Source: Mumia sp. ZJ1417
GTDB lineage: Bacteria; Actinomycetota; Actinomycetes; Propionibacteriales; Nocardioidaceae
DNA: 64,000 nucleotides
Reading direction: 5' to 3'
Assembly: GCF_014127285.1 (NCBI RefSeq)
Contig: NZ_CP059901.1
Coordinates: 2,852,001 to 2,916,000 of the forward strand
Both the position numbers and the translations under genes were made by a program. Of the stretch, positions 1-64,000 are shown piece after piece. Each line of letters starts with the position of its first letter. The first letter of the stretch is position 1. Below the pieces are notes generated by a model, which saw only the letters and a program-made list of their open reading frames with translations, did no database searches and was not told where the DNA came from.

Positions 1-787
1 CACCAGCGAACTCAGCGTACTTTAGAACGGCGTATTGCGTCATCTCGTACGCTGCACGTAGGACGTCTGCCACGCCTTGGGTATCCGCAACCCGAATCTG
101 TCGGGACTTTCCGTCCTCCACTGGCACTTCTACAAGTCGTTGCAGATCTTGTGTTGGCCAGTACATGCCGTGGGCGGAGCCGCTCGCCGCGCGCCAGAGG
201 CGCTCGACTCGATCAGCTCCGAGGTCGAGGCCGTCTGCGTCGCACGCTCGCTGCAGAACCCAGAGGTAGCCCTGGGGCGGTCTAGTCTCATCCTCGGTGA
301 ACACCTGCGAAACGCGACGAATAAGGTCATTCTCACGCGCGACCACCTGCTCTTTCTCATTTCGCTCCAGCTTGCTGCGTTTATGCTCCTGAAGGTCCCA
401 GCGAATCAGGCAGAGATGGCGCCGAACGCACTCGACTGGCTCCCTAGTGTCGAGCATCCAAACAGCTTGAGCAGCAGACTCCATTGCAGCTCGAGCGAGG
501 GTGTACGGGGGTCGCTGATGAAAGTTGGCTTCATGTTCCGGATGGAACTTGAACGGGGCGGCGTGGTCGGCCCACATGACCAGGTGCTCAAGCGCGGCAC
601 CGACATAGGAACGTGCCCTCTCATCAACCGGTTCGTAGGGATAGAGATCACGCATCGCCGCGAAGTTTGATCCCTCGCAAGGTAACGGAACATTCCTGAA
701 GATGTGCCAGCTGATGCGGGTCCCCTGGGCAACTTCGACCCATGCGCGGGAAGACTCTGGGTCTACCGGGACTCGTTCCTCAGTCAT
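1..787 (-). CDS. Hypothetical protein, C-terminus beyond the left edge
   Basis: An open frame starts at the ATG at 787 and runs without a stop to base 1, giving 262 visible residues. The start is supported by a TACGCT hexamer ending exactly six bases upstream, the leaderless arrangement used by many genes here. I do not recognise a named family. The product looks soluble, is rich in Arg, Glu and Trp, and has no signal peptide or membrane segment. A helical stretch with RSKLERNEKEQ near residue 145 and an SGSAHGMYWPT motif near residue 215 suggest an all-helical hypothetical protein of the kind often found near accessory or defence genes. It is divergent from the TIR gene at 1321. Function unknown. 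Confidence 0.75.
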   Translation of the reverse strand, partial: MTEERVPVDPESSRAWVEVAQGTRISWHIFRNVPLPCEGSNFAAMRDLYPYEPVDERARSYVGAALEHLVMWADHAAPFKFHPEHEANFHQRPPYTLARAAMESAAQAVWMLDTREPVECVRRHLCLIRWDLQEHKRSKLERNEKEQVVARENDLIRRVSQVFTEDETRPPQGYLWVLQRACDADGLDLGADRVERLWRAASGSAHGMYWPTQDLQRLVEVPVEDGKSRQIRVADTQGVADVLRAAYEMTQYAVLKYAEFAG

Positions 788-793
788 GTGTGG

Positions 794-799
794 AGCGTA
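794..799 (-). promoter_or_regulatory. -10 element of leaderless promoter (TACGCT)
   Basis: TACGCT on the minus strand is separated by six bases from the ATG at 787, so transcription should start at or next to the start codon. No convincing -35 is visible. Confidence 0.5.
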
Positions 800-1308
800 G
801 ACCCGACCGTCGCCATATCTCTAGCGCACCTGCCAAATCATCACACATCCGCTTCTTCGCCCGGGAAGGCGGAATGGCACTTGGGATCAACTCGTACAGC
901 CACAGACACACGGCGACCGCCCGGCAAGGTCGCAACGAGAGGCCCCGGTCTTTGCTCCTCTTTCGACGCCGCGAATCAGACGCCGCAAATCAGTAACGAG
1001 TTCCGAGACGCTCGATCGCGTGCTGACCGCCTCGAAAGTGGGGCCAGAGCGACCGATTGGTTGCCGGGAGTCATCGCAACTGTCCAGTCTTCGAGCGTCA
1101 TCGACAGCGGCGAATAGGGCTGGCAGGCGACAACCGAACGCAAGGTCGCCAGACCTCGGGCGGCAGGACCAGGACGTGGGTCACCGTAGAAGGCGAGTGT
1201 TCGGCCATTACCCGGTCTCGTACCGAAGTCGGATCGTAGTAGCTCAAGCAGGTTGCAACGGTGGATGAGCATTCCAGCAATTGTCAGACGGACTGTCGGC
1301 GATGTCCC
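800..1308. other. Intergenic region, no gene seen
   Basis: About 470 bases lie between the divergent hypothetical gene and the TIR gene. The short frames present in all six readings lack a start context, family resemblance or consistent GC-rich third positions. I see no repeat, tRNA or hairpin worth naming. Confidence 0.5.
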
Positions 1309-1314
1309 TACGGT
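1309..1314 (+). promoter_or_regulatory. -10 element of leaderless promoter (TACGGT)
   Basis: TACGGT is followed by six bases and then the ATG at 1321. It decides the start of the TIR gene in favour of 1321 over the in-frame GTG at 1261. Confidence 0.5.
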
Positions 1315-1320
1315 GGCGTA

Positions 1321-2022
1321 ATGCGATGCACAGCACCCGCTCAAGGCCACCGCACCGCCAGCGGTGCCGCTGCCTGCCCTGTCCATGGCCGGTCGTCGTA
1401 CCGATCGTACCCGTCCTACTCGCCCTCGCCTTCTTACTCCGCTCCGACCCCGTCGCGCAGCAGCGGCGGTGGCGGGTCCTCTGGTGGGGGCGGTGGTGGC
1501 CGATCGACGCGGCCGCGGTGGTCGCCGGCCAACTCGACCGTTACTTACACCCCTGACGAGACCTCGGCGCTGGAGCGGTACCGCAGCAGGGTCGAGGCGG
1601 TAGGACCACGGGCCGAGTCCTATGACCTGTTTCTCTGTCACGCCTGGGACGACCGGCGTGAGACCGCGACTACGCTGCACAACCTCCTCGAAGCCGAGGA
1701 GGTGTCGGTCTGGTTCAGCGAGAAGGACATCATCCTCGGCCAGCCGTTCATGAGGGAGATCGACAAGGGCCTGGCGAAGACGCGCATCGGTCTTGTCCTC
1801 ATCACGCCCGCTTTCCTCAAGCGAATCGAGAATGGTGGGGTGTCCGAGAAGGAGCTCTCGGAACTGCTGTCGCGGGATCTACTGATCCCTGTCGCGCACG
1901 AGGTGACCTATGACGAGATTCGGTCGGTCAGTCCTCTCCTCGGCTCCCGAAACGGGCTGAGCACGGACGAGGACTCCATGGAAGACATCGCCAAGAAGAT
2001 CGCCGAACTGGTCGCTGTATAG
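1321..2022 (+). CDS. TIR-domain protein with N-terminal Cys/His motif and glycine-rich linker
   Basis: The 233-residue product has three parts. Residues 1-25 hold a MRCTA...ACPVHG pattern (C3, C19, H22) like a small metal knuckle. Residues 26-75 form a Ser/Tyr/Pro then Gly-rich low-complexity linker. Residues 101-215 form a TIR domain: YDLFLCHAWDD is box 1, WFSEKDIILG is the box-2/BB-loop region, and E178 in the SEKEL motif sits where the catalytic glutamate of NAD-cleaving TIR domains lies. Bacterial TIR proteins hydrolyse or cyclise NAD+, usually as effectors of antiphage defence, but small actinobacterial ones can also be stand-alone. No sensor or partner gene is seen next to it. The start at 1321 follows the leaderless -10 and is where related proteins begin. 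The domain call is firm; the role is inferred. Confidence 0.85.
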   Translation: MRCTAPAQGHRTASGAAACPVHGRSSYRSYPSYSPSPSYSAPTPSRSSGGGGSSGGGGGGRSTRPRWSPANSTVTYTPDETSALERYRSRVEAVGPRAESYDLFLCHAWDDRRETATTLHNLLEAEEVSVWFSEKDIILGQPFMREIDKGLAKTRIGLVLITPAFLKRIENGGVSEKELSELLSRDLLIPVAHEVTYDEIRSVSPLLGSRNGLSTDEDSMEDIAKKIAELVAV

Positions 2023-2694
2023 GACCTGGCGCTGTCGGACGGACCTTCAACGTATGCACGACACCGGGACAGGCGGAGCTACCTAGCCTGGCCCCGCCGA
2101 GACCGCTTTCTCGCCAGCAGGGCCTAGGTCGTGGTCAAGGCTCGCGAGGAGGTAGCCTTTCCGCCACGTCACGACGTCCCGGCTGTTCCCAAAGCTAATC
2201 GCGGAGGTCGCATAGGCCGGTTCTTTCGTGCCCGCAGTGTCGCCCGGTCCTACCAGCTGCTCCTGACCTGACCTAGTCGAGCTGCGTGACGGCGTGCACC
2301 GCATCAGGCAGTTTTGTCGCCGCCGCCCTCGTCGACTCCGCTGATCATCCCCGCCTCCTTCCTCTCCCGATCCAGGAGACTGCTGATCACGACGCCCTTG
2401 AAGCCCGAGAACACGTGTGGCGGCGCTTGCAGTACTAGCCGTGGCGTCGCTGGATCGTGCCTTGGTGCCCGGGCGATTTTGCCGCGGTGAAGAGAGCTGC
2501 CGATTGGTTGCGCCGCGCTCGACGTCGCCCTCCGGCCCTCGCGCCGATGCCAAACCCCGAACCTCCGTCTTGCGCTCCCTCTTTCACCGCGAAGCGGCGC
2601 GAGTCAGCAAGCACCCACCAGACCGCAGATTGAGCATCGCCGCACGTGAGACTCCATTTCCGGGTACTCCGCCGCACCGGCGAGCACCATCCAC
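2023..2694. other. Intergenic region, no gene seen
   Basis: About 670 bases separate the TIR gene from the terminator hairpin. Frames such as the minus-strand one at 2083-2553 lack recognisable domains and a start context. This could be decayed DNA at the edge of an accessory region, but nothing specific can be named. Confidence 0.4.
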
Positions 2695-2727
2695 GAAGGC
2701 CAGGCATCACGATGATGCCTGGCCTTC
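2695..2727. terminator. Perfect 15-bp stem-loop, likely terminator
   Basis: The arms GAAGGCCAGGCATCA and TGATGCCTGGCCTTC pair perfectly around a 3-nt CGA loop. It lies 63 bp past the stop of the minus-strand DUF6326 gene. There is no T-run, as is common for actinobacterial hairpin terminators. A near-copy lies at 25026-25058. Confidence 0.7.
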
Positions 2728-2789
2728 GTCGTCCGTCCTTCTGGTTGAGCGGCCCCGTCCCTCGCTGGCACGACGGGACTGCTCTTGGG

Positions 2790-3275
2790 TCACGCGTGCT
2801 GCTGGTCGCGAGCGGTTTCACGGGTCGCCATGGTCGCCGACTGTGTGGCGCGCGGCCAGGTCCAGGCGTACCGCACGATGAGGGCGAGAAGGATCAGTTC
2901 CAGGACGACGCCGAGGCCGTAGAAGGCCAGCCAGATCTCGCCCGCCACGTTGAATGCCGTGACGGGGACGTAGACCGCGGCCACGACGAGGTTCGTGAGG
3001 CGGTTCGCCCGGGCTGGCAGCGTCATCGACAGCACGACCATGAAGATCGGGATGGCCATGAGGGTCAGCGCCGTGGTCGAGAAGGTCTGAGAGAGGTCGA
3101 AAGTGAAGACCTTGCCGTCGAGGATGTCTTCGATGATGCCGGGCGTGAAGAAGCCGAGAATATCCACATAGGCGTACAGGAACATGAAGCTCGTCCACGC
3201 TGCGGCGAGCTTGGCTCTCACCGGGATCGGCTGGTCTTCCAGCGCCGCGGTGGTCGGTTGACGTGTTCTCATCAT
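2790..3275 (-). CDS. DUF6326 family small membrane protein
   Basis: The 161-residue product has four hydrophobic segments, at roughly residues 25-50, 68-88, 95-118 and 120-142. Its FMFLYAYVDILGFFTPG motif after VRAKLAAAW, and the polar loop before TALTLMAIPIFMVVLS, match the DUF6326 family as I remember it. The function of the family is not known. The start is the tandem ATG at 3275/3272; longer upstream readings of this frame are not coding. It is transcribed divergently from the kinase at 3435, so the two promoters face each other, and it ends before the hairpin at 2695. Confidence 0.75.
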   Translation of the reverse strand: MMRTRQPTTAALEDQPIPVRAKLAAAWTSFMFLYAYVDILGFFTPGIIEDILDGKVFTFDLSQTFSTTALTLMAIPIFMVVLSMTLPARANRLTNLVVAAVYVPVTAFNVAGEIWLAFYGLGVVLELILLALIVRYAWTWPRATQSATMATRETARDQQHA

Positions 3276-3422
3276 GGGCTCCGTCGTTGTCGTGAGGATC
3301 AGTAGGTCCACGCTCGCTGAGCCCGGCGGCTGGCGCCTCGGCCCGGAGGCCGGAGTTCGCCTGGCCGATGGCATGGCCTCTCTCTCGTTCTTTCGGCGGG
3401 TACGCCGAGGCGCCGGGATCCC

Positions 3423-3428
3423 TACGCT
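3423..3428 (+). promoter_or_regulatory. -10 element of leaderless promoter (TACGCT)
   Basis: TACGCT, a six-base gap and the GTG at 3435 form the same spacing as the other leaderless genes in the window. Confidence 0.5.
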
Positions 3429-3434
3429 GGAGCC

Positions 3435-4574
3435 GTGGTCACTGTCTGGCGCTCCCTCTGGCATGAGTCGCGGCCTGCTGACGCCCCACCCGTCGGTCGT
3501 CTCGACTGGCTGCTGGTGGGCGTGTTCGCGGCCGCCGCCTTGGTCGAGGGCATCGTTCGGCCGGGCTTGGCCTGGCGACCCCTTGTGACCGTGCTCGCCC
3601 TGGCGCTGGTGCCTGCCCTGCTCTGGCGGCGGAGACGCCCCCTGATGACCGCCCTGGTCGGGTGGGGCGTCGCCGGGCTGCTCTCGGCCCTCCAACTGAC
3701 TGCGCACGCCGGGGATCTCGGCCTCTACTCCATGATGGCCGTCCTGATCCTGCTCTACTCCCTGGTGCGGTGGGGCTCGGGACGGGAGATTGTCTTGGGG
3801 ACGGCGTTCGTGACCGTCGTCGTCGCGCTGGGGGTGTACGCCTCCTCCGCGGGCTGGGCCGACGTTTTCGGCGGAGGCGTCCTTTTGCTGTTGGTCGTCG
3901 CCCTCGCGGCGGTGTTCCGCTATCGCGCGGACCTCTGGCATCGCCAACAGCGCGAGATCCGCAACCAGGAGCGGGTGGCGCTGGCGCGCGATCTGCACGA
4001 CATCGTGGCCCACCACGTCTCGGCCATCGCGGTGCAGGCGCAGGCCGGTGGCGTGGTCGCCGGCACCCAGCCTGAGAAGGCCGCCGAGGTCCTTGCCGCG
4101 ATCGAGTCTGAAGCGTCGCAAACCCTCGTGGAGATGAGATCGATGGTGCGGGTGCTGCGTGAGGAGGAAGCCGTCGCCTACTCACCGCAGCCGGGTGTCG
4201 CGGACCTGCCTGCTCTGGCGCGCGCCGACGCGACGCCCACCGTCGAGGTCTCGCTGGACGGTTCGTTGACCCGACTGGCACGACCCGTGGACGCCGCGCT
4301 CTACCGGCTTGCGCAGGAGTCGCTGACCAACGCCGTACGGCACGCCCCGAGCGCGACCCGCGTCGGGATCGACGTACGCCGGGAGGGCGACACCGTCAGG
4401 CTGCGTGTCAGCGACGATGGGCAGACCGAGCCGGGGCCAGCCCCGGAGCCTGGGTACGGCCTGCTGGGCATGGCCGAACGCGCCCAGCTCCTCGGCGGAT
4501 CCTTCGCCGCCGGGCCGGGATCCGAGGGTGGCTGGGTCGTCGAGGCCGTACTGCCGGTGGAGGCGCAGGCATGA
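3435..4574 (+). CDS. Sensor histidine kinase, NarL/DesK type
   Basis: The 379-residue protein begins with a membrane part of about five hydrophobic helices (residues 24-165). The HisKA_3 dimerisation domain follows, with LARDLHDIVAHHVSAI and phospho-acceptor H188. The HATPase domain has the N-box ESLTNAVRHA and a late G-box YGLLGMAERAQLLGG. There is no obvious extracellular sensing domain, so it probably senses membrane state or a neighbouring transporter. Its stop overlaps the start of the response regulator by four bases (ATGA), so the two are one transcript and a cognate pair. The convergent ABC permease at 5310 is a candidate output or partner. Confidence 0.92.
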   Translation: MVTVWRSLWHESRPADAPPVGRLDWLLVGVFAAAALVEGIVRPGLAWRPLVTVLALALVPALLWRRRRPLMTALVGWGVAGLLSALQLTAHAGDLGLYSMMAVLILLYSLVRWGSGREIVLGTAFVTVVVALGVYASSAGWADVFGGGVLLLLVVALAAVFRYRADLWHRQQREIRNQERVALARDLHDIVAHHVSAIAVQAQAGGVVAGTQPEKAAEVLAAIESEASQTLVEMRSMVRVLREEEAVAYSPQPGVADLPALARADATPTVEVSLDGSLTRLARPVDAALYRLAQESLTNAVRHAPSATRVGIDVRREGDTVRLRVSDDGQTEPGPAPEPGYGLLGMAERAQLLGGSFAAGPGSEGGWVVEAVLPVEAQA

Positions 4575-5227
4575 GCATCCGTGTCGTCGTAGCCGACGAC
4601 CAGGACCTGGTCCGGACCGGGCTGGTGATGATCCTCGACGCGCAACCCGACCTCGAGGTCGTGGGGGAGGCAGCAGACGGGCTCGTAGCGCTCGACCTGG
4701 CGACCCGGCTGCGTCCCGATGTCCTCCTCGTCGACATCCGGATGCCCGGGCTCGACGGCGTCGAGGTGACGCGGCGCGTGGCCGGGCCAGACGTGACGGA
4801 CCCGATGGCGGTCGTCGTGATCACCACCTTCGACCTCGATGAGTACGTCCTCGGCGCCCTACGCGCCGGCGCCCGCGGCTTCCTGCTCAAAGACGCCGGG
4901 CCCGAGCTCCTCGTACAGGCCATCCACGCGGCGGCCAACGGGGACGCGCTGATCGCCCCCAACGTCACCCGCCGGCTGCTGGCGACCTTCGCCGACCAGG
5001 CGCCAGTCGTGCCGGTCCAGCCCATCGACCCGCTCACCGAGCGCGAGGAGGAGGTGCTCGCGCTGGTGGCACGGGGCTGGACCAACGCCGAGATCGCCAC
5101 TGAGCTCTTCGTCGGCCTGAGCACAGTCAAGACCCACGTCGCCTCGTTGATGACCAAGCTCGGCGCCCGCAACCGGGTCGAGATCGCGATGTGGGCATAC
5201 GACGCCAGACGCGTGAGAGCCGATTAG
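4571..5227 (+). CDS. Response regulator, NarL/FixJ family
   Basis: The 218-residue protein has a receiver domain with the acidic pair D9/D10, phospho-acceptor D55 in LLVDIRMPG, and the conserved Lys in GFLLKDAG. A LuxR-type helix-turn-helix follows near residues 150-210 (LTEREEEVLALVARGWTNAEIA, split by no gap). It is the partner of the kinase that overlaps it by four bases. The gene ends 82 bp before the convergent stop of the ABC permease. The DNA target is unknown. Confidence 0.93.
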   Translation: MSIRVVVADDQDLVRTGLVMILDAQPDLEVVGEAADGLVALDLATRLRPDVLLVDIRMPGLDGVEVTRRVAGPDVTDPMAVVVITTFDLDEYVLGALRAGARGFLLKDAGPELLVQAIHAAANGDALIAPNVTRRLLATFADQAPVVPVQPIDPLTEREEEVLALVARGWTNAEIATELFVGLSTVKTHVASLMTKLGARNRVEIAMWAYDARRVRAD

Positions 5228-5309
5228 TCCCGCCGCTTCGACCAGACGGGTGATCCGAAGCTCGTGATCGTCGTGGTCGTCGCGACGCCCGTTCGCGCCC
5301 CCTCCCCGA

Positions 5310-7772
5310 TCACCGGCCAGGCGGCGGCCGCAGCAGGGCTCGTGCCGGCAGCGAGGTCGCGATCAGGGCCAGCACCGCGATGCTCCCGGCCACCGCCACC
5401 GCCAGTGCCGGCGGGACGTAGGGCGTCGGGGTGCCAGTCATCCCCGCGGCGTACGCCGTCACGGTGGTCGCCGCGATCGCGAAAGCCAGCACGATCGCCA
5501 GCATCACCGCAGCCAGCGTCTCCCACCGCAGGGTCCGCAGCACCTGGCGTCGCGTCCCGCCGGCGAGGCGCAGCAGCTCGAGGTCGCGCGAACGACCCGT
5601 GACGGTCATCGCCACCGAATTGACGAGCGAGATCGCGGCGAAGCCGACGATCGCCGCCAGCGCGATGTAGTTGACCGTGCTGTCGTTCGTGGTGTCCGGG
5701 GTGTCCACCGCGGCGCCGAGCGTCAGACCGTACGGCGCGACCGCCTGCTGCAGCTGCGTGTCCGGCACACCAGGAGCGGAGACGAGCGCGACGCCCAACG
5801 GGTCGTCCACGTGCTGCGCGACCAGCGCGTGCGCCATGGTCAGCTCACCGAAGCCCAGCCCGCGTTCGTACAGGGCCACCACCTTCAGCGTCACCGGGTA
5901 GCCGTCGGCCATCGCCACAGAGAGGTCGTCCCCCACCGCGAGCCCGGTGCCTTCACTGGCAGCGACGGTGTCCTCGACGAGGTCGTCGAGCGAGCCCGCC
6001 GTCACCGTCAGGTCCAGCGTGTCCGACAGCCCGTCGGTCGTGACGCCTTGGACCGTGAACGGGGTGTTCACCGCACGCACGCGGGTGCGGAGCACCTCGG
6101 TCACCGCAGCTACCCCCGGTGTCTCCCGCAACGCCCGAGCGGCGTCGTCCGGCACGGCGGGGCCGATGACACGGTCGGCGACCGTGCCCTCTCGTACCTC
6201 CTGCTCGGCCGCACCTTGCAGCGTCGTCTGGGCGAACAGCAGCGTTCCCGCCAGCGCGCCCATCAGGGTCAGAGGACCGAGGATCCCCGCCGTACGCCCC
6301 GACGCGGCACGCAGGTTCATACCGGCCAGGCCCACCGACCCGCGCAGCGGCCGCATCGGCAGGGTCATCAGGGCCAGACCGACGCGGGCGATCAGCGGAG
6401 CGAGCAGGGTCACCGCAGCCGCCCCCATCAACGCAGTCAGCGGTGCCAGCGGTCCGGCCGCCGCATCGGTGGAGACCTTCGTCAAGACGAGCGCCAGCAC
6501 GACACCCCCCGCGGCGAACACGAGCCCGACGATCGCGCGCAACCGTCCTCGGCTGCGCTTCTCGTCCGACGCCTCGCCGAGCGCGGCAACCGGTCGCAGG
6601 CCCGAGATGCGCCGGCTCGAGAACCACGCCGCCACCCAGGCCGCGGAGACCGTCGCCGCGACGGCAGCCAGCACGGGGAAGGGTCCGACGACGAGCGGGA
6701 CCGTCTCGGGCACCGCGCCCAGGGCGACGAACCGTCCGTACAGAAACCTGCCGAGCAGCAGGCCCAGCAGCGCGCCCGGCACTGCAGCGGCCGTCGCAAC
6801 GAGCAGCGTCTCGCGCCCCACCAGCCGCCGCAGCTGGCGCGGTGTCGCGCCGACCGCGCGTAGCACCGCCAGCTCGCGTTCACGCTGACGGACCGCCAGC
6901 GCGAGGGTGCCGGCCACGGCAAGGATCGCGACGATCAACGACGTACCGCCGAGGGCGCCGCCCATGCTGACCAGCTTGGCGCGCGCCGACGCTGCCGTCG
7001 GGAACTCGACCGCTCCCCGTTCGTCGCCCGTCGCGACGACTGCGCTCTCCACCGGCTCGTACGGACCGACCGTCGTCGGCCTGCTCGACCCGCTGGTCGA
7101 CTCGCTGCGCCGTACGGCCTTCTCCACGGCGGACGCGGCCGACTCGGGCCACACGGCGATCGCCGACACCTGGCCAGACCGACCTGCCGCGTCAGCGAGG
7201 CGCTCGGCCTCCGTCTCGGCGAAGTACAGCCCGGGCGCGGATCCGACCACCGCGTACGTCGCCGCCCCTGCCGAGGTGACCAGCCGGACACGCTCCCCTA
7301 CCGGTGCACGGTCGGTGACGACCTCATCCCGTGCCGCCGGAGCGGCATCCGACTCCGAGGGGTCGAGCAGCAGCGCCGCCGACTCCCAGCCGTACCCGTC
7401 GACCCGCTCGCCGTCGGGCAGCACGACCGGCGCCGCCCGCTCCACGACGACCCGCTCGACCCCGGGGACGTCGCGGACCACGTCGGCGAGCGCGGCCGGG
7501 ATCCAACGGCGGCTCGTGTTGGGCTTGGTCTTGCGCTTGTCCTTGTCGAGGTCCTTCAGGAAGTGTGACGCCGGGTCGCCTGCGACAATGACCGGCGCAC
7601 CGGCGTACCGCTGCGGCTTCGCCGTCGACCGCAACCCGGTGTCCATCAGCATCCCGCACGCGCACACCAGCGCTGCCGCGCACAGCAGAGCGGCGAAGGT
7701 GCCGGCGAAGGCCCCCTTCCGCTGCCGCAGCGAGCTCGATGCATACCTGACCCTCACCGTCCCGCCGCTCAC
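5310..7772 (-). CDS. ABC transporter permease, FtsX/MacB family
   Basis: The 820-residue membrane protein has the two-module FtsX layout. A TM segment near the N-terminus is followed by a large extracytoplasmic region with TVGPYEPVES-type linker sequence, then three TMs containing the RQRERELAVLRAVGATPRQL coupling motif. A second central TM block, a second extracytoplasmic domain and a final three-TM block with RSRDLELLRLAGGTRRQV complete it. Two such repeats are typical of actinobacterial MacB-like exporters of lipophilic or antimicrobial compounds. Its start overlaps the stop of the ATPase gene at 7769 by four bases, so both are made from one message. The substrate cannot be told. Confidence 0.9.
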   Translation of the reverse strand: MSGGTVRVRYASSSLRQRKGAFAGTFAALLCAAALVCACGMLMDTGLRSTAKPQRYAGAPVIVAGDPASHFLKDLDKDKRKTKPNTSRRWIPAALADVVRDVPGVERVVVERAAPVVLPDGERVDGYGWESAALLLDPSESDAAPAARDEVVTDRAPVGERVRLVTSAGAATYAVVGSAPGLYFAETEAERLADAAGRSGQVSAIAVWPESAASAVEKAVRRSESTSGSSRPTTVGPYEPVESAVVATGDERGAVEFPTAASARAKLVSMGGALGGTSLIVAILAVAGTLALAVRQRERELAVLRAVGATPRQLRRLVGRETLLVATAAAVPGALLGLLLGRFLYGRFVALGAVPETVPLVVGPFPVLAAVAATVSAAWVAAWFSSRRISGLRPVAALGEASDEKRSRGRLRAIVGLVFAAGGVVLALVLTKVSTDAAAGPLAPLTALMGAAAVTLLAPLIARVGLALMTLPMRPLRGSVGLAGMNLRAASGRTAGILGPLTLMGALAGTLLFAQTTLQGAAEQEVREGTVADRVIGPAVPDDAARALRETPGVAAVTEVLRTRVRAVNTPFTVQGVTTDGLSDTLDLTVTAGSLDDLVEDTVAASEGTGLAVGDDLSVAMADGYPVTLKVVALYERGLGFGELTMAHALVAQHVDDPLGVALVSAPGVPDTQLQQAVAPYGLTLGAAVDTPDTTNDSTVNYIALAAIVGFAAISLVNSVAMTVTGRSRDLELLRLAGGTRRQVLRTLRWETLAAVMLAIVLAFAIAATTVTAYAAGMTGTPTPYVPPALAVAVAGSIAVLALIATSLPARALLRPPPGR

Positions 7773-8500
7773 GCGTACGCCCCCAGACGCGTCATGCGGT
7801 CCGCTACCTCGGCCGGTGTCGGCGAGTCGACGGCATCGACGATGCGACCGTCCGCGAGGTACAGGACCCGGTCGGCGTACGAGGCGGCCACCGGGTCGTG
7901 CGTCACCATCACCACGGTCTGCCCGAGGATGTCGACGGTCTCCCGCAGCAGTCCGAGGACGTCGCGCGCGGTCACGGTGTCGAGCGCTCCGGTCGGCTCG
8001 TCACCGAAGACGACCTCTGGTGCGGTGATCAGGGCGCGGGCAAGTGCCACCCGCTGCTGCTGGCCGCCCGAGAGCTCCGGCGGTCGGTGTGTCGCCCGCC
8101 CGGCGAGCCCGACCCGCGACAACACGTCCTCCACCGCGCCGCGCTCGGCTCGCCGACCCGCCAGCGTGAGCGGAAGCGCCACGTTCTGCTCCACGGTCAA
8201 CGTCGGCACCAGGTTGAACGCCTGGAACACGAACCCGACCCGCTCACGTCGCAGCCGCGTCAGCGCCGACTCGCTCATCTCCGACAGATCCGTGCCACCG
8301 AGCCGCACCGTGCCCGACGTCGGAACGTCGAGGCCAGCGGCACAGTGGAGGAACGTGCTCTTGCCCGAGCCGGACGGTCCCATCACCGCCGTGAAGCCGC
8401 CTCGGGGCAGCGTCACGGACACCTCGCGCAGCGCCGCGACCGCGCCGCCACCCTTGCCGTACACCTTGCTCACCTGATCCAGGACCACTGCTCCACTCAT
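7769..8500 (-). CDS. ABC transporter ATP-binding protein, MacB/LolD type
   Basis: The 243-residue ATPase has Walker A GPSGSGKST (residues 41-49), a Q-loop, the signature LSGGQQQRVALARAL and Walker B VVFGDEPTGALD. It energises the FtsX-type permease that overlaps its stop. The start was set at 8500 because AGGAGG lies eight bases upstream there; the longer frame to 8548 lacks such support. The gene is divergent from the response regulator at 8586, with only about 85 bp between them. That regulator and the tandem kinase at 9211 are therefore the likely controllers of this exporter. Confidence 0.93.
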   Translation of the reverse strand: MSGAVVLDQVSKVYGKGGGAVAALREVSVTLPRGGFTAVMGPSGSGKSTFLHCAAGLDVPTSGTVRLGGTDLSEMSESALTRLRRERVGFVFQAFNLVPTLTVEQNVALPLTLAGRRAERGAVEDVLSRVGLAGRATHRPPELSGGQQQRVALARALITAPEVVFGDEPTGALDTVTARDVLGLLRETVDILGQTVVMVTHDPVAASYADRVLYLADGRIVDAVDSPTPAEVADRMTRLGAYA

Positions 8501-8573
8501 GCTTCTAGCCTCCTGGCACGCGGCGACGGACGACACAGACGCGATCACCAGTCCCCCGTGAGATCCTCATGGG

Positions 8574-8579
8574 TACCCT
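8574..8579 (+). promoter_or_regulatory. -10 element of leaderless promoter (TACCCT)
   Basis: TACCCT lies six bases before the GTG at 8586. The short gap to the divergent ABC operon (start 8500) puts both promoters within reach of the regulator's product. Confidence 0.5.
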
Positions 8580-8585
8580 CATGAC

Positions 8586-9191
8586 GTGATTCGGGTACTG
8601 CTCGCGGAGGACCAGCAGGTCGTACGAGGTGCACTCGTCGCTCTCCTCGATCTCGAGGACGACCTGGAGGTCGTCGCCGAGGTCGGCACCGGGGACGCGA
8701 TCGTCCCCTCCGCGCTGGCCTATCGCCCCGACGTCGCTGTGCTCGACATCGACCTGCCCGGGTCCGACGGACTCACCGCGGCCGCCGAGCTCTCAGCACG
8801 CCTGCCGTCCTGCCGGTCGCTGATGCTCACGGGCAACGCGGGCCCCGGCCAGCTGCGTCGGGCGCTCGAGGCGCAGGTCGCAGGCTTCGTGCTGAAGACA
8901 GCTCCGCTGGACGAGCTGTTCGGAGCGATCCGTACAGTCGCCGCCGGAGGACGCGTATTGGACCCGTCGCTCGCCGTCACCGCGTGGGGACTGGCCGACG
9001 ACCCGCTCAGCCCGCGTGAGAAGGACGTGCTGCGGCTCCTCGCCGACGGTGCCGAGCCTCCCGAGATCGGCACGTCGCTCAGGCTGTCGACAGGCACGGT
9101 ACGCAACCACCTCACGACGGTGGTCGCAAAGCTCGACGCACGCGGCCGCACTGACGCCCTCCGCATCGCCCGCGAGGCGGGCTGGATCTAG
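8586..9191 (+). CDS. Response regulator, NarL/FixJ family
   Basis: The 201-residue protein has a receiver domain with phospho-acceptor D54 (VAVLDIDLPGSDG) and the conserved Lys in GFVLKTAPL. A C-terminal LuxR helix-turn-helix starts near residue 138 (LSPREKDVLRLLADGAEPPEI). It is convergent with the tandem histidine kinase at 9211, only about 20 bp from stop to stop, and divergent from the ABC exporter. The three form a plausible signalling-export module. DesR-type regulators have this compact form. No DNA target is visible. Confidence 0.92.
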   Translation: MIRVLLAEDQQVVRGALVALLDLEDDLEVVAEVGTGDAIVPSALAYRPDVAVLDIDLPGSDGLTAAAELSARLPSCRSLMLTGNAGPGQLRRALEAQVAGFVLKTAPLDELFGAIRTVAAGGRVLDPSLAVTAWGLADDPLSPREKDVLRLLADGAEPPEIGTSLRLSTGTVRNHLTTVVAKLDARGRTDALRIAREAGWI

Positions 9192-9210
9192 CGCTGGGCC
9201 GACGGCGCCG

Positions 9211-11256
9211 TCAGCGGTCGACAGCGGCAGTGACGCGGAAGCGGCCGTCGCCGACCGGGCCCGCGTCGAGCGTTCCGCCCAGCGCCGCCACCCGCGTGCG
9301 GAGGTTGCCGATGCCCGCACCCGGCGACGTGATCTCGGCCGGAACTCCGTCGTTCTCGACCACCAGCTGGGAGCCGTCCACCGTGATGCGCGCCTCCTTC
9401 GCGGCGCTGTGTCGCAGGACGTTCGTCACCGCCTCGCGCAGGACGGCGATGAACGCCGCGGCGCGCTCGCCGTCCACCGCCGACACGGACGCCTCCACGG
9501 TGGTCGCGATCCCGGCTGCTCGCAGGACCGACCCAGCGGCCTCTACCTCGGAGGCGAGTTCGAGCCGAGGCGCCTCACCGACGACCGTCGCCATGTCGGC
9601 ACGGGCTCGGACCGCAATCGCGGCAATCTCGTCGAGCTCGACGCTGGCGCGATCCGGGTCCCGGTCGAGCAGACGACGCACCAGCTCGCCTTTCAGGATC
9701 ATCGCCGCAAAGGTGTGCCCGAGAAGGTCGTGCAGGTCGCGCGCGGCACGCAGCCGTTCCTGGACGACCGCCGCCCGTACGAGGCCGTCGTGCGCGGCGT
9801 GGAGCTCGTCGGCCAGGACGGCGAGCCGGGCGAGCCCGAAGACGACGAGACCGGTGACGAGGACACTGATGGTCAGGTTCACGGTCAGCGGAGGCGCCGT
9901 GCCCACCGCCGACTGGGTTGCGAACACCCCGACCATCGTCGTACCAACCAGCGGCCACGCAGCCCGGGGCGGGAGCGACACCAGCAACGCGCCCGCCAGG
10001 AATCCGGCGACGCCACCCCACGCGCTCCCCAGCCACACCACCGGGACGAACGCGATGACCGCCTGCAGGGGAAGCAGCCAGGGACTCCGGAGGCGCAGGT
10101 TCAGGAGGCAGACGACGGCCAGCAGCGGGAGCGCCACCAGCAGCTCGACGCCCGACAGCTGGAGCAGGGCCTTCCCGCAGAAACCCACCAGCACCACGGC
10201 GAGCAGGGCCGTCGCGAACCGCTGCTGATCCGACACCGGCGCTGCCTCTTCAGCAACCCGCAAGCTCGCCACGACGCGAATCCTGCCGTCGGCGTCCAGG
10301 TCGACGTCGAGCCGCCCGCCCGCTGCCGCGAGGCGGACGGCCAACGGCTCGAGCGCGGCCTCACCACGCTCGGTGGTGCGGGCCCCATCGGCGACGACGG
10401 TCAGACGCACCTCGCCGTCGTCCTGGATGGTTTCGATGAGGCAGTGACACGCCCGATCGCGTACGGCATCGGTGACCGCCTCACGGAGCACCGCCGCCAG
10501 CAGAGATCCGCCGGGACCGAGCGGCTCGCGGTGCCCCGTGCGGACGGTCACCTCGGCGCCGGCCGCTTCGAGCATGCCCTGCGCTGCTGACACCTGCGGC
10601 GCCAGCGACAGCTCTCGCATCTCCGACGCCGCAGTACGAGCTGCGTCCAGCGAGCTCCGGGCCTCCGCCAAGGCGTCACCGAGCTCGGAAGGACGTCGGG
10701 CCGCGCGGGCCATCGCCGTCAGCCCGTCCTCGATGACGCCACGCAACCCCGCAGCGATGCGTAGCCTCTCCTCCCGCACGGCGGCGGCGGCGAGGGTCAG
10801 GCGGGTGGACTGCACCTCGTCGACATCGTAGGTAAGACGCGTCAGACCGTAAGCGACGATCCCGATGAGCCACGCGGAGATCGACACGTCGATGACGGCA
10901 CGCGACCAACCTTCCTCGACCGCAGCGATCGCGGGGGCGCTGACGGCCACCGCGACCGCAGCCGCACGACGCCCCTCGAGCCACAGCGCACCGATCGCCA
11001 ACCCCAGCACGCCGACCGATACACCGAACCCGAGCACCGCCCCATAAAGGAGCGCCGCCTGGACGACCGACACAAGGGGCCCGTGCGGCCACCCCGGCAG
11101 GAGAAAGCGGAGGTGCAGCACGAGAGCGCCGACGACGAGCGGTGCAACCCAGGGGAGGTCGCTTCCCGCTGCGACCAGGTAAACGGCGACGAACGCCCCG
11201 AGGACGGCGACCGTGACCGCGCGTGCGTGCAGACCGCCACCATTTGTCCAGCTCAT
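9211..11256 (-). CDS. Tandem histidine kinase with a degenerate N-terminal kinase module
   Basis: The 681-residue protein is an internal duplication. Each half has a membrane block (about residues 12-140 and 347-480), then a dimerisation helix and an ATPase-like domain. The C-terminal half is canonical, with RLRAARDLHDLLGHTF, acceptor H509, N-box LREAVTNVLRHSA and G-box GAGIGNLRTRVAALGG. In the N-terminal half the matching motif reads RLRIAAGLRGVIEDGL, so His is replaced by Arg172. The N-box asparagine is Asp (LREAVTDAVRDRA) and the glycine-rich box is lost. I infer a pseudokinase module that senses or regulates. The partner should be the convergent regulator at 8586. Confidence 0.88.
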   Translation of the reverse strand: MSWTNGGGLHARAVTVAVLGAFVAVYLVAAGSDLPWVAPLVVGALVLHLRFLLPGWPHGPLVSVVQAALLYGAVLGFGVSVGVLGLAIGALWLEGRRAAAVAVAVSAPAIAAVEEGWSRAVIDVSISAWLIGIVAYGLTRLTYDVDEVQSTRLTLAAAAVREERLRIAAGLRGVIEDGLTAMARAARRPSELGDALAEARSSLDAARTAASEMRELSLAPQVSAAQGMLEAAGAEVTVRTGHREPLGPGGSLLAAVLREAVTDAVRDRACHCLIETIQDDGEVRLTVVADGARTTERGEAALEPLAVRLAAAGGRLDVDLDADGRIRVVASLRVAEEAAPVSDQQRFATALLAVVLVGFCGKALLQLSGVELLVALPLLAVVCLLNLRLRSPWLLPLQAVIAFVPVVWLGSAWGGVAGFLAGALLVSLPPRAAWPLVGTTMVGVFATQSAVGTAPPLTVNLTISVLVTGLVVFGLARLAVLADELHAAHDGLVRAAVVQERLRAARDLHDLLGHTFAAMILKGELVRRLLDRDPDRASVELDEIAAIAVRARADMATVVGEAPRLELASEVEAAGSVLRAAGIATTVEASVSAVDGERAAAFIAVLREAVTNVLRHSAAKEARITVDGSQLVVENDGVPAEITSPGAGIGNLRTRVAALGGTLDAGPVGDGRFRVTAAVDR

Positions 11257-11470
11257 CGAGCGCTCAGAATACGAGTCGCAGGCGACGGGTCGACTCGCGG
11301 GTCAGCGACGTCAGCGCGTCACCTTCTATGGGACTGCTGCAGGACGCGCGAAGGCACTCGTTGCTCCTACGGGTTGACGACGGTCTCGAACGTCACCGGA
11401 GTCAATCGGCCGAGCAGTGGCCTTACGCGTAGACCCCCGCAATTGTTATTGCAGCCTCCACCGCAGACCG

Positions 11471-11476
11471 TACGCT
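11471..11476 (+). promoter_or_regulatory. -10 element of leaderless promoter (TACGCT)
   Basis: TACGCT is seven bases before the GTG at 11484, matching the leaderless spacing elsewhere. The 227-bp gap to the divergent tandem kinase holds no gene. Confidence 0.45.
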
Positions 11477-11483
11477 CGCTGGT

Positions 11484-13730
11484 GTGGTGGAGGTCCCGCG
11501 TCCTGCGGCCTCGGCGGCGGTGGGGCTCGGTCGCTCACTGCTCGAGGCCAAGTTCTCCATTCCGCAGCCTCGCCCAGGGTCGGTGAGTCGCGCGGGGATC
11601 ATCGACGTCGCGAGGGCGAGCGAATGCCGCGTGGTCGGGGTGACCGCCGCTGCGGGGTACGGCAAGACGACTCTGCTGGCACAGTGGGCGCTCGCCGAGG
11701 ACCGACCGGTCGCCTGGGTGTCCTTGGACCGGTACGACGACGACCCGACAGTTCTGCTCACCCTGCTGGCCTCAGCCTTCGCCCAAATCTCGCCTGGCTA
11801 CATCGACCTGGTCGCCGACATGGGCGGCCTGGGCGCGGAGGTGCTGGGCCGGGCCGCACCTCGGCTGGCCGCGGCCTTCACGTCGAGCCCGGAGCCTTTC
11901 GTGCTCATGGTGGACGACCTCCACGAGCTCCGTGCGTCCGCCTGCCATGACGCTCTCGGCGTGGCGATCTCGGGGATACCGTCGGGCTCTCAGCTCGTCG
12001 CAGCGAGCCGATTCGAGCAACCGCACCTACCGCGGTTCCGCGCGTCAGGGGACGTGTTCGAGCTCGAGGGGAGCGATCTGGCGCTGGACGCGACCGGGGC
12101 CGAGCAGATCTTCGCCGAAGCCGACTCCGACGTGGCTCCCGAGGTAGCCGCGGCGATCACCGAGCGGACGGAGGGCTGGCCCGTTGGTCTCTACCTCGCG
12201 GCGCTGATCGCGCGCCACGACGGTGCCGACGGCATGACGGTCTCCGGCGACGACCGCTTCGTCGCCGACTACCTCTACCGCGAGTCTTTGATGCTGCTGC
12301 CCAAGAAGATGCAGCGCTTCCTGCGACGTACGGCGGTGCTCGATCAGCTCTGCGCCCCGTTGTGTGACGCGTTGCTCGGCGAGACCGACGGGCAGGAACG
12401 ACTGCGTGCGCTGGAGGCGTCGAACTCGTTCTTGATCCCGCTCGACCGTCACCGAGAGTGGTACCGGTTCCACACCCTGTACCGGGAGTTCCTGCTAGGA
12501 GAGCTGCGGCGGATCGAGCCCGAGGTCGTCATGAAGCTTCACCTGCGCGCCGCCGACTGGTACGAGGCGAACGGATCTCCTGCCTTGGCCGTCGAGCACC
12601 TGTTGGACACCCCAGAACGAGAGCGGTGCGTGCAGCTGGTCACGGATCTGGTGCTGCGGACCTACAGTGCCGGCCAGATGTCGACCGTCCACCGGTGGCT
12701 CGCAGCGCTGGGTGACACCGCTGTCGAGGGATACCCGCCGCTCGCCGTCCTGGCAGCTTGGGCGACGGCGCTGACCGGACAGACCGTGGCGGCGGAACGG
12801 TGGGCAGCGGTCGTGGAGGCCTCGTCGTTCAACCAGGCGCCGACCGACGGAACGGCTTCGTTCGACTCCGCCAGGGCCATGCTGCGGGCAGTCATGTGCG
12901 CCTCTGGGCCCCAGCAGATGATGGTCGATGCCAGTGCCGCGGTGGCCCAGGAACCGCCATGGAGCCCGTGGCGCGACACCGCTCTCATCCTGTCCGCGCA
13001 TGCTCATCTCCTTGCTGCCGACGTGGACGAAGCACGGGCACTGTTCGCCGAGGCGGCCACCCTCGGGGCGACGCTCGGCAACACCGACACGGTCGTCGAC
13101 GGTGAGGCCGAACTCGCACTGATCGCGTGGGACCGCGGGGACTCGGCCGAGGCGACCGAGCGCGTCGAGCACGCCTTGGCGGTCATCGAGGAGCATCGGA
13201 TGCATGAGTACGCGCTCAGCGTCCTCGTCTTCGCCGTTGCCGCTCGCCTGGCGCTGCACCGCGGCGACCTCGACGACGCGGACCGCCAGCTGACGAGGGC
13301 CATGCGAGCGCGCCCGTCCTGCACCTTCGTGCTCCCTTTCTACGCGGTGCGTGCCCGGATTCAGCTTGCCAAGGCCTACTCGGCACGCGGTGACCAGACC
13401 ATCGCTCGGCACCTCCTGCGCGAGATCGACGAGCTCCTGCTGCACCGGCCGGACCTGGGAGCACTCGTCGACCAGGTGGTAGCGGTCCGCGAGACGGTGG
13501 AGGCAAGCGCCCAGATCGGAGTCGCGGGCGCCGCACCCCTGACCGGGGCGGAGCTGCGGGTCTTGCCGTACCTGCAGACGCACCTGACGATGAAGGAGAT
13601 CGGGGACCGGCTGTTCATCAGCCGCAACACCGTCAGCTCCGAGGTCGCCTCGATCTATCGCAAGCTGGGAGTCTCCTCACGCAACGACGCGGTGGAGCAG
13701 GCAACCAGGTTCGGGCTGCTCGGCGGCTGA
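11484..13730 (+). CDS. Large ATP-binding LuxR regulator (MalT/LAL family)
   Basis: The 748-residue protein opens with a STAND-type NTPase. Walker A is AAAGYGKTT (residues 55-63), followed by VAWVSLDRYDDDPTVL and the Walker B-like FVLMVDDLHEL. A winged-helix and TPR-like helical region typical of MalT proteins follows, and a LuxR helix-turn-helix ends the protein (LTMKEIGDRLFISRNTVSSE). Such regulators bind ATP and an inducer, then activate a nearby operon. No inducer is evident. The closest candidates for control are the carboxymuconolactone-decarboxylase-like gene (convergent) and the DUF1254 gene beyond it. The GTG start follows a leaderless -10. Confidence 0.92.
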   Translation: MVEVPRPAASAAVGLGRSLLEAKFSIPQPRPGSVSRAGIIDVARASECRVVGVTAAAGYGKTTLLAQWALAEDRPVAWVSLDRYDDDPTVLLTLLASAFAQISPGYIDLVADMGGLGAEVLGRAAPRLAAAFTSSPEPFVLMVDDLHELRASACHDALGVAISGIPSGSQLVAASRFEQPHLPRFRASGDVFELEGSDLALDATGAEQIFAEADSDVAPEVAAAITERTEGWPVGLYLAALIARHDGADGMTVSGDDRFVADYLYRESLMLLPKKMQRFLRRTAVLDQLCAPLCDALLGETDGQERLRALEASNSFLIPLDRHREWYRFHTLYREFLLGELRRIEPEVVMKLHLRAADWYEANGSPALAVEHLLDTPERERCVQLVTDLVLRTYSAGQMSTVHRWLAALGDTAVEGYPPLAVLAAWATALTGQTVAAERWAAVVEASSFNQAPTDGTASFDSARAMLRAVMCASGPQQMMVDASAAVAQEPPWSPWRDTALILSAHAHLLAADVDEARALFAEAATLGATLGNTDTVVDGEAELALIAWDRGDSAEATERVEHALAVIEEHRMHEYALSVLVFAVAARLALHRGDLDDADRQLTRAMRARPSCTFVLPFYAVRARIQLAKAYSARGDQTIARHLLREIDELLLHRPDLGALVDQVVAVRETVEASAQIGVAGAAPLTGAELRVLPYLQTHLTMKEIGDRLFISRNTVSSEVASIYRKLGVSSRNDAVEQATRFGLLGG

Positions 13731-13735
13731 GGCGA

Positions 13736-14047
13736 TCACCCGCTCGGCAGGATCCCGAAAGAGTCGACATCGTGCCCGAGCGCCAGCGCCAGCTTCGGGG
13801 CCGCCGCGACCACGCGCGGAAATCCGACGACCGGGATGAGTTCGACGAGCACGTCGACGATCTCGGCCGCAGTCGCCCCGGCATCGACCGCGGCATCGAC
13901 CTGTGCACCGTACGAAGGAACCGCGCCACCCACGGCGACGAGCGCCGCAAGCCGGACCATCGCCAGCGTTCTCGGGTCGAGCAGCGTGTCGGTCGCGAGC
14001 TGCTCGTCGTGAAGGGCGAGGCGGCGCAGCATGTCGGTGTAGTCCAA
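13736..14047 (-). CDS. Carboxymuconolactone decarboxylase family protein
   Basis: The 103-residue product matches small CMD/AhpD-like proteins, with LALHDEQLATDTLLDPRTLA, then RLAALVAVGGAVPSYGAQVDAA and AAEIVDVLVELIPVVGFPRV in family order. The paired Cys of true AhpD peroxidases are absent, so redox activity is unlikely. The start was chosen as TTG at 14047 because AAGGAGG sits about eight bases upstream; the frame further up is not coding. The gene is convergent with the LuxR regulator (stops 5 bp apart) and divergent from the DUF1254 gene. In other actinobacteria this type of gene often lies near DUF1254 genes, which fits here. Confidence 0.82.
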   Translation of the reverse strand: MDYTDMLRRLALHDEQLATDTLLDPRTLAMVRLAALVAVGGAVPSYGAQVDAAVDAGATAAEIVDVLVELIPVVGFPRVVAAAPKLALALGHDVDSFGILPSG

Positions 14048-14270
14048 CGCGACCCCCTCCTTCCTCTCGGAACGCCAACCTCGTGATCTGCGGGTCCCGT
14101 CGCGGGGTCGTACCAGACACTCAACGGTGCGCCTGCTGCCGCACGCATCACTCACATCAGGTGAATCGCCGTCAAGCGCCGACGGCCGGACGTTCACACA
14201 CTCTGCGTGATGACGCCGGTCGCGGCCGAACCTACGGTTCCAGGAAGGAACCGAGCTCGAGGAGGCCGCG

Positions 14271-15839
14271 ATGCCCGTCGATGTGACCAAGACATCTGTG
14301 CCCGCGTCGATCACGACCCCATCGAGGGTGGAAGCAGCGATCGGGGCCCTCGAGTTCACCGACGGCTACCCGACGAGCGAGGCCGCGGAGAGGCTGCGCG
14401 ACCACCTCGACTACCTGCACGGTGTCGAGACGTTCATGAACACCACCCAGGCTGTGTCGACCTACGCCATTCGGCAGGGGTTCTTGGCGGCCGGGGTGAA
14501 CGACGGAGACGTGCTGCTCTTCTCGGAGCTGATGGACTCACGGTCACTCTTCCTGACTGGCAACGCTGACACCGTGTACTTCTGGTCGTTCTTGGACCTG
14601 ACGCAAGGACCGCAGGTCGTGGAGACCCCGGCCGACAGCTTGGGCTGCTTCGACGACATGTGGTTTCGCTGGATCAGCGACTTCGGTCTGCCCGGAGCCG
14701 ACCGCGGCCAGGGCGGTACGTACCTGCTGGTCGGCCCTGGGTACGACGGGCCGCTGCCCGAAGGGGGCTGCTACATCCGGCACTCCCGCACCCACCACGT
14801 CGTCGTGCTCGGCCGCTCGTTCATCAACCAGAATCCTGGCAACGACCCCACCCCGACGGTGTCCCAGATCAAGGAACAGCTGAGGTTCTCCCCCTACGCC
14901 CCTGGTGGCGTGGGCTCCAGCATCGGGGCGTACCTGACAGGCAAGGGGCCGCTCGGCCAGGCAGCCACCCCGCACACCCCTCGGTTCGTGGAGGGTACGG
15001 GCCTGGCGATGAACACCATCCCGCCGGCCGACTTCGGCCACTACGAGATGCTCGACGCCCTGGTCCAGCTAGAGCCCGCCGAGGCCCTCGACACCGAGCT
15101 CGCCGGCCAGTTCGCCGCCCTCGGGATCGTCAAGGACGAGAAGTTCGACCCCGACCACCGACTCCGCAAGATCCTCGACGAGGCGGCGGCGGTGGGCAAC
15201 GCGGCGTCCCGCACCCTCGGCATGGGGGCGCACCCGAGTGACGACTTCCGCTACTACGACGGCGACTCGGCCTGGTGGAACATGCTGTTCGCCGGTGGCT
15301 TCGAGTTCACCAACCCACCGCCGATGATCACCGCGGACGGCGTCAAGCCGTTCCCGAACAAGGGCGCGCGCCAGCTGCACTCGCGCACGTCGATGTTCTA
15401 CACCGCGACCGGCATCACGCCCGCGATGTGCATGCGGCTGACCGGCGTCGGCTCGCAGTACCTCGTCTCCAACGTGGGTCCCGACGGCGAACCATTCGAC
15501 GGCGCGAAGACCTACCGGCTGAGCCTGCCCAAGGGCATCCCGGCCGCCCGGTTCTGGTCACTCACCCTGTACGACAACCAGACCCGGTCCATGCTGCAGA
15601 CCGAGCAGCGCTATCCCCGTGCCGGCAGCCAGCAGTACCCCTCCCCTGCCGCGGAGGCCGAGTCCGACGGCAGCACCGTCGTGTACTTCGCACCGGCGCA
15701 ACCCGACGACGTCTCGCCGGGCAACTGGATCCAGACCGACCCCGAGCGCGGATGGTTCGTCATCTTGCGCCTCTACAGCCCGCTCCAGCCGTTCTTCGAC
15801 AAGAGCTGGCGACCCGGCGAGATCGAACCGGTCGAGTAG
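14271..15839 (+). CDS. DUF1254/DUF1214 domain protein
   Basis: The 522-residue protein has the DUF1254 half first, with DGYPTSEAAERLRDHLDYLHGVE and GNADTVYFWSFLDLTQGP, and the DUF1214 half at the C-terminus, with ARFWSLTLYDNQTRSML and SPGNWIQTDPERGWFVILRLY. It lacks a signal peptide, though many relatives are secreted. The biochemical role of the family is not established. A GAGGAGG ribosome site precedes the ATG. The gene heads a run of three co-directional genes with the SCO6745-like protein 18 bp downstream. Confidence 0.88.
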   Translation: MPVDVTKTSVPASITTPSRVEAAIGALEFTDGYPTSEAAERLRDHLDYLHGVETFMNTTQAVSTYAIRQGFLAAGVNDGDVLLFSELMDSRSLFLTGNADTVYFWSFLDLTQGPQVVETPADSLGCFDDMWFRWISDFGLPGADRGQGGTYLLVGPGYDGPLPEGGCYIRHSRTHHVVVLGRSFINQNPGNDPTPTVSQIKEQLRFSPYAPGGVGSSIGAYLTGKGPLGQAATPHTPRFVEGTGLAMNTIPPADFGHYEMLDALVQLEPAEALDTELAGQFAALGIVKDEKFDPDHRLRKILDEAAAVGNAASRTLGMGAHPSDDFRYYDGDSAWWNMLFAGGFEFTNPPPMITADGVKPFPNKGARQLHSRTSMFYTATGITPAMCMRLTGVGSQYLVSNVGPDGEPFDGAKTYRLSLPKGIPAARFWSLTLYDNQTRSMLQTEQRYPRAGSQQYPSPAAEAESDGSTVVYFAPAQPDDVSPGNWIQTDPERGWFVILRLYSPLQPFFDKSWRPGEIEPVE

Positions 15840-15857
15840 ACGAGCCGAGGGGCGACC

Positions 15858-16814
15858 ATGGGGACCGAGTACGGCGAGCAGGCGCGCCGTCTACGCAACG
15901 CGGTCGAGCCGGTGGCGGCCGGGGTGTACTTCGCGCCCGAGGCGCACAGCGCGTACGAGGCGCTCGGGTTCGACGGGAGCCCGGTCGCTCAGGACGGTGT
16001 GGCTCGCCCGGAGATGAAGGCGTACTTCACCAGTCGCGGCGCCTGTCTGGGGCAGGTGCCAGGTGAGGTGGTGGCTGCCGCCTTCGGCTGCTTCAATCCG
16101 AAGGTCGTGGTGCCGGCCACCACGGTCGGGTGGCAGATCACCGACCGGCCAACGATCCTCGCGGCAAGGGAGCAGGGTGCGACCGCGATGCTGCAGCGTG
16201 TGCTCGGCGAGCAGCCCGACGACGTGGCCCGGGTCACCGAGCTGCTGCGCCGAGCGGCTGACGCGGCGCCTTGGGCAGGTCGCCCGATCTACTCCGGATT
16301 GCACTCGCTCGGATTGCCTGGGACCCCCGTGGGCGACCTGTGGCGGGCCGCCGACCTGGTACGCGAGCACCGCGGCGACAGTCACGTCATCACCTGGGCG
16401 GTCGGCGGCACCGACGCCGTGGAGGTGCTGCTCCTGACCGAGCAGTGGTGGGGCCTGCCACCCCGTGCCTACACCCCCAGCCGCGGATGGACCGATGCCG
16501 ACATGGATGCCGGCTTCCAACGCCTCCGGGAACGTGGGCTGATGACCGCCGACGAGCAGATCACCGACGCCGGACGGGCCTTCCGCGAAGAGATCGAGGT
16601 CCGTACCGACGAGCTCGAACGGCCGCTCCTCGATGCGCTGGGCGACGATCTCGACGAGCTGCTCGATCACCTTGACACCTGGTCCGAGGCGATCATCGAC
16701 GCCGGTTCCTACCCTCAGCGCATCGCAGGGGTCTACAACGTCGGCGGCGGACCGCACTTCGGCTCAGGGTTGACCATCGACACCGCGGAGGAGCAGTACG
16801 GGCGACGGGACTGA
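15858..16814 (+). CDS. SCO6745 family protein (helix-turn-helix-like, MarR-related fold)
   Basis: The 318-residue protein carries the LRNAVEPVAAGVYFAPEAHSAYEALG opening, GRPIYSGLHSLGLPGTPVGDLWRAADLVREHRGDSH in the middle, and a C-terminal stretch (AGFQRLRERGLMTADEQITDAG, residues about 220-240) resembling a winged-helix DNA-binding fold. This is the actinobacterial SCO6745 family, whose role is unknown. A GAGGGG ribosome site precedes the ATG. It lies 18 bp after the DUF1254 gene and probably shares its transcript. The sequence appears complete. Confidence 0.8.
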   Translation: MGTEYGEQARRLRNAVEPVAAGVYFAPEAHSAYEALGFDGSPVAQDGVARPEMKAYFTSRGACLGQVPGEVVAAAFGCFNPKVVVPATTVGWQITDRPTILAAREQGATAMLQRVLGEQPDDVARVTELLRRAADAAPWAGRPIYSGLHSLGLPGTPVGDLWRAADLVREHRGDSHVITWAVGGTDAVEVLLLTEQWWGLPPRAYTPSRGWTDADMDAGFQRLRERGLMTADEQITDAGRAFREEIEVRTDELERPLLDALGDDLDELLDHLDTWSEAIIDAGSYPQRIAGVYNVGGGPHFGSGLTIDTAEEQYGRRD

Positions 16815-16833
16815 CGATGAACGGCTCGAGACC

Positions 16834-17358
16834 ATGGTGCCCCTGACCGCCCGGCGGCGACGCCGGCTCATCACACGCGGACCGCTCAGGGCACTCGCCA
16901 CCTCGGTGGTCCTGGTCGTTCTGTACTACGTCCTGCCCCTGGACCGCCTCTCGGACGCCTCAGTGTTCGCCGTGCTCGTCGTTGGCGTCGCGCTGCTCGC
17001 CACGATGATCGCCTGGCAGGCCCGGGCCATCGTCCGCTCGGATTATCCGAGCATCCGTGCGGTCCAGTCCCTCGCCGCCACGACGCCCCTCTTCCTGCTG
17101 CTGTTCGCGTCCACGTACTTCGTCCTCGGCGCTGACGACGTCGCGATGTTTACCGAGCCGCTCAACCGGTCCGACGCGCTCTACTTCACCGTCACCATCT
17201 TCGCCACGGTCGGCTTCGGCGACATCTCACCCCAGTCCGAGACTGCCCGGCTCGTCGTCATGACGAGGCAAGGCGGACGCGGGCACCGCGACCTGATCCG
17301 TGATCCACAAGCTCCTCTGACCGAGATGGGAGATGACCGATGGAAGTCCTGTCGCTGA
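16834..17358 (+). CDS. Potassium-channel-like protein with a lost inner helix
   Basis: The 174-residue protein has three hydrophobic segments (residues 18-36, 43-64 and 83-100), then a pore helix and a canonical K+ selectivity filter TVGFGD at 125-130. The inner pore helix should follow at once, but residues 140-174 (VVMTRQGGRGHRDLIRDPQ and onward) are polar. The channel is therefore probably non-functional or the reading frame is disturbed. Another frame ends in VIHKLL-stop at about 17317, which looks like a true channel C-terminus. A deletion or indel near 17260-17300 is suspected. It overlaps the antiporter start by 19 bp. Confidence 0.7.
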   Translation: MVPLTARRRRRLITRGPLRALATSVVLVVLYYVLPLDRLSDASVFAVLVVGVALLATMIAWQARAIVRSDYPSIRAVQSLAATTPLFLLLFASTYFVLGADDVAMFTEPLNRSDALYFTVTIFATVGFGDISPQSETARLVVMTRQGGRGHRDLIRDPQAPLTEMGDDRWKSCR

Positions 17359-18554
17359 CCGTGGCACTCGTCACGATCTTCGGCTGGTGCGTCCTCGCCA
17401 GCCGGCTCGAACGCGCCGGCCTCACCGCCCCGATCGTGTTCGTCGCCGCGGGCTTCGTGTTCACCGAAGTGGCTGGACTCTTCGACCTCCAGCTCGAGCC
17501 CGAGCTGGTGAAGTCCATCGCCGAGGTGACGCTCGTCTGGATCCTGTTCAGCGACGCGTCGAAGGTTCGGCTGATGCAGTTCGAGCGGGACCTCGGCACG
17601 TACGTCCGTCTGCTCGGGGTCGGGCTCCCACTGACCGTCGCTCTCGGAACGGTCGTGGCGATCACCGTGCTCGGGTTCGAACCGTGGGCTGCGCTGCTGC
17701 TGGGCGCCGCACTCGCGCCGACGGACGCTGCGCTCGGCGCTTCGGTGATGTCGAACCCGCGTGTCCCCGGGCCGATACGAGGGGCCCTCAACGTCGAGAG
17801 CGGGCTCAACGACGGCATCGCGACCCCGATCGTGCTCGTCGCGATCGCCGGCGTCGCCTCGGACGAGGGCATCGCCGGGGTGGACAGCCCGGGCCGCGCG
17901 GTCCTCGCCCTCGTCGTAGGCGTCGTCGCGGGCGTCGTGATCGGCTGGCTCGGCGGCGCGGTCATCAAGGAAGCCCGGCGCCGACGGTGGCTGTCCGAGG
18001 AGCTCGCCGGCCCCGCCGGCCTTGCTCTCGCACTGCTCGCGTACACCGGAGCCCTCGTGGTGGACGGGAACGGCTTCGTGGCGGCCTTCGTGGGCGGCCT
18101 GGTCTTCGGCAACGTCGCGGGGCGAGGTGGCGACAAGGAGGTCTACTTCGTCGAGCAGACGGGGGCCCTCGCCTCCATGATCTGCTGGCTCGTCTTCGGC
18201 GCCCTCGCCGTTCCCATGATCGGCGACCACCTGAGCTGGAGCATCGTCCTGTACGTCGCCTTGAGCCTCACCCTCGTACGAATGCTCCCAGTCGCACTCG
18301 CCCTTCTCGGCGCAGGATTCGGCCGGTACGGCGTCTTCTTCATCGGCTGGTTCGGCCCCCGAGGCCTTGCCTCCGTCGTCTTCGCGCTGCTCGCGCTCGA
18401 AGGCTTGCACGACGACGCGGGGTCCGATGTCGTCGCCGTCATCGCGCTCGCGGTGCTGGTCAGCGTGGTCGTGCACGGGATTACCGCCGTACCGCTCGCG
18501 AACAGGTTCGCAGCGACACCAAAGCCCGCCGGCGACAGAGAAGAGGCGCCATGA
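17340..18554 (+). CDS. Cation:proton antiporter (NhaP/CPA1 type)
   Basis: The 404-residue integral membrane protein has about twelve hydrophobic segments. Family hallmarks are ALAPTDAALGASVMSNPRVP, VESGLNDGIATPIVLVAIAG with the paired acidic region expected of the ion-binding site, and GWFGPRGLASVVFALLALE near the C-terminus. It should exchange Na+ or K+ for H+ across the membrane. It overlaps the upstream channel-like gene by 19 bp, and the two may form a potassium or pH homeostasis pair. A small frame starts in its stop codon. Confidence 0.9.
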   Translation: MEVLSLTVALVTIFGWCVLASRLERAGLTAPIVFVAAGFVFTEVAGLFDLQLEPELVKSIAEVTLVWILFSDASKVRLMQFERDLGTYVRLLGVGLPLTVALGTVVAITVLGFEPWAALLLGAALAPTDAALGASVMSNPRVPGPIRGALNVESGLNDGIATPIVLVAIAGVASDEGIAGVDSPGRAVLALVVGVVAGVVIGWLGGAVIKEARRRRWLSEELAGPAGLALALLAYTGALVVDGNGFVAAFVGGLVFGNVAGRGGDKEVYFVEQTGALASMICWLVFGALAVPMIGDHLSWSIVLYVALSLTLVRMLPVALALLGAGFGRYGVFFIGWFGPRGLASVVFALLALEGLHDDAGSDVVAVIALAVLVSVVVHGITAVPLANRFAATPKPAGDREEAP

Positions 18555-18688
18555 CGATCATCTCGAGCTCGACACAAGAACCCAAGACGCGTCCTCGACC
18601 CTTCGCACTGACCTCCGGCGCGATGTCGGAACTTCGCGCGGATGCTGTCCGCCACGTGGCAGTGTTCGCTTATGACCGACGTCCCTGA
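18551..18688 (+). CDS. Small hypothetical ORF coupled to the antiporter
   Basis: A 45-codon frame begins in the ATGA overlap with the antiporter stop. It has no recognisable domain and no membrane segment, and it overlaps the next gene by 16 bases. The overlap style fits translational coupling, but coding is unproven. Confidence 0.3.
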   Translation: MTIISSSTQEPKTRPRPFALTSGAMSELRADAVRHVAVFAYDRRP

Positions 18689-19081
18689 CTTCGTCGACAC
18701 GTTCTCCCGCTTCCTGCGCGACGTCGTCGACCAGCACGAGCAGCGCTCGGACTCGTCCCCGCTCACCGCCGTCGTCGACCGTCATCTCGGATGCACGGCG
18801 AGCGAAGTCGCGATCGTGACGGAACAACTCAGCAGGGTTCGGCTCGCCGACGCGGACGTGGCCCCGCCTCGTTCGCCAAGGAACTCGTACGCCGCGCCGT
18901 CCTGCGCGCCGTCCTCGCCGACCGCGCCGCCGCCGACAACGATCTCGCAGCCGCCCTCAAGGAGCTGATGTCGGACCAGGAGCTGTTCACCCGCAGCCTT
19001 CTCGCGTCCGGCGAGAACGCCTTCCCGCAACCCGACGACGACTGGATCGACGTGTTCGACGACAGCGACGACCCCGACTGA
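18673..19081 (+). pseudogene. Hypothetical protein gene interrupted by a frameshift
   Basis: Two good coding stretches join across a frame change. The first starts at ATG 18673 (MTDVPDFVDTFSRFLRDVV) and is coding-like up to RLADADV near 18860. The second, one frame over, continues as ASFAKELVRRAVLRAVLAD and ends at 19081 with WIDVFDDSDDPD. One extra G or C in the run at 18861-18869 would give ADADVGPASFAKEL and restore a single product of about 135 residues. The family is not recognised; the product is helical and acidic at its end. Either a recent mutation or an assembly indel explains this. Confidence 0.6.
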
Positions 19082-19084
19082 GAC

Positions 19085-19189
19085 TCAGCGCTTCGTCGAC
19101 CACCAGCTCGACTCGGTACCGGCGCGGCCCGCCAGCCGGATCTCGAGGGCACAGGTGAGCCCGGAGCCGATGACCAGGCCGACGATCAT
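19085..19189 (-). CDS. Small single-TM hypothetical ORF
   Basis: A 34-residue frame reads MIVGLVIGSGLTCALEIRL and then a polar tail. It is divergent from the ArsR gene and starts next to the shared palindrome, so it could be controlled by it. Its base use is GC-rich at third positions. Coding is possible but unproven. Confidence 0.3.
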   Translation of the reverse strand: MIVGLVIGSGLTCALEIRLAGRAGTESSWWSTKR

Positions 19190-19221
19190 CCCTTGACAAG
19201 ATTTCTTGTCAAGGGCACGGT
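19190..19221 (+). promoter_or_regulatory. ArsR-type operator palindrome within a promoter
   Basis: Perfect 11-bp arms CCCTTGACAAG and CTTGTCAAGGG flank ATTT (19190-19215). The left arm contains a TTGACA -35 (19193-19198). Exactly 17 bases later is a -10-like CACGGT (19216-19221), then six bases, then the ATG at 19228. Binding of a dimeric winged-helix repressor here would block RNA polymerase, so autoregulation by the adjacent ArsR-like gene is expected. Confidence 0.75.
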
Positions 19222-19227
19222 GGAGTC

Positions 19228-19806
19228 ATGCAGGACGTCGAAGTCATCGAGAGCGCGGACGCAGCCGCCGCCGCCCTGGATCCGGTCCGGGCCCGACTGC
19301 TCGGAGAGCTGGCCGTCCCAGCCTCCGCTGCCGGACTCGCCGCCAGGGTCGGCATCGCGCGACAGAAGGTCAACTACCACCTCAAGGCGCTCGAGGCGCA
19401 CGGCCTGGTGGAGCTGTCCGAGGAGCGCCACCACGGCGGCATCACCGAGCGGGTCTTGCAGGCATCGGCGTCGTCGTACGTCGTGTCGCCGGCTGTCGTC
19501 AGCGCGTCCGCGGCCGATCCGGACGCCAACGCCGACCACCTGTCGGCGGGCTACCTCGTCGCGCTCGCCGGGCGGCTGGTGCGCGAGGTCGGCACCTTGG
19601 CACGCCAGGCCGGGACGTCCGGCAAGCGCCTCCCGACGCTCACGATCGACACCAAGATCGGCTTCCGGTCAGCCGCCGACCGTGCTGCCTTCGCGGACGA
19701 GCTGACCGCTGCGGTGCTCGACCTGGCCGCTCGCTACCACCACGACGACGGACGTCCACACCGGCTCGTCGTCGCCGCCCACCCCCTTCCTGAGGAGAAC
19801 TCATGA
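19228..19806 (+). CDS. ArsR-like winged-helix transcriptional regulator
   Basis: The 192-residue protein has an N-terminal winged helix: LDPVRARLLGELAVPASAAG, the recognition region GIARQKVNYHLKALEAHG, and the wing ELSEERHHGGITERV. A C-terminal domain of about 110 residues of the kind found in HTH_20 regulators paired with SRPBCC proteins follows. No metal-binding Cys motif is present, so a small molecule rather than a metal is likely sensed. A perfect palindrome overlaps its promoter. Its stop overlaps the SRPBCC start by four bases, a common regulator-effector pairing. Confidence 0.9.
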   Translation: MQDVEVIESADAAAAALDPVRARLLGELAVPASAAGLAARVGIARQKVNYHLKALEAHGLVELSEERHHGGITERVLQASASSYVVSPAVVSASAADPDANADHLSAGYLVALAGRLVREVGTLARQAGTSGKRLPTLTIDTKIGFRSAADRAAFADELTAAVLDLAARYHHDDGRPHRLVVAAHPLPEENS

Positions 19807-20603
19807 GTACGACACCGACCGTCCCGTACCGCCTGGAGTTCAGCGTCGAGGTGCCCGGCACCCCAGAGCAGGTCTGGCAGGCCATCGCCACCGCCAAGGG
19901 CATGAGCTCCTGGTATCTGCCGACCGAGCTCGAGGAGCACGAGGGCGGCTCCGTGCACTTCACCATCGGCGCCGAGATGGGCTCGGACGGTCACGTCACC
20001 GGCTGGGACCCGCCGCGCCGCCTCGCCTTCGAGGAGGACTGGTCCGCCCTCATGGGCAAGGACCCGGACGCGCTCAGCCCGCTGACGACAGAGTTCCTCG
20101 TCGAGGCCCAGTCCGGCGGCAGCTGCGTCGTCCGAGTGACCAGCAGCGGCTTCGGGACCGGCGCCGACTGGGAGTCGGAATGGTGGGACACCTTGAGCCC
20201 CGGCTGGATGCCGTTCTTCGACAACCTGCGCCTCTATCTGGCGCACTTCCCCGGCCAGGAGGCCACGCCGCTGGAAGCCGCCGCCTCCCACCCCGCCGAT
20301 GCGGAGACCCTCTGGGTGACCATGTACGACGCACTCGGGCTTGGCGACGTGGGTGCGGCCGTCGAGCTGCGCGGCGCGAGCGGCACGGTCGAGCGTGTCG
20401 GCGAGCAACAGACCCTTGTCCGGCTCGCCGCGCCGGTGCCCGGGATGCTCAGCGTCTTCGCGTACGACGAGGGCGACGGCAGCGCGACGGCGGCCGTACG
20501 GGCCTACATGTTCTCTGCCGACGCCGCGGACTACGTACGGCGCGAAGAGCCGGCCTGGCAGTCGTGGCTGCAAGGGCTCTCCGTCCCGGCACGCAACCAG
20601 TGA
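19803..20603 (+). CDS. SRPBCC (AHSA1-like) domain protein
   Basis: The 266-residue protein begins with YRLEFSVEVPGTPEQVWQAIAT, the opening strand and helix of START/AHSA1 ligand-binding folds. It continues with MSSWYLPTELEEHEGGSV and GWDPPRRLAFEEDW. The C-terminal third (from about residue 160) is an extra alpha/beta region seen in longer actinobacterial members. The fold binds hydrophobic ligands, but the ligand here is unknown. It is translated with the ArsR regulator through an ATGA overlap and has its own GAGGAG ribosome site. Confidence 0.88.
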   Translation: MSTTPTVPYRLEFSVEVPGTPEQVWQAIATAKGMSSWYLPTELEEHEGGSVHFTIGAEMGSDGHVTGWDPPRRLAFEEDWSALMGKDPDALSPLTTEFLVEAQSGGSCVVRVTSSGFGTGADWESEWWDTLSPGWMPFFDNLRLYLAHFPGQEATPLEAAASHPADAETLWVTMYDALGLGDVGAAVELRGASGTVERVGEQQTLVRLAAPVPGMLSVFAYDEGDGSATAAVRAYMFSADAADYVRREEPAWQSWLQGLSVPARNQ

Positions 20604-20623
20604 CCGAGTGACGGAGGATCGCC

Positions 20624-21067
20624 ATGGACAGCACGGATGACGCCGGGGTCGTCGCACCCCCGGCATCGGGCCAGATCCACCGGTTCCGCGGGCTCATCGG
20701 AACCGGCGCCATCGCCGCACTTGCCGCGGTCGTCGCCACCACGCTCGCCGCCGCCCTCGCCCAGGCCGTCGGCGTCGAGTTCGAGGTCTCTGCCGGCGAG
20801 ACGATCCCGTTGTCCGGGTTCGCCGTGGTGACCGGCTTCTTCTCGCTCGTCGGCGTCGTCATTGCCGCCGCGCTGCTTCGGTGGAGCGCTCGCCCCGCCG
20901 AGCGATTCGTGCAGACGGCAGTGACGCTGACCGCGATATCGCTGGTCCCGCCCTTCCTCTCCGAGGCAAGCACCGCGACCGCCATCGCCCTCGTCGGCCT
21001 CCACCTCGTCGCAGCGACGGTGATGATCCCCGTCCTCGCGCGGAGCCTCCGTACGCGGACTGACTGA
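20624..21067 (+). CDS. DUF6069 family membrane protein
   Basis: The 147-residue protein has four hydrophobic segments at about residues 25-48, 65-88, 97-115 and 118-138, with the IPLSGFAVVTGFFSLVGVVIA motif in the second. This matches the four-TM DUF6069 family, of unknown function. It follows the SRPBCC gene by 20 bp with a GGAGG site, so the ArsR, SRPBCC and DUF6069 genes form one operon under the palindromic operator. Confidence 0.8.
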   Translation: MDSTDDAGVVAPPASGQIHRFRGLIGTGAIAALAAVVATTLAAALAQAVGVEFEVSAGETIPLSGFAVVTGFFSLVGVVIAAALLRWSARPAERFVQTAVTLTAISLVPPFLSEASTATAIALVGLHLVAATVMIPVLARSLRTRTD

Positions 21068-21094
21068 CGAACGCGTTGCCGACGAGCCTTGCTG

Positions 21095-21823
21095 TCATGC
21101 GTCGGCGTCGAGGAGGTGCCTCAGATAGCGATCGGGCGTCTGGAGGTACGCCCGCCAATGACGGACGAGTTCGAGATCCTCCCAGCGAGCCTCCCGCATA
21201 CCCCACGGACCCACCTCAAGGATCCGCGCACCCGGGAGCGACGCAAGGACCGGCGAGTGAGTCGCACAGAGGACCTGCGCGCCCGACCGAGCCAGCGTGT
21301 CGAGACGTGCCATCAGCCCGAGCGTCGACGCGAACGAGAGCGCCGCCTCGGGCTCATCGAGGACATAGAAACCTGGAGAGTCGAAACGTGCCTCGAGCAC
21401 CGCAAGGAAGGACTCGCCGTGACTCATCGCGTGGAAGGCCGGATCGCGGCTGTCCGGATGCTCCTCAATGAACGAGTACCAGCCGTGCATCGTCTCCGCG
21501 CGCAGGAAGAAGCCCCACCGCTTCGCTCCGATACCTCGCTGCAGCAACAGCGAGCCGTGCAGGTCTGACTCCGTCGTGCGCGTCTCGTGATGTCCGAACG
21601 CGGTGCCACCTTCGGGGGAGAGTCCGTACGCCACGGCGATCGCCTCGACGATGGTCGACTTGCCTGACCCGTTCTCTCCGACGAGGAAGGTCACGCCCGG
21701 AGCAAGCGTGAGGCCATCGCTGAGAAGCTGCTGCACGGCGGGAATGTCACCAGACCAGTCCTCGGGCGGCGGCGCGCCCGGGCTCGCCGAGACTCGTACG
21801 ACCGGCTGCTTGTCGAAGGTCAC
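21095..21823 (-). CDS. AAA family ATPase (ABC-like, predicted ATP-binding protein)
   Basis: The 242-residue protein has Walker A GENGSGKST (49-57), a Q-loop region with GWYSFIEEHPDSRD, a degenerate signature MSHGESFLAVLEARF and Walker B FYVLDEPEAALS, then ATHSPVLASLPGA. This is the compact stand-alone ATPase family related to RecF/SMC-type ABC ATPases, often called AAA_21/AAA_23. No membrane partner is adjacent. The GTG start is preceded by GACAGT plus six bases, a weak match to the leaderless pattern. Its role is unclear; relatives range from DNA repair to toxin-antitoxin-like systems. Confidence 0.85.
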   Translation of the reverse strand: MTFDKQPVVRVSASPGAPPPEDWSGDIPAVQQLLSDGLTLAPGVTFLVGENGSGKSTIVEAIAVAYGLSPEGGTAFGHHETRTTESDLHGSLLLQRGIGAKRWGFFLRAETMHGWYSFIEEHPDSRDPAFHAMSHGESFLAVLEARFDSPGFYVLDEPEAALSFASTLGLMARLDTLARSGAQVLCATHSPVLASLPGARILEVGPWGMREARWEDLELVRHWRAYLQTPDRYLRHLLDADA

Positions 21824-21844
21824 GCGAACACTGTCGCAGCAGGA

Positions 21845-22314
21845 TCAGACAACTGCGCACACCTTCCGAAAATGCACCCGCCCGAACGGATCCTGCGCAG
21901 CGGTGCGCGTGATCTCGAAACCGTGCCGCTGATAGAAGGCGATGTTCTCGACCATCGTCTCGTGGGTGTAGAGGCGGACCTCGTCGTACCCGCGACTCGT
22001 CGCGCTCGCCTCGGCCCACGCCAAGATCCCTCTGCCGAGTCCCGCGACTGCCGCCCAGGTGCGACCGCGATGTTCTCGATCAAGAGATGGTCGCCTCCCC
22101 CACGGGTCACGACAACGGCGACCGCCTCGCCGGCCTCGCGTACGACATGGACGTCCCCGTCCTCGATAGCCTGCACGTAGTTGGCGTTCATCGGCGCCGG
22201 CTCCTGCCCGATCTGCGGGACGTACGGCGCGTACGCGCTGCGCACCAGCTCGCGTACGGCCGTCGCGTCCGCGGGCTCTGCTGGTACGGGCGTCACGTCA
22301 GGAACGCACACCAC
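21845..22314 (-). pseudogene. GNAT acetyltransferase copy with a one-base frameshift
   Basis: This is a close paralogue of the intact gene at 39925-40395. The N-terminal 90 residues read in frame (VPVPAEPADATAVRELVRSA, GGGDHLLIENIAVAPG). At 22041-22043 it has CCC where the paralogue has CCCC (40121-40124), which throws off the frame in the middle of the acetyl-CoA-binding region. After restoring the base the frame continues to a TGA at 21845. Residue composition after the break is normal, so the loss is recent or is a sequencing error. Confidence 0.8.
21905..22005. repeat. 101-bp segment identical to 39985-40085
   Basis: Bases 21905-22005 match 39985-40085 without a difference, while flanking parts of the two acetyltransferase genes differ at many sites. 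This local perfection suggests gene conversion or a recent duplication. Confidence 0.85.
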
Positions 22315-22377
22315 CATCCTCCGTGCGCCCGACACCCCGCAACGACCTCGCGCAATGCCTGCGGTCGAAGTGACGCT

Positions 22378-23061
22378 TCAGCGCTCTCCGGCGAGGCCGG
22401 TCTCGTACGCGAAGATGACCGCCTGAACGCGATCACGCAGGCCCAACTTGGTCAGGATGTGACCGATGTGCGTCTTGACCGTGGTTTCGGAGACGAACAT
22501 GCGCGTGGCGATCTCGGAGTTCGTGAGCCCTTCGGCCAGGTGGAAGAGGGTCTCGCGCTCACGGTTGGTGAGCGCGTCGAGGCGACTGCGAGCACGAGGG
22601 TCGATCGCACGTGGGCGATCCAGATACGTCTCGATCATCCGTCGGGTAATCGAGGGCGCCAGCAGGGAGTCCCCGCCGTGCACCGCTCTGATGCCGGCGA
22701 CGAGGAACTCCGGTTGCACGTCCTTGAGCAGGAATCCGCTCGCGCCGGCGCGCAGCGCGTCGAAGACGTACTCGTCCATGTCGAAGGTCGTGAGCATGAC
22801 GACGCGGACATCTTCCCCGCCCGCCGCCACGATGCGCTCGGTCGCGGTGATGCCATCGGTGCCCGGCATCCGCACGTCCATGAGCACGACGTCCGGCTGG
22901 ACGGCAGCAGCGAGGTCGACCGCCTCCTCACCGTCGGCCGCTTCTCCCACCACCGTGAGGTCGGGCTCGATCTCAAGGATGAGGCGGAATCCGGTGCGCA
23001 CGAGCGCCTGGTCGTCGACGAGGAGCACACCGATGGTCTCGGTGTCTTCGGGCGCTGTCAC
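22378..23061 (-). CDS. Response regulator, NarL/FixJ family
   Basis: The 227-residue protein has a receiver domain with phospho-acceptor D62 (VVLMDVRMPGTDG) and Lys in GFLLKDVQ. The LuxR-type helix-turn-helix begins near residue 160 (LTNREREtLFHLAEGLTNSE region). The start is the GTG at 23061, which overlaps the TGA of the upstream kinase gene; longer readings of the frame overlap the kinase and are not coding. It is the cognate partner of the kinase at 23058-24203. Confidence 0.92.
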   Translation of the reverse strand: MTAPEDTETIGVLLVDDQALVRTGFRLILEIEPDLTVVGEAADGEEAVDLAAAVQPDVVLMDVRMPGTDGITATERIVAAGGEDVRVVMLTTFDMDEYVFDALRAGASGFLLKDVQPEFLVAGIRAVHGGDSLLAPSITRRMIETYLDRPRAIDPRARSRLDALTNRERETLFHLAEGLTNSEIATRMFVSETTVKTHIGHILTKLGLRDRVQAVIFAYETGLAGER

Positions 23062-24203
23062 GCCGGCTCCAACGGCAGTGTCGCGAGCAGCTCGAAGCCG
23101 CCGTCGGGCAGCGGCCGGGCGACCAGCCGGCCGCCGTACACCGCCACGCGCTCCCGCATGCCGAGCAGGCCGCTGCCCGCCTCGGCCACGGCCGCATGCG
23201 CCACCCTGGCTGGTTCTCCGTCGTCGCTGACGCACAGCCGTAGCGTGGTCTCGCCGTAGTCCATCTCCACCTGCGCTGCGCGTGGGTTGCGGGCGTGGCG
23301 CAGGGCGTTGGTCAGGCCTTCCTGGACGAGCCGGTACGCCGTCAGGTCGAGCCCCGGTGCGAGCGGGCGTGGCGTGCCGGAGATGGTGAGGTCGACCGGC
23401 AGCCCGGCGGCGCGGAACTTCTCGAGGAGCGTCTCGAGCTGATCGATGCCGGGAGGCGGCTCGCGGTCGCCCGGCGTCCCCTCCTCACGAAGCACGCCGA
23501 CCATGCGGCGCATCTCTGCGAGGGCTTCCCGACCCACCGACTCGACGGTCTCGAGGGCATGCCGCTCGACCGACTGATCGGGGGTCAGCCGACGACGTAC
23601 GGCGGAGGCTTGGACCGTCATGACGCTCACGCTGTGCCCGAGGACGTCGTGCAGCTCGCGGGCGATCCGGGTGCGCTCCAGCGCGACGGCCTGGGCCTCT
23701 CGCTGCTCACGTGCCTGCCGGCGCTGGTCGGCGCTGATCCGGATGCTGCGGACGAGCGCGCCGAGCAGCCAGGCGATGACGAAGGGCGACATCCACACGC
23801 TGCTGCCGTACCAGTCTGCGAGGGAGTCGTTCATCGGATCGAACGCCGACCAACTAAGCCACGCCACCGGCGCGAGCGCCAGCGCGATCCAGGAGCGTCG
23901 CCACTCCAGCCACCGCGCGCACGTGTACGTCGCGATCAGGGGCGCCAGGGCGACCGCGAACCCCTCTGGCGCCCCGTACAGCGCATGCTCGACGGCACAA
24001 GCCACCGTCATCGCCACCAGGCAGGTGAGCGGGCGCCAGCGGCGGATGACGAGGAGCAGTGCCAGGACCGCGTACAGCGCCGACTGTGCCCATAACGGAC
24101 CCTGCCGGTGGGTCTCGCCGTAGCCCCACCATGCCTCTGCCTGCCCCTGCACGCCGACGGCGATCGCGACTGCGATGTCGAAGGCCCAATGCCTGCGGGT
24201 CAC
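23058..24203 (-). CDS. Sensor histidine kinase, NarL/DesK type
   Basis: The 381-residue protein has a membrane part of about five helices (residues 8-155), then HisKA_3 with RIARELHDVLGHSVSVM and acceptor H185. The HATPase domain has N-box EGLTNALRHARN and G-box GSGLLGMRERVAVYGG. The GTG start at 24203 is set by TAACGT ending six bases upstream. A four-base stop-start overlap joins it to its response regulator. No transporter gene is directly attached; the membrane protein at 24388 is divergent. Confidence 0.92.
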   Translation of the reverse strand: MTRRHWAFDIAVAIAVGVQGQAEAWWGYGETHRQGPLWAQSALYAVLALLLVIRRWRPLTCLVAMTVACAVEHALYGAPEGFAVALAPLIATYTCARWLEWRRSWIALALAPVAWLSWSAFDPMNDSLADWYGSSVWMSPFVIAWLLGALVRSIRISADQRRQAREQREAQAVALERTRIARELHDVLGHSVSVMTVQASAVRRRLTPDQSVERHALETVESVGREALAEMRRMVGVLREEGTPGDREPPPGIDQLETLLEKFRAAGLPVDLTISGTPRPLAPGLDLTAYRLVQEGLTNALRHARNPRAAQVEMDYGETTLRLCVSDDGEPARVAHAAVAEAGSGLLGMRERVAVYGGRLVARPLPDGGFELLATLPLEPA

Positions 24204-24209
24204 ATCCCG

Positions 24210-24215
24210 ACGTTA
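24210..24215 (-). promoter_or_regulatory. -10 element of leaderless promoter (TAACGT)
   Basis: TAACGT on the minus strand, six bases before the GTG at 24203, follows the leaderless spacing. Confidence 0.5.
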
Positions 24216-24387
24216 CTTCCAGAGATGTCGCGGCGCGTCCTCCTTCGGGAGGATTTCGGCCTCCTCCTCGCAGTCAGCAGATCTCGTCCCAGCCGACGAC
24301 GACGTGCGCGTCGACAGCCGCCTAGCGTCGAAGCGGTCGGTCGGATCGAACCGACCCCACTACCTCTCGTCACTCTGAGGAGGAATC

Positions 24388-25023
24388 ATGAACGCCATCC
24401 CACGCAGTGCGGGCCTCGGACTGCTCGTCTTCCTTGCCGGCATCGTCGCCTGGAGCTTTGCGGGCACGATGGGCGGCACCTTTCACGAGGCCGATGTTCA
24501 AGCCTTCATCGAAGGCCACCACCGCAACCTCGACTTCGTCCTGTACACCGTCGGCGCCCTCGCCTCGTTGGGGCTTCTCGTCTTCGGCTGGGCGGTCCGC
24601 GACAGATTCGAACGAGTCGGCGGGTTGATCTGGGGCCTGTGCGTCGCTGGCGTGGCGACCGCGGTCACCGGCCTGTGGTTGCTCGGCGGGTTCCAGGTCG
24701 CGATGGCCGAAGGCGGCGAGCAGGCACAAGAGATTCCGCAGTCGGTTGCGTACACGATCGGCACGATCGGTCACCTGTGCGCGGGGCCGGCACCGGCCTT
24801 CTTCATCGGCATCGTCGCACTGCTGCTGGCGGCGAAGGCAGAGATGCCCGTCTGGCTGCGCGTCTTCACCGTGCTGGCCGGCCTCTGCGCCATCACCGCG
24901 GCGTTGTACTTCACGGCAGGCGCTTACCTGCTGTGGCTGCTGGTCTTCGGGATCTGGGCGGTGTCCCATCGGCGGCCGAGCGTGAGCCGGGGCGGCGAGC
25001 GACCGGCGGAGTCGCTGGTCTGA
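24388..25023 (+). CDS. Hypothetical integral membrane protein
   Basis: The 211-residue protein has six hydrophobic segments, at about residues 8-28, 48-68, 76-98, 112-132, 138-160 and 170-192. A polar stretch (GGEQAQEIPQSVAYTIGTIGH, residues about 109-129) sits mid-protein. I do not recognise the family with certainty; it resembles DUF4386-type and other small actinobacterial membrane proteins. GAGGAAT precedes the ATG. It ends three bases before the terminator-like hairpin at 25026. It is divergent from the kinase at 23058. Confidence 0.75.
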   Translation: MNAIPRSAGLGLLVFLAGIVAWSFAGTMGGTFHEADVQAFIEGHHRNLDFVLYTVGALASLGLLVFGWAVRDRFERVGGLIWGLCVAGVATAVTGLWLLGGFQVAMAEGGEQAQEIPQSVAYTIGTIGHLCAGPAPAFFIGIVALLLAAKAEMPVWLRVFTVLAGLCAITAALYFTAGAYLLWLLVFGIWAVSHRRPSVSRGGERPAESLV

Positions 25024-25025
25024 CC

Positions 25026-25058
25026 GAAGGCCTGGCATCACGATGATGCCTGGCCTTC
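25026..25058. terminator. 15-bp stem-loop with one mismatch, terminator
   Basis: The arms GAAGGCCTGGCATCA and TGATGCCTGGCCTTC pair with a single central T-T mismatch around a CGA loop. It lies between the convergent stops of the membrane protein gene and the metalloprotease gene, so it likely serves both. It is almost identical to the hairpin at 2695-2727. Confidence 0.75.
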
Positions 25059-25094
25059 GTCACTCCTGACGCGTGAGCGCACCGCTTTGTGCGG

Positions 25095-26201
25095 CTACGG
25101 CCCCGAGATGATGCCCAGCAGAGCAGCCTCGAACAGCGCGACAAAGGTCTCAGCCGGGAGCACGTAGCTTTGGGGCTGGGCCGTGGCGGCGAGATCCGCA
25201 CCCCACGCTGCGGCACGCTCGCGCTGCAGCGGTGTCCCGTGGTGACCCGGGCTGGCGAACTGGCAGTCACCGACGGTGTAGAAGCTCAGGAGCGCGTCGG
25301 TGACCCGCTTCTTGTTCATCGCGAGACCCTGCTTGTGGGTGCCGTAGTACGACGCCATGGCGTCGGCCATCAGCTCGGTACGGCGCGTGGCCGCCGCAGG
25401 ATCCGACGGACCGGTGTCGAAGACGCCGAGCTCGTACTGGACGTGGTGGGCGAACTCGTGCGCCATGATCACCCGCGGGCCGACGTCGCCGAGGCCGATG
25501 GCGTCGTACGCCGCGAGGATGCCGTCGCCGAAGACCAGCTTGTCCGGCAGCGCCGAGATCACCGGATCGGACTCCCCCTCGCCGGTGAACGCGAACGCGT
25601 TCAAAGTCCAGAGCGGGTTGTCGTAGAAGCCCCCTTGCGACTGCATGAAGGTCGCGACGGTCTGGGCTTCGAGGGCGATCGCGGCGGGCGTCATCGGGGC
25701 GATCTCCCCTGCCGCCACCATGGCCGTCAGTGTGGCTGCGATGCGGTCGGCGTCGAGCAGCACGTCCCCGTGCATCGCCATCAGCTGGATGTCGTCAGAC
25801 TCGATGTCCCAGAACCGCCGCAGGTCACGGAAGGTGTTCTGGAGCTGGTGGGTGTGCGACTCGAGCGCGTAGTCCGGGTCACCGGTGGTGCCGAAGAACA
25901 GCGCATCGTACGTCGGAACGTTCAGCAGGGTGTCGAGGTGGGCGAAGAGGAAGGCGAGCTGTGCGTTCGTCATGTCGCCGAGCAGCCCGTCGACGTAGTC
26001 GTCGAGCAGGGTGCCCGAGCACTCGCTGGGAGGGACTGCCCGCTGGACTGCCGCCTTCGCCGGGATCTCGACCAGGGGCCCGCGAGCGGAGACCGCGGTT
26101 TGCCCGGGCGTTGCGGTCGCGGTGGCGACCGGACTCAGGGCCCCGAGCGCCAGGAGGAATCCGGCGCTGATCGCGAGGAACGAACGGGTGAATCTGTTCA
26201 T
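25095..26201 (-). CDS. Secreted neutral zinc metallopeptidase-like protein
   Basis: The 368-residue protein has a Sec signal peptide (RFTRSF then a hydrophobic run LAISAGFLLALGALSPVATA). A zincin motif HEFAHH lies at residues 248-253, with a likely third ligand E276 in TELMADAMASYYGTH. This glutamate-type arrangement is seen in YpfJ/zinc-metallopeptidase relatives. The rest (DYVDGLLGDMTNAQLAFLF early in the chain) is helical. I infer extracellular proteolysis or cell-wall-related cleavage. The start is 26201 because GAGGGAGA lies eight bases upstream; the reading from 26216 adds five residues without support. Confidence 0.82.
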   Translation of the reverse strand: MNRFTRSFLAISAGFLLALGALSPVATATATPGQTAVSARGPLVEIPAKAAVQRAVPPSECSGTLLDDYVDGLLGDMTNAQLAFLFAHLDTLLNVPTYDALFFGTTGDPDYALESHTHQLQNTFRDLRRFWDIESDDIQLMAMHGDVLLDADRIAATLTAMVAAGEIAPMTPAAIALEAQTVATFMQSQGGFYDNPLWTLNAFAFTGEGESDPVISALPDKLVFGDGILAAYDAIGLGDVGPRVIMAHEFAHHVQYELGVFDTGPSDPAAATRRTELMADAMASYYGTHKQGLAMNKKRVTDALLSFYTVGDCQFASPGHHGTPLQRERAAAWGADLAATAQPQSYVLPAETFVALFEAALLGIISGP

Positions 26202-26401
26202 GCGCGTCTCCCTCATCTGAGACCGGACCCCGAGTCGGGGTCAGGCGCAGGCGCTGAAGCCAGCGTAAGTCGCTCAGCAGCTCACGCGAAGAGGCGCTCT
26301 GACTCGCCAGCACCCCTCTCGCTTCTCCGACCTGAGTGGCAGACAAAGTGTGGTCTCCAGTCGGATGACTCAGCACCCTCCTGAGCGGGACCGTTGTCGA
26401 C

Positions 26402-27319
26402 ATGACGAGACTATCCACCCACTCCCCGCCTTCCGCGGTCATCACAGCGGAAGGCCTGACCAAAAGGTACGGCCGACTCACTGCGGTCGACGACGTCTCC
26501 TTCACCGTGCGCTACGGCGCCGTCACCGGCTTCCTCGGGCCCAACGGTGCTGGCAAGACAACCGTGCTGGCGATGTTGGCCGGTCTGTCGCGCCCGACAT
26601 CCGGCCGCGTGCTGCTCGCCGGTACGCCGCTGGCCGACCGCCGCCCCGATGCCCGCACCGTGGGCGTGGCGATCGAGTCGTGCGGGGCGCATCCCGGGCG
26701 CTCCGCGCGACAACACTTGCGCATCCTCGCTGGGCTCGCCGGGCTCCCCGGCACCCGGGTGGAGGAGGTATTGGCGATCTCGAGTTTGACCGAGGTGGCG
26801 GGTCGCCGAGTCGGCACCTTCTCCCTGGGCATGCGGCAGCGACTCGCTCTGGCAGTCGCGTTGCTGGGTGATCCCGACGTCTTGCTGCTCGACGAGCCTG
26901 CGAACGGCCTCGACCCGGAGGGGATCCACTGGCTTCGTACGCTGCTGCGCGACCGGGCGGAGCGCGGGCGTGCGGTCCTCGTCTCCAGCCACCAGCTCAG
27001 CGGGCCGGCGAGCGCGGTCGACGACATCGTCGTCGTCAAGCGGGGCCGCGTGGTCTACTCCGGCGCGGTTGCGGATCTCTCCCCCGCCGCCGGCGTTTGG
27101 GTCCGCACCGAGGATGGAGGGCACTTCACGGAGAGCGTCGTACGCGCGGGCGGCCAGATCTCGGTGGAGTCGGCCGACGGCCGGTTCCTCGTCACCGGTC
27201 TCGATGCCTCCGCCCTCGCTGACCTGGCCCGCCGAGAACAGGTCACACTCCAGGAGCTGACACCACAGTCGACCTCTCTCGAAGACGTCTATCTCGAGCT
27301 GACGGGGGCGCAGTCATGA
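26402..27319 (+). CDS. ABC transporter ATP-binding protein (ABC-2 exporter)
   Basis: The 305-residue ATPase has Walker A GPNGAGKTT (46-54), signature FSLGMRQRLALAVALL and Walker B VLLLDEPANGLD. The C-terminal 80 residues form the extension of drug and lantibiotic exporters (BcrA-type). Its stop overlaps the permease start by four bases. It heads the four-gene operon with permease, kinase and regulator, an arrangement typical of cell-envelope stress or antimicrobial-peptide resistance modules. GACCGT seven bases before the ATG is a weak leaderless -10. Confidence 0.93.
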   Translation: MTRLSTHSPPSAVITAEGLTKRYGRLTAVDDVSFTVRYGAVTGFLGPNGAGKTTVLAMLAGLSRPTSGRVLLAGTPLADRRPDARTVGVAIESCGAHPGRSARQHLRILAGLAGLPGTRVEEVLAISSLTEVAGRRVGTFSLGMRQRLALAVALLGDPDVLLLDEPANGLDPEGIHWLRTLLRDRAERGRAVLVSSHQLSGPASAVDDIVVVKRGRVVYSGAVADLSPAAGVWVRTEDGGHFTESVVRAGGQISVESADGRFLVTGLDASALADLARREQVTLQELTPQSTSLEDVYLELTGAQS

Positions 27320-28035
27320 GGATTGCGGTGGGCGAGGTGCGCAAGCTCCTGACGATTCGTACGCCGCTCTGGTTCGCGCTCGGCTCAGTCGTCCTGGCGA
27401 TCCTCAACGTCGTCGCGGTCGGGCTCGCTTCCGGAACGCTCGACGAGATCGGTGAGAAAGAAGAGGCGCTCGGCGGGATGCCGATGCTCCTGTTGTTCTT
27501 CGGCGCCGTGGCCGTCACCGCGGAGTTCCGGCATCGCACCGCGGCACCCACCGTCCTCGTCTCCGGCACGAGCTCCACGACGGTCACGGCCGTCCGGCTC
27601 GGCGCAACCCTCGTCGTCGGACTGGCCGTGGCGGTGCTCACGACTGTTGCCGCCTTCGCCCTCGGCGTGCCCATCGTCAACGGCCACCATCCCGGTCCTG
27701 ACCTCACCGCGGACCACTTGGTGCCATTGGCCGCAGGATGTGTTCTCGCCGGGGCGCTCTCGGTGCTGATTGGCGCGGCCCTCGGCGCTCTGCTCCGCAA
27801 CCAGATCGCGGCGGTGGTGGCGGGGATCGTCGTCTACTTCGTCGCGCCTCCACTCGTCGGAACGATCGACGCGTCGGCGGTCGACTACACCCCCTCCGGC
27901 AGCATGCAGGTGCTCACCCGTGGCGTGCATGGCGCAACGCACTCCTTCTCGGAGTCGGCGACGGCGCTTGCCGCCTGGGCCGTCGGGCTCACTCTGATCG
28001 CGATACTCGCTGAGAGCCGTCGAGATCTAGGGTGA
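27316..28035 (+). CDS. ABC-2 type transporter permease
   Basis: The 239-residue protein has six hydrophobic segments, at about residues 16-38, 52-70, 92-115, 136-158, 165-185 and 215-233. MRIAVGEVRKLLTIRTPLWF at the N-terminus is the amphipathic entry helix of ABC-2 permeases. It partners the ATPase upstream. Its TGA overlaps the GTG of the histidine kinase (GTGA), so production of exporter and sensor is coupled. The substrate is unknown; a peptide or lipid is usual for the family. Confidence 0.9.
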   Translation: MRIAVGEVRKLLTIRTPLWFALGSVVLAILNVVAVGLASGTLDEIGEKEEALGGMPMLLLFFGAVAVTAEFRHRTAAPTVLVSGTSSTTVTAVRLGATLVVGLAVAVLTTVAAFALGVPIVNGHHPGPDLTADHLVPLAAGCVLAGALSVLIGAALGALLRNQIAAVVAGIVVYFVAPPLVGTIDASAVDYTPSGSMQVLTRGVHGATHSFSESATALAAWAVGLTLIAILAESRRDLG

Positions 28036-29198
28036 CGGTCATGACCCGGCTCGCCGTCCCCCGCATGCTGACCACGCCGGGGGACGGCCGCTGGCTCAGC
28101 CCTCGCGCCGAGCGGGTGCTGGCCGACCTGCTCGGCGTCGTGGTCGGCGTCGTGGGCGAGCTGAGCCTGCTCTACAACGACGAATCGACCGCCCGGCCGG
28201 TGCCGGTGATCCTCACCGTGGCAGTCGGTGCGGCGCTCTTCTGGCGGCGACAGCATCCGATGGTGCTGCTGGCTGCCACGCTCGCCGCCACCGGCACCCT
28301 TTTCGCCCTGGATGCGTCCCCAGGTGGAGTGCTGGTCTGCGTCGCACTCTTCACCGTCGCCGAGCGTTGTCGGACCCGCGTCGCCGTGTTTGCGCTGATC
28401 GGTGCCACCGCGGTGCTGGTGGCGCTCTCGGTGACCTCGGTGCCGCCGCCGGTGGCGGTGTGGGCGGCGGGCGCAGCTCTTCGGAGTCGGCGCCTGCACC
28501 ATGCCGACCTCCGCGCCCGCACCATCGCCGCGCAGGTCGAGCGCGAACAACGGGCGGCGCTCACCGCGCACGAGGAACGCGCACAGATCGCGCGGGAGCT
28601 CCACGATATCGTCGCGCACTCTGTCACGGTGATGTTGGTGGGCGTACGCGGCGCGCGAGACGTCCTGTCGACTGAACCCGAAGCCGCTGCCAGCGTCCTG
28701 GCACAAGTCGAGTCCAGCGGTGAACAGAGCATCGTTCAGCTCCGCCGGTTGCTGACGATCCTGCGCTCCGGCGAAGCCGCCGCTTCAGGTGCGGCGCTGC
28801 ACCGGCCGTTGCCGGGTCTGGCCGAGCTGCCAGAGCTGGTGGCCAGCTTCGGCGCCGTCGGGCTCACGGTCGACCTTGAGATTGACGGTGAAAGCCCGGC
28901 CCTGGACGAAGGAGTCGGCCTCTCGGTCTTTCGGATCGTGGAGGAGGCGCTCACCAACGTCCTACGCCACGCGAAGACCGACCACGCCCGGGTCCGACTC
29001 AGGACCCGACGCGGCCGCATCGATGTCGAAGTGTCCGACCGGGGAGTGGGTCCCGTCGCGCAGTCGTCCGCGGCCGGCCACGGACTCGTGGGAATGCGAG
29101 AACGTGCTCGACTCCTCGGCGGAACCCTCGAAGCTGCTGCAGGTCCCGAGGGCGGATTCCGCGTCGTCGCCGTCGTGCCCGTTAGGGTGGCCCCGTGA
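28032..29198 (+). CDS. Sensor histidine kinase, NarL/DesK type
   Basis: The 388-residue protein has membrane helices across residues 33-150, then HisKA_3 with QIARELHDIVAHSVTVM (acceptor H191). The HATPase domain has N-box EEALTNVLRHAKTDHA and G-box GHGLVGMRERARLLGG. The GTG start is embedded in the permease stop and its own stop overlaps the regulator start. The gene order ABC-2 ATPase, permease, kinase and regulator suggests that the exporter itself is the signal input, as for Bce-like modules, though the kinase class differs. Confidence 0.92.
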   Translation: MTVMTRLAVPRMLTTPGDGRWLSPRAERVLADLLGVVVGVVGELSLLYNDESTARPVPVILTVAVGAALFWRRQHPMVLLAATLAATGTLFALDASPGGVLVCVALFTVAERCRTRVAVFALIGATAVLVALSVTSVPPPVAVWAAGAALRSRRLHHADLRARTIAAQVEREQRAALTAHEERAQIARELHDIVAHSVTVMLVGVRGARDVLSTEPEAAASVLAQVESSGEQSIVQLRRLLTILRSGEAAASGAALHRPLPGLAELPELVASFGAVGLTVDLEIDGESPALDEGVGLSVFRIVEEALTNVLRHAKTDHARVRLRTRRGRIDVEVSDRGVGPVAQSSAAGHGLVGMRERARLLGGTLEAAAGPEGGFRVVAVVPVRVAP

Positions 29199-29887
29199 GC
29201 ATCCGGGTGCTGCTGGCCGATGACCAGGACCTGATCCGGACGGGCCTTCGACTCTTTCTCAGCACCCAGGACGGCATCGAGGTCGTCGGCGAGGCACAGA
29301 ACGGTGTCGAGGCGGTAGAGCGGGCGGCGGAACTGGGGCCGGACGTGGTCGTCATGGATGTGCGGATGCCTGTCATGGACGGCGTCACGGCGACCGCACG
29401 CCTCACGGCGTCCGACTGCGAGCACGCCCCACGGGTCTTGATCCTCACCACCTTCGACCTCGACGACTACGTGTATGGCGCACTGCGCGCCGGCGCGTCC
29501 GGATTTCTCCTCAAGGACGCACCACGCGACCGCCTCACCGAAGCCATCCGAGTCGTCGATGCCGGCGACGCGCTGCTCTCGCCCACCATCACCCGCCGAC
29601 TGATCCGGGAGTTCGCCGCCCGCCCGCCGCTCCCCCTACGCCGATCACCGCTGCTCGACACCCTGACCCAGCGCGAACGCGAGGTGCTCGTCTCGGTCGC
29701 CCACGGCCTCACGAATGCCGAGATCGCCGAGAAGCTCGTGGTCACCGAGGCAACCGTGAAGAGCCACCTCGGACGCGTGCTCACCAAGCTCGCCGCGCGC
29801 GACCGGGTGCAGCTGGTCATCCTCGCCTACGCGAATGGATTGGTCAGCGCGGTCGACACCTTCAACGACACCCACGAAAACATGTGA
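29195..29887 (+). CDS. Response regulator, NarL/FixJ family
   Basis: The 230-residue protein has a receiver domain with acidic D9/D10, acceptor D55 in VVVMDVRMPVMDG and Lys in GFLLKDAPRD, then a LuxR helix-turn-helix near residues 155-215 (LTQREREVLVSVAHG). It is the last gene of the ABC-2/two-component operon, with a GTGA overlap with the kinase. Its target is likely the operon's own promoter upstream of 26402, but I see no operator there. Confidence 0.93.
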   Translation: MSIRVLLADDQDLIRTGLRLFLSTQDGIEVVGEAQNGVEAVERAAELGPDVVVMDVRMPVMDGVTATARLTASDCEHAPRVLILTTFDLDDYVYGALRAGASGFLLKDAPRDRLTEAIRVVDAGDALLSPTITRRLIREFAARPPLPLRRSPLLDTLTQREREVLVSVAHGLTNAEIAEKLVVTEATVKSHLGRVLTKLAARDRVQLVILAYANGLVSAVDTFNDTHENM

Positions 29888-29957
29888 CCTCATTTCGCAC
29901 TCGTCGTCATCGACACGCTTCTGCGTCTCCTTGTCGACGCAGACTCCTGCGACGTGT

Positions 29958-29987
29958 TTGACAGCACATCACCCTGCGAGCTAGGTT
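29958..29987 (+). promoter_or_regulatory. SigA-type promoter of the Liv-CoA-ligase operon
   Basis: TTGACA at 29958-29963 and TAGGTT at 29982-29987 are 18 bp apart, close to the housekeeping consensus. The start of transcription would lie near 29994, leaving a leader of about 50 nt with GGAGG ahead of the ATG at 30046. Confidence 0.6.
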
Positions 29988-30045
29988 TCCTGCGACCCGA
30001 ATCAGGTTTCAGGTTCGGGCCCTTTCAGGGAGGAAAGGCACGGAC

Positions 30046-31236
30046 ATGAGCACACGTAAGAACACCCGACTCGCTGTCGCGGCAGTCGCGGCAGCACTCA
30101 CGCTCGCGGCATGCGCACCGTCATCGGACGACGCCTCGGCCGACGGCGGCACCATCGAGGTCGGCGTCATCACATCGAAGTCGGGTCCCCTCGCGGCGTA
30201 CGGAAAGGCATACCTCGACGGACTCGAGGCGGGCCTCGACTACGCCACCGATGGTTCGGGCAAGGTCGACGGCACGAAGATCAAGATCACCGAGGGCGAC
30301 GACGCCGCCGACGTCGACAAGGCGGTGCAGCTCTCCAAGGAGTACATCGGCGACGGCGTGAAGATCATCGCCGGCACTGCGTCCTCCGGCGTCGCCCTCG
30401 CACTGGCCGAGCAGGCCAAGCAGAACAAGGTCCTCTACATCTCCGGCCCGGCGGCGGCCGACGCCGTGACGGGCATCAACGACTACACGTTCCGTTCTGG
30501 ACGTCAAAGCTTCCAGGACGTCGCCACGGCGGCCACCTTCCTCGACGAGGTGCAGGGCAAGACGATCACTGTGCTCGCGCAGGACAACGCTTTCGGTCAG
30601 GGCAACGTCGCGGCGGTCCAGGCGGTCCTCGGGGCCGACGGCTTGGGCGGCAACGTGAAGCCCGTCCTGGTCGCCGAGGACGTTACCGAGTTCACCTCCT
30701 TCGCCCGCCAGGTCGTCAACACCAAGCCCGATCTCGTGTTCGTCGCGTGGGCGGGTGCCACCTCCGGCAGCTTGTGGCAGTCGCTGGAGCAGCAGGGTGT
30801 GTTCGACGCTGCCCCGGTCGTGACCGGCCTCGGTGACATCGCCACGTACGGGGCGTACGGACCGGCCTCGGAGAAGATCAGCTTCCTCAGCCACTACTTC
30901 GGCACGGCGAGCGACAATGACGTCAACAAGGCCCTCGTCTCGTACCTCGAGGAGAAGGGCAGCAAGCCCGACCTCTTCTCGCCGGACGGTTTCGTCGCCG
31001 GTCAGATGATCGTCCGCGCGATCGAGGAGGGCGACGGCGACGTCGACGCCATGGTCAAGGCACTCGAGGGATGGTCGTTCGACGGCCCCAAGGGCAAGAC
31101 CACGGTGCGCGCGAGCGACCACGCGCTGGTCCAGGACATGTTCCAGGTGAAGCTCGTGGCTGACGGAGACGGGTTCAAGCCAGAGCTGGTCGCGGCCGTG
31201 CCGTCCGACCAGGTCGCCCCGCCCGAGGCCCCGTGA
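30046..31236 (+). CDS. Branched-chain-amino-acid-type ABC substrate-binding lipoprotein
   Basis: The 396-residue protein starts with a lipoprotein signal peptide ending in the lipobox LAAC (Cys23). The type I periplasmic-binding fold follows, with IEVGVITSKSGPLAAYGKAY and AVQLSKEYIGDGVKIIAGTAS. It captures the substrate outside the membrane for the LivGFHM components downstream. The LivJ/K family also binds aromatic acids, amides and short-chain organic acids. The presence of a CoA ligase and a hydroxyacid dehydrogenase in the operon points to an organic acid rather than Leu/Ile/Val. Its GGAGG site lies 12 bases upstream. Confidence 0.92.
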   Translation: MSTRKNTRLAVAAVAAALTLAACAPSSDDASADGGTIEVGVITSKSGPLAAYGKAYLDGLEAGLDYATDGSGKVDGTKIKITEGDDAADVDKAVQLSKEYIGDGVKIIAGTASSGVALALAEQAKQNKVLYISGPAAADAVTGINDYTFRSGRQSFQDVATAATFLDEVQGKTITVLAQDNAFGQGNVAAVQAVLGADGLGGNVKPVLVAEDVTEFTSFARQVVNTKPDLVFVAWAGATSGSLWQSLEQQGVFDAAPVVTGLGDIATYGAYGPASEKISFLSHYFGTASDNDVNKALVSYLEEKGSKPDLFSPDGFVAGQMIVRAIEEGDGDVDAMVKALEGWSFDGPKGKTTVRASDHALVQDMFQVKLVADGDGFKPELVAAVPSDQVAPPEAP

Positions 31237-31267
31237 CGGTCCGACTCGGACAAGGAACAACGACGAA

Positions 31268-32032
31268 ATGACGGCACCAGCCACGCCCGCGCTCGAGATC
31301 CGCAGCCTTGGCCTGCGGATCGGAGGAGCGACCATCCTCGAGGGGATCGACCTCGCCGTCGACCGCGGTTCGATGGTGGGGATCATCGGCCCGAACGGCG
31401 CAGGCAAGACCACGCTGTTCAACGCGGTCTCTGGTCTGATCACCCCCACCGACGGATCCGTGCTGCTCGACGGCAAGGACATCACCACGATGCCGGTCGC
31501 GAGCCGGGCACGGGCGGGACTGGGCCGTACTTTCCAGACCTCGAGCCTGTTCCCCGACCTCAGCGTTCTCGAGAACGTGAGGTTGGCGGCGCAGGTCTCG
31601 CGAGGAGGCAGCCTCTCGGTCGTCCGGTTCCCCCGGCGCACCGACGCCGCGACCAAGGCGGCGCTCGACCATCTCGACGAGGTCGGGCTCGCCGACAAGG
31701 TGGACGTCCTGGCAGGCGGGCTCTCGCACGGCGACAAGCGCAAGCTCGAGATCGCCATGCTCCTCGCCTCCCACCCGTCCGTCATCCTGCTCGACGAGCC
31801 GATGGCGGGCGTCGGGTCCGGTGACGTCGCCGGCCTCAGCGCGATCATCCACTCGCTGCACCGCGACAAGGGGTGCACCGTCCTGATGGTCGAGCACCAC
31901 ATGGACGTGCTTCTCGGCCTCGTCGACAAGGTGGCGGTCCTGCACTTCGGACACGTCCTCGCGTACGACACACCCTCGGCAGTGATGGCCGACCCGACAG
32001 TCCAGAACGCCTACCTCGGGACGAACGCATGA
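31268..32032 (+). CDS. livG: Liv-type ABC transporter ATP-binding protein LivG
   Basis: The 254-residue ATPase has Walker A GPNGAGKTT (41-49), LGRTFQTSSLFPDLSVLENV (the Q-loop region), a modified signature LSHGDKRKLEIAMLLA and Walker B VILLDEPMAGVG. The C-terminus GLVDKVAVLHFGHVLAYDTP and AYLG are LivG hallmarks. It pairs with LivF, which overlaps its stop by four bases. The signature lacks the second Gly, common in LivG. Confidence 0.94.
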   Translation: MTAPATPALEIRSLGLRIGGATILEGIDLAVDRGSMVGIIGPNGAGKTTLFNAVSGLITPTDGSVLLDGKDITTMPVASRARAGLGRTFQTSSLFPDLSVLENVRLAAQVSRGGSLSVVRFPRRTDAATKAALDHLDEVGLADKVDVLAGGLSHGDKRKLEIAMLLASHPSVILLDEPMAGVGSGDVAGLSAIIHSLHRDKGCTVLMVEHHMDVLLGLVDKVAVLHFGHVLAYDTPSAVMADPTVQNAYLGTNA

Positions 32033-32763
32033 CCATGACAGACAGCGACCCGGTGCTCGTCGTCGAGCATCTTGCCGGCGACATCGACGGTCAACAGGTG
32101 GTGGAGGACGTCAGCCTCACCGTGCCGCCGTACGGGGTCACCGCGGTCCTCGGCCGCAACGGCGTCGGCAAGACCAGCACGCTGCGGAGCATCCTCGGCC
32201 TCATTCACCGCACAGGCGACATCCGGCTCGCCGGTGAGCGCATCGATCGGCTGCCGACGTACAAGATCGTGCAGCGCGGAGTCGGCTACGTCCCCGAGGA
32301 CCGGGAGGTCTTCTCGAAGCTCACCGTCGCTGAGAACATCCGGCTGGCTGAGCGGACGGCACACCCGCGGCGCGACCTCGTCGACGCCTTGTTCCCCGAC
32401 CTCGTCGCCCGGAGGGATCAGATGGCAGGAACGTTGTCGGGAGGCCAGCAGCAGATGGTGTCGCTCGCCCGGGCCCTCATCAACGACAACCAGATCCTTC
32501 TCGTCGACGAGCCGACGAAGGGCCTCGCTCCGCGCGTCGTCAACGAGGTCGCTGAGGCCCTCCAGGAGGCGGCGAAGACGGTGCCGATCCTCCTGGTCGA
32601 GCAGAACCTCGACGTCGTACGACGCCTTGCCGACGCGGCCGTGGTGATCGAGAGCGGCCGTGTGGTCCACACCGGCGACGCCACGGCACTGCTGGACGAC
32701 GACGAGCTGACGACACGGCTCCTCGGCGTCCACGGCGAGACGACGAGCGAGGTGACCCGATGA
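32029..32763 (+). CDS. livF: Liv-type ABC transporter ATP-binding protein LivF
   Basis: The 244-residue ATPase has Walker A GRNGVGKTS (42-50), the LivF-specific GVGYVPEDREVFSKLTVAEN, signature LSGGQQQMVSLARAL and Walker B ILLVDEPTKGLAP. The ATG at 32029 lies in the LivG stop (ATGA); the longer frame from 31873 overlaps LivG and is not the gene. Its own stop overlaps LivH by four bases. Confidence 0.94.
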   Translation: MTMTDSDPVLVVEHLAGDIDGQQVVEDVSLTVPPYGVTAVLGRNGVGKTSTLRSILGLIHRTGDIRLAGERIDRLPTYKIVQRGVGYVPEDREVFSKLTVAENIRLAERTAHPRRDLVDALFPDLVARRDQMAGTLSGGQQQMVSLARALINDNQILLVDEPTKGLAPRVVNEVAEALQEAAKTVPILLVEQNLDVVRRLADAAVVIESGRVVHTGDATALLDDDELTTRLLGVHGETTSEVTR

Positions 32764-33635
32764 GCACGGTCGTCCTGCTCGCCGTGACCGGATTGGGACT
32801 CGGCGCCCTCTACTTCCTCGTCGCCTCGGGCCTCTCGCTGATCTACGGCCTGATGCACGTCCTGAATTTCGCGCACGGCAGCTTCCTCACACTCGGCGCG
32901 TTCCTCGGCTGGATGGTCGCTCAGCAGATCGACGCGACGAGCTGGCTCGGGTTCGCGACGTCGATGCTGGTGGGAGCCGCCGTTGGTGCGCTGGTGGCTG
33001 CGCTCACCGAGCTCGTCCTCATCCGGCCGCTGTACGAGCGCCACATCGAGCAGGTCCTCGTCACCGTCGGCCTCTCGCTGGCGACGGTGGCGCTGTTCGA
33101 AGGCATCTGGGGGTCGGACCCGCGCTTCATCCGTGGCCCCGCATGGCTGGACGAGACCACAGGGATCGCCGGCGCCCGGATCCCCAACGACCGGTTCGTG
33201 GTGATCGCGGTCGCCGCCATGGTGCTCATCGCGATCGTGATGTTCCTGCGGCACACCCGCTACGGGATGATCATCCGCGCCGGCGTGGAGAACCGCGCGA
33301 TGGTCACCGCCCTCGGGATCGACGTCCGTAAATCGTTCACGCTCGTCTTCACCATCGGTGGCGCAGCGGCCGGACTCGGGGGCGTCCTCGCGTCGCACTA
33401 CTTCGGCTACGTGTCGCCTAGCCTCGGCGGCTCTCTCCTGATCTTCGCGTTCATCGTCACGGTGATCGGCGGGCTGGGCTCCCTCACGGGCGCGGCCGTC
33501 GCCTCCGTACTCGTGGCCATGCTCCAGCAGTTCGCCAACTACTACCTGTCCGGGACCGGCGACTTCGTGGTCGTCCTCGCGCTTGCGGCCGTGCTTCTCG
33601 TACGGCCTACCGGACTGATGGGAGCCCGCGCATGA
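32760..33635 (+). CDS. livH: Liv-type ABC transporter permease LivH
   Basis: The 291-residue membrane protein has about eight hydrophobic segments. LivH features are GLSLIYGLMHVLNFAHGSFL near residue 25 and the coupling region IRAGVENRAMVTALGIDVRK near residue 175, followed by GGLGSLTGAAVASVLVAML. It forms the inner-membrane channel with LivM, and its stop overlaps the LivM start by four bases. Confidence 0.93.
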   Translation: MSTVVLLAVTGLGLGALYFLVASGLSLIYGLMHVLNFAHGSFLTLGAFLGWMVAQQIDATSWLGFATSMLVGAAVGALVAALTELVLIRPLYERHIEQVLVTVGLSLATVALFEGIWGSDPRFIRGPAWLDETTGIAGARIPNDRFVVIAVAAMVLIAIVMFLRHTRYGMIIRAGVENRAMVTALGIDVRKSFTLVFTIGGAAAGLGGVLASHYFGYVSPSLGGSLLIFAFIVTVIGGLGSLTGAAVASVLVAMLQQFANYYLSGTGDFVVVLALAAVLLVRPTGLMGARA

Positions 33636-34711
33636 GCCGCCTACGGATCGGACCCGTCGTCGGCGGTACGGCGGTGGTCGTCGTCATGGCCATCCTGCCG
33701 CTGGTCAACCTGCAGATCCCGGGCGTCCTGCCGGGGCCCACCTACCAGCCCGGCGCGTTGAGCCTGCTCGCGCTGTGCATGGTGTTCGCCGCCCTCGCAC
33801 TCTCTTACAACCTGCTGCTCGGCACCGCGGGTCTCCTCTCGTTCGGTCACGCGCTGGCGTTCGGCGCGGGCGCGTACGGCTTGGGGATCGTCCTCGAGCA
33901 CACCGGCCTCTCGCTGTGGTCGGCGCTGCTGGTGACGCTGGTCGGCGGCTTCGTGCTGGCTCAGGTGACGGGGGCGATCAGCCTGCGCGTCACCGGCATC
34001 CCGTTCGCGATGGTCACCCTCGCCTTCGCCCAGGCCGGCTCCGTGCTCGTCCGTCGCAACCCCGGCGGGGCCACCGGCGGTGAGGAAGGCCTCAGCCTCC
34101 CGACCGACCACGTCCCGGACTGGATGGTCGGGGTCGCGAACACGCGGAACCTCTACTGGCTGACGCTGGTGATGCTCGTCCTCGTCTACGTGATCGTCGT
34201 CTGGATCGATCGTTCGCGGGTCGGCCACGTCGCTGCGGCGACGCGCGAGAACGAGCTGCGCGTGCGGGTCCTCGGGCTTTCGCCGTACGCCGCGAAGCTG
34301 ATGGTCTTCACCGTCGCCGGCGTGCTCGCCTCGCTGACCGGTGCGACCTACCTGCTGCTGCAGAGCGGCGCCGTCCCGCGTTCGGTGTCGGCCGACCTGA
34401 CGATCACGATCCTCGTGATGGTCGTCCTCGGCGGAGTCGGATCGCGCTGGGGCGTCATCGTCGGGGGCGTCCTCTACACGCTGCTGAACCAGCGCCTGTC
34501 GGTGTTCGCCCACTCCGATGCGGTCGAGTCACTGCCCGATGTGCTGCGGGTCCCGCTCTCCGAGCCGATGTTCATCCTCGGCACCCTGTTCATCCTCGTG
34601 GTCATGTTCTTCCCCGGCGGCATCGCAGGGGCGACTGCGGCGGCGACCCGTACGCGGTCTCGGCACGAACGCCCGCGCGAGGAGTCTTCGCCGGCAGAGT
34701 CGGCGGCATGA
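33632..34711 (+). CDS. livM: Liv-type ABC transporter permease LivM
   Basis: The 359-residue membrane protein has about nine hydrophobic segments. LALSYNLLLGTAGLLSFGHA, GVANTRNLYWLTLVMLVLVY and the loop AATRENELRVRVLGLSPYAAK are LivM features. It pairs with LivH. The C-terminal 25 residues are polar and basic. Its stop overlaps the AMP-dependent ligase start by four bases, linking transport and activation in one transcript. Confidence 0.93.
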   Translation: MSRLRIGPVVGGTAVVVVMAILPLVNLQIPGVLPGPTYQPGALSLLALCMVFAALALSYNLLLGTAGLLSFGHALAFGAGAYGLGIVLEHTGLSLWSALLVTLVGGFVLAQVTGAISLRVTGIPFAMVTLAFAQAGSVLVRRNPGGATGGEEGLSLPTDHVPDWMVGVANTRNLYWLTLVMLVLVYVIVVWIDRSRVGHVAAATRENELRVRVLGLSPYAAKLMVFTVAGVLASLTGATYLLLQSGAVPRSVSADLTITILVMVVLGGVGSRWGVIVGGVLYTLLNQRLSVFAHSDAVESLPDVLRVPLSEPMFILGTLFILVVMFFPGGIAGATAAATRTRSRHERPREESSPAESAA

Positions 34712-36282
34712 CCCACGCGACGTGGCAGAGTGCCGACGCGGGTGCCCACACCATCGGGCGATGGCTGACCGACCGCGCCCGGCAGGAACCCGACGCCGTC
34801 GCCATCGACGATCGGGGCGTCACCATCACGTACGGCGCACTCGCCCGTCGCTCGAGCGACCTCGCCCGTACCCTGCAGACTGCCGGGTACGCCCCGGGTG
34901 ACCGGGTCGCGACGCTGACGGGGAACTCGATCGACCACGTCGTCGTCTTCTTCGCCTGTGCTCAGGCGGCGCTTGCGCTGGTCCCGCTGTCGTGGCGTTT
35001 GACCGCGATCGAGCTCGCCGACCTGCTCGAGAGGGTGGACCCTGCGATCCTCCTCGTCGAGGACGAGTACTCCGCGCTCGGCCGCGACGCCGTGTCGCGG
35101 CTAGGGACACCGCCGCCCGTGGCCGAGCTCGGGACGACAGGCGTGGAGGCGGCCGTCCCGCTGTCCGTACGAGCGGACGCGGCCAACAACTCCGGCGTCG
35201 CACACCGGCCGGTGCGCGACGACGACCCGCTGCTGATCATCGTCACCTCGGGCAGTGCGGGGCAGCCCAAGGCGGTCGTCCTCACCCACGCGAGCTGCTT
35301 CTGGAACAACCTCGCGCTCGGACAGGCTGTCGAGATCACCTCCTCCGACGTCGTCCTGGCGACCCTGCCGCAATTCCACGTCGCCGCCTGGAACATCCAG
35401 CCGCTCCTGGCCTGGCGCGCCGGCGCGACCGTGGTGCTCGAACGCTCGTTCCAGCCGTCGCGTGTCCTGAGCCTGATCACCGAACGACGGGTCACGGCGA
35501 TGATGGGGGTGCCGACGCAGTACCTCCTCCTCGCGGAAGATCCTGCGTTCGCCGACACCGACGTCTCGAGCCTGCGCGCAGCCATGTCCGGCGGGTCGGC
35601 GATGCCGTACGGGCTGTGGCGACGGTGGGCGGATCGCGGTGTCGGGATCGCGCAGGGCTACGGCCTTACCGAAGCCGGCCCGAACGTGCTGATGCTGCGC
35701 GCCGACGAGGCCGAGGCGAACCCCGGGTCCGTCGGGCACCCCTACCCGTACGTCGAGGTCGGGCTGCGCGACATCGTCACCGGGACGGACGTGGTCGGTC
35801 CAGGCACCGGCGAGCTGTGGGTCCGAGGGCCGAGCCTTTTCGTCGGCTACTTAGGTGATGCCGGCTCGTCAGCAGAAGCACTCGTCGACGGACGACTGAC
35901 GTCGGGTGATCTGGCCGACCGCGACGCGGCAGGTCGTTTTCGGATCGTCGGCCGGTTGAAGGACCTCTACATCAGCGGCGGGGAGAACATCGCGCCCGCC
36001 GAGATCGAGGCGGCGATCGCGTCGCACCCCCTCGTGGAGCAGGTCGCGGTGGTCGGTGTCCCCGACGAGGTGTGGGGTGAGGTCGGCGCCGCGTTCGTGG
36101 TGCCGCGATCTGGCGCTCCCCTCACTGCCGAGGAGATCCGGACCTACCTCCGAGGGTCGATCGCCGGGTTCAAGATCCCGAAGTACGTGCACGTACGCGC
36201 GACGCTTCCGCGTACCGCGCTTGGAAAGATTGTCCGGCCGCGACTGCAGGCGGACGCCATGGCAAACAGGGGGCAGGCATGA
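34708..36282 (+). CDS. AMP-dependent acyl-CoA synthetase (ligase)
   Basis: The 524-residue ANL enzyme has the phosphate-binding loop LIIVTSGSAGQPKAVVLTH, GYGLTEAGPNVLM, the adenylate motif LTSGDLADRDAAGRFRIVGR, and the hinge plus C-terminal catalytic lysine region LPRTALGKIVRP. It activates a carboxylic acid with ATP and CoA in the cytoplasm. The substrate is not readable from motifs; medium-chain, aryl or branched acids are all possible. The gene sits after the importer and before the dehydrogenase, so it probably activates the imported acid. Confidence 0.92.
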   Translation: MTHATWQSADAGAHTIGRWLTDRARQEPDAVAIDDRGVTITYGALARRSSDLARTLQTAGYAPGDRVATLTGNSIDHVVVFFACAQAALALVPLSWRLTAIELADLLERVDPAILLVEDEYSALGRDAVSRLGTPPPVAELGTTGVEAAVPLSVRADAANNSGVAHRPVRDDDPLLIIVTSGSAGQPKAVVLTHASCFWNNLALGQAVEITSSDVVLATLPQFHVAAWNIQPLLAWRAGATVVLERSFQPSRVLSLITERRVTAMMGVPTQYLLLAEDPAFADTDVSSLRAAMSGGSAMPYGLWRRWADRGVGIAQGYGLTEAGPNVLMLRADEAEANPGSVGHPYPYVEVGLRDIVTGTDVVGPGTGELWVRGPSLFVGYLGDAGSSAEALVDGRLTSGDLADRDAAGRFRIVGRLKDLYISGGENIAPAEIEAAIASHPLVEQVAVVGVPDEVWGEVGAAFVVPRSGAPLTAEEIRTYLRGSIAGFKIPKYVHVRATLPRTALGKIVRPRLQADAMANRGQA

Positions 36283-36947
36283 GTGCCACAGAGGACTTCG
36301 GGCTCGACGAGGTGGAGACGGTCTCGTCTGCCCAAGGGAAGCCGCTCGGGAAACGAGGCGAGGCAACACGTGCGCGGCTCCTCGTTGCTGCGGAGGACGT
36401 GTTCGCCGAGCTCGGCTACCACGAGGCCTCGATCGTGAAGATCACCGAGCGTGCCAGCATCGGGCTCGGCACCTTCTACCTCTACTTCGAGTCGAAGCAG
36501 GCCATCTTCGAAGCCCTCGTCGTCGACCTGAACCGTCGGGTCCGACGCTCGATGGCGGAGGCGATGGAGGGAGCGCAGAACCGCCTCGAGGCCGAGCGCG
36601 CCGGGTTTGCGGGGTTTTTCCAGTTCACCGCCCAGCACCCCGCGCTGTATCGGGTCGTCCGCGAGGCCGAGTTCGTGTCGCCGGAGATGCTGCGCCTTCA
36701 CTACACCCGGATCGTCGAGGGATACCGCGCCGGTCTCGCGAAGGCGCAGGCGGCAGGCGAGATCAGCGACATCGACCCTGAGGTCGCGGCCTGGGCGCTG
36801 ATGGGCATGGGTGAGCTCCTCGGCATGCGCTACCTGCTGTGGGAGCGCAACGCCGACGGCAAGCCGCCCTCCCACGTCCCGGACCACGTTCTCACCGAGA
36901 TGATGCGCCTCGTCAACGACGGCTTGGCCCCGAAGGAGACCTCATGA
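36279..36947 (+). CDS. TetR family transcriptional regulator
   Basis: The 222-residue protein has an N-terminal TetR helix-turn-helix at about residues 25-72 (GEATRARLLVAAEDVFAELG and GLGTFYLYFESKQAIFEAL). Its C-terminal ligand domain contains GFAGFFQFTAQHPALYRVV, typical of the acyl-CoA-responsive FadR-like TetR group. It is embedded in the operon with ATGA overlaps on both sides, so it would be made in proportion to the pathway and could repress the 29958 promoter. The ligand is likely the acyl-CoA made by the upstream ligase. Confidence 0.92.
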   Translation: MSATEDFGLDEVETVSSAQGKPLGKRGEATRARLLVAAEDVFAELGYHEASIVKITERASIGLGTFYLYFESKQAIFEALVVDLNRRVRRSMAEAMEGAQNRLEAERAGFAGFFQFTAQHPALYRVVREAEFVSPEMLRLHYTRIVEGYRAGLAKAQAAGEISDIDPEVAAWALMGMGELLGMRYLLWERNADGKPPSHVPDHVLTEMMRLVNDGLAPKETS

Positions 36948-37705
36948 CCGATCGTCCCGACCGCACGCTCCAGGGCCGCCGCGCCGTCGTCACCGGAGGT
37001 GCCAGCGGAATCGGTCTCGCCTGCGCTCGCACGCTCGCCGAGCGCGGTGCCGAGGTGACCGTCGCCGACGTCGATCCCGACGCGACCGCCCGGATCGCCG
37101 ACGAGCTCGGCGCGCACGCGTGGGTGGTCGATCTGGCGGACACGACGGCCCTCGACGAGCTGGCCCTCGACGCCGACATCCTGGTGAACAACGCCGGGGT
37201 CCAGCGGGTGAGCCCGATCGCGAAGTTCGCACCCGAAGATTTCCGGCTGATCCAGCGGCTGATGGTCGAGTCGCCGTTCCTGCTGGTGCGCGCTGTGCTT
37301 CCCGGTATGTGCGACCGGGGATGGGGGCGGATCGTGAACCTGTCGAGCGTGCACGGGCTGCGCGCCAGCGCGTACAAGGTCGCCTACGTCACCGCAAAGC
37401 ACGGGATCGAGGGACTCTCGAAGGTCGCCGCGCTCGAGGGTGGCCCGTACGGAGTCACGAGCAACTGCGTGAACCCCGGGTACGTTCGCACTCCTCTCGT
37501 CGAGAAGCAGATCGCCGATCAGGCGGCCGCGCACGGCATCCCCGAGGACGAGGTCGTGGAGAAGGTGATGCTCACCGAGTCCGCGGTGAAGCGGCTCATC
37601 GAACCCGAGCAGGTTGCCTCCCTCGTCGCGTGGCTGTGCTCCGACGACGCGGCGATGGTGAGCGGTGCCTCGTACACGATGGACGGCGGGTGGACCGCCC
37701 GATGA
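36944..37705 (+). CDS. 3-hydroxybutyrate-dehydrogenase-like short-chain dehydrogenase
   Basis: The 253-residue SDR has the NAD-binding TGGASGIG (17-24), NNAG (82-85), catalytic S134/S135 and the Y148-K152 pair in YVTAK. The sequence after it (HGIEGLSKVAALEGGPYGVT and YVRTPLVEKQI) is characteristic of D-3-hydroxybutyrate dehydrogenases, which oxidise 3-hydroxybutyrate to acetoacetate with NAD+. A related hydroxyacid could be the real substrate. It overlaps TetR by four bases upstream and the hydrolase by four bases downstream. Confidence 0.88.
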   Translation: MTDRPDRTLQGRRAVVTGGASGIGLACARTLAERGAEVTVADVDPDATARIADELGAHAWVVDLADTTALDELALDADILVNNAGVQRVSPIAKFAPEDFRLIQRLMVESPFLLVRAVLPGMCDRGWGRIVNLSSVHGLRASAYKVAYVTAKHGIEGLSKVAALEGGPYGVTSNCVNPGYVRTPLVEKQIADQAAAHGIPEDEVVEKVMLTESAVKRLIEPEQVASLVAWLCSDDAAMVSGASYTMDGGWTAR

Positions 37706-38613
37706 CGCGCCCGTACCGCACGATCGACGTTCCGGTGCCCGGCGGCGACCTGCGGGTCGGGGTCTGGGACGCAGGCGACCCCTCAGCGCCCACCCTGCTG
37801 CTGGTGCACGGGGTCACCGCGTCGCACCGGTCATGGGACCTCCTCGCTGAGCGGCTCCCCGAGGTCCGTCTGGTCGCCCCCGATCTGCGCGGCCGCGGTC
37901 GCAGCAACGGCGTCGAGGGGCCCGCGGGCATGACGGCGCACGCGCGGGACCTGGTCGCCGTGCTGGACGCCGTCGGTGCCGATGCGGTCACCGTGATCGG
38001 GCACTCGATGGGTGGCTTCGTCGCGTGCGTGCTCGCTGACCAGTTTCCGGACCGAGTAGGCAGCCTTGTGCTGCTGGACGGCGGGCTCCCGCTGGACGTC
38101 CCCGAGGGGCTCAACGCAGACGAGGTGATCGCCACCGTTCTCGGGCCGACCGCCGAGCGGCTCGCGATGGAGTTCGCCGATGTCGAGGCTTACTTCGCGT
38201 TCTGGCGCAGGCACCCCGCCTTTGCCGACGGCTGGTCTTCGGAGCTCGAGGACTACTTCGCGTACGACCTGGTCGGGGAACCACCGGCGCTGCGGGCGGC
38301 AACCAGCTACGCGACGATGTCCGAGGACACCGTCGACCTCAACGCAGGCGCCGCCCCTGCGCAGGCGATCGCGCACCTGCGGCACTCGACACTCTTTGTC
38401 ACGGTGCCCCGAGGGCTGCTCGACGAGAAGCCCGGCTTGTACGCCGACGAGCGGATCCCCGCACTGCTCGCCGACAAGCCCACGATCCGGCACCACCGGG
38501 TCGACGACGCCAACCACTACACGCTCGTCCTGTCGGCACGCGGCGCGGACGCGGTCGCAGAACTGGTGCGTGACGAGGTTGCCTTGACCACCCCAGAAAC
38601 ATCCCACCCGTGA
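37702..38613 (+). CDS. Alpha/beta hydrolase
   Basis: The 303-residue protein has the oxyanion motif LLLVHGVTASHRSW, nucleophile elbow GHSMGG (S102), the lid region DVPEGLNADEVIATVLG and a C-terminal catalytic His in DDANHYTLVL. It probably hydrolyses an ester, lactone or thioester tied to the imported compound. It is the last gene of the operon that begins at 30046, and overlaps the dehydrogenase by four bases. The following gene at 38698 has its own ribosome site and is likely separate. Confidence 0.9.
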   Translation: MTRPYRTIDVPVPGGDLRVGVWDAGDPSAPTLLLVHGVTASHRSWDLLAERLPEVRLVAPDLRGRGRSNGVEGPAGMTAHARDLVAVLDAVGADAVTVIGHSMGGFVACVLADQFPDRVGSLVLLDGGLPLDVPEGLNADEVIATVLGPTAERLAMEFADVEAYFAFWRRHPAFADGWSSELEDYFAYDLVGEPPALRAATSYATMSEDTVDLNAGAAPAQAIAHLRHSTLFVTVPRGLLDEKPGLYADERIPALLADKPTIRHHRVDDANHYTLVLSARGADAVAELVRDEVALTTPETSHP

Positions 38614-38697
38614 ATTCAGACTGTCCGAGCCCGCCAGGCTCTGCCACACTCCGTCTACCCGGTCGACAGCGACCCGGCTCTAGGAGAAGAGGCTGCC

Positions 38698-39093
38698 ATG
38701 GACTCCGTGACCAATGACTTCGGAGATGTCCTTCTCTGGTCCTTCTGGTTCTTCATCTGGATCGCCGCATTCATGGTGTGGGTCCGGTGCCTGTTCGACA
38801 TGTTCGGCGACCACACGCTCAGCGGCTGGGCGAAGGCCGGATGGGCAGTGCTCCTCATCTTCGTGCCCTGGGTCGGCGCTCTGATCTACCTCATCGCACG
38901 CGGCCGAAGCATGACCGAACGGCAGCAGGCCAAGGCCCAGGAGCTCCAAGCCGCCCAAGCCGACTACATCAAGCAGGTTGCCAGCACCTCGACGTCGGCA
39001 ACCGACCAGATCGCCAGCGCCAAGGCGCTCCTCGACTCCGGCGCCATCGACCAGGGCGAGTACGAGACCTTGAAGGCCAAGGCCCTCGCGTGA
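38698..39093 (+). CDS. PLDc_N/SHOCT small membrane protein
   Basis: The 131-residue protein has two hydrophobic segments (residues 10-36 and 48-68) with a PLDc_N-like FVPWVGALIYLIARG. A helical linker rich in Gln/Ala follows, and a SHOCT motif closes the chain (QIASAKALLDSGAIDQGEYE). SHOCT modules are thought to act in oligomerisation; the protein's role is unknown. AGGAGAAG precedes the ATG. The gene ends six bases before the 12-bp-stem terminator. Confidence 0.85.
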   Translation: MDSVTNDFGDVLLWSFWFFIWIAAFMVWVRCLFDMFGDHTLSGWAKAGWAVLLIFVPWVGALIYLIARGRSMTERQQAKAQELQAAQADYIKQVASTSTSATDQIASAKALLDSGAIDQGEYETLKAKALA

Positions 39094-39098
39094 CGCCG

Positions 39099-39127
39099 GC
39101 GGCATCACCCGCATCGGGTGATGCCGC
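39099..39127 (+). terminator. 12-bp stem-loop terminator
   Basis: GGCATCACCC and GGGTGATGCC pair, extended by GC pairs on the outside, around a GCATC loop. It lies just past the SHOCT-protein stop. Confidence 0.75.
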
Positions 39128-39178
39128 AGCGTTCGTGCCGCCGAAGAGTGAGAGCCCTATCGATCAAGGGAGCTCGCC

Positions 39179-39739
39179 ATGTCGGACGACAGCAACACCC
39201 CCGACCCTGACATCAACGCGGCCGTCGTCTCCGACGGCGCCTACACCCTCCTCGTCGCAGACTTCAGTGACACCAGCGCGGCATGGGAGGCGTACGAAAC
39301 CCTCAAGGCCACCGAAGACGGCCGCACTGTCGAGATCGAGGGCGTGGTCGTGGTGACCCGCTCGGCCGAGGGCAAGCTGGCAGTACAGAAGGCAACCGAC
39401 CACAGCACGAAGACCGGGCTCAAGTGGGGCGTGGTCGGGGGCATTGCGCTCGGCGTGATCTTCCCGCCATCGATCCTCGGGACCGCGGTCGTCGGCGGAT
39501 CCGCGGGCGCCCTCGTCGGCAAGCTGCGTCAGCGCCACCACCACGGCGAGCTCGAGCAGCAGCTCGAGAACGCCATCCCGCCCGGACACTCCGGCCTGCT
39601 CGCGCTCGTCTCCGACCCCGGCGCCGTCAAGATCCGGAAGGCTCTCGAGCGGGCCGACGCCATCATCGAGTCCGCCATCGACACGGTCGAGGCTGATGAC
39701 ATCAAGGCGGCGGCCAAGCAGGCCCAGCAGGATGAATGA
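39179..39739 (+). CDS. DUF1269 domain membrane protein
   Basis: The 186-residue protein begins with an alpha/beta stretch (TLLVADFSDTSAAWEAYETL). A glycine-rich hydrophobic hairpin follows (residues 78-108, WGVVGGIALGVIFPPSILGT and GGSAGALVG), and a helical tail ends it. This is the DUF1269 family, of unknown function and often linked to stress response. AAGGGAG precedes the ATG. It is in the same direction as the SHOCT gene but separated by a terminator. Confidence 0.85.
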   Translation: MSDDSNTPDPDINAAVVSDGAYTLLVADFSDTSAAWEAYETLKATEDGRTVEIEGVVVVTRSAEGKLAVQKATDHSTKTGLKWGVVGGIALGVIFPPSILGTAVVGGSAGALVGKLRQRHHHGELEQQLENAIPPGHSGLLALVSDPGAVKIRKALERADAIIESAIDTVEADDIKAAAKQAQQDE

Positions 39740-39881
39740 AGAAGCCGTGCTGCAGGCGAGCCGGACTGCGGGACTCGCCACTCTGGTCATCGGCGCAGCG
39801 TTGCTTGTCGGTCAGCCCCGGTGCGAGCGCGAGATCGACCAAGCCGAGCCTCCGCGCCGCGACCGACGACGACCGCGGTAA
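39732..39881 (+). CDS. Small hypothetical ORF
   Basis: A 49-codon frame starts in the last codons of the DUF1269 gene (MNEEAVLQASRTAGLATLVI) and has one hydrophobic run before a basic tail. Its N-terminus resembles small actinobacterial membrane proteins, but the tail from GQPRCERE looks out of frame, so it may be truncated. Coding is doubtful. Confidence 0.3.
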   Translation: MNEEAVLQASRTAGLATLVIGAALLVGQPRCEREIDQAEPPRRDRRRPR

Positions 39882-39924
39882 GGCTGCCAAAACCTTGCAC
39901 GCGCTCGGACGCTGATCTTCGACC

Positions 39925-40395
39925 TCAGCGAGCCGCGCACACCTTCCGCATGTGCACCCGCCGGAACGGGTCTTCCGCAGCAACGCGCGTGATCTCGAAA
40001 CCGTGCCGCTGATAGAAGGCGATGTTCTCGACCATCGTCTCGTGGGTGTAGAGGCGGACCTCGTCGTACCCGCGACTCGTCGCGCGGGCCTCGGTCCAGG
40101 CCAAGATCCCGCGGCCGAGTCCCCGCGACTGCCGCGCAGGTACGACCGCGATGTTCTCGACCAGGAGGTGGTCGCCTCCCCCGCGGGTCACGACAACAGC
40201 GACGAGCTCGCCGGCCTCGCGTACGACGTGGACGTCCCCGTCCTCGATGTCACGCGCGTAGTCGGCGTTCATCGGTGCCGGCTCCTGCCCCATGCGCGGG
40301 ACGTACGGCGCGTACGCGCTGCGCACCAGCTCGCGTACGGCCGTCGCGTCCGCAGGCTCGGCGGGTACGGGAATCACGTCAGGCACGCACCTCAC
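39925..40395 (-). CDS. GNAT family N-acetyltransferase
   Basis: The 156-residue protein has the GNAT order: an N-terminal acceptor part (VREAGELVAVVVTRGGG), strand 4 HLLVENIAVVPARQ, the acetyl-CoA loop RQSRGLGRGILAW, then LYTHETMVENIAFYQRHGFE. Its substrate is unknown. The start is ambiguous among GTG codons; 40395 is chosen by alignment with the broken copy at 21845-22314. A 101-bp part is identical to that copy. It transfers an acetyl group from acetyl-CoA in the cytoplasm. Confidence 0.88.
   Translation of the reverse strand: MRCVPDVIPVPAEPADATAVRELVRSAYAPYVPRMGQEPAPMNADYARDIEDGDVHVVREAGELVAVVVTRGGGDHLLVENIAVVPARQSRGLGRGILAWTEARATSRGYDEVRLYTHETMVENIAFYQRHGFEITRVAAEDPFRRVHMRKVCAAR
39985..40085. 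repeat. 101-bp segment identical to 21905-22005
   Basis: Partner of the identical segment in the frameshifted acetyltransferase copy 18 kb away. Confidence 0.85.
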
Positions 40396-40441
40396 GATCC
40401 TCCGTACGCCCAAGCCGCGCAACGACCCCGGGCGCTGCCAG

Positions 40442-40837
40442 TCAGCTCACGAGCGGGTAGGACCCGAAGCGACCCCACGCGATGAAGGCCGCGAGGGCGA
40501 GGTAGCCCCCGGTGAGCACGACGAGCGAGGATTGCCCCAAACGGCCGTGAGTGATCATCGCGCCGACCATGAGGACGACCCAGCAGGCTGCAGTCACGGG
40601 TACGAGCACCGGCGCAGCACCGACAAGGGCGGGCAGGACGAGGCCCACGGCGGCAAGAAGCTCGAGGACACCGAGCGTCTTGACGAAGCCGACGCTCGCG
40701 TCAGCGGTCCATTCGCCGCCGTGCTGCGCGGCCAGCCTCTCCTTGGGGACGAAGGTCTTGGTCACGCCGCCGACCAAGGCGACCACGGCCAGCAGACCGG
40801 TGGCGATCCACAACACCACGTTCATCTCGATGGTCAT
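40442..40837 (-). CDS. DoxX-like family membrane protein
   Basis: The 131-residue protein has four hydrophobic segments, with LWIATGLLAVVALVGGVTK, then FVKTLGVLELLAAVGLVLP, the DoxX-like motif, in the second. Relatives are small membrane proteins of uncertain role. The start could be 40837 or the next Met at 40825; no strong ribosome site distinguishes them. The longer frame to 41002 overlaps the DUF1838 gene and is not coding. Confidence 0.82.
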   Translation of the reverse strand: MTIEMNVVLWIATGLLAVVALVGGVTKTFVPKERLAAQHGGEWTADASVGFVKTLGVLELLAAVGLVLPALVGAAPVLVPVTAACWVVLMVGAMITHGRLGQSSLVVLTGGYLALAAFIAWGRFGSYPLVS

Positions 40838-40883
40838 GCCATGAAGACACCGGGCGATCGCTCCGTGTGACAGATCGCGGCGG

Positions 40884-41789
40884 CTACGCCTCGCGCGGGG
40901 TGTCGCGGGCGTACGCCTCCCACGACGACAGGATCGGGCCGGACACGTCCCAGCCCTCCGGCGCCTCGAAGAACTCCGGGTGGTGCTTCTCGGTGTACGC
41001 ACGGATCTTGGGCGGCACGTCGTCGAGCCCGCGGATCGTCTTGCGGCTGTGCAAGCGCCCGGTCATCACACCGCCCTCGAGTCCCGAGCCGCCCATCCGC
41101 ATCCACGGCCAGAACGGCGAGACCCGCGAGAAGCCAGCACGGAAGTGCGCCGAGGCGAGGTCGCGGTCCTCCAGCTCACGCTTGGACGTGTAGATGACGA
41201 AGTGCTCCGACGGATTGATCGTCGCGCCCGTCGACGAGCGCGGCCAACCCGACGGCGTGACCGGGTTCGGATATTCGTGAGCGTAGTCCCACTCCAGCAG
41301 CACCTCGTCCCCGTACACCGCCCACGGAAGGAGGAACGGCAACGACCCGTCGTCGGAGGCATCGACGTTCTCGTTCATCGCGACGCCGTGCTCCTCGGCG
41401 TCACCGACGAACAGCCTCGGCATCTCGAGGGTCAGCTCGCCGCCGATCTTGTCGTTGAGGAACGGGAAGACGTCGACGGTCTCACCGGTGAACGGGTTGT
41501 CCCAGGTCTCGATGACCTCACCCGTCCGCAGGTCGTAGAAGAACCCGGTCTCCTTGCCGCGCATCTGCAGCCGCTCGTCCGCGCCCTCGCCGACGAAGCG
41601 AACCTTCGTGATCCCGGTGCCGGCGTACCCGAACAACGGCTGCTGCCTCGACGTCCCAATCGAGGCGTACATCGTGCCGTGGAACGTCGAGATCAAAGGG
41701 TCCTCGCCGAAGGTCCCCCACGTCTTGCCGAACGCGTACAGGTTGTCTCGCGGTGATGCGGCCAGGTCGAGCGGTACGAAGCTGGTCAC
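40884..41789 (-). CDS. DUF1838 family protein
   Basis: The 301-residue protein matches DUF1838 in having FGKTWGTFGEDPLISTFHGTM near the N-terminus, TGEVIETWDNPFTGETVDVF in the middle and EAPEGWDVSGPILSSWEAYA at the end. The family is of unknown function, without catalytic motifs I can name. The start is GTG at 41789, with AAGGGA upstream; the ORF beyond it overlaps the regulator gene and is not coding. It is downstream of, and likely controlled by, the HTH regulator at 41858. Confidence 0.82.
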   Translation of the reverse strand: MTSFVPLDLAASPRDNLYAFGKTWGTFGEDPLISTFHGTMYASIGTSRQQPLFGYAGTGITKVRFVGEGADERLQMRGKETGFFYDLRTGEVIETWDNPFTGETVDVFPFLNDKIGGELTLEMPRLFVGDAEEHGVAMNENVDASDDGSLPFLLPWAVYGDEVLLEWDYAHEYPNPVTPSGWPRSSTGATINPSEHFVIYTSKRELEDRDLASAHFRAGFSRVSPFWPWMRMGGSGLEGGVMTGRLHSRKTIRGLDDVPPKIRAYTEKHHPEFFEAPEGWDVSGPILSSWEAYARDTPREA

Positions 41790-41857
41790 GGTGGGTCCCT
41801 TCGTCAGCGCCGCCCTCCGCGGGCGGCGGTGGAGGGACGCTAGCACCGTGCGGTGCC

Positions 41858-42835
41858 TCAACGGGTCTGGCGCATCAGCTCGATGCCGAGCTGGGTGACG
41901 GAGTGCATCACGGAGTCGGTGTCGCGCCGACTGCTGATCAGCCCGGCCTCGCGCAGCGTACGAGTGTGATAGCTGACCGTCGCGGCCGAAATCCCCAGCC
42001 GGCGCGCGATCTCGGAGGTGGTGGCGCCGGCCGCGCAGGCCGCCAGCACGAGAGCGCGGCTGCCACCGATGAGGGCAGCAAGCGCCCGCTCCGGGTAAGC
42101 CGCGACGTGGTCCGCAGCAGTACGCGGCAGCGGATAGACGAGGACCTGCGGCAGCGACGGGTCTGCGAAGGTGACTGGCTGGTGCCAGCAGAAGTACGAA
42201 GGGACGAGGCGAAGCCCGCGTCCGCCGAGGTGGACATCGCGATCGTCGATGTGGTCGAGGACGCTGAGAACCGGCGGCTGCCAGCGGAACGCTGGGCCTA
42301 GACCTCGGAGAAGGCCATCCACTCCCCCATCCAGCAGATGGCGAGAGCGCACCGCCCGCTCGCCGTCGAGCAGGGCTTGCATCTCGCTGGCGACCGGCTC
42401 GATCACGACCTGGTGGTAGGCACGCAGCGTCTCGGTCAGGACACGTCGCTCTCGCGGCTCCGCGAGAGCACGCAGCATCGGCCCGTTTCCCTTGCGGAGA
42501 TCGAGCCGTGAGATCTCTTGGGTGACCTGGCTCTCCGGGAGGGCGAGGATCGCGTCGAGCCCTGCGTCGAGGCTGTCCGCGCCCTCCCCAGGAGTGAGGA
42601 AGTCCGGGAAGTACTGGGCCCGCGGGTACAGCGGCATGAGCAGAGTGCGGACGGTGCGACCGAGTGCGGTGTCGCGCAGCGAATGAAGGGCGTGCTTGTG
42701 CCAGCGCTCGTGCGCCCAGCGCCCCCGGCGAGTCTGGAATCGGTGCAGGCTCGAGGCGATCTCCCACATCGGGTCGGGTTGGGCGGTGACCCTGGTCCGG
42801 GCAAGATCGAGCTCACTGAAGTGGATGCGAAGCAC
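41858..42835 (-). CDS. DUF5937/ArsR-type winged-helix regulator
   Basis: The 325-residue protein has a long N-terminal domain (LRIHFSELDLARTRVTAQPD, the DUF5937 opening) and a C-terminal winged helix (AAGATTSEIARRLGISAATV and YHTRTLREAGLISS). The order domain-then-HTH is usual for this group. The GTG start at 42835 has GGGGGA upstream. It reads in the same direction as the DUF1838 gene 69 bp downstream. The effector is unknown. Confidence 0.85.
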   Translation of the reverse strand: MLRIHFSELDLARTRVTAQPDPMWEIASSLHRFQTRRGRWAHERWHKHALHSLRDTALGRTVRTLLMPLYPRAQYFPDFLTPGEGADSLDAGLDAILALPESQVTQEISRLDLRKGNGPMLRALAEPRERRVLTETLRAYHQVVIEPVASEMQALLDGERAVRSRHLLDGGVDGLLRGLGPAFRWQPPVLSVLDHIDDRDVHLGGRGLRLVPSYFCWHQPVTFADPSLPQVLVYPLPRTAADHVAAYPERALAALIGGSRALVLAACAAGATTSEIARRLGISAATVSYHTRTLREAGLISSRRDTDSVMHSVTQLGIELMRQTR

Positions 42836-42914
42836 TGAATCCCCCTTGGTCAGGCTTCCGAGAAGAGTCACAGACTCAGGGACTCACCGCCCACCGCATT
42901 TCAAGCCTCGTCGA

Positions 42915-43058
42915 AATGGCTCCGCGGTCAAGCGCGTCCAGCAGATCGCGGGCATCACTGCCGACGGCGTCTACGGCCCGGGGACCCGGTACGCGATGCT
43001 GCACCGCCAGGATGCGTGGGAGGGCGACCAGGACCCCAACGTCTGCCGGAAGCTCTGA
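42915..43058 (+). pseudogene. Remnant of a peptidoglycan-binding-like domain
   Basis: A 47-codon frame (GSAVKRVQQIAGITADGVYG, then PGTRYAMLHRQDAWEGD) resembles the last repeat of a PG_binding_1 domain. No start or upstream domain is present, so it is a truncated leftover. It lies between the regulator and the van-like cluster. Confidence 0.45.
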
Positions 43059-43080
43059 GCTCCTGACGGATCAGAACTCC

Positions 43081-43475
43081 TCACCGCCGGCGCCACCATC
43101 GGCGGGACGCGAGAGCGGCAAGCCCGGCGCCGGCGGTGTTGAGCAGGACGTCGTCGACGGAGGACACCCGGCCCTGTTGTGCGACGTACTGCGCGGTCTC
43201 GATCAGGACCGAGCAGACTGCCGCGACGGCGACGGTACGGGGGATGGACGCGAGCGCGCTGAACCGTACGGGGCGAAGAAACCGAGCGCCGCGAAGACCA
43301 GCAGGTTCCCGACGACCTGGTAGGGCGGCATGCTCGACAGGTCCCGCAGCGGCACGAGGCTCACCGTGCCGTGCGCGGCGCCGCCAGCCGGCCGCAGAGT
43401 GAGCCACACCCATGGCAGCGTCCCGCAGACGATGCCGATCTCGGCCAGCGTCGTACGCAGCGCCGGCCTGCTCAC
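43081..43475 (-). pseudogene. VanZ-like membrane protein gene with a frameshift
   Basis: The first part (GTG at 43475) has LVPLRDLSSMPPYQVVGNLL and VFAALGFFAP. The second part, in another frame, has VRFSALASIPRT, SVLIETAQYVAQQGRVSSVD and DVLLNTAGAGLAALA, which are VanZ hallmarks. One extra C in the run at 43272-43275 would join them as a protein of about 131 residues. VanZ proteins are linked to glycopeptide and lipoglycopeptide tolerance. The start overlaps the VanY-like stop by four bases. An assembly indel is as likely as a real mutation. Confidence 0.7.
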
Positions 43476-43978
43476 CGCTGCAGCCTCGGGTCGTGCGTGG
43501 GGTCGGCGTAGGTCTCCGGACACCCCTCGGCGATCGCGTCAGGACGCAGCTCGAAGTGCCACGGTTCGTTGCCGTAGATCCGGCACAGCCCGAAGGAGGC
43601 GCCGTGCTCGGTCAGCCATGTCACAGCCGACGACGGACCGATGTCGACCGCGTCGCCGTCCTCGTGCACCGAGGTGCCGGGACGCGCGACCCATCGCTCG
43701 GCCGCGTGGTCCGATCCAAACCGCGTGACTGCTTCCTGGAAGAGCTGCTTCTGGTAGCCGGTCGAGCGCCATCCGCTGGTGACCTCGAGCTCGACCCCGT
43801 CGTCGGCCGCTTCAGCCGCGGCCTCGCGCAGGGCGGCGAGGAGCTTCGGGTCGAGGTTCGCCACCGCCGCACGGGTCTGCTCCGGCGGATCAGCGGCCGG
43901 ACTGCAGCCGAGACAGAGCACGGGCGCCGCGACGGCAATCGTCACGGCGAGGGCGCGTCTTGCGTGGTTGCGGGACAT
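43472..43978 (-). CDS. VanY-like D-alanyl-D-alanine carboxypeptidase lipoprotein (M15)
   Basis: The 168-residue protein has a lipoprotein signal with LCLGC (Cys25), then an M15 peptidase domain. Zn ligands are H105 and D112 in SVHEDGDAVDIG and H141 in EPWHFE; substrate-contacting SGWRSTGYQKQLF precedes them. It would trim the terminal D-Ala of peptidoglycan stem peptides outside the membrane. Its stop overlaps the VanZ-like start. The OmpR-type two-component pair at 44066 is divergent and 88 bp away, which recalls van resistance clusters without the ligase genes. Confidence 0.88.
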   Translation of the reverse strand: MSRNHARRALAVTIAVAAPVLCLGCSPAADPPEQTRAAVANLDPKLLAALREAAAEAADDGVELEVTSGWRSTGYQKQLFQEAVTRFGSDHAAERWVARPGTSVHEDGDAVDIGPSSAVTWLTEHGASFGLCRIYGNEPWHFELRPDAIAEGCPETYADPTHDPRLQR

Positions 43979-44053
43979 GCCACCAGTCAAAGAAAGGTGG
44001 TGTTGCCAGCACGTACGCGGATTTCGATACGGCGACGATAGGCGGCGGGTCCC

Positions 44054-44059
44054 TACCAT
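44054..44059 (+). promoter_or_regulatory. -10 element of leaderless promoter (TACCAT)
   Basis: TACCAT is six bases before the ATG at 44066. Confidence 0.5.
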
Positions 44060-44065
44060 CGGAGC

Positions 44066-44761
44066 ATGCGCGTACTGGTCGTCGAGGACGAGCCCCTGCT
44101 CGCGGAGGCCGTACGCGACGGGCTCCGGCTGGAGGCGATCGCGGCCGACCTCGCCGGGGACGGCGACACCGCGCTGGAGCTGCTGGGCGTCAACTCGTAC
44201 GACATCGCCGTGCTCGATCGCGACATCCCCGGTCCCTCCGGGGACGAGATCGCCCGACGCATCATCGCCTCCGGCAGCGGCATGCCGATCCTCATGCTCA
44301 CCGCGGCCGACCGCCTCGACGACCTGGCCTCCGGGTTCGGGCTCGGTGCTGACGACTACCTCACCAAACCCTTCGAGCTGCGGGAGCTGGTGCTCCGGCT
44401 GCGAGCACTCGACCGTCGGCGCGCGCACATCCGACCTCCCGTACGCGAGATCGCCGGCCTGCGGCTCGACCCGTTCCGCCGCGAGGTCTATCGCGACGGC
44501 CGCTACGTCGCCCTCACCCGCAAGCAGTTCGCGGTGCTTGAAGTCCTCATGACAGCCGAAGGCGGTGTCATCAGCGCCGAGCAGCTCCTCGAGCGAGCGT
44601 GGGACGAGAACGCGGACCCGTTCACCAACGCCGTGCGCATCACCGTCTCGGCCCTGCGCAAACGGCTCGGCGAACCCGGACTGATCGCCACCGTCCCCGG
44701 CGTCGGGTATCGCATCGACACGCAGCCCGAGACCGAGCGCGAGGGAGGCGATCGTGGCTAG
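44066..44761 (+). CDS. Response regulator, OmpR/PhoB family
   Basis: The 231-residue protein has a receiver with D51 (IAVLDRDIPGPSGDEIA), the conserved Thr in MLTAADRLDD and Lys in DDYLTKPFELREL. A winged-helix effector follows, with TRKQFAVLEVLMTAEGGVIS and NAVRITVSALRKRLG. The Asp-Arg-Asp-Ile-Pro-Gly phosphorylation loop is typical of VanR/CseB-like regulators. It overlaps the kinase gene by eight bases. Likely targets are its own promoter and the divergent VanY/VanZ genes. Confidence 0.93.
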   Translation: MRVLVVEDEPLLAEAVRDGLRLEAIAADLAGDGDTALELLGVNSYDIAVLDRDIPGPSGDEIARRIIASGSGMPILMLTAADRLDDLASGFGLGADDYLTKPFELRELVLRLRALDRRRAHIRPPVREIAGLRLDPFRREVYRDGRYVALTRKQFAVLEVLMTAEGGVISAEQLLERAWDENADPFTNAVRITVSALRKRLGEPGLIATVPGVGYRIDTQPETEREGGDRG

Positions 44762-45848
44762 AGCGCCGGGTCTCAGTGTCCGCCTCAAGCTCACGCTCAG
44801 CTATGCGGGCTTCGTCATGGTCACCGGTGCACTGCTGCTCGCCACCGTGTGGGTGTTCCTCCTGCGCTACGTGCCCGATCGCGCGAACCGCGGCCCCGGC
44901 CCCTTCACGCCCACGCGCTCCGACCTGCTGGAAGCCTTCGCGCCGAGAGCGGCCCAGGCGCTGGTGTTCCTGCTCGTCATCGGTGTCATCGGGGGCTGGC
45001 TTCTCGCGGGACGGATGCTTGCTCCCCTGACCCGCATCACCAACGCCACCCGCCGCGCGGCGACCGGGTCGCTCTCGCACAGGATCGAGATGGAAGGCCG
45101 CCAGGACGAGTTCCGCGAGCTCGCCGACTCCTTCGACACGATGCTCGGGCGCCTCGAGGCCCAGGTCGCCGAGCAGCAGCGGTTCGCCGCGAACGCCTCG
45201 CACGAGCTGCGTACGCCGCTGGCGGTCACGCAGACACTCCTCGACCTCGCCCGGAAGGATCCGAGCCGCGACCCCGCCGAGCTCGTCGACCGCCTCTACG
45301 CCGTGAACACCCGGGCGATCGACCTCACGCAGGCACTGCTTCTGCTCAGCCGGGCGGATCAGGGCTCGTTCACCCGAGAGCCCGTCGACCTGTCCCTCCT
45401 CGCAGAAGAAGCCACCGAGACGCTCCTTCCCCTCGCGGAACGGCGCGGCATCACCCTCGAGACGTCCGGCGACGTCGCGACGACAGTCGGCTCACCTGCA
45501 CTGCTGCTGCAGATGACGACGAACCTCGTGCACAACGCGATCGTCCACAACTCCCCCGACCAAGGGAGCGTGCGGGTCACCACCAGCGTCCAGTCGTCGG
45601 GCGTGCTGCTCACCGTGGAGAACACCGGCGCGAAGCTCAGCCCGCACCTGGTCGCCACGCTCGCCGAGCCGTTCAGACGCGGCTCCGACCGTGTCCACGA
45701 CGACCACTCCGGTGTCGGCCTGGGACTGGCGATCGTCGAGCACATCGGCCGTGCGCACGACGGCACCCTCAGCCTCACCGCCCGCCCGGCCGGCGGGCTC
45801 TGCGTCACGGTACGGCTCCCCGCCGCACCACCACGACGCGAGAGGTGA
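44754..45848 (+). CDS. Sensor histidine kinase, classic HisKA type
   Basis: The 364-residue kinase has TM segments at about residues 17-38 and 68-86, a short extracytoplasmic loop (PDRANRGPGPFTPTRSDLLE) and a HAMP linker. HisKA follows with FAANASHELRTPLAVTQ (acceptor H150). The HATPase domain has N-box NLVHNAIVHNSP and G-boxes HSGVGLGLAIVEHIG. The GTG start overlaps the regulator gene. The tiny sensor loop suggests detection within the membrane, as for VanS- and CseC-like kinases. Confidence 0.92.
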   Translation: MARAPGLSVRLKLTLSYAGFVMVTGALLLATVWVFLLRYVPDRANRGPGPFTPTRSDLLEAFAPRAAQALVFLLVIGVIGGWLLAGRMLAPLTRITNATRRAATGSLSHRIEMEGRQDEFRELADSFDTMLGRLEAQVAEQQRFAANASHELRTPLAVTQTLLDLARKDPSRDPAELVDRLYAVNTRAIDLTQALLLLSRADQGSFTREPVDLSLLAEEATETLLPLAERRGITLETSGDVATTVGSPALLLQMTTNLVHNAIVHNSPDQGSVRVTTSVQSSGVLLTVENTGAKLSPHLVATLAEPFRRGSDRVHDDHSGVGLGLAIVEHIGRAHDGTLSLTARPAGGLCVTVRLPAAPPRRER

Positions 45849-46036
45849 CGAGGCGTCGACAGCAACGACCAAGGCCGCCGAAGGGATGATCGAGGGAGGA
45901 CCGTCGAGGCCGAAGCACTGTCAGAGGCGGTACGCAGCTCCACGTCAGGAAGACCGTGAACGACGGGCAGCGGTGGACCACGCTCGCCCAGAGCTACGGC
46001 GGGGATCGCCGAGCCAGCCCGCACGAAAATCAACCT

Positions 46037-46546
46037 TCACACGGTCAGGGACTGGATGAAGTCCTGTCCCCATCGGTGCGCGCGTCGAAGCTCCGCCTCG
46101 AGCAGTGGGCCTTGGACTCCCGTGACGTAGAAGCTCGGACCGCGTCGCGCGTCGTTGAATCCTCGCTTCTTGAGCGACTTGTATGCCGCCTTGGAGGCGG
46201 TGCCAGGCGTGAAGCGTGTCTTGGTCGAAGTATCGATCGTGACAACCGGGAGGTCGGCGACTGGCTGGAGGACCTCGATCCACTCACGGACTCCCCGCGT
46301 GTTGCTCGCGGTTGATCCCTTGGTCCGAGCTTGCTCTCGCGTCCGTGGAGTGGGCAGCGAGAAGTCGTGTGTGGGCGCCGCGACGATCACGGCCTTCAAC
46401 CCGGCCGGCAGGGTCGCACCCGCATCGCCCGCCGTCACGATCAAGGTCCGGCTTGCCCCGAGGACGTCGGTGAGCCCTTCGGTGATCGCATCCGCGATCG
46501 CCGAGGTGTTGCCGAAGTAGGACTCGGTGGCGATGAGGATGCTCAC
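46037..46546 (-). CDS. Flavodoxin-like protein
   Basis: The 169-residue protein begins SILIATESYFGNTSAIADAI, the FMN phosphate-binding loop of flavodoxins in a slightly altered form. It continues with AVIVAAPTHDFSLPTPRTRE, the ring-binding loop, and DLPVVTIDTSTK. It probably binds FMN and transfers electrons. The GTG start at 46546 overlaps the stop of the upstream membrane protein gene, so the two are coupled. Both are divergent from a TetR-like regulator whose operator lies between them. Confidence 0.85.
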   Translation of the reverse strand: MSILIATESYFGNTSAIADAITEGLTDVLGASRTLIVTAGDAGATLPAGLKAVIVAAPTHDFSLPTPRTREQARTKGSTASNTRGVREWIEVLQPVADLPVVTIDTSTKTRFTPGTASKAAYKSLKKRGFNDARRGPSFYVTGVQGPLLEAELRRAHRWGQDFIQSLTV

Positions 46547-46998
46547 TCCTTGATCCGTTCGGTGGTAGGAAGCCACGCGACCGCGAGGGCTATGGCGCCG
46601 AACACGGCCAGAGCAATGCTCACGACGCGCCACGAGAGCGGCAGAATGGGTGTCTCGTGCTCGAAGACGACCGCGGTGAAGATCAACAGTGCACTGCCCA
46701 CCACGAAGCAGGCCGTGGACCACCACCGCGCCCAACTCGCCCCGCGCCACGTTACTGCGAGGGCGGTCGCCCACCCCAACGCTCCGAGACCGAACACGCT
46801 GTACAGGAAGATCCAGGGCACGATCGGGTCGGGGATCTGGCCGTATGGCTCGTAAAGCTCGTGGACGCGTGACGCGACGCTGTCACCGGTCGCCTGGTCG
46901 ACAGCCATCCAGATCATGGCGACCACCGTGGCGGCCAATCCGAGTCCCAGACAGATTGACAGCGCGACCCTTCGTGACGCCGTGCGTTCTGATGTCAT
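46543..46998 (-). CDS. Hypothetical membrane protein coupled to flavodoxin
   Basis: The 151-residue protein has four hydrophobic segments, at about residues 12-34, 60-83, 95-112 and 120-140, and no family I can name. AAGGGG precedes the ATG at 46998. The gene and the flavodoxin gene form an operon next to the TetR at 47096. A 13-bp-arm palindrome between them is the probable operator. Confidence 0.75.
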   Translation of the reverse strand: MTSERTASRRVALSICLGLGLAATVVAMIWMAVDQATGDSVASRVHELYEPYGQIPDPIVPWIFLYSVFGLGALGWATALAVTWRGASWARWWSTACFVVGSALLIFTAVVFEHETPILPLSWRVVSIALAVFGAIALAVAWLPTTERIKE

Positions 46999-47014
46999 CA
47001 CAACCCCTTAATTG

Positions 47015-47042
47015 ACAGTCACTATCAGTTGATGGTGACTGT
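47015..47042. promoter_or_regulatory. TetR-type operator, 13-bp-arm palindrome
   Basis: ACAGTCACTATCA and TGATGGTGACTGT form arms around GT, with one mismatch. It lies in the gap between the divergent membrane-protein/flavodoxin operon and the TetR gene, where autoregulation would be expected. Confidence 0.7.
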
Positions 47043-47083
47043 ACTGAGCCGCAGAGGTAGTGTCAACTAGTAGTGACTTGCAG

Positions 47084-47089
47084 TATGAT
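47084..47089 (+). promoter_or_regulatory. -10 element of leaderless promoter (TATGAT)
   Basis: TATGAT is six bases before the ATG at 47096. It places the start there rather than at the in-frame GTG at 47060. Confidence 0.55.
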
Positions 47090-47095
47090 GGGCCA

Positions 47096-47671
47096 ATGGC
47101 ACCGGGGCTGAGAGAGCGCAAGCGGCGCACGGCGATGGGCCACATCCAGCGAGTCGCCCTCGACCTGTTCGACGAACGCGGCTACCAGCATGTGAGTGTC
47201 GAGCAGATCGCCGAGGCAGCAGATGTGTCACCGTCCTCGGTCTACCGCTACTTCGGCACCAAGGAAGGGCTCGTCCTCGCCGACGACTTCGACGCCCTGA
47301 GCGACGTCGAACTTGCCGCGGTTATCGACCCCGATGACCTGGTCAGCACCGTACGAACCGTTGTTGCACGGTTCGAGCCAGGCCCAGACCAACAAAACCC
47401 CGACGACAGCCTTGCACGACGACGTATTCGCTACTTCTTCGACGAACCAGCGGTCCGCAAGGCCTCTTACGAGACTCTGGCCAACGCTGTCGAACGGATT
47501 GCTCCGATCCTGACCGCGTCCGGTGGCCTCACCACCTCGGAAGCTCGCGTCGTGTCCTCTGCCTTGGTCTTCGGCTACTTCTCAGCACTTGAGCAGTGGC
47601 ACCGCGACCCGGCCGGCCGGCCGATCGCCGATGTCCTCGAGGCCGCTCTCGGAGCGCTACGCCGCCTCTAA
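47096..47671 (+). CDS. TetR family transcriptional regulator
   Basis: The 191-residue protein has a TetR helix-turn-helix: RERKRRTAMGHIQRVALDLF, then VEQIAEAADVSPSSVYRYFG. The C-terminal ligand domain is unremarkable. It is divergent from the membrane-protein/flavodoxin pair and has a near-perfect palindrome upstream, so it probably represses both. Oxidative stress or a lipophilic compound could be the signal, given the flavodoxin partner, but nothing in the sequence shows this. It ends before a shared terminator with the GH3 gene. Confidence 0.92.
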   Translation: MAPGLRERKRRTAMGHIQRVALDLFDERGYQHVSVEQIAEAADVSPSSVYRYFGTKEGLVLADDFDALSDVELAAVIDPDDLVSTVRTVVARFEPGPDQQNPDDSLARRRIRYFFDEPAVRKASYETLANAVERIAPILTASGGLTTSEARVVSSALVFGYFSALEQWHRDPAGRPIADVLEAALGALRRL

Positions 47672-47680
47672 CCCGAAGGC

Positions 47681-47728
47681 GGGCACCCGTGGTCAGCGGA
47701 GGATGCGCCTTCGCTGACCACCGTGCCC
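47681..47728. terminator. Bidirectional stem-loop between convergent genes
   Basis: GGGCAC-CCGTGGTCAGCG pairs with CGCTGACCAC-CGTGCCC with a single bulge around a 13-nt loop. It lies between the convergent TetR and GH3 genes. Confidence 0.75.
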
Positions 47729-47735
47729 GGCGCCC

Positions 47736-49595
47736 TCAGTAGCCGAGCCCGTGGCCGAACGGGAACAGCACGCCGGTGCCGTCCGCGCGTGGGATCGAGA
47801 CCGGCAGCTTGCCGGTCGGGTTGACCTCACCGAACAGCACCCGTACGAGCGACTCGAGCTGGCCCACGGTGTAGCCGTAGGTGTCGAGCACGGTCGCGGC
47901 CTCCGGGAACGACGCGACGTCGTACGGGTTGCGCATCGCCGCGACGACGACCGGCTTCCCGGTCGCCAGCAACGCCTGTACGAGCGCCGTCTGCGCCACC
48001 GCTGCGGGGGTCGGCTGCCCGGTGTCCGCGTTGATGGCGTAGGCGTTGTTGGTCGACACGACCACGAGATCGGAGTTCTGCGCGGCGGCGACGGCATTGG
48101 CGATCGCCGTTGCCGACGGTGTCGTGCCGGACTCGAGGACCTGCGTCGTCGCGCCTCGCGCGCCCATCGCGTTCGCGATGCCCTGCGTGGTCCCGACGCC
48201 CCACCCGGCGACGAGGACGCGGCGCGGACCGGCCGTCAGCGGAAGCAGCCCGGCGTCGTTCTTGACCAGCGTCGTGGTGCGGTTGGTGATCGCTTGGGCG
48301 TCGGCCAGGTGCTGCGGCGCACCCACGACCTGCGTCGCGGCGGCCGGGTCGACGAACGGGTCGCGGAAGATGCCCTCGCGGTGCTTGTGCAGCAGGATCC
48401 GATAGACCGACTCGTCGAGCCGCTTCTTGCTGATCTCACCGCTACGGACCGCGTCGAGCACCGCCCCGTACGCCACGTCCATCTGCGGCGGGACGAGCAG
48501 CTGGTCGGCGCCGGCGAGGAAGGCCCGGACCGGCGCGACGTCCGGCGGGTAGGTCGACGTCGCGCCCTGCATGTCGAGCGCGTCGGTGACGACCAGGCCG
48601 TCGAATCCGAGATCGTCGCGCAACAGCCCGGTGAGGATCTTGTGCGACATCGTCGCCGGCACGCCGGGATCGATCGCCGGCAGGACGACGTGGGCGGTCA
48701 TGATCGTGTCGATGCCAGCGGCGATCGCCGCACGGAACGGCGGCAGGTCGATCGCCTCCATCTCGGCGCGCGTGTGGGTCACCTCGGGGAGCCCGAAGTG
48801 GCTGTCCTTCCCGGTGTCACCGTGGCCGGGGAAGTGCTTCGCGACGGCCGACACCCCGCCGGCGCGGTAGCCCCGGACCTGCGCCGCGACCAGATCGGAC
48901 ACGAGCGCTGGGTCGGAGCCGATCGACCGGATCCCGATGACCGGGTTGTTGGGGTTGACGTTGACGTCGGCCACCGGCGCGTAGTCCTGCGTCACGCCGA
49001 CCGCGTCGAGCTCGGTGCCGATGACCTGCGCTGACCGCTTTGCGTCTGCCGCCGAACGACCAGCACCCAGCGCCATGTTGCCGGGCATCTGCGTCGCGGG
49101 AGCACCGAAGCGCGCCACGAGCGCGCCGCCCTCCTGGTCGACCGAGATCTGCAGCGGGATGCGACGCGGCTGCGCGAGCGCAGCGGCCTGCAGACCGTTG
49201 GACAGTGTCGCGACCTGGGCCGGGTCGCCGATGTTGTCATCGTTGTTGCGTGTCGTGTAGTAGATGACGCCGCCGGGTCGGTACTTCGCGACAGCCTGGG
49301 CCGGGGTGTCGACTCCATACATCCGCTGGTTGATCGCCTTCGCCGCGTCGCTCGGTGTGTTCGCGTCGCGGCCGGCTACCTCGATGACGAAGAGCTGGCC
49401 GACCTTCTCCTCGAGAGTCATGTGCCGGAGCTGGGAGATGATCTTGCCCCGGTACGGCGCATCACCGGAGTGCCCTGGGCCGCCGGCCGTGGCAGCGGGT
49501 GGGCCGAACGCCGCGGCCAGCACCAGGGCCAGGCCGAGGATCAAGAGCCGGAGCGGCGTCCGGCTCTCGCGGATGGATGCTGACCGACCGAACAT
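47736..49595 (-). CDS. Secreted glycoside hydrolase family 3, beta-N-acetylhexosaminidase type
   Basis: The 619-residue protein has a signal peptide (RLLILGLALVLAAAFGPPAA). The GH3 barrel has NagZ-type motifs: VAKHFPGHGDTGKDSHFGLP (residues 251-270), in which the His-Asp loop acts as acid/base, and nucleophile Asp in GLVVTDALDM. A second alpha/beta domain and a C-terminal VLFGEVNPTGKLPVSIPRAD follow. It likely removes N-acetylglucosamine from peptidoglycan-derived or chitinous glycans outside the cell. The gene is convergent with a TetR and appears to be monocistronic. Confidence 0.9.
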   Translation of the reverse strand: MFGRSASIRESRTPLRLLILGLALVLAAAFGPPAATAGGPGHSGDAPYRGKIISQLRHMTLEEKVGQLFVIEVAGRDANTPSDAAKAINQRMYGVDTPAQAVAKYRPGGVIYYTTRNNDDNIGDPAQVATLSNGLQAAALAQPRRIPLQISVDQEGGALVARFGAPATQMPGNMALGAGRSAADAKRSAQVIGTELDAVGVTQDYAPVADVNVNPNNPVIGIRSIGSDPALVSDLVAAQVRGYRAGGVSAVAKHFPGHGDTGKDSHFGLPEVTHTRAEMEAIDLPPFRAAIAAGIDTIMTAHVVLPAIDPGVPATMSHKILTGLLRDDLGFDGLVVTDALDMQGATSTYPPDVAPVRAFLAGADQLLVPPQMDVAYGAVLDAVRSGEISKKRLDESVYRILLHKHREGIFRDPFVDPAAATQVVGAPQHLADAQAITNRTTTLVKNDAGLLPLTAGPRRVLVAGWGVGTTQGIANAMGARGATTQVLESGTTPSATAIANAVAAAQNSDLVVVSTNNAYAINADTGQPTPAAVAQTALVQALLATGKPVVVAAMRNPYDVASFPEAATVLDTYGYTVGQLESLVRVLFGEVNPTGKLPVSIPRADGTGVLFPFGHGLGY

Positions 49596-49731
49596 GAGCG
49601 CCTCCGGGAGTGGCCGTTCGTGTGATGCGGATCACACGAACAGTAGCGCTTGACGTTCCAGAAAGCACTACCTCAGATTCACAGTTACGTACCGGATCAT
49701 CCACACGCGAGGCGCACACCTCGGCGCAGCG

Positions 49732-49955
49732 TCAGCGCGTGGCCAGCGCCCGTCCGGCAGCAAGGGCCGCATCCTCGGCCTCCTTCTTCATCAGTGCCGC
49801 CGACTCGAGGAACGCGTCGAGTGCCGGGTTGACGCCGACGAGAGTGACCTCGCGCTCGACGACGGTCAGCTCCGCCTGCCAGACGTCGGCGTCGTACGGG
49901 GGCAGTCCTCACCGACACGGGCCGCGAGAAGCTCGAGGCGCTCGGTGAGGCCTCG
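49732..49955 (-). pseudogene. Small gene remnant with a frame break
   Basis: The stretch WQAELTVVEREVTLVG and DAFLESAALMKKEAEDAALA ends at 49732 in good codon usage. The stretch GLTERLELLAARVGEDC precedes it in another frame. One extra C in the five-base run 49898-49902 would join them. No start codon is visible upstream, where the EamA gene overlaps. The family is not recognised. It could be a 70- to 80-residue hypothetical protein cut by an indel. Confidence 0.45.
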
Positions 49956-50871
49956 CGAACGATCGTCGCCTCACGACGACCGTCGCTGCGGCAGCCAGCG
50001 CGAGCGCGAGTCCCACGATCGTCAGGGCAGTCAGCGGCTCGCCGTACAGCGCAGCACCCCACAGCGTCGTCACCCCGGGCACCAGGAAGAGGAGGGCGTT
50101 GGTCGAGGTGATGCCAACGCGTTCAATGAGGGCCCAGTAGGCGCCGTACGCGCCGAGCGTCGCCAGAACCACGAGCCAGGCCACCGCCAACCAGAACTTC
50201 CCCGACGCCGGCGGTACGGCGTTCCCGGTGGCAACCGCAAGCACGCTGTAGACGACGGCCGACGCCGCGCAGTGCACGGCGAGCGCACGTCGCGCGGTCG
50301 TGCGGATGACGTCGAGGCGGGACACGAAGGTTGCGCCCACCAAGCTGAGCATCCCGAGAAGTGGCACCGCGTACGCCCACAGCGGCGCTTCGGTGCCCGG
50401 AGACGCCACGTCGGCCCAGGTGACGACGGCAACGCCGAGGAGCCCGAGACCGAGCCCGATCCACTGTCGCCGGCTCGTCATCAGCCCGAGCAGGGGTGCG
50501 GCGAGCGAGGCCACGACGAGCGGCTGGATCCCGTCGATCAGGGCCGTCGTGCCGGTGCTCACGCCGAGCGCGATCGCCCAATAGACGGTCAGCGTGTAGC
50601 CGGTCTGCGAGAGCAGGCCCACGACGACCTGGCCGACGAGCTCGGCGCCGGACCACCTGGCGATCGCGCCACGTCCCCCCGATCGCAGGAACGGAAGGAG
50701 GATCACCGCGACGATGAGGAACCGCCACATCAGAACGGTCAGCACCGACGTGTCCGACGCGGTCAGCTTGGCGCCGACGAAGCCCGAGGACCAGCACACG
50801 ACAAAGCCGACCGCGAGGACGACGGTGACGAGAGGTGCGGATCGAGGTATACCGATCGGTTTATCTCTCAT
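49909..50871 (-). CDS. EamA/DMT superfamily transporter
   Basis: The 320-residue protein has ten TM segments in two EamA repeats. The first includes VLAVGFVVCWSSGFVGAKL, and the second GMLSLVGATFVSRLDVIRTT then ITSTNALLFLVPGVTTLWGA. It probably exports a metabolite. The C-terminal residues (RRRSFARPHRAPRASRGPCR) look unusual and may be out of frame near an adjacent break. It is divergent from a TetR gene, with two copies of the same palindrome around its start. The nearer copy even lies within its first codons. Confidence 0.85.
   Translation of the reverse strand: MRDKPIGIPRSAPLVTVVLAVGFVVCWSSGFVGAKLTASDTSVLTVLMWRFLIVAVILLPFLRSGGRGAIARWSGAELVGQVVVGLLSQTGYTLTVYWAIALGVSTGTTALIDGIQPLVVASLAAPLLGLMTSRRQWIGLGLGLLGVAVVTWADVASPGTEAPLWAYAVPLLGMLSLVGATFVSRLDVIRTTARRALAVHCAASAVVYSVLAVATGNAVPPASGKFWLAVAWLVVLATLGAYGAYWALIERVGITSTNALLFLVPGVTTLWGAALYGEPLTALTIVGLALALAAAATVVVRRRSFARPHRAPRASRGPCR
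50848..50863. promoter_or_regulatory. TetR operator copy 1 (inside the start of the EamA gene)
   Basis: TATACCGATCGGTTTA is a copy of the palindrome ATACCGATCGGT. It falls in codons 3-8 of the EamA gene as annotated, encoding KPIGIP. A repressor bound here would block elongation or initiation. Confidence 0.7.
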
Positions 50872-50881
50872 CTCCGCAGAC

Positions 50882-50897
50882 TATACCGATCGGTGTA
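50882..50897. promoter_or_regulatory. TetR operator copy 2 overlapping two promoters
   Basis: TATACCGATCGGTGTA is the second copy. It overlaps the -10 of the TetR gene (TATTCT at 50896-50901, six bases before ATG 50908) and, on the other strand, TATAGT eight bases before the EamA ATG. A TetR repressor would control both genes at once. Confidence 0.75.
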
Positions 50898-50907
50898 TTC
50901 TGACCAA

Positions 50908-51480
50908 ATGGAATCTGCCATCGGCTGGACCCCCAAGGCTCGCGCCGTACTCGCGGCTGCGTCCGAGCTCTTCTACTCCCAGGGCATCCACGCTGTCGGC
51001 GTCGATGCGATCGCCGAGCACGCTGGGGTGACGAAGAAGACCCTGTACGACCGGTTCGGATCCAAGGACCGCCTTGTCGTCGAATACCTCGTCGACCGCG
51101 AGCAGCGGTGGCGCGACTTCCTGCTCCCCCGGCTCGAGGCCGCAGGCACAGACCCCGCCTCCCGGCTGGCGGCGATCTTCGACGCCGTCGCGATCTGGTC
51201 GGGCGACCACGGCGGCAAGGGGTGCAGCATGATCAACGCGCATGCCGAGATCAGCGACCCGTCACATCCGGCGTACGCGGTGATCATCGAGCAGAAGCGG
51301 TGGACCCTCGCGCTCTTCGCGGACCTCGCCCGCGACTCCGGTGCCGCCGACCCCGGCGCGGTGGCGGAGGACCTGATGATCCTGCACGAGGGAGCCATGG
51401 TCACCGCGGGCATGGGGATCGTGCCGTCCGCGTACGACCGGGCGCGCGAGGCCGCGCTCAGACGCCTCCGCGCAGGCTGA
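50908..51480 (+). CDS. TetR family transcriptional regulator
   Basis: The 190-residue protein has helix-turn-helix AASELFYSQGIHAVGVDAIA and HAGVTKKTLYDRFGSKDRLV. Its C-terminal domain has GCSMINAHAEISDPSHPAYA. This group controls efflux pumps in response to drugs. The ATG at 50908 is set by TATTCT six bases upstream; the longer open frame overlaps the EamA gene and is spurious. The divergent EamA exporter and two shared palindromes make it the exporter's repressor. Confidence 0.93.
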   Translation: MESAIGWTPKARAVLAAASELFYSQGIHAVGVDAIAEHAGVTKKTLYDRFGSKDRLVVEYLVDREQRWRDFLLPRLEAAGTDPASRLAAIFDAVAIWSGDHGGKGCSMINAHAEISDPSHPAYAVIIEQKRWTLALFADLARDSGAADPGAVAEDLMILHEGAMVTAGMGIVPSAYDRAREAALRRLRAG

Positions 51481-51501
51481 GCGCCCGGGTCACTCTGTGG
51501 C

Positions 51502-51507
51502 TAGACT
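51502..51507 (+). promoter_or_regulatory. -10 element of leaderless promoter (TAGACT)
   Basis: TAGACT is six bases before the GTG at 51514. It is the best evidence that the unusual Ser-repeat ORF is a real gene. Confidence 0.5.
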
Positions 51508-51513
51508 GCCGCC

Positions 51514-51810
51514 GTGCTCTCGTGGCGTTCGAAGAACTCGTTCTTGTCGATCTGTTCCGAGAGCTCGGTGCTGTCCATCGGGAGCATCGGGTCGATCGCC
51601 TCGATCGGGTCGATCGGTTCGGTCCTGTCTGCCGGGTCGCTCGGATCCGTGATGTCGGCCATGTCGATGCTCTCGCACCAGAGCAACTGCTCCATCCTGT
51701 GTCGGCAGAGCAACTGCTCGATCCTCAGCGACCAGAGCAGCACCTCGATCCTCAGCCGGCGCAAGAACAGGTCGGTGCTGAACCGCCGGCACTCTCGCTC
51801 GACGGGCTGA
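51514..51810 (+). CDS. Serine-every-third-residue repeat protein
   Basis: The 98-residue product is a chain of Ser-X-X tripeptides, with two sections. Residues 18-52 are SIG/SVL type (SVLSIGSIGSIASIGSIGSV). Residues 54-90 are nonapeptides of form xQSNCSILS (HQSNCSILC, RQSNCSILS, DQSSTSILS, then RRKNRSVLN). There is no signal peptide or TM. The even period suggests a solenoid or fibrous fold, but I know of no named family. The leaderless -10 and its own slot between a TetR gene and the convergent MBL gene support expression. Confidence 0.65.
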   Translation: MLSWRSKNSFLSICSESSVLSIGSIGSIASIGSIGSVLSAGSLGSVMSAMSMLSHQSNCSILCRQSNCSILSDQSSTSILSRRKNRSVLNRRHSRSTG

Positions 51811-51818
51811 CCCGCGAC

Positions 51819-52646
51819 TCAGCCGCTGGTCGCGATCCCGGTCTCGTCGTCGTGGTCGCCGCGGACCCACGCGATGTGGCGAGCGGCGGAGTACGCGAGC
51901 ACCGCCTTCGCGTCGCGGTCGATCGGATTGCCGAAGTTGCCGATGATGCGGTCGAAGTCGAGCGTCGCGAGCCGGTCCGCGATCGCTTGGACGACGGCGG
52001 CCGACAGCGGGATCTTGTTCGGATAGCTGCGCAGGAAACCCAGCGACGCGCGGTCGGGGTTCGGGAACACGGTGTCGCCGCTGAGCAGGAGGCCTCGCCC
52101 CGTGGAGTCGTCGGCCCAGTGCGCGACCGCGGATCCCGCGAAGTGGCCCCCGATGCGGTGCAGGCTCAGGCCGGGTGCGAGATCGACATCGTCCTCCCAC
52201 ACCGCGATGCGCTCCGTACGACGGCCGATCCACTCCGCGTCCGACGCGCACACGAGCACGGGCGCGTCGAGTGCATCGCCCCACGCGGTCTGGACGCCGA
52301 ACATGTGCGGGTGGCTCGCGGCGACCGCCAGCACAGGACCGCGGTCGAGGATCCGCGCGGCGGTCTCGTCGTCGACGTAGCCGGGCGGGTCCCAGAGCAG
52401 CGAGCCCTGGGCCGTCGTCACGAGCTGGGAGGTCTGACCGATCCCGACCGTCGGCTTGGTCCTGATCTCCGCACGGCCCGGCTCGCGCTCGGCGACGACC
52501 AACTGCTGGCCGGCGGCGGCGAGGTCCGCGCTCGTGGTCCAGCGCTGCCCGTCCGCCGGCACCCACTGACGCTCGTCGGCGCAGATCGGGCACACCTCCG
52601 GCAGAGGCTCGCTGAACTCGACGCCACACGTGGCACAGATCCGCAT
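51819..52646 (-). CDS. MBL-fold metallohydrolase-like protein with N-terminal zinc ribbon
   Basis: The 275-residue protein has a zinc-ribbon with Cys4, Cys7, Cys19 and Cys22, then an MBL-like domain with SHPHMFG, an altered form of the usual HxHxDH site, GGHFAGSAVAHWADDSTG and LLLSGDTVFPNPD. The core Asp-His pair of true beta-lactamase-fold hydrolases is thus partly replaced, so the metal site may be single or changed. GGGGGAG precedes the ATG at 52646. The long frame beyond it is not coding. Confidence 0.85.
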   Translation of the reverse strand: MRICATCGVEFSEPLPEVCPICADERQWVPADGQRWTTSADLAAAGQQLVVAEREPGRAEIRTKPTVGIGQTSQLVTTAQGSLLWDPPGYVDDETAARILDRGPVLAVAASHPHMFGVQTAWGDALDAPVLVCASDAEWIGRRTERIAVWEDDVDLAPGLSLHRIGGHFAGSAVAHWADDSTGRGLLLSGDTVFPNPDRASLGFLRSYPNKIPLSAAVVQAIADRLATLDFDRIIGNFGNPIDRDAKAVLAYSAARHIAWVRGDHDDETGIATSG

Positions 52647-52769
52647 TGCTCCCCCTCGCGGGTGCTCGTCGCTCGACCCGCACACCGTACGACAACCGTG
52701 GGTCCGATGACTTCGCTCCGCTGAGTAGGTCGTCACTACAGCCGGAGCCCAGGACGAGGAGGAGACGCG

Positions 52770-53384
52770 ATGGGTGAGCTGCACGTCAACATGAACATCA
52801 CGCTCGACGGCGTGATCCAGGCCAACGGCGGCCCGACCGCGCAGGACGCGGGCTTCGCGTACGCCGGGTGGGAGCGCCCGTACTGGGACGAGACGGCCGG
52901 TGCGCAGATCGTGGCGGACGTCGAGGAGTCTGACGCGCTGCTGCTGGGGCGTACGACGTACGACATCTTCCGCAGCTACTGGCCGGGGAAGACCGACGAG
53001 ATCGGGCGGGCCTTCGACCGGGTGCCGAAGTACGTCGCCTCGCGCGGGACGCCCGAGCTCTCGTGGGACACGAGCACCCAGGTCACCGACGCGGCCACCG
53101 AGGTCCGCGACCTGCGCGAGCGCCACGAGCAGATCCACACCTGGGGCAGCGCGGACCTTCTGCAGACCCTGTTCCGCGAGTCGCTGGTCGACCAGGTGAA
53201 CCTGTGGATGTGCCCGGTCGTGATCGGGCAGGGCAAGAGGCTCTTCCCCGAGGGGGCGACCGCCGCCCGGTTCGCGCAGGCCGAGCCGCCGATGGCGTAC
53301 CCGGCTGGTGTCGTCCTGCTGCGCTACCGCTGCCTCGACGGTCCGCCGGAGACGGTGAGCGACGAGGTCAGCGCGGACGACTGA
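52770..53384 (+). CDS. Dihydrofolate-reductase-like RibD C-terminal domain protein
   Basis: The 204-residue protein matches the YyaP/RibD_C group, with LHVNMNITLDGVIQANGGP at the start, ALLLGRTTYDIFRSYWPGK and IHTWGSADLLQTLF in the middle, and LVDQVNLWMCPVVIGQGKRL near the end. It binds NADPH by family resemblance; the substrate is unknown. GAGGAGGAG precedes the ATG. It is convergent with the FprA gene. Confidence 0.9.
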   Translation: MGELHVNMNITLDGVIQANGGPTAQDAGFAYAGWERPYWDETAGAQIVADVEESDALLLGRTTYDIFRSYWPGKTDEIGRAFDRVPKYVASRGTPELSWDTSTQVTDAATEVRDLRERHEQIHTWGSADLLQTLFRESLVDQVNLWMCPVVIGQGKRLFPEGATAARFAQAEPPMAYPAGVVLLRYRCLDGPPETVSDEVSADD

Positions 53385-53402
53385 GCGACGGGCGCTCCAC
53401 CG

Positions 53403-54743
53403 TTAGCCCCGCGAGACCCGGAGCATGTCCTCGCGCGGGACGACCTTGACGCGCTCGCGCCCGGCGTCCTCGCCCAGCGCCATCTCGTGCGCGTCCAGGC
53501 GGTCCCACCCCTCCCCCGTCGTGAACTCGACGCCGCGGTCGGTGAGGTGCTCGACGATCGCGGTCGGGTCGTCGTACGAAGGGAGGTCGAGGCCGTCGAG
53601 GTCGGCGAGGAGATTGGTGATCGTCTCGTTCGCGTCGGACTTGGTGTGCCCGATCAGGCCGACCGGTCCGCGCTTGACCCACCCGGTGACGTACACGCCG
53701 GACATCGGGGTGCCGTCGACCTCGAGCACGCGTCCCGCGTCGTTCGTGATGACGCCGGCGTCGTGGTCGAACGGCACATCGGGAAGGTGCGTGGAGAGGT
53801 AGCCGACCGCGCGATAGACGGCCTGGACCTCGGTATCGGTGAAGTCGCCGGTCCCGTGCGCGACGCCGTCGCCCCGCATCTCCGTACGCTCCGTCCGCAG
53901 CCCCTCGACGCGGTCAGTACCGAGCACCTCGACGGGCGCCTGGCACATGTGGAGGTGGATGCGTCGTGGGGCGCCGGTGGGCTCGGCCTCGAGGTACTTG
54001 AGCAAGGTGTTGACGACCAGGCGCGTGCCCTTGCTCTTGGCGATCGCCTCCTGGCCCGCGTCGTCGATCTCGAACCCTTCGGGGTGCACGATCACGTCGA
54101 CCGACGGCGAGTGCGACAGCTCGCGCAGCTCCATCGGCGAAAACTTGATCTGCGCGGGGCCGCGTCGCGCGAAGACGTGGACGTCCTTGACGTTGCTCGC
54201 GGCGAGCCCCTGATGGACGTTGTCGGCGATCTCGGTGGTCAGCTGCTCGTCCGCAGGCTTGGCGAGCATCCGCGCCACGTCGAGCGCGACGTTGCCGGCG
54301 CCGATGACGGCGACGCTCTCGGCATCCATGGGCCAGTCGCGCGGTACGTCGGGGTGGCCGGCGTACCAGGACACGAAGTCCGCGGCGCCGTAGCTGCCCG
54401 GTAGGTCGATCCCGGGGATGTCCAGCGGACGGTCGGCGATCGCGCCCGTCGCGAAGATGACCGCGTGGTAGTGCTGCTGCAGCTCCTTGAGCGACACGTC
54501 GACGCCGTACTCGACATTGCCGAAGAACCGGATCTGGTCACCCCCGAGGACGCGCCGCAGAGCCTTGATGATCTCCTTGATGCGTGGGTGGTCCGGTGCG
54601 ACGCCGTAGCGGACCAGCCCGTACGGGGCGGGGAGCCGATCGAACACGTCGACCTGAGCCGCTTCGTGCTGCTTGGTCAGGATGTCCGCGGCGTAGATTC
54701 CGGCCGGTCCGGCGCCGATGACCGCGACGCGCAGGGGACGCAT
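53403..54743 (-). CDS. fprA: Ferredoxin-NADP+ reductase FprA
   Basis: The 446-residue flavoprotein has an FAD-binding GAGPAGIYAADIL (residues 10-22), the NADP-binding VIGAGNVALDVARMLAKP and GWVKRGPVGLIGHTKSDA near the end. This is the adrenodoxin-reductase-type FprA of actinobacteria, which moves electrons between NADPH and ferredoxins feeding cytochromes P450 and other enzymes. AGAGGA precedes the ATG. It is full length. Upstream is a partial inverted repeat that resembles an iron-regulator box only loosely. Confidence 0.93.
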   Translation of the reverse strand: MRPLRVAVIGAGPAGIYAADILTKQHEAAQVDVFDRLPAPYGLVRYGVAPDHPRIKEIIKALRRVLGGDQIRFFGNVEYGVDVSLKELQQHYHAVIFATGAIADRPLDIPGIDLPGSYGAADFVSWYAGHPDVPRDWPMDAESVAVIGAGNVALDVARMLAKPADEQLTTEIADNVHQGLAASNVKDVHVFARRGPAQIKFSPMELRELSHSPSVDVIVHPEGFEIDDAGQEAIAKSKGTRLVVNTLLKYLEAEPTGAPRRIHLHMCQAPVEVLGTDRVEGLRTERTEMRGDGVAHGTGDFTDTEVQAVYRAVGYLSTHLPDVPFDHDAGVITNDAGRVLEVDGTPMSGVYVTGWVKRGPVGLIGHTKSDANETITNLLADLDGLDLPSYDDPTAIVEHLTDRGVEFTTGEGWDRLDAHEMALGEDAGRERVKVVPREDMLRVSRG

Positions 54744-55098
54744 CCGAGATCCTCTCGTTGGTAAGGCTAGGCGGTCCTAACCTACCTTTCGGCGCACGGC
54801 TCTCCCCCGCCGGGACGGGAGACGCTCGTCACGGTTGAGGGGGCAACCTGGGCGAACAGGTATCGCCCGGGCACCAACAGCGCACGGAGATCCGTGCCCG
54901 GAGCAGCACACCGAATTCCTGGCCCTCAAGGACGAGGCGAGGCACGTTGCGTTTGCCAAACATCGCGCCGCTGTTCAACTGACCTGCCCCACCAACCGAG
55001 GCAGTCATTTCGCCCAGATAGGGACTGCCGTTCTCGGCTCCTCGGGCACCCAGATGTCGATGATTACCGAAGCCTCGGACAGAGTCGGAGGGGTACCG

Positions 55099-55104
55099 TA
55101 TTCT
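55099..55104 (+). promoter_or_regulatory. -10 element of leaderless promoter (TATTCT)
   Basis: TATTCT is six bases before the ATG at 55111 and supports that start over upstream ones at 54835 and 55054. Confidence 0.5.
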
Positions 55105-55110
55105 CGCGGC

Positions 55111-56355
55111 ATGCCCAGCGAGGTCTTTGTCGTGTCAGCCGAGAAATACCAGTTCTGGGCGATCGACCACGTCAACAGGCAGATCACGATTGTTCCGCGG
55201 GAGGGTGAAACGCTCACCGAACCAATCGATGACGAGTCGATCGCTGATCTCCCGGACATCGCTCATTCAATCTTCGATTGGGATAAATGGTGGATCACGA
55301 CGTTCACTCGTCGCGGCCATACCATATTTTCAATGGGATTCAATCCTGAGAGCACGATCCAGGGACCCCATCGCCCGACCATTTACCTAGATCAGAACAA
55401 GTGGAGCGAGCTGGCGACTGCTGTGCTGGTGCCCGAGCGCATTCGTACCGACAAGCAGTTGTCCGCGGCCCTTGAGATCATCCGATTTGCAGGCGACGAT
55501 GGCACGATTCTGCCGCTGTCATCTGCTCACCTGCTCGAGACCTCATGGCTGCATGGCGACCGCAGGTATGAGGTTGGCGTCACGATTGCCAGTTTCTCCG
55601 GCGGGTGGCAGATGAGGCATCCCTGGAACGTGTTCGAGCAGGAAGCAATTGAGGCTCTGGCGTCGCGCCTGAATCACGCGATGACGATCGAGACCGGTCA
55701 GCCCGTGATCACGACAGAACCGAACGCGTGGACGCAGCGAACATCCTCGTTGGGCCTGGGCCCCCGGCCGGAGGGGGGCGTGGAATTGTTCTTTTCGATG
55801 CTCACTGCTCCAGGCGTGATCGTCCAGGAGTTGATCGATCCCCAGGCAGAACAGCGGACCCCTTTAACGACTTGGGTCGACACCCACGAACGCATTACTC
55901 GCCAATTCAGAACCCTGAAGGCGTCCAAGGATCAGAAGCGGGCGCTTGCACGACGGCGTTTCTGGAACGAGAACATCGGGATATACCGCCAGGCGGCTGC
56001 CAAGGTCTTTAGAACGGTCGACTTTCCGACCTTCTCGGACAGGGAACTACGCACTTTGCTTGCGGAGGGGCCAATGACCTCTCTGATCAGTGAGCTGTTC
56101 ATGACTCGGTTCATCGATCAGACAACGAAGTGGACGGCCAACGACTTGGTCGACATGTTCTATCTCTCCTGTGCCGCGGGCTACTGCGACTACGTCGTCG
56201 GAGAAGTGAAGACGGCGACGCACTTGCAGCAGATCCAGCGCCGACAAGGCAAGAAGGTGAACGTCTACTCAGATCTCCATAGCCTTGTGGAGGCGCTCCA
56301 TGCAGATGGAGTTACTACCGACACCGAGCGCCGCAACCTCCCGTCCGATGTCTGA
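55111..56355 (+). CDS. PIN-like domain protein, possible nuclease
   Basis: The 414-residue protein has a short alpha/beta opening (MPSEVFVVSAEKYQFWAIDH), then a PIN-like region. The acidic residues D94 in TIYLDQNKWSEL, E143 in LLETSW, D345/D348 in ANDLVDMFYLS and D360 in YCDYVVGEVK occupy the places of the PIN catalytic cluster. PIN nucleases cut RNA; stand-alone large forms with extra helical insertions occur in defence and stress loci. There is no adjacent antitoxin. The base composition here is less GC-rich than its neighbours, so acquisition by transfer is likely. Moderate confidence. Confidence 0.7.
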   Translation: MPSEVFVVSAEKYQFWAIDHVNRQITIVPREGETLTEPIDDESIADLPDIAHSIFDWDKWWITTFTRRGHTIFSMGFNPESTIQGPHRPTIYLDQNKWSELATAVLVPERIRTDKQLSAALEIIRFAGDDGTILPLSSAHLLETSWLHGDRRYEVGVTIASFSGGWQMRHPWNVFEQEAIEALASRLNHAMTIETGQPVITTEPNAWTQRTSSLGLGPRPEGGVELFFSMLTAPGVIVQELIDPQAEQRTPLTTWVDTHERITRQFRTLKASKDQKRALARRRFWNENIGIYRQAAAKVFRTVDFPTFSDRELRTLLAEGPMTSLISELFMTRFIDQTTKWTANDLVDMFYLSCAAGYCDYVVGEVKTATHLQQIQRRQGKKVNVYSDLHSLVEALHADGVTTDTERRNLPSDV

Positions 56356-56438
56356 AGCGCGTCGCCCCCTTCATCGTCCCACGGTCAGGCCCGCACGTTG
56401 TGGTATCCGCGGTGGCGCAGTCCGATCGTCGCAACAGT

Positions 56439-56717
56439 TCAGGTGTGGGTGGACCGCTGCCAATAGCTACGAGCCCGGTGGTGTCGCGCGTATCGACCGG
56501 TCGTCATTGCGCTGTGCGCGCGCCGACCTGAGTTCCCGTGCGCACGTGCTCCGCACTCAGCCCCGGACTCATTCAAAGCCTTGGCCGACGTCTTGCCGTC
56601 GTGCTCGACGTGGAAATCGTGCGGAGTGTTGCGAAGCAGCTTCCACACCGTGTGGACTAGGTCCGCGTACTCGGCGTCGGTGAGATCTGAGTGAAACGGC
56701 CAGTCGTATGTAGCGAA
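56439..56717 (-). pseudogene. Degenerate hypothetical gene fragment
   Basis: The frame reads WPFHSDLTDAEYADLVHTVW and then KLLRNTPHDFHVEHDGKTSA, which is clearly protein-like, but it has a stop codon immediately upstream and no usable start. It then loses coding character toward 56439. I do not recognise the family. Confidence 0.4.
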
Positions 56718-56797
56718 TCATGCCGGCGATCTTCGCAAGAGGCGAGCGGCCGCAGCCGATCTGTGCGTCATACCGCCGCGAATGACGTTGGTGACGG

Positions 56798-56905
56798 ATG
56801 TGCCCCAGGACGGCCCCCCGCACCACCGAGCATTACGACCGCGCCCGCGGCGACCTCGACCGTCACGGCGTCCACTTCCGCACCGCCCACGTCGCGGGAG
56901 TCTGA
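56798..56905 (+). pseudogene. C-terminal remnant of a tyrosine recombinase/integrase
   Basis: The 35-codon end reads RTTEHYDRARGDLDRHGVHF and RTAHVAGV-stop. This matches the C-terminal tail of phage-type tyrosine recombinases, where the catalytic Tyr lies in (T)xxYDRAR. The rest of the domain is gone. It marks a former integration event and is good evidence that this region is a decayed mobile element. Confidence 0.6.
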
Positions 56906-57050
56906 ACGTCATGCCTCCTTGCGCCTAGCGGGGTGGCATCGTGAGCCCCGAGTCCGAGCCAAGTTCCGGGTGATAGGGCCTGTTTCTTAGCAATCGGTCT
57001 CGCTGAAGGCACTGCCTCGGCTAACTTCTTGCACGGGGCTAAGGAGGCAA

Positions 57051-58709
57051 ATGACGGTGCAACGACTAACGATCTTCTTGCTTCGCGACGTGGGTGCCCT
57101 CGACAGCGCACTCGCTGAGGATGTCATCAAAGGCTTGGACGTCAGCGCACTGAAGGAAGGGTCCGGCTTAACCGGTCGCTTCTACTCGAAGAAGTCATTC
57201 CCACGGACCCCGAGTTGGGCCAAGTACGTCGAGCCGGTTGTTGACGGCGGAGTACAAGGTGTCCAGTCCGCGTCGTCGTCAGGCCTGATGCTCCTCAAAG
57301 TCGACGGCAACGCGTTCGCTCTGACCTTCGGATACGGGCGCACGCTTTTGGATCAAGCCAAGATCGAGCGCCGGTTCGGTCTCAAGGTTGCACTCAATCT
57401 GATCGACGAGCGGCAGATCCGCAGCCTCGACACCAAGAAGTTTGACGAGATGGTGGTGTCAACCAACACGCAGACGAGCCGTACGGCTGAGCTCCCGACC
57501 TTCGGTGTTGACATCATCCGAGACATCCTTCGAGCGGTCACCGGCATTGCCCCGGCGGGAAGCGGCTACAAGTCGCTCAGTGGAGCTGACGCCTTGGTCC
57601 TTGGTGTCGACAAGGCAGTGGAGGACCTCCCCCATGTGCTGCGAGATCTATACGCGCACTTCAAAGCAACCAAGTATCAGGCGACGTTCGGTTGGGTCGA
57701 CCACCTCGCCGAGGTGAAGGACCCATTGCTGGTTTCGAGACTTGACGGTCAGCTTCTCGATCAACTCCGGCTGTCCGATACGACCACGACCCACATGGCG
57801 ATGCCCGAGAACTTGGACTGGGAGGACATTGAACACTTTGTCATCGTGCCGACCAAGAGGCAGCGAACGTTCGACGAGCTCGACCTAGACGATTACCTCG
57901 CGGAGAAGGCCTGTGACGCTGCGAACATCACCATCGAGAGATTGAAGAGTCGCAAGGTCTCGGTCAAGTTCCTCAGCAGTGCCGACCCCGTGGCTCGCTG
58001 GAGCATCTATCACTGCCTTGTCTCCGAGCAGCGCATAGATGAAAAGTTCTTCGCGCTCGTTGAGGGCCGGTGGTTCGAGGTCGCGGGCACCCTCGTCAAG
58101 CAGGTCGACGCGGCCGTTCAGGCTATTCCTTCAGCAACGGTTTCCTTGCCGCCAGGATGGCCGGGAGAGACGGAGGGTGCGTATAACAAGCGCGCCGCTG
58201 CCGAGTGTGCCGACCTTGCTCTCCTCGACACGAAGCTGGTAGCGCCCGATGGCGCCCATACGAAGATCGAGTTCTGCGACCTGCTGAGCAAGGACGGCTC
58301 GCTGGTGCACGTGAAGAGGAAGTCGCGCTCGTCTACTTTGAGCCACCTCTTCGCTCAAGGGCATGTCTCGGCAGAGGCAATGGTTGATGGAGTCCTCCGC
58401 GACCAGGTGAGGGCCGCGATCACCAAGGCCGTTGGAGATGGCAAGGACGCTCCCTGGCTGGATATCGTCCCGCCGGGAACGGCTGACATCGAGCGCGACA
58501 AGCTCAACGTGACCTACGCAGTGATCGCGAATTCGAAGGCGGCGGGAACCGAATGGCTCCCGTTCTTCAGTCGTCTGACGTTGATGCAGACCGCGCGTGA
58601 CCTCAACAGGATGGGCTTCACCAAGCTGTCGCTCGTGCGTGTCCCCGTCGAAGCGTCCGATGTGCCGCCTGATGATGATGACCGCGGGGTCCCGGCGTCG
58701 GCTGACTAG
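57051..58709 (+). CDS. DUF6119 (TIGR04141) family protein
   Basis: The 552-residue protein opens with QRLTIFLLRDVG, has SGLMLLKVDGNAFALTFGYG in its N-terminal third, and carries HVKRKSRSSTLSHLFAQGHV near residue 420, the hallmark of the sporadically distributed TIGR04141/DUF6119 family. Members are found in defence islands of many bacteria but their biochemical role is not settled. AAGGAGG precedes the ATG. It stands apart from operons. The size matches the family. No catalytic motif can be named. Confidence 0.85.
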   Translation: MTVQRLTIFLLRDVGALDSALAEDVIKGLDVSALKEGSGLTGRFYSKKSFPRTPSWAKYVEPVVDGGVQGVQSASSSGLMLLKVDGNAFALTFGYGRTLLDQAKIERRFGLKVALNLIDERQIRSLDTKKFDEMVVSTNTQTSRTAELPTFGVDIIRDILRAVTGIAPAGSGYKSLSGADALVLGVDKAVEDLPHVLRDLYAHFKATKYQATFGWVDHLAEVKDPLLVSRLDGQLLDQLRLSDTTTTHMAMPENLDWEDIEHFVIVPTKRQRTFDELDLDDYLAEKACDAANITIERLKSRKVSVKFLSSADPVARWSIYHCLVSEQRIDEKFFALVEGRWFEVAGTLVKQVDAAVQAIPSATVSLPPGWPGETEGAYNKRAAAECADLALLDTKLVAPDGAHTKIEFCDLLSKDGSLVHVKRKSRSSTLSHLFAQGHVSAEAMVDGVLRDQVRAAITKAVGDGKDAPWLDIVPPGTADIERDKLNVTYAVIANSKAAGTEWLPFFSRLTLMQTARDLNRMGFTKLSLVRVPVEASDVPPDDDDRGVPASAD

Positions 58710-58800
58710 GCGCTGACAGGGACAAGTTGACGCACGCAATCGCGAATCTCTGACCCGGCAAGGCGCGTGCTTCGGCAGCGCCCTTGATGCTGACCACTCG

Positions 58801-58842
58801 CCCACTCGCGTCTTACCGCCGCGTTGCGGACACGTCCGAACC
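58801..58842. repeat. Short intergenic repeat, copy C
   Basis: ACTCGCGTC, then CCGCCGCG, then a CGAACC end. This matches the pattern of copies at 59740 and 60101 with several changes. It lies in the 308-bp gap between the DUF6119 and VOC genes, which otherwise holds nothing but the operator at 58991. Confidence 0.45.
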
Positions 58843-58990
58843 TGACTAGAGCTCGCTGAATAGCCTGCCGCGAGGGTCAGCAGCTCATTCCTCCGGGGGC
58901 GCGACCCGAGTAGCAGCATTGCGCTGCCGAGACGGATCGTCCCCGAACCGGGCGGGACGTGCCGCCCCACGCGCAAGCGCCTTGACGGAC

Positions 58991-59009
58991 TACTTGTATT
59001 TTGCAAGTA
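58991..59009. promoter_or_regulatory. HxlR-type operator (TACTTG-N7-CAAGTA)
   Basis: TACTTGTATTTTGCAAGTA has perfect 6-bp arms around a 7-nt AT-rich spacer. It sits just upstream of a TATCCT hexamer (59008-59013) and the ATG at 59018. HxlR/DUF24 regulators bind such sites; the HxlR gene is the second gene of this operon. Confidence 0.7.
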
Positions 59010-59017
59010 TCCTTCAC

Positions 59018-59422
59018 ATGAGCCTCTTCATCACCTGTCCGGTCGACAGCGTCGAGCGCGCGACCGTCTTCTACACGGCCCTCGGCTGGACCTTGAACAC
59101 AGAGATGTCCGACCACAATGTGTCGTGCTTCGCGATCGCGCCCGAGCAGTACGTCATGCTCGGCAGCCACGAGATGTACGCCAGCGTCGGCGGCGTCGAG
59201 GAGCTCATCGGCGGACCTGGCACCCCCTCGAAGGTCACCGTCTCGTTCGACCTCGGAAGCCGGGAGGCGGTCGACGAGCTCGTCGAGCGCGCCGGTGCCG
59301 CTGGCGGGCGGATCGGCGACACCGACGACTACCCCTTCATGTACCAGCGCCAATTCGACGACCCCGACGGCTACCACTACTCGCCGTTCTGGATGAAGCC
59401 GGAGACCGACCCGACCGCGTGA
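59018..59422 (+). CDS. VOC (glyoxalase/bleomycin-resistance) family protein
   Basis: The 134-residue protein has the VOC layout with LFITCPVDSVERATVFYTAL, then ALGWTLNTEMSDHNVSC and QFDDPDGYHYSPFWM. It lacks the full Glu/His metal set of glyoxalase I, so it is more likely a binding or resistance protein. The ATG at 59018 follows the operator; the frame further upstream is not coding. Its TGA overlaps the HxlR GTG, coupling them. Confidence 0.88.
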   Translation: MSLFITCPVDSVERATVFYTALGWTLNTEMSDHNVSCFAIAPEQYVMLGSHEMYASVGGVEELIGGPGTPSKVTVSFDLGSREAVDELVERAGAAGGRIGDTDDYPFMYQRQFDDPDGYHYSPFWMKPETDPTA

Positions 59423-59700
59423 GCGACCTCGCCGCAGCCCTGGAGATCGTCGGCGCACGGTGGGCACTGCTCATCGTTGAAAGGCTGCTCGACGGGCCGC
59501 AACGATACGGCGACCTTCAACGCGAACTAGGAGTACCGACAAACATGCTCGCCACCCGCCTGCGTGAGCTCGAAGCGGCCGGCGTCCTGACGCGCATACC
59601 CCTGCAGCACAACACCCGGGCCTACAAGCTCACCGAGCGCGGGCTCGCCCTCCGTGAGGCGATCAATACGCTCGGAGAATGGGGCCGCGGACAACGCTAG
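59419..59700 (+). CDS. HxlR family transcriptional regulator
   Basis: The 93-residue protein has the HxlR winged helix with EIVGARWALLIVERLLDG, LGVPTNMLATRLRELEAAG and the wing LQHNTRAYKLTERG. The length is on the short side but complete. The classical first-helix Cys used for redox sensing in some members is absent. Its gene overlaps the VOC gene by four bases and a perfect operator lies at the operon start, so autoregulation of the pair is expected. Confidence 0.88.
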   Translation: MSDLAAALEIVGARWALLIVERLLDGPQRYGDLQRELGVPTNMLATRLRELEAAGVLTRIPLQHNTRAYKLTERGLALREAINTLGEWGRGQR

Positions 59701-59739
59701 ACCAGTGACGACCCAGCCGGAAGGAGTGTGCCGGAACGC

Positions 59740-59795
59740 CCGGATCTGCCGCGACGCTGCGCGTTATTCCGCCGCGTGACGGGCGCTCCGGAACC
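59740..59795. repeat. Short intergenic repeat, copy A
   Basis: CCGGATCTGCCGCG (59740-59753) recurs exactly at 60101-60114, followed in both by CCGCCGCG 16-22 bases later and a CGGAACC/CGAACC end. The copies flank the small gene at 59835. Confidence 0.5.
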
Positions 59796-59821
59796 GCGCT
59801 GTTATGCCGATGAGCGTGCCC

Positions 59822-59827
59822 TACGCT
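59822..59827 (+). promoter_or_regulatory. -10 element of leaderless promoter (TACGCT)
   Basis: TACGCT lies seven bases before the ATG at 59835. Confidence 0.45.
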
Positions 59828-59834
59828 GGCGAAC

Positions 59835-60092
59835 ATGCGGGAGGACGATTGGGACGAGGTTGTCGGTCAACTGAATGATGCGGTAGCCGGAGTCGCGGTT
59901 CTCGCTCGTTGCCTCACCGTCAATCCCGAATTAGCCAAATGGCGTGCAGGCGAGGAGATCGCTGGGATGTCAGCAGCCGACGCACTCGATCAAGCGCGCG
60001 GAGACCTCGAGCGTCTGTCCGGTGGTGGAGCGACCAACCTGGTCGAACTGGTGCGGCGGATTATGGACGAACTGCCCGTTCCGTTGGAGTGA
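59835..60092 (+). CDS. Small hypothetical protein
   Basis: The 85-residue product is helical and acidic (DDWDEVVGQLNDAVAGVAVL, then DQARGDLERLSGGGATNLVE). It has no TM and no recognised domain. The leaderless -10 supports its start. The flanking repeats make it look like a small independent cassette. It could be an immunity or antitoxin-size protein, but nothing shows this. Confidence 0.55.
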   Translation: MREDDWDEVVGQLNDAVAGVAVLARCLTVNPELAKWRAGEEIAGMSAADALDQARGDLERLSGGGATNLVELVRRIMDELPVPLE

Positions 60093-60100
60093 GGCAACGT

Positions 60101-60162
60101 CCGGATCTGCCGCGCCGTCGCGGACTCGCGTCACTCCGCCGCGAAGCGACCACCTCGAACCC
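60101..60162. repeat. Short intergenic repeat, copy B
   Basis: Second copy of the CCGGATCTGCCGCG element; its middle (ACTCGCGTC then CCGCCGCG) is shared with copy C. Confidence 0.5.
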
Positions 60163-60216
60163 CGCGGTCCATGCGCGCGGAGACGCTCTCTCATCCCGAT
60201 GTGAGTGCGCTTCGGA

Positions 60217-60405
60217 CTACCACTCCGGGTCGGCCCGGCGGAGGGCAGAGACCTCGTCATGCACCCGCCCTAGGAGGGCTCTCACCTCGTCCCGGTCGCC
60301 GCCGATTCGAGTGTCGAACTCCCAGTCCTCAATGCCTGGTCCTCCGGTCAGGACCTCGCTCAGAGCGTTGTTGATCCAGACCAACTCATCTCTGGTGAAG
60401 TCCAT
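60217..60405 (-). CDS. Small hypothetical protein
   Basis: The 62-residue product reads MDFTRDELVWINNALSEVLT and then a WEFDTRIGGDRDEVRALL region. This type of short helical protein is frequent in actinobacterial genomes as a hypothetical, often near DUF4241-like or immunity genes. The start is fixed by TATTGT six bases upstream of the ATG. Function unknown. Confidence 0.6.
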   Translation of the reverse strand: MDFTRDELVWINNALSEVLTGGPGIEDWEFDTRIGGDRDEVRALLGRVHDEVSALRRADPEW

Positions 60406-60411
60406 GGGCTG

Positions 60412-60417
60412 ACAATA
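60412..60417 (-). promoter_or_regulatory. -10 element of leaderless promoter (TATTGT)
   Basis: TATTGT on the minus strand is six bases before the ATG at 60405. Confidence 0.5.
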
Positions 60418-60549
60418 AAGGGGCGACGGCCTCGGACCGGGACCGACCGGTCATGCCGCATTCCGCGTGGTCGCGTCGATTAGCATCGATCAGGGGCCGG
60501 AGCCACCGAATCCCTTCCAGGATCGGATGTCCACGAGTGCTACCCCGGC

Positions 60550-60555
60550 TAAGGT
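60550..60555 (+). promoter_or_regulatory. -10 element of leaderless promoter (TAAGGT)
   Basis: TAAGGT is six bases before the GTG at 60562. Confidence 0.5.
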
Positions 60556-60561
60556 TCGTGG

Positions 60562-61358
60562 GTGATCGAACTCCCAGCTCAGACTGTGGCCACAGCGCCT
60601 TCTGATCCATGGTGGAAGTTGCGCGCCAGCTGGATCTACGCAGCGATCACATCTGGGCAGCTACGTGATCACGACGCCAAGGATGAGACGCAATACATCG
60701 TGCAACTTGAGGTCGTCGGGCGATTAGACGTTCCCGGCGGTCAGCTGGTCGCTGCCGACCCATAGTCATGGACGCCGAGCCGGAAGCGTTTGTTCAGACT
60801 CTCGCCGCGGATACCGCAGACGTGCTTGTGGCACGGGCACTCGTCGACGAGAACCACGAAGGCGTCGCCGCCCTCGTCCTCCACGTCGCCGGATCAGAGC
60901 CGATCTCCGGGTGGCGTATGGCGACTGTCGCTGGCCAGGACCCTGCCACCCTCGAGCAGGAGGGCTTCTTCGGCTACGGAGTTGACGCGGGTACCGGGTC
61001 CTTTGGCAGTCCCGAAGCGATGAAAGTGACGCAACGCGTGCTGAGCGCGGACGCCGGCATGCTCGACGACCCCGTATCCAACGCACTCTTCAGCGATGGC
61101 ATCGGGACTCGAAGCGCGGTCCTGGTCGCAGCCGAACACGGAGCCGGTCCTGTCGCCGTCTGCTCTTCCGGTTGGGGCGATGGCGTCTACCCGACATGGC
61201 TCGGCGTCAACACATCGGGACGCGTTGTCGTTGCGGTCACTGACTTCCTACTGAGCGGCGACCCTCATGCGGCACCGCCGCCAGCTCCAGAAGACGCAGA
61301 TCAGGCTCCGCAGAAGGCGCGCCCGAAGTCCCTACTTCGCCGTTTGATCGGGCGCTGA
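60562..61358 (+). pseudogene. DUF4241 family protein gene with a frameshift
   Basis: The first part (GTG 60562 to TAG 60765) ends VVGRLDVPGGQLVAADP. The second (ATG 60768) continues MDAEPEAFVQTLAADTADVL and carries the DUF4241 marks EGFFGYGVDAGTGSFGSPEA and SGWGDGVYPTWLG. One extra C in the CCC at 60759-60761 gives VAADPIVMDAEPEAF and joins the two into a 265-residue protein, close to the family's size. DUF4241 proteins occur near toxin-immunity loci; function unknown. The tail is basic (PKSLLRRLIGR). The frame break is probably an indel. Confidence 0.72.
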
Positions 61359-61485
61359 CCGCTTACGCAATCGACCAGATATGTCTCTGTCCGCTCGCCG
61401 GCACCTGCGACTTTCCGCCGCAAGTGCCGGCCTTCGTCCGGCGTGCCGTCGACCGAAGCCGAACTTCCGATCCGAGACTTGCCAT

Positions 61486-63612
61486 ATGCCCAGGCCTTGG
61501 ACTGACGCGCCGATCACGGCCAAGAGTGAGGACGAGCTCGGCCGCGCTGACTACGCCGCCCATGCCGCCCGCCTGATCGTGGACAGCCACTCGTGGGACG
61601 ACTCGATTGTTTTCGGGCTTACCGGCCCCTGGGGCAGCGGGAAGAGCTCAATGCTGGCGATGATCTCCGAAGAGCTCAGCGCCACCCAGCCGAGCTGGCA
61701 GGTCGCCCAGTTCACCCCTTGGGCGACCGGGGATGTGGCCGGCCTCCTCGCCGACTTCTACGCATCGTTGAGTCAGACGCTTCCACCCCGGCATACCAAG
61801 CGGGTCCGAAACGCGCTCGGGACGCTCGCGCAGGTATCGGCGCCCGCGGCGAACGCCATCCCATGGGCTGGCGGCGCAGTCGCTAAGGCGGCCGGATCCG
61901 CCGGGGAAGCCCTCAAGAAGCAGCCTCCCTGGGACAAAGCGTTCAAGACGGCGACCAACGAGCTGAAGAAGTTGAACACACCGGTCCTGCTAATCGCCGA
62001 CGACATCGACCGGCTGCAGACCGAGGAGCTGCTCGCGCTGCTCAAAGTCGTCCGTCTCCTCGGCCGGTTCCCCGGGGTGCACTACTTGCTCGCCTACGAC
62101 GAGAGCACCTTGTTCCAGGCGCTCTCCGAGGCGAACCTCGTCGGAGCGGATGGCGGCGCCGCGGCCCGCTTCATGGAGAAGATCGTCCAGTACCCGCTCG
62201 CGGTGCCCCCGCTGCTGTCCACGCAGCTGCTAGCCAGGCTCGATGCGGGTCTCGACGCTGCGCTGGCCGACGCAGGAAGGCCGCAACCAACCAGCGAACG
62301 CCTGGGGGGCCTCGTCGACGTGTATCGGTCTCAGCTCGGGACCCCTCGGGCTATCGATCGGTACCTTGCCCAGTTGCGTCACCACCTGCCCCTGGTCGGG
62401 CCGGAGGAGATCGACGACGAGGACGTCATCGTTCTCACGCTGCTTCGGACCGCTTTCCCGACCCTGTACCAACAGCTACCCCGTTGGCGCGATCAGCTGA
62501 TTTCGGGGCACACCGGCGAGATCAAGCGAAGCGCCGCCGCCGGGCGCGACTACGAGCCGTTCGATCTCGAACCATTGGTCGCGGCGCTGCCGAGGCACTC
62601 GCAGTCCGATGCCCGGGTGCTGCTGACCGAGTTGTTCCCGAAGCTACGGTCCGACGGCCTGAGCTATAGCACCTCGGAGCGTCGCATCAGTGACGCCCAG
62701 TACTTCGACCGGTACTTCGCGATGGGGATCCCTTCTCACGATGTCTCCGATGTCGAGGTGGCGAAGGCGATCGCCGACGTCGGGCAAGGGCAGCCGACGG
62801 CACTAACAGCGCTACTCAGTCAAGCAAGCTCGGAGCGGGTCGTCCTCGTTGTCGACAAGGGCCGGCGGTTCACCGACGAGCAGCCTAAGGACGGTGGCGG
62901 TGATGTGCTACGGCTCCGGCTTGTGAAACTGCTGGTCGCGGTCCTCGACAACGTCCACGACAACGCGACCTTCTTCATGAGCCCGCGCGATTGGGTGAGG
63001 AGATGGGCGAGCAAGGTAGTCGCCCAACTCACCGACGATGTCACGGGCCGTGCACTCCTTGACGCTCTGAACGCCACTCCCCAGCTGTGGAGGAAGATCG
63101 AGGTCGTCCACCACGCCTCCAGCGGTGCCGGTCCCTATCCTGACTGTCTCGATCAGGTCATCGCAGAGTTGAGCGTGCAGGCAACCAAGGAGATGATCGT
63201 CCACCTCAGGGCTAAGGACGACGCCCCAGAGGACACCAAGCCAGGCTTCCTCATCTACTTCCTGTTGAGTGCTGGCGAGATCGGGCCGCTGGCGGACAAA
63301 GTCGCCGCAGGCCTCGCTTCCGGCGCGTTTACCCTCGCGGACGTCGCTGCCCGGGTAGTCCCGACCCTGCACGGGGTCGGGACCCCGAACGAACTGGGTG
63401 ACTTCGACCAGGAGGCCTTCAACGCGCTGGTTCCACCAACCACCGACCCGTGGTACCAGTCATCGAAAGTAGAAGTTGACGAGCACGACCTGAGCTGGGC
63501 GAACCGGCGGGCGTACGCGGCCGGCCGGGCGAAGCAACCCCCAGTTCCAGCACCACCGGCCGCGCCGAAAACCGACACAGCTGCTGACCCTGGCGCCCAG
63601 ACATCGAAATAG
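61486..63612 (+). CDS. KAP family P-loop NTPase
   Basis: The 708-residue protein begins PRPWTDAPITAKSEDELGRA and has Walker A GPWGSGKSS (47-55) and Walker B VLLIADDIDRL (167-177), then ELLALLKVVRLLGRFPGVHY with a sensor region. These are marks of the KAP family, whose best-known member is the phage-exclusion protein PifA. Between the Walker motifs lies an Ala/Gly-rich insert (residues 115-148) rather than the paired TM helices of many members, so a peripheral or soluble form is likely. The C-terminal 350 residues are helical and unassigned. The start at 61486 is chosen by family resemblance; upstream in-frame sequence overlaps an intergenic repeat-like segment. Confidence 0.85.
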   Translation: MPRPWTDAPITAKSEDELGRADYAAHAARLIVDSHSWDDSIVFGLTGPWGSGKSSMLAMISEELSATQPSWQVAQFTPWATGDVAGLLADFYASLSQTLPPRHTKRVRNALGTLAQVSAPAANAIPWAGGAVAKAAGSAGEALKKQPPWDKAFKTATNELKKLNTPVLLIADDIDRLQTEELLALLKVVRLLGRFPGVHYLLAYDESTLFQALSEANLVGADGGAAARFMEKIVQYPLAVPPLLSTQLLARLDAGLDAALADAGRPQPTSERLGGLVDVYRSQLGTPRAIDRYLAQLRHHLPLVGPEEIDDEDVIVLTLLRTAFPTLYQQLPRWRDQLISGHTGEIKRSAAAGRDYEPFDLEPLVAALPRHSQSDARVLLTELFPKLRSDGLSYSTSERRISDAQYFDRYFAMGIPSHDVSDVEVAKAIADVGQGQPTALTALLSQASSERVVLVVDKGRRFTDEQPKDGGGDVLRLRLVKLLVAVLDNVHDNATFFMSPRDWVRRWASKVVAQLTDDVTGRALLDALNATPQLWRKIEVVHHASSGAGPYPDCLDQVIAELSVQATKEMIVHLRAKDDAPEDTKPGFLIYFLLSAGEIGPLADKVAAGLASGAFTLADVAARVVPTLHGVGTPNELGDFDQEAFNALVPPTTDPWYQSSKVEVDEHDLSWANRRAYAAGRAKQPPVPAPPAAPKTDTAADPGAQTSK

Positions 63613-63710
63613 GAGCGCTGGAATAGCGGCCGGGATCATCCAATGCGGGCGCCTCGGCTCGTTTCTGAGGTGCGTCCTTCCGCCGCCAGCGGGCTCGTCA
63701 GAAGGCACGG

Positions 63711-64000
63711 TCATCGGTACTCGAAGTGCGCCCTGAACTCGTCGGCCGACGAAAAGAATGTCGTGGATGGCCACGGTGGATGCTCTGACGAAGCCCGTGT
63801 GAACATCAGGTGCACCAGGGCCACGTCCTTGCCGTGGCGAACGACGACCTCGTCCTTCGGGTGGTACTTGGCGACCGGGGTCCACTCGCGTCCGTGAAGC
63901 GGGTGGCCTGACGAAACCTCGGCCGTGATCCGATCCGCCCAGAAGTCCTCGCCTTCGGGATCGTTCCGAAAGTCCTGGAAGTCGTCGTCGAACTTGAAGG
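63711..64000 (-). CDS. Hypothetical protein, N-terminus beyond the right edge
   Basis: The open frame enters from base 64000 and ends at the TGA at 63711, giving 95 visible residues: FKFDDDFQDFRNDPEGEDFW, WTPVAKYHPKDEVVVRHG, VALVHLMFTRASSEHPPWPS, then a C-terminal FRAHFEYR. This pattern (VVVR...ALVHL...PPWPSTTFF) is a common actinobacterial hypothetical, sometimes next to polymorphic-toxin genes as an immunity-like protein. I cannot name it. It is convergent with the KAP gene. Confidence 0.7.
   Translation of the reverse strand, partial: FKFDDDFQDFRNDPEGEDFWADRITAEVSSGHPLHGREWTPVAKYHPKDEVVVRHGKDVALVHLMFTRASSEHPPWPSTTFFSSADEFRAHFEYR

What the first reader, a model, noticed from the sequence alone, without database searches (positions are those of the whole stretch)
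51514..51810. Protein with serine at nearly every third residue and nonapeptide repeats
A 98-residue chain with SIG/SVL tripeptides followed by xQSNCSILS nonapeptides. The regular period could build a fibrous, polyproline-II or beta-solenoid structure with a serine-lined face, and Cys sits at fixed repeat positions. The nucleotide repeats use different serine codons (TCG, AGC, TCC), which argues for selection on the protein rather than simple DNA slippage. It has its own promoter and I know no named family.
Basis: partly seen in the sequence, partly recalled or inferred. Interest (0 to 1): 0.75.

Follow-up and report, generated by a model that had tools for sequence, protein, structure and literature searches.

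The report
Conserved serine-triplet repeat small protein
A small bacterial protein built from about 29 three-residue units, nearly every one carrying a serine, belongs to a real, unnamed family found in many actinobacteria, often with a likely membrane anchor; what it does is not yet known.

Summary
The 98-codon ORF at 51514-51810 has 31 serines, 28 in one phase of three (0 of 100,000 shuffles reach that). It belongs to an unnamed protein family: 43 of 197 Nocardioidaceae genomes and 8 of 396 genomes drawn across the phylum match at E<=1e-18 (window genome included in both; lower bounds). Conserved Ser columns switch between TCN and AGY codons (17 of 21); the + frame is under purifying selection, more than the antisense frame. 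The array keeps one nonapeptide register and a narrow length, 21-31 triplets. A -10-like hexamer ends 6 or 7 nt before the start codon in 39 of 51 members, the signature of a leaderless mRNA. Half of the members (25 of 50) end in a membrane-helix-like segment; the window's clade instead has xQSNCSILS units and an Arg-rich tail. No widely shared neighbour gene was found, and no Pfam, NCBIfam, PDB, PHROGs or PADLOC family at a credible score. AlphaFold2 gives no confident fold, so the fibre or solenoid idea stays open. Function: inferred only.

The parts
51514..51810 (+). Ser-x-x array protein, 98 aa, GTG start, TGA stop
   Evidence: homologues; purifying selection
51502..51507 (+). -10-like hexamer TAGACT, 6 nt before the GTG (leaderless start)
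   Evidence: the last 17 nt before the start are 88-94% identical in three same-genus loci while the 60 nt before that are 22-30% identical; family-wide position
51520..51774 (+). array of 29 Ser-x-x triplets (residues 3-87; 28 carry Ser or Cys in phase)
51565..51675 (+). central S-(V/I/A)-(L/A/M or G) nonapeptide stretch, residues 18-54
51676..51756 (+). three xQSNCSILS-type nonapeptides, residues 55-81, the mark of the window's own clade
51757..51807 (+). Arg-rich C-terminal tail, residues 82-98, in the place where many other members have a membrane-helix-like segment
50908..51480 (+). upstream neighbour, TetR-family regulator; not shown to belong to the system
   Evidence: PF00440, E 2.2e-16
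51819..52646 (-). downstream convergent neighbour, metallo-beta-lactamase-like; a similar gene is downstream in one other same-genus locus (L092), not in L093
   Evidence: (PF00753 E 0.0013, 19.1 bits, below the 22.7 cut-off)

Best explanation
It is a small, stand-alone protein, probably made from a leaderless mRNA, and a member of a widespread but unnamed actinobacterial family. Shown: the chain is an array of Ser-x-x triplets of narrow length in nonapeptides, roughly S-(I/V)-(L/A) S-(I/V)-G S-(I/V)-G, kept by selection on the protein, and half of the members carry a C-terminal hydrophobic segment, usually with Arg at the very end. Inferred: the protein sits at the membrane, held by the C-terminal helix in those members and perhaps by the Arg-rich tail in the window's clade. 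Inferred, less surely: the three-sided pattern (a Ser stripe, an aliphatic stripe and a Gly/small stripe) lets many copies pack side by side into an ordered, Ser-lined polymer or patch on the membrane, so that it works as a small structural or coating protein and not as an enzyme or DNA-binding protein. My estimates: real protein family 0.97; membrane-associated 0.6; ordered self-assembly 0.35.
For: Homologues in differing gene contexts. 21 Ser columns conserved at 80% or more in 45 sequences, 17 of them using both TCN and AGY codons. dN/dS 0.14-0.34 in the 15 pairs of the closest six (ratios taken). 39 of 51 starts have a NANNNT hexamer at 6 or 7 nt where about 1 per spacing is expected; a G two bases before the hexamer in 30 of 40, no conserved -35. 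C-terminal hydrophobic segment in 25 of 50, modelled as a helix in L040 (residues 101-119, block means 67 and 80). Array length 21-31 triplets, 39 of 51 members at 22-26. One nonapeptide register. The arrays are hydrophobic: highest 19-residue Kyte-Doolittle means 1.1-1.9.
Against: No confident fold. 25 of 50 members have no such segment by the threshold used, the window's protein among them. Charges do not settle the topology: mean K+R 2.4 on the N side and 3.1 on the C side of the segment. No widely shared partner gene hints at a task. The gene is dispensable: 2 of 6 genomes of the window's genus lack it with every candidate scored. No expression or protein data were seen.
Confidence: 0.38

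Rival explanations
1. The array has no ordered structure: it is a disordered or membrane-embedded low-complexity chain (a small membrane protein, a condensate former or a membrane-disturbing peptide) in which the Ser period only sets solubility.
For: AlphaFold2 leaves the array at block means of 40-54; array hydropathy is close to that of membrane segments.
Against: Near-invariant Ser positions, a nonapeptide register and a narrow length are more than disorder would need.
Confidence: 0.3
2. It is a precursor of a modified peptide (RiPP), like the His-Xaa-Ser repeat peptides or the TVGG-repeat peptide TvgA, with Ser, Val or Ile of each unit altered by a radical-SAM or other enzyme encoded elsewhere.
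For: 37 of 45 members touch NCBIfam HxsA4 weakly (E<=0.1; best 6e-5); TvgA is a repeating T-V-G-G precursor (PMC9062424, abstract and passages).
Against: The window protein scores 17.3 bits against HxsA4's cut-off of 55; searched in 20 member genomes, HxsA4 matches at E<=1e-5 in 4, none over its cut-off and none at the array gene. HxsC passes its cut-off in 0 of 20 genomes; weaker matches in 15 of 20 are of the sort that also ring in 13 of 14 control genomes. LanC-like matches in 8 of 20 genomes, none within 6 kb of the gene. Of the radical-SAM matches listed, those within 6 kb are in 3 of 20 genomes, in genes that read to my eye as the tRNA enzyme MiaB (the list was cut short). No widely shared neighbour.
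Confidence: 0.1
3. Tandem-repeat DNA that happens to be open; no protein function.
For: 9-bp and 27-bp tandem repeats are present; in another phylum the profile does hit plain short-period arrays; one locus, L044, reads as frame-broken.
Against: Codon-box switching at conserved Ser, dN/dS 0.14-0.34, promoter placement, length-constrained arrays, in-frame hydrophobic tails.
Confidence: 0.03
4. A regulatory leader peptide that senses charged Ser-tRNA for a downstream gene.
For: Ser-rich and short; standard logic of attenuators (recalled).
Against: No widely shared downstream gene; by crude gene calling the next gene is on the opposite strand in 10 of 20 loci; mixed Ser codons; conserved residues besides Ser; hydrophobic tail.
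Confidence: 0.02
5. The real gene is the antisense frame (51501-51764, - strand) that shares third positions with this one.
For: It is open in the window over 87 codons.
Against: Stops in 3 of the 6 closest members; dN/dS 0.36-0.96, above the + frame in each of the 15 pairs.
Confidence: 0.01

Closest known systems
His-Xaa-Ser repeat proteins (NCBIfam HxsA4, NF038313)
   Same: Ser in every third place; weak profile contact in 37 of 45 members
   Different: His is not a fixed part of the repeat; far below the cut-off; the partner HxsC is not found above its cut-off in any of 20 genomes
TvgA, TVGG-repeat RiPP precursor (PMC9062424, abstract and passages seen)
   Same: Small repeat of a hydroxyl residue, a branched aliphatic and Gly
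   Different: Four-residue unit, set in a five-gene cluster with a radical-SAM enzyme; ours is three/nine-residue and stand-alone
Polyproline-II bundle antifreeze proteins of Collembola (PMC10235112, passages seen)
   Same: Tripeptide period, which fits three residues per turn
   Different: Those have Gly at every third residue facing inward (G-X1-X2); here the near-invariant residue is Ser, and Gly fills only part of one other position
Leaderless small-protein genes of mycobacteria (PMC4633059, passages seen)
   Same: -10 element directly ahead of an ATG/GTG that is also the transcript start, no Shine-Dalgarno enrichment
   Different: This is a mode of expression, not a protein family; here the transcript start is inferred

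Membership tests
His-Xaa-Ser repeat protein HxsA4 | Profile score over the curated cut-off (55 bits) | tested here: not met
   17.3 bits for the window protein
His-Xaa-Ser repeat system | Radical-SAM partner HxsC in the genome | tested here: not met
   0 of 20 member genomes over the cut-off (the 14 control genomes hold no positive either); HxsB and HxsD not searched
His-Xaa-Ser repeat system | His as the first residue of each repeat unit | tested here: not met
   the two residues between serines are mostly I/V/A and G/L/A
RiPP precursor of the TvgA kind | Radical-SAM gene next to the precursor | tested here: inconclusive
   within 6 kb in 3 of 20 genomes, genes that read as MiaB; the match list was cut short
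Polyproline-II antifreeze / collagen-like triplet proteins | Gly at every third residue | tested here: not met
   Ser holds the fixed place; alignment
Beta-solenoid or other known repeat fold | Predicted or solved coil structure | tested here: inconclusive
   AlphaFold2 mean pLDDT 48.7 and 53.1, no strands; the 8 PDB profile matches at E<=1 start at E 0.009, the three shown being Gly-Ser linkers and a Ser-rich stretch
Leaderless mRNA | -10-like element 6-7 nt before the start codon | tested here: met
   39 of 51 starts chosen without looking upstream
Leaderless mRNA | Transcript start mapped at the start codon | not testable with these tools
   no RNA data

The most novel reading that the evidence does not exclude
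A new repeat fold: each nonapeptide (three Ser-x-x triplets) is one structural unit, and copies stack or assemble into a Ser-lined fibre or sheet anchored in the actinobacterial membrane, a minimal self-assembling surface or inner-membrane scaffold shared across the phylum.
Probability: 0.17. Interest if true: 0.8.

Novelty: new variant of a known kind. Interest (0 to 1): 0.5.

Why it matters
A conserved, patchily held gene family that the searched libraries do not name and that looks like low-complexity sequence is easy for annotation to skip. The near-invariant Ser ladder, nonapeptide register, narrow length and exchangeable C-terminal end make a simple system for asking how a very simple sequence code builds a protein, and whether Actinobacteria have an undescribed membrane-linked structural protein. 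The leaderless placement also gives a marker by which further members can be told from plain short-period DNA arrays.

Tried and rejected
Antisense frame and DNA-only repeat: rejected on codon evidence. Rfam element: none in 50800-52600 at gathering score. Phage or plasmid gene: 6 and 54 pattern matches in viral contigs, none confirmed; none in phages or plasmids, one member protein per query; tblastn masks low-complexity queries, so these negatives are weak. Conserved operon or partner: shared neighbours in at most 5 of 53 loci with 1.5 kb flanks and at most 4 of 26 with wider flanks, mostly close relatives. His-Xaa-Ser system, LanC and radical-SAM neighbours. Structure search with the models was not run because both have low confidence. 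Members outside Actinomycetota: 11 of 288 genomes of the phylum of the Verrucomicrobiota MAG gave E<=1e-6, but on reading them the ten others are plain short-period arrays; the MAG's own contig is 8.9 kb and could be misbinned. So weak hits (E 1e-6 to 1e-15) are not counted as family. A recalled repeat motif of another modified peptide gave only unrelated papers in the listing.

Own errors and limits: the Pfam/NCBIfam query window:51819-52584:- was out of frame and its negative means nothing; Pfam was redone in frame, NCBIfam was not. In one search the start choice favoured -10-like elements; one search repeats the test with starts chosen without looking upstream. The 51 starts share ancestry, so the P-values are only a guide. 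The array lengths rest on my own gap rule. 12 of the 43 strong matches carry one stop in the aligned stretch; in the 8 of these that were fetched as loci the array itself is open (80-118 aa), the other 4 were not read. One search failed after building a tree because one row stood in two groups; reran it.

Rows dropped: of 53 distinct ORFs at E<=1e-15 among 90 loci, L044 (reads as frame-broken) and L045 (no start found) were left out of the counts on 51; the near-duplicate L031 also from the counts on 50; alignment A3 and the tree hold 45 of the 53.

Full report
What is there. The + strand ORF 51514-51810 reads VLSWRSKNSFLSICSESSVLSIGSIGSIASIGSIGSVLSAGSLGSVMSAMSMLSHQSNCSILCRQSNCSILSDQSSTSILSRRKNRSVLNRRHSRSTG. 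Ser makes up 31 of 98 residues and 28 of these lie in one phase. The window lies in a 4.19 Mb single-contig genome. A genome of the same genus (G001) has a contig of the same length and the same locus as Mumia xiangluensis (loci L003 and L026), so the window is very probably from Mumia, Nocardioidaceae.

It is a protein family. A one-sequence search gave matches in 24 of 98 related genomes at E<=0.01, the weakest of them low-complexity by eye. A profile of 19 sequences (A1) gave 66 of 197 family genomes and 39 of 396 phylum genomes at E<=1e-3. Only 23 and 11 candidates per genome were scored, so presence is a lower bound; weak hits are unreliable, as a search in another phylum showed. At E<=1e-18 the counts, read from the tables, are 43 of 197 and 8 of 396 (11 of 396 at E<=3.2e-17), the window's genome included in both. 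In the window's genus 4 of 6 genomes have a member, and for the two without one every candidate was scored. Named members: Mumia xiangluensis, a Marmoricola MAG, Nostocoides jenkinsii, a Solirubrobacterales MAG, an Actinomycetota MAG and a Verrucomicrobiota MAG.

Selection acts on the + frame. In the 45-row alignment A3, 21 columns (filled in at least 36 rows) are Ser in at least 80% of rows, and 17 of these use both TCN and AGY codons (811 TCN, 109 AGY), boxes that no single base change connects without leaving Ser. Among the six closest members, dN/dS is 0.14-0.34 in the + frame and 0.36-0.96 in the antisense frame that shares third positions; the antisense frame has stops in three of the six. 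Against: one locus, L044, reads as frame-broken.

Expression. The last 17 nt before the start codon are 88-94% identical in three loci of the genus while the 60 nt before them are 22-30% identical. With starts chosen without looking upstream, a NANNNT hexamer ends exactly 6 nt (29 of 51) or 7 nt (10 of 51) before the start codon, where about 1 per spacing is expected; strict TANNNT occurs at 6 nt in 12 and at 7 nt in 4, with 0.03 expected per spacing. In the 40 loci with such a hexamer listed there is a G two bases ahead of it in 30, as in extended -10 promoters (recalled), and no conserved -35. This is the layout described for leaderless mycobacterial genes in PMC4633059 (passages seen). It is a signature, not a mapped transcript.

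Anatomy. The array has 21-31 triplets, 39 of 51 members between 22 and 26. Between serines the first residue is mostly I, V, A, L or F and the second G, L or A. The Gly/non-Gly state repeats every three triplets, 0.72 agreement against a shuffled mean of 0.53, so the SIG part and the SNCSIL part read as one nonapeptide array. A Trp near the start is common, and often there is another near the end. After the array, 25 of 50 members have a 17-residue stretch of Kyte-Doolittle mean 1.6 or more with no charge in its core, 11 have a tail without one (four of these, L007, L011, L079 and L087, are borderline), and 14 have a tail shorter than 17 residues. AlphaFold2 makes that stretch a helix in L040 (residues 101-119, block means 67 and 80) and leaves the array without confident structure; the window protein has mean pLDDT 48.7 with a low-confidence helix at 30-84.

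Clades and movement. The six SNCSIL members form one clade (support 100/100) that joins three genomes of the window's genus, two other Nocardioidaceae and one genome of another family (G078), while a fourth genome of the genus (G003, L015) falls in another group, on a long branch whose place is unsure (the bootstrap had not settled). With the absence from 2 of 6 genomes of the genus this suggests gain and loss or horizontal transfer. Shared neighbours were found in at most 5 of 53 loci (1.5 kb flanks) and at most 4 of 26 loci (wider flanks), mostly between close relatives.

Known families. Nothing in Pfam for the window protein, for the 19 members of A1 at a credible score (best E 0.08) or for two tailed members; in PADLOC one family and in PHROGs two, each touched by 1 of 45 members at E 0.005-0.009; PDB matches begin at E 0.009 and the three shown are Gly-Ser linkers and a Ser-rich stretch. 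NCBIfam gives only a weak HxsA4 contact in 37 of 45 members, below its cut-off, and the HxsC partner is not found above its cut-off in 20 genomes. Literature: the strings SVLSIGS and GSVGSVLS occur in 0 papers; the word searches gave 0 papers, and those gave 1 and 2 papers that from the listing do not concern this family. That is a statement about these searches of an open-licence library, not about all print.

What it most likely does. From the anatomy I favour a membrane-linked, self-associating structural protein; the steps from 'array plus tail' to 'membrane' and from 'three-sided period' to 'ordered polymer' are inference. The plain alternative, a disordered or membrane-embedded low-complexity chain, is nearly as likely.

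Noticed in passing
L113, L123, L125-L130 (genome G712); L114-L122, L124 (nine other genomes of that phylum): Short-period arrays coding S-V-G, S-V-D, S-V-C, S-I-N or similar runs, eight matches in G712 alone; they look like microsatellites and mimic the family's profile.
   Followed up: partly
L096, L097, L099 (genomes G033, G582, G615): In three genomes of one genus (g7) the gene lies beside a gene that reads to my eye as miaB; L096 and L097 also share ABC-transporter genes on the other side.
   Followed up: partly
window 51819-52646 (-): Zinc-ribbon-like N-terminus (two Cys-x-x-Cys pairs, by eye) followed by a metallo-beta-lactamase-like domain (PF00753 below cut-off), convergent with the ORF; a similar gene lies downstream in L092.
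   Followed up: partly
L028 3490-4018; L103 10739-11258; L104 11647-12169: A similar gene (MAIVEPGAG... in L028) lies about 0.25 kb from the array gene in a Solirubrobacterales MAG and 4.5-5.4 kb away in two Nocardioidaceae genomes; perhaps chance.
   Followed up: no
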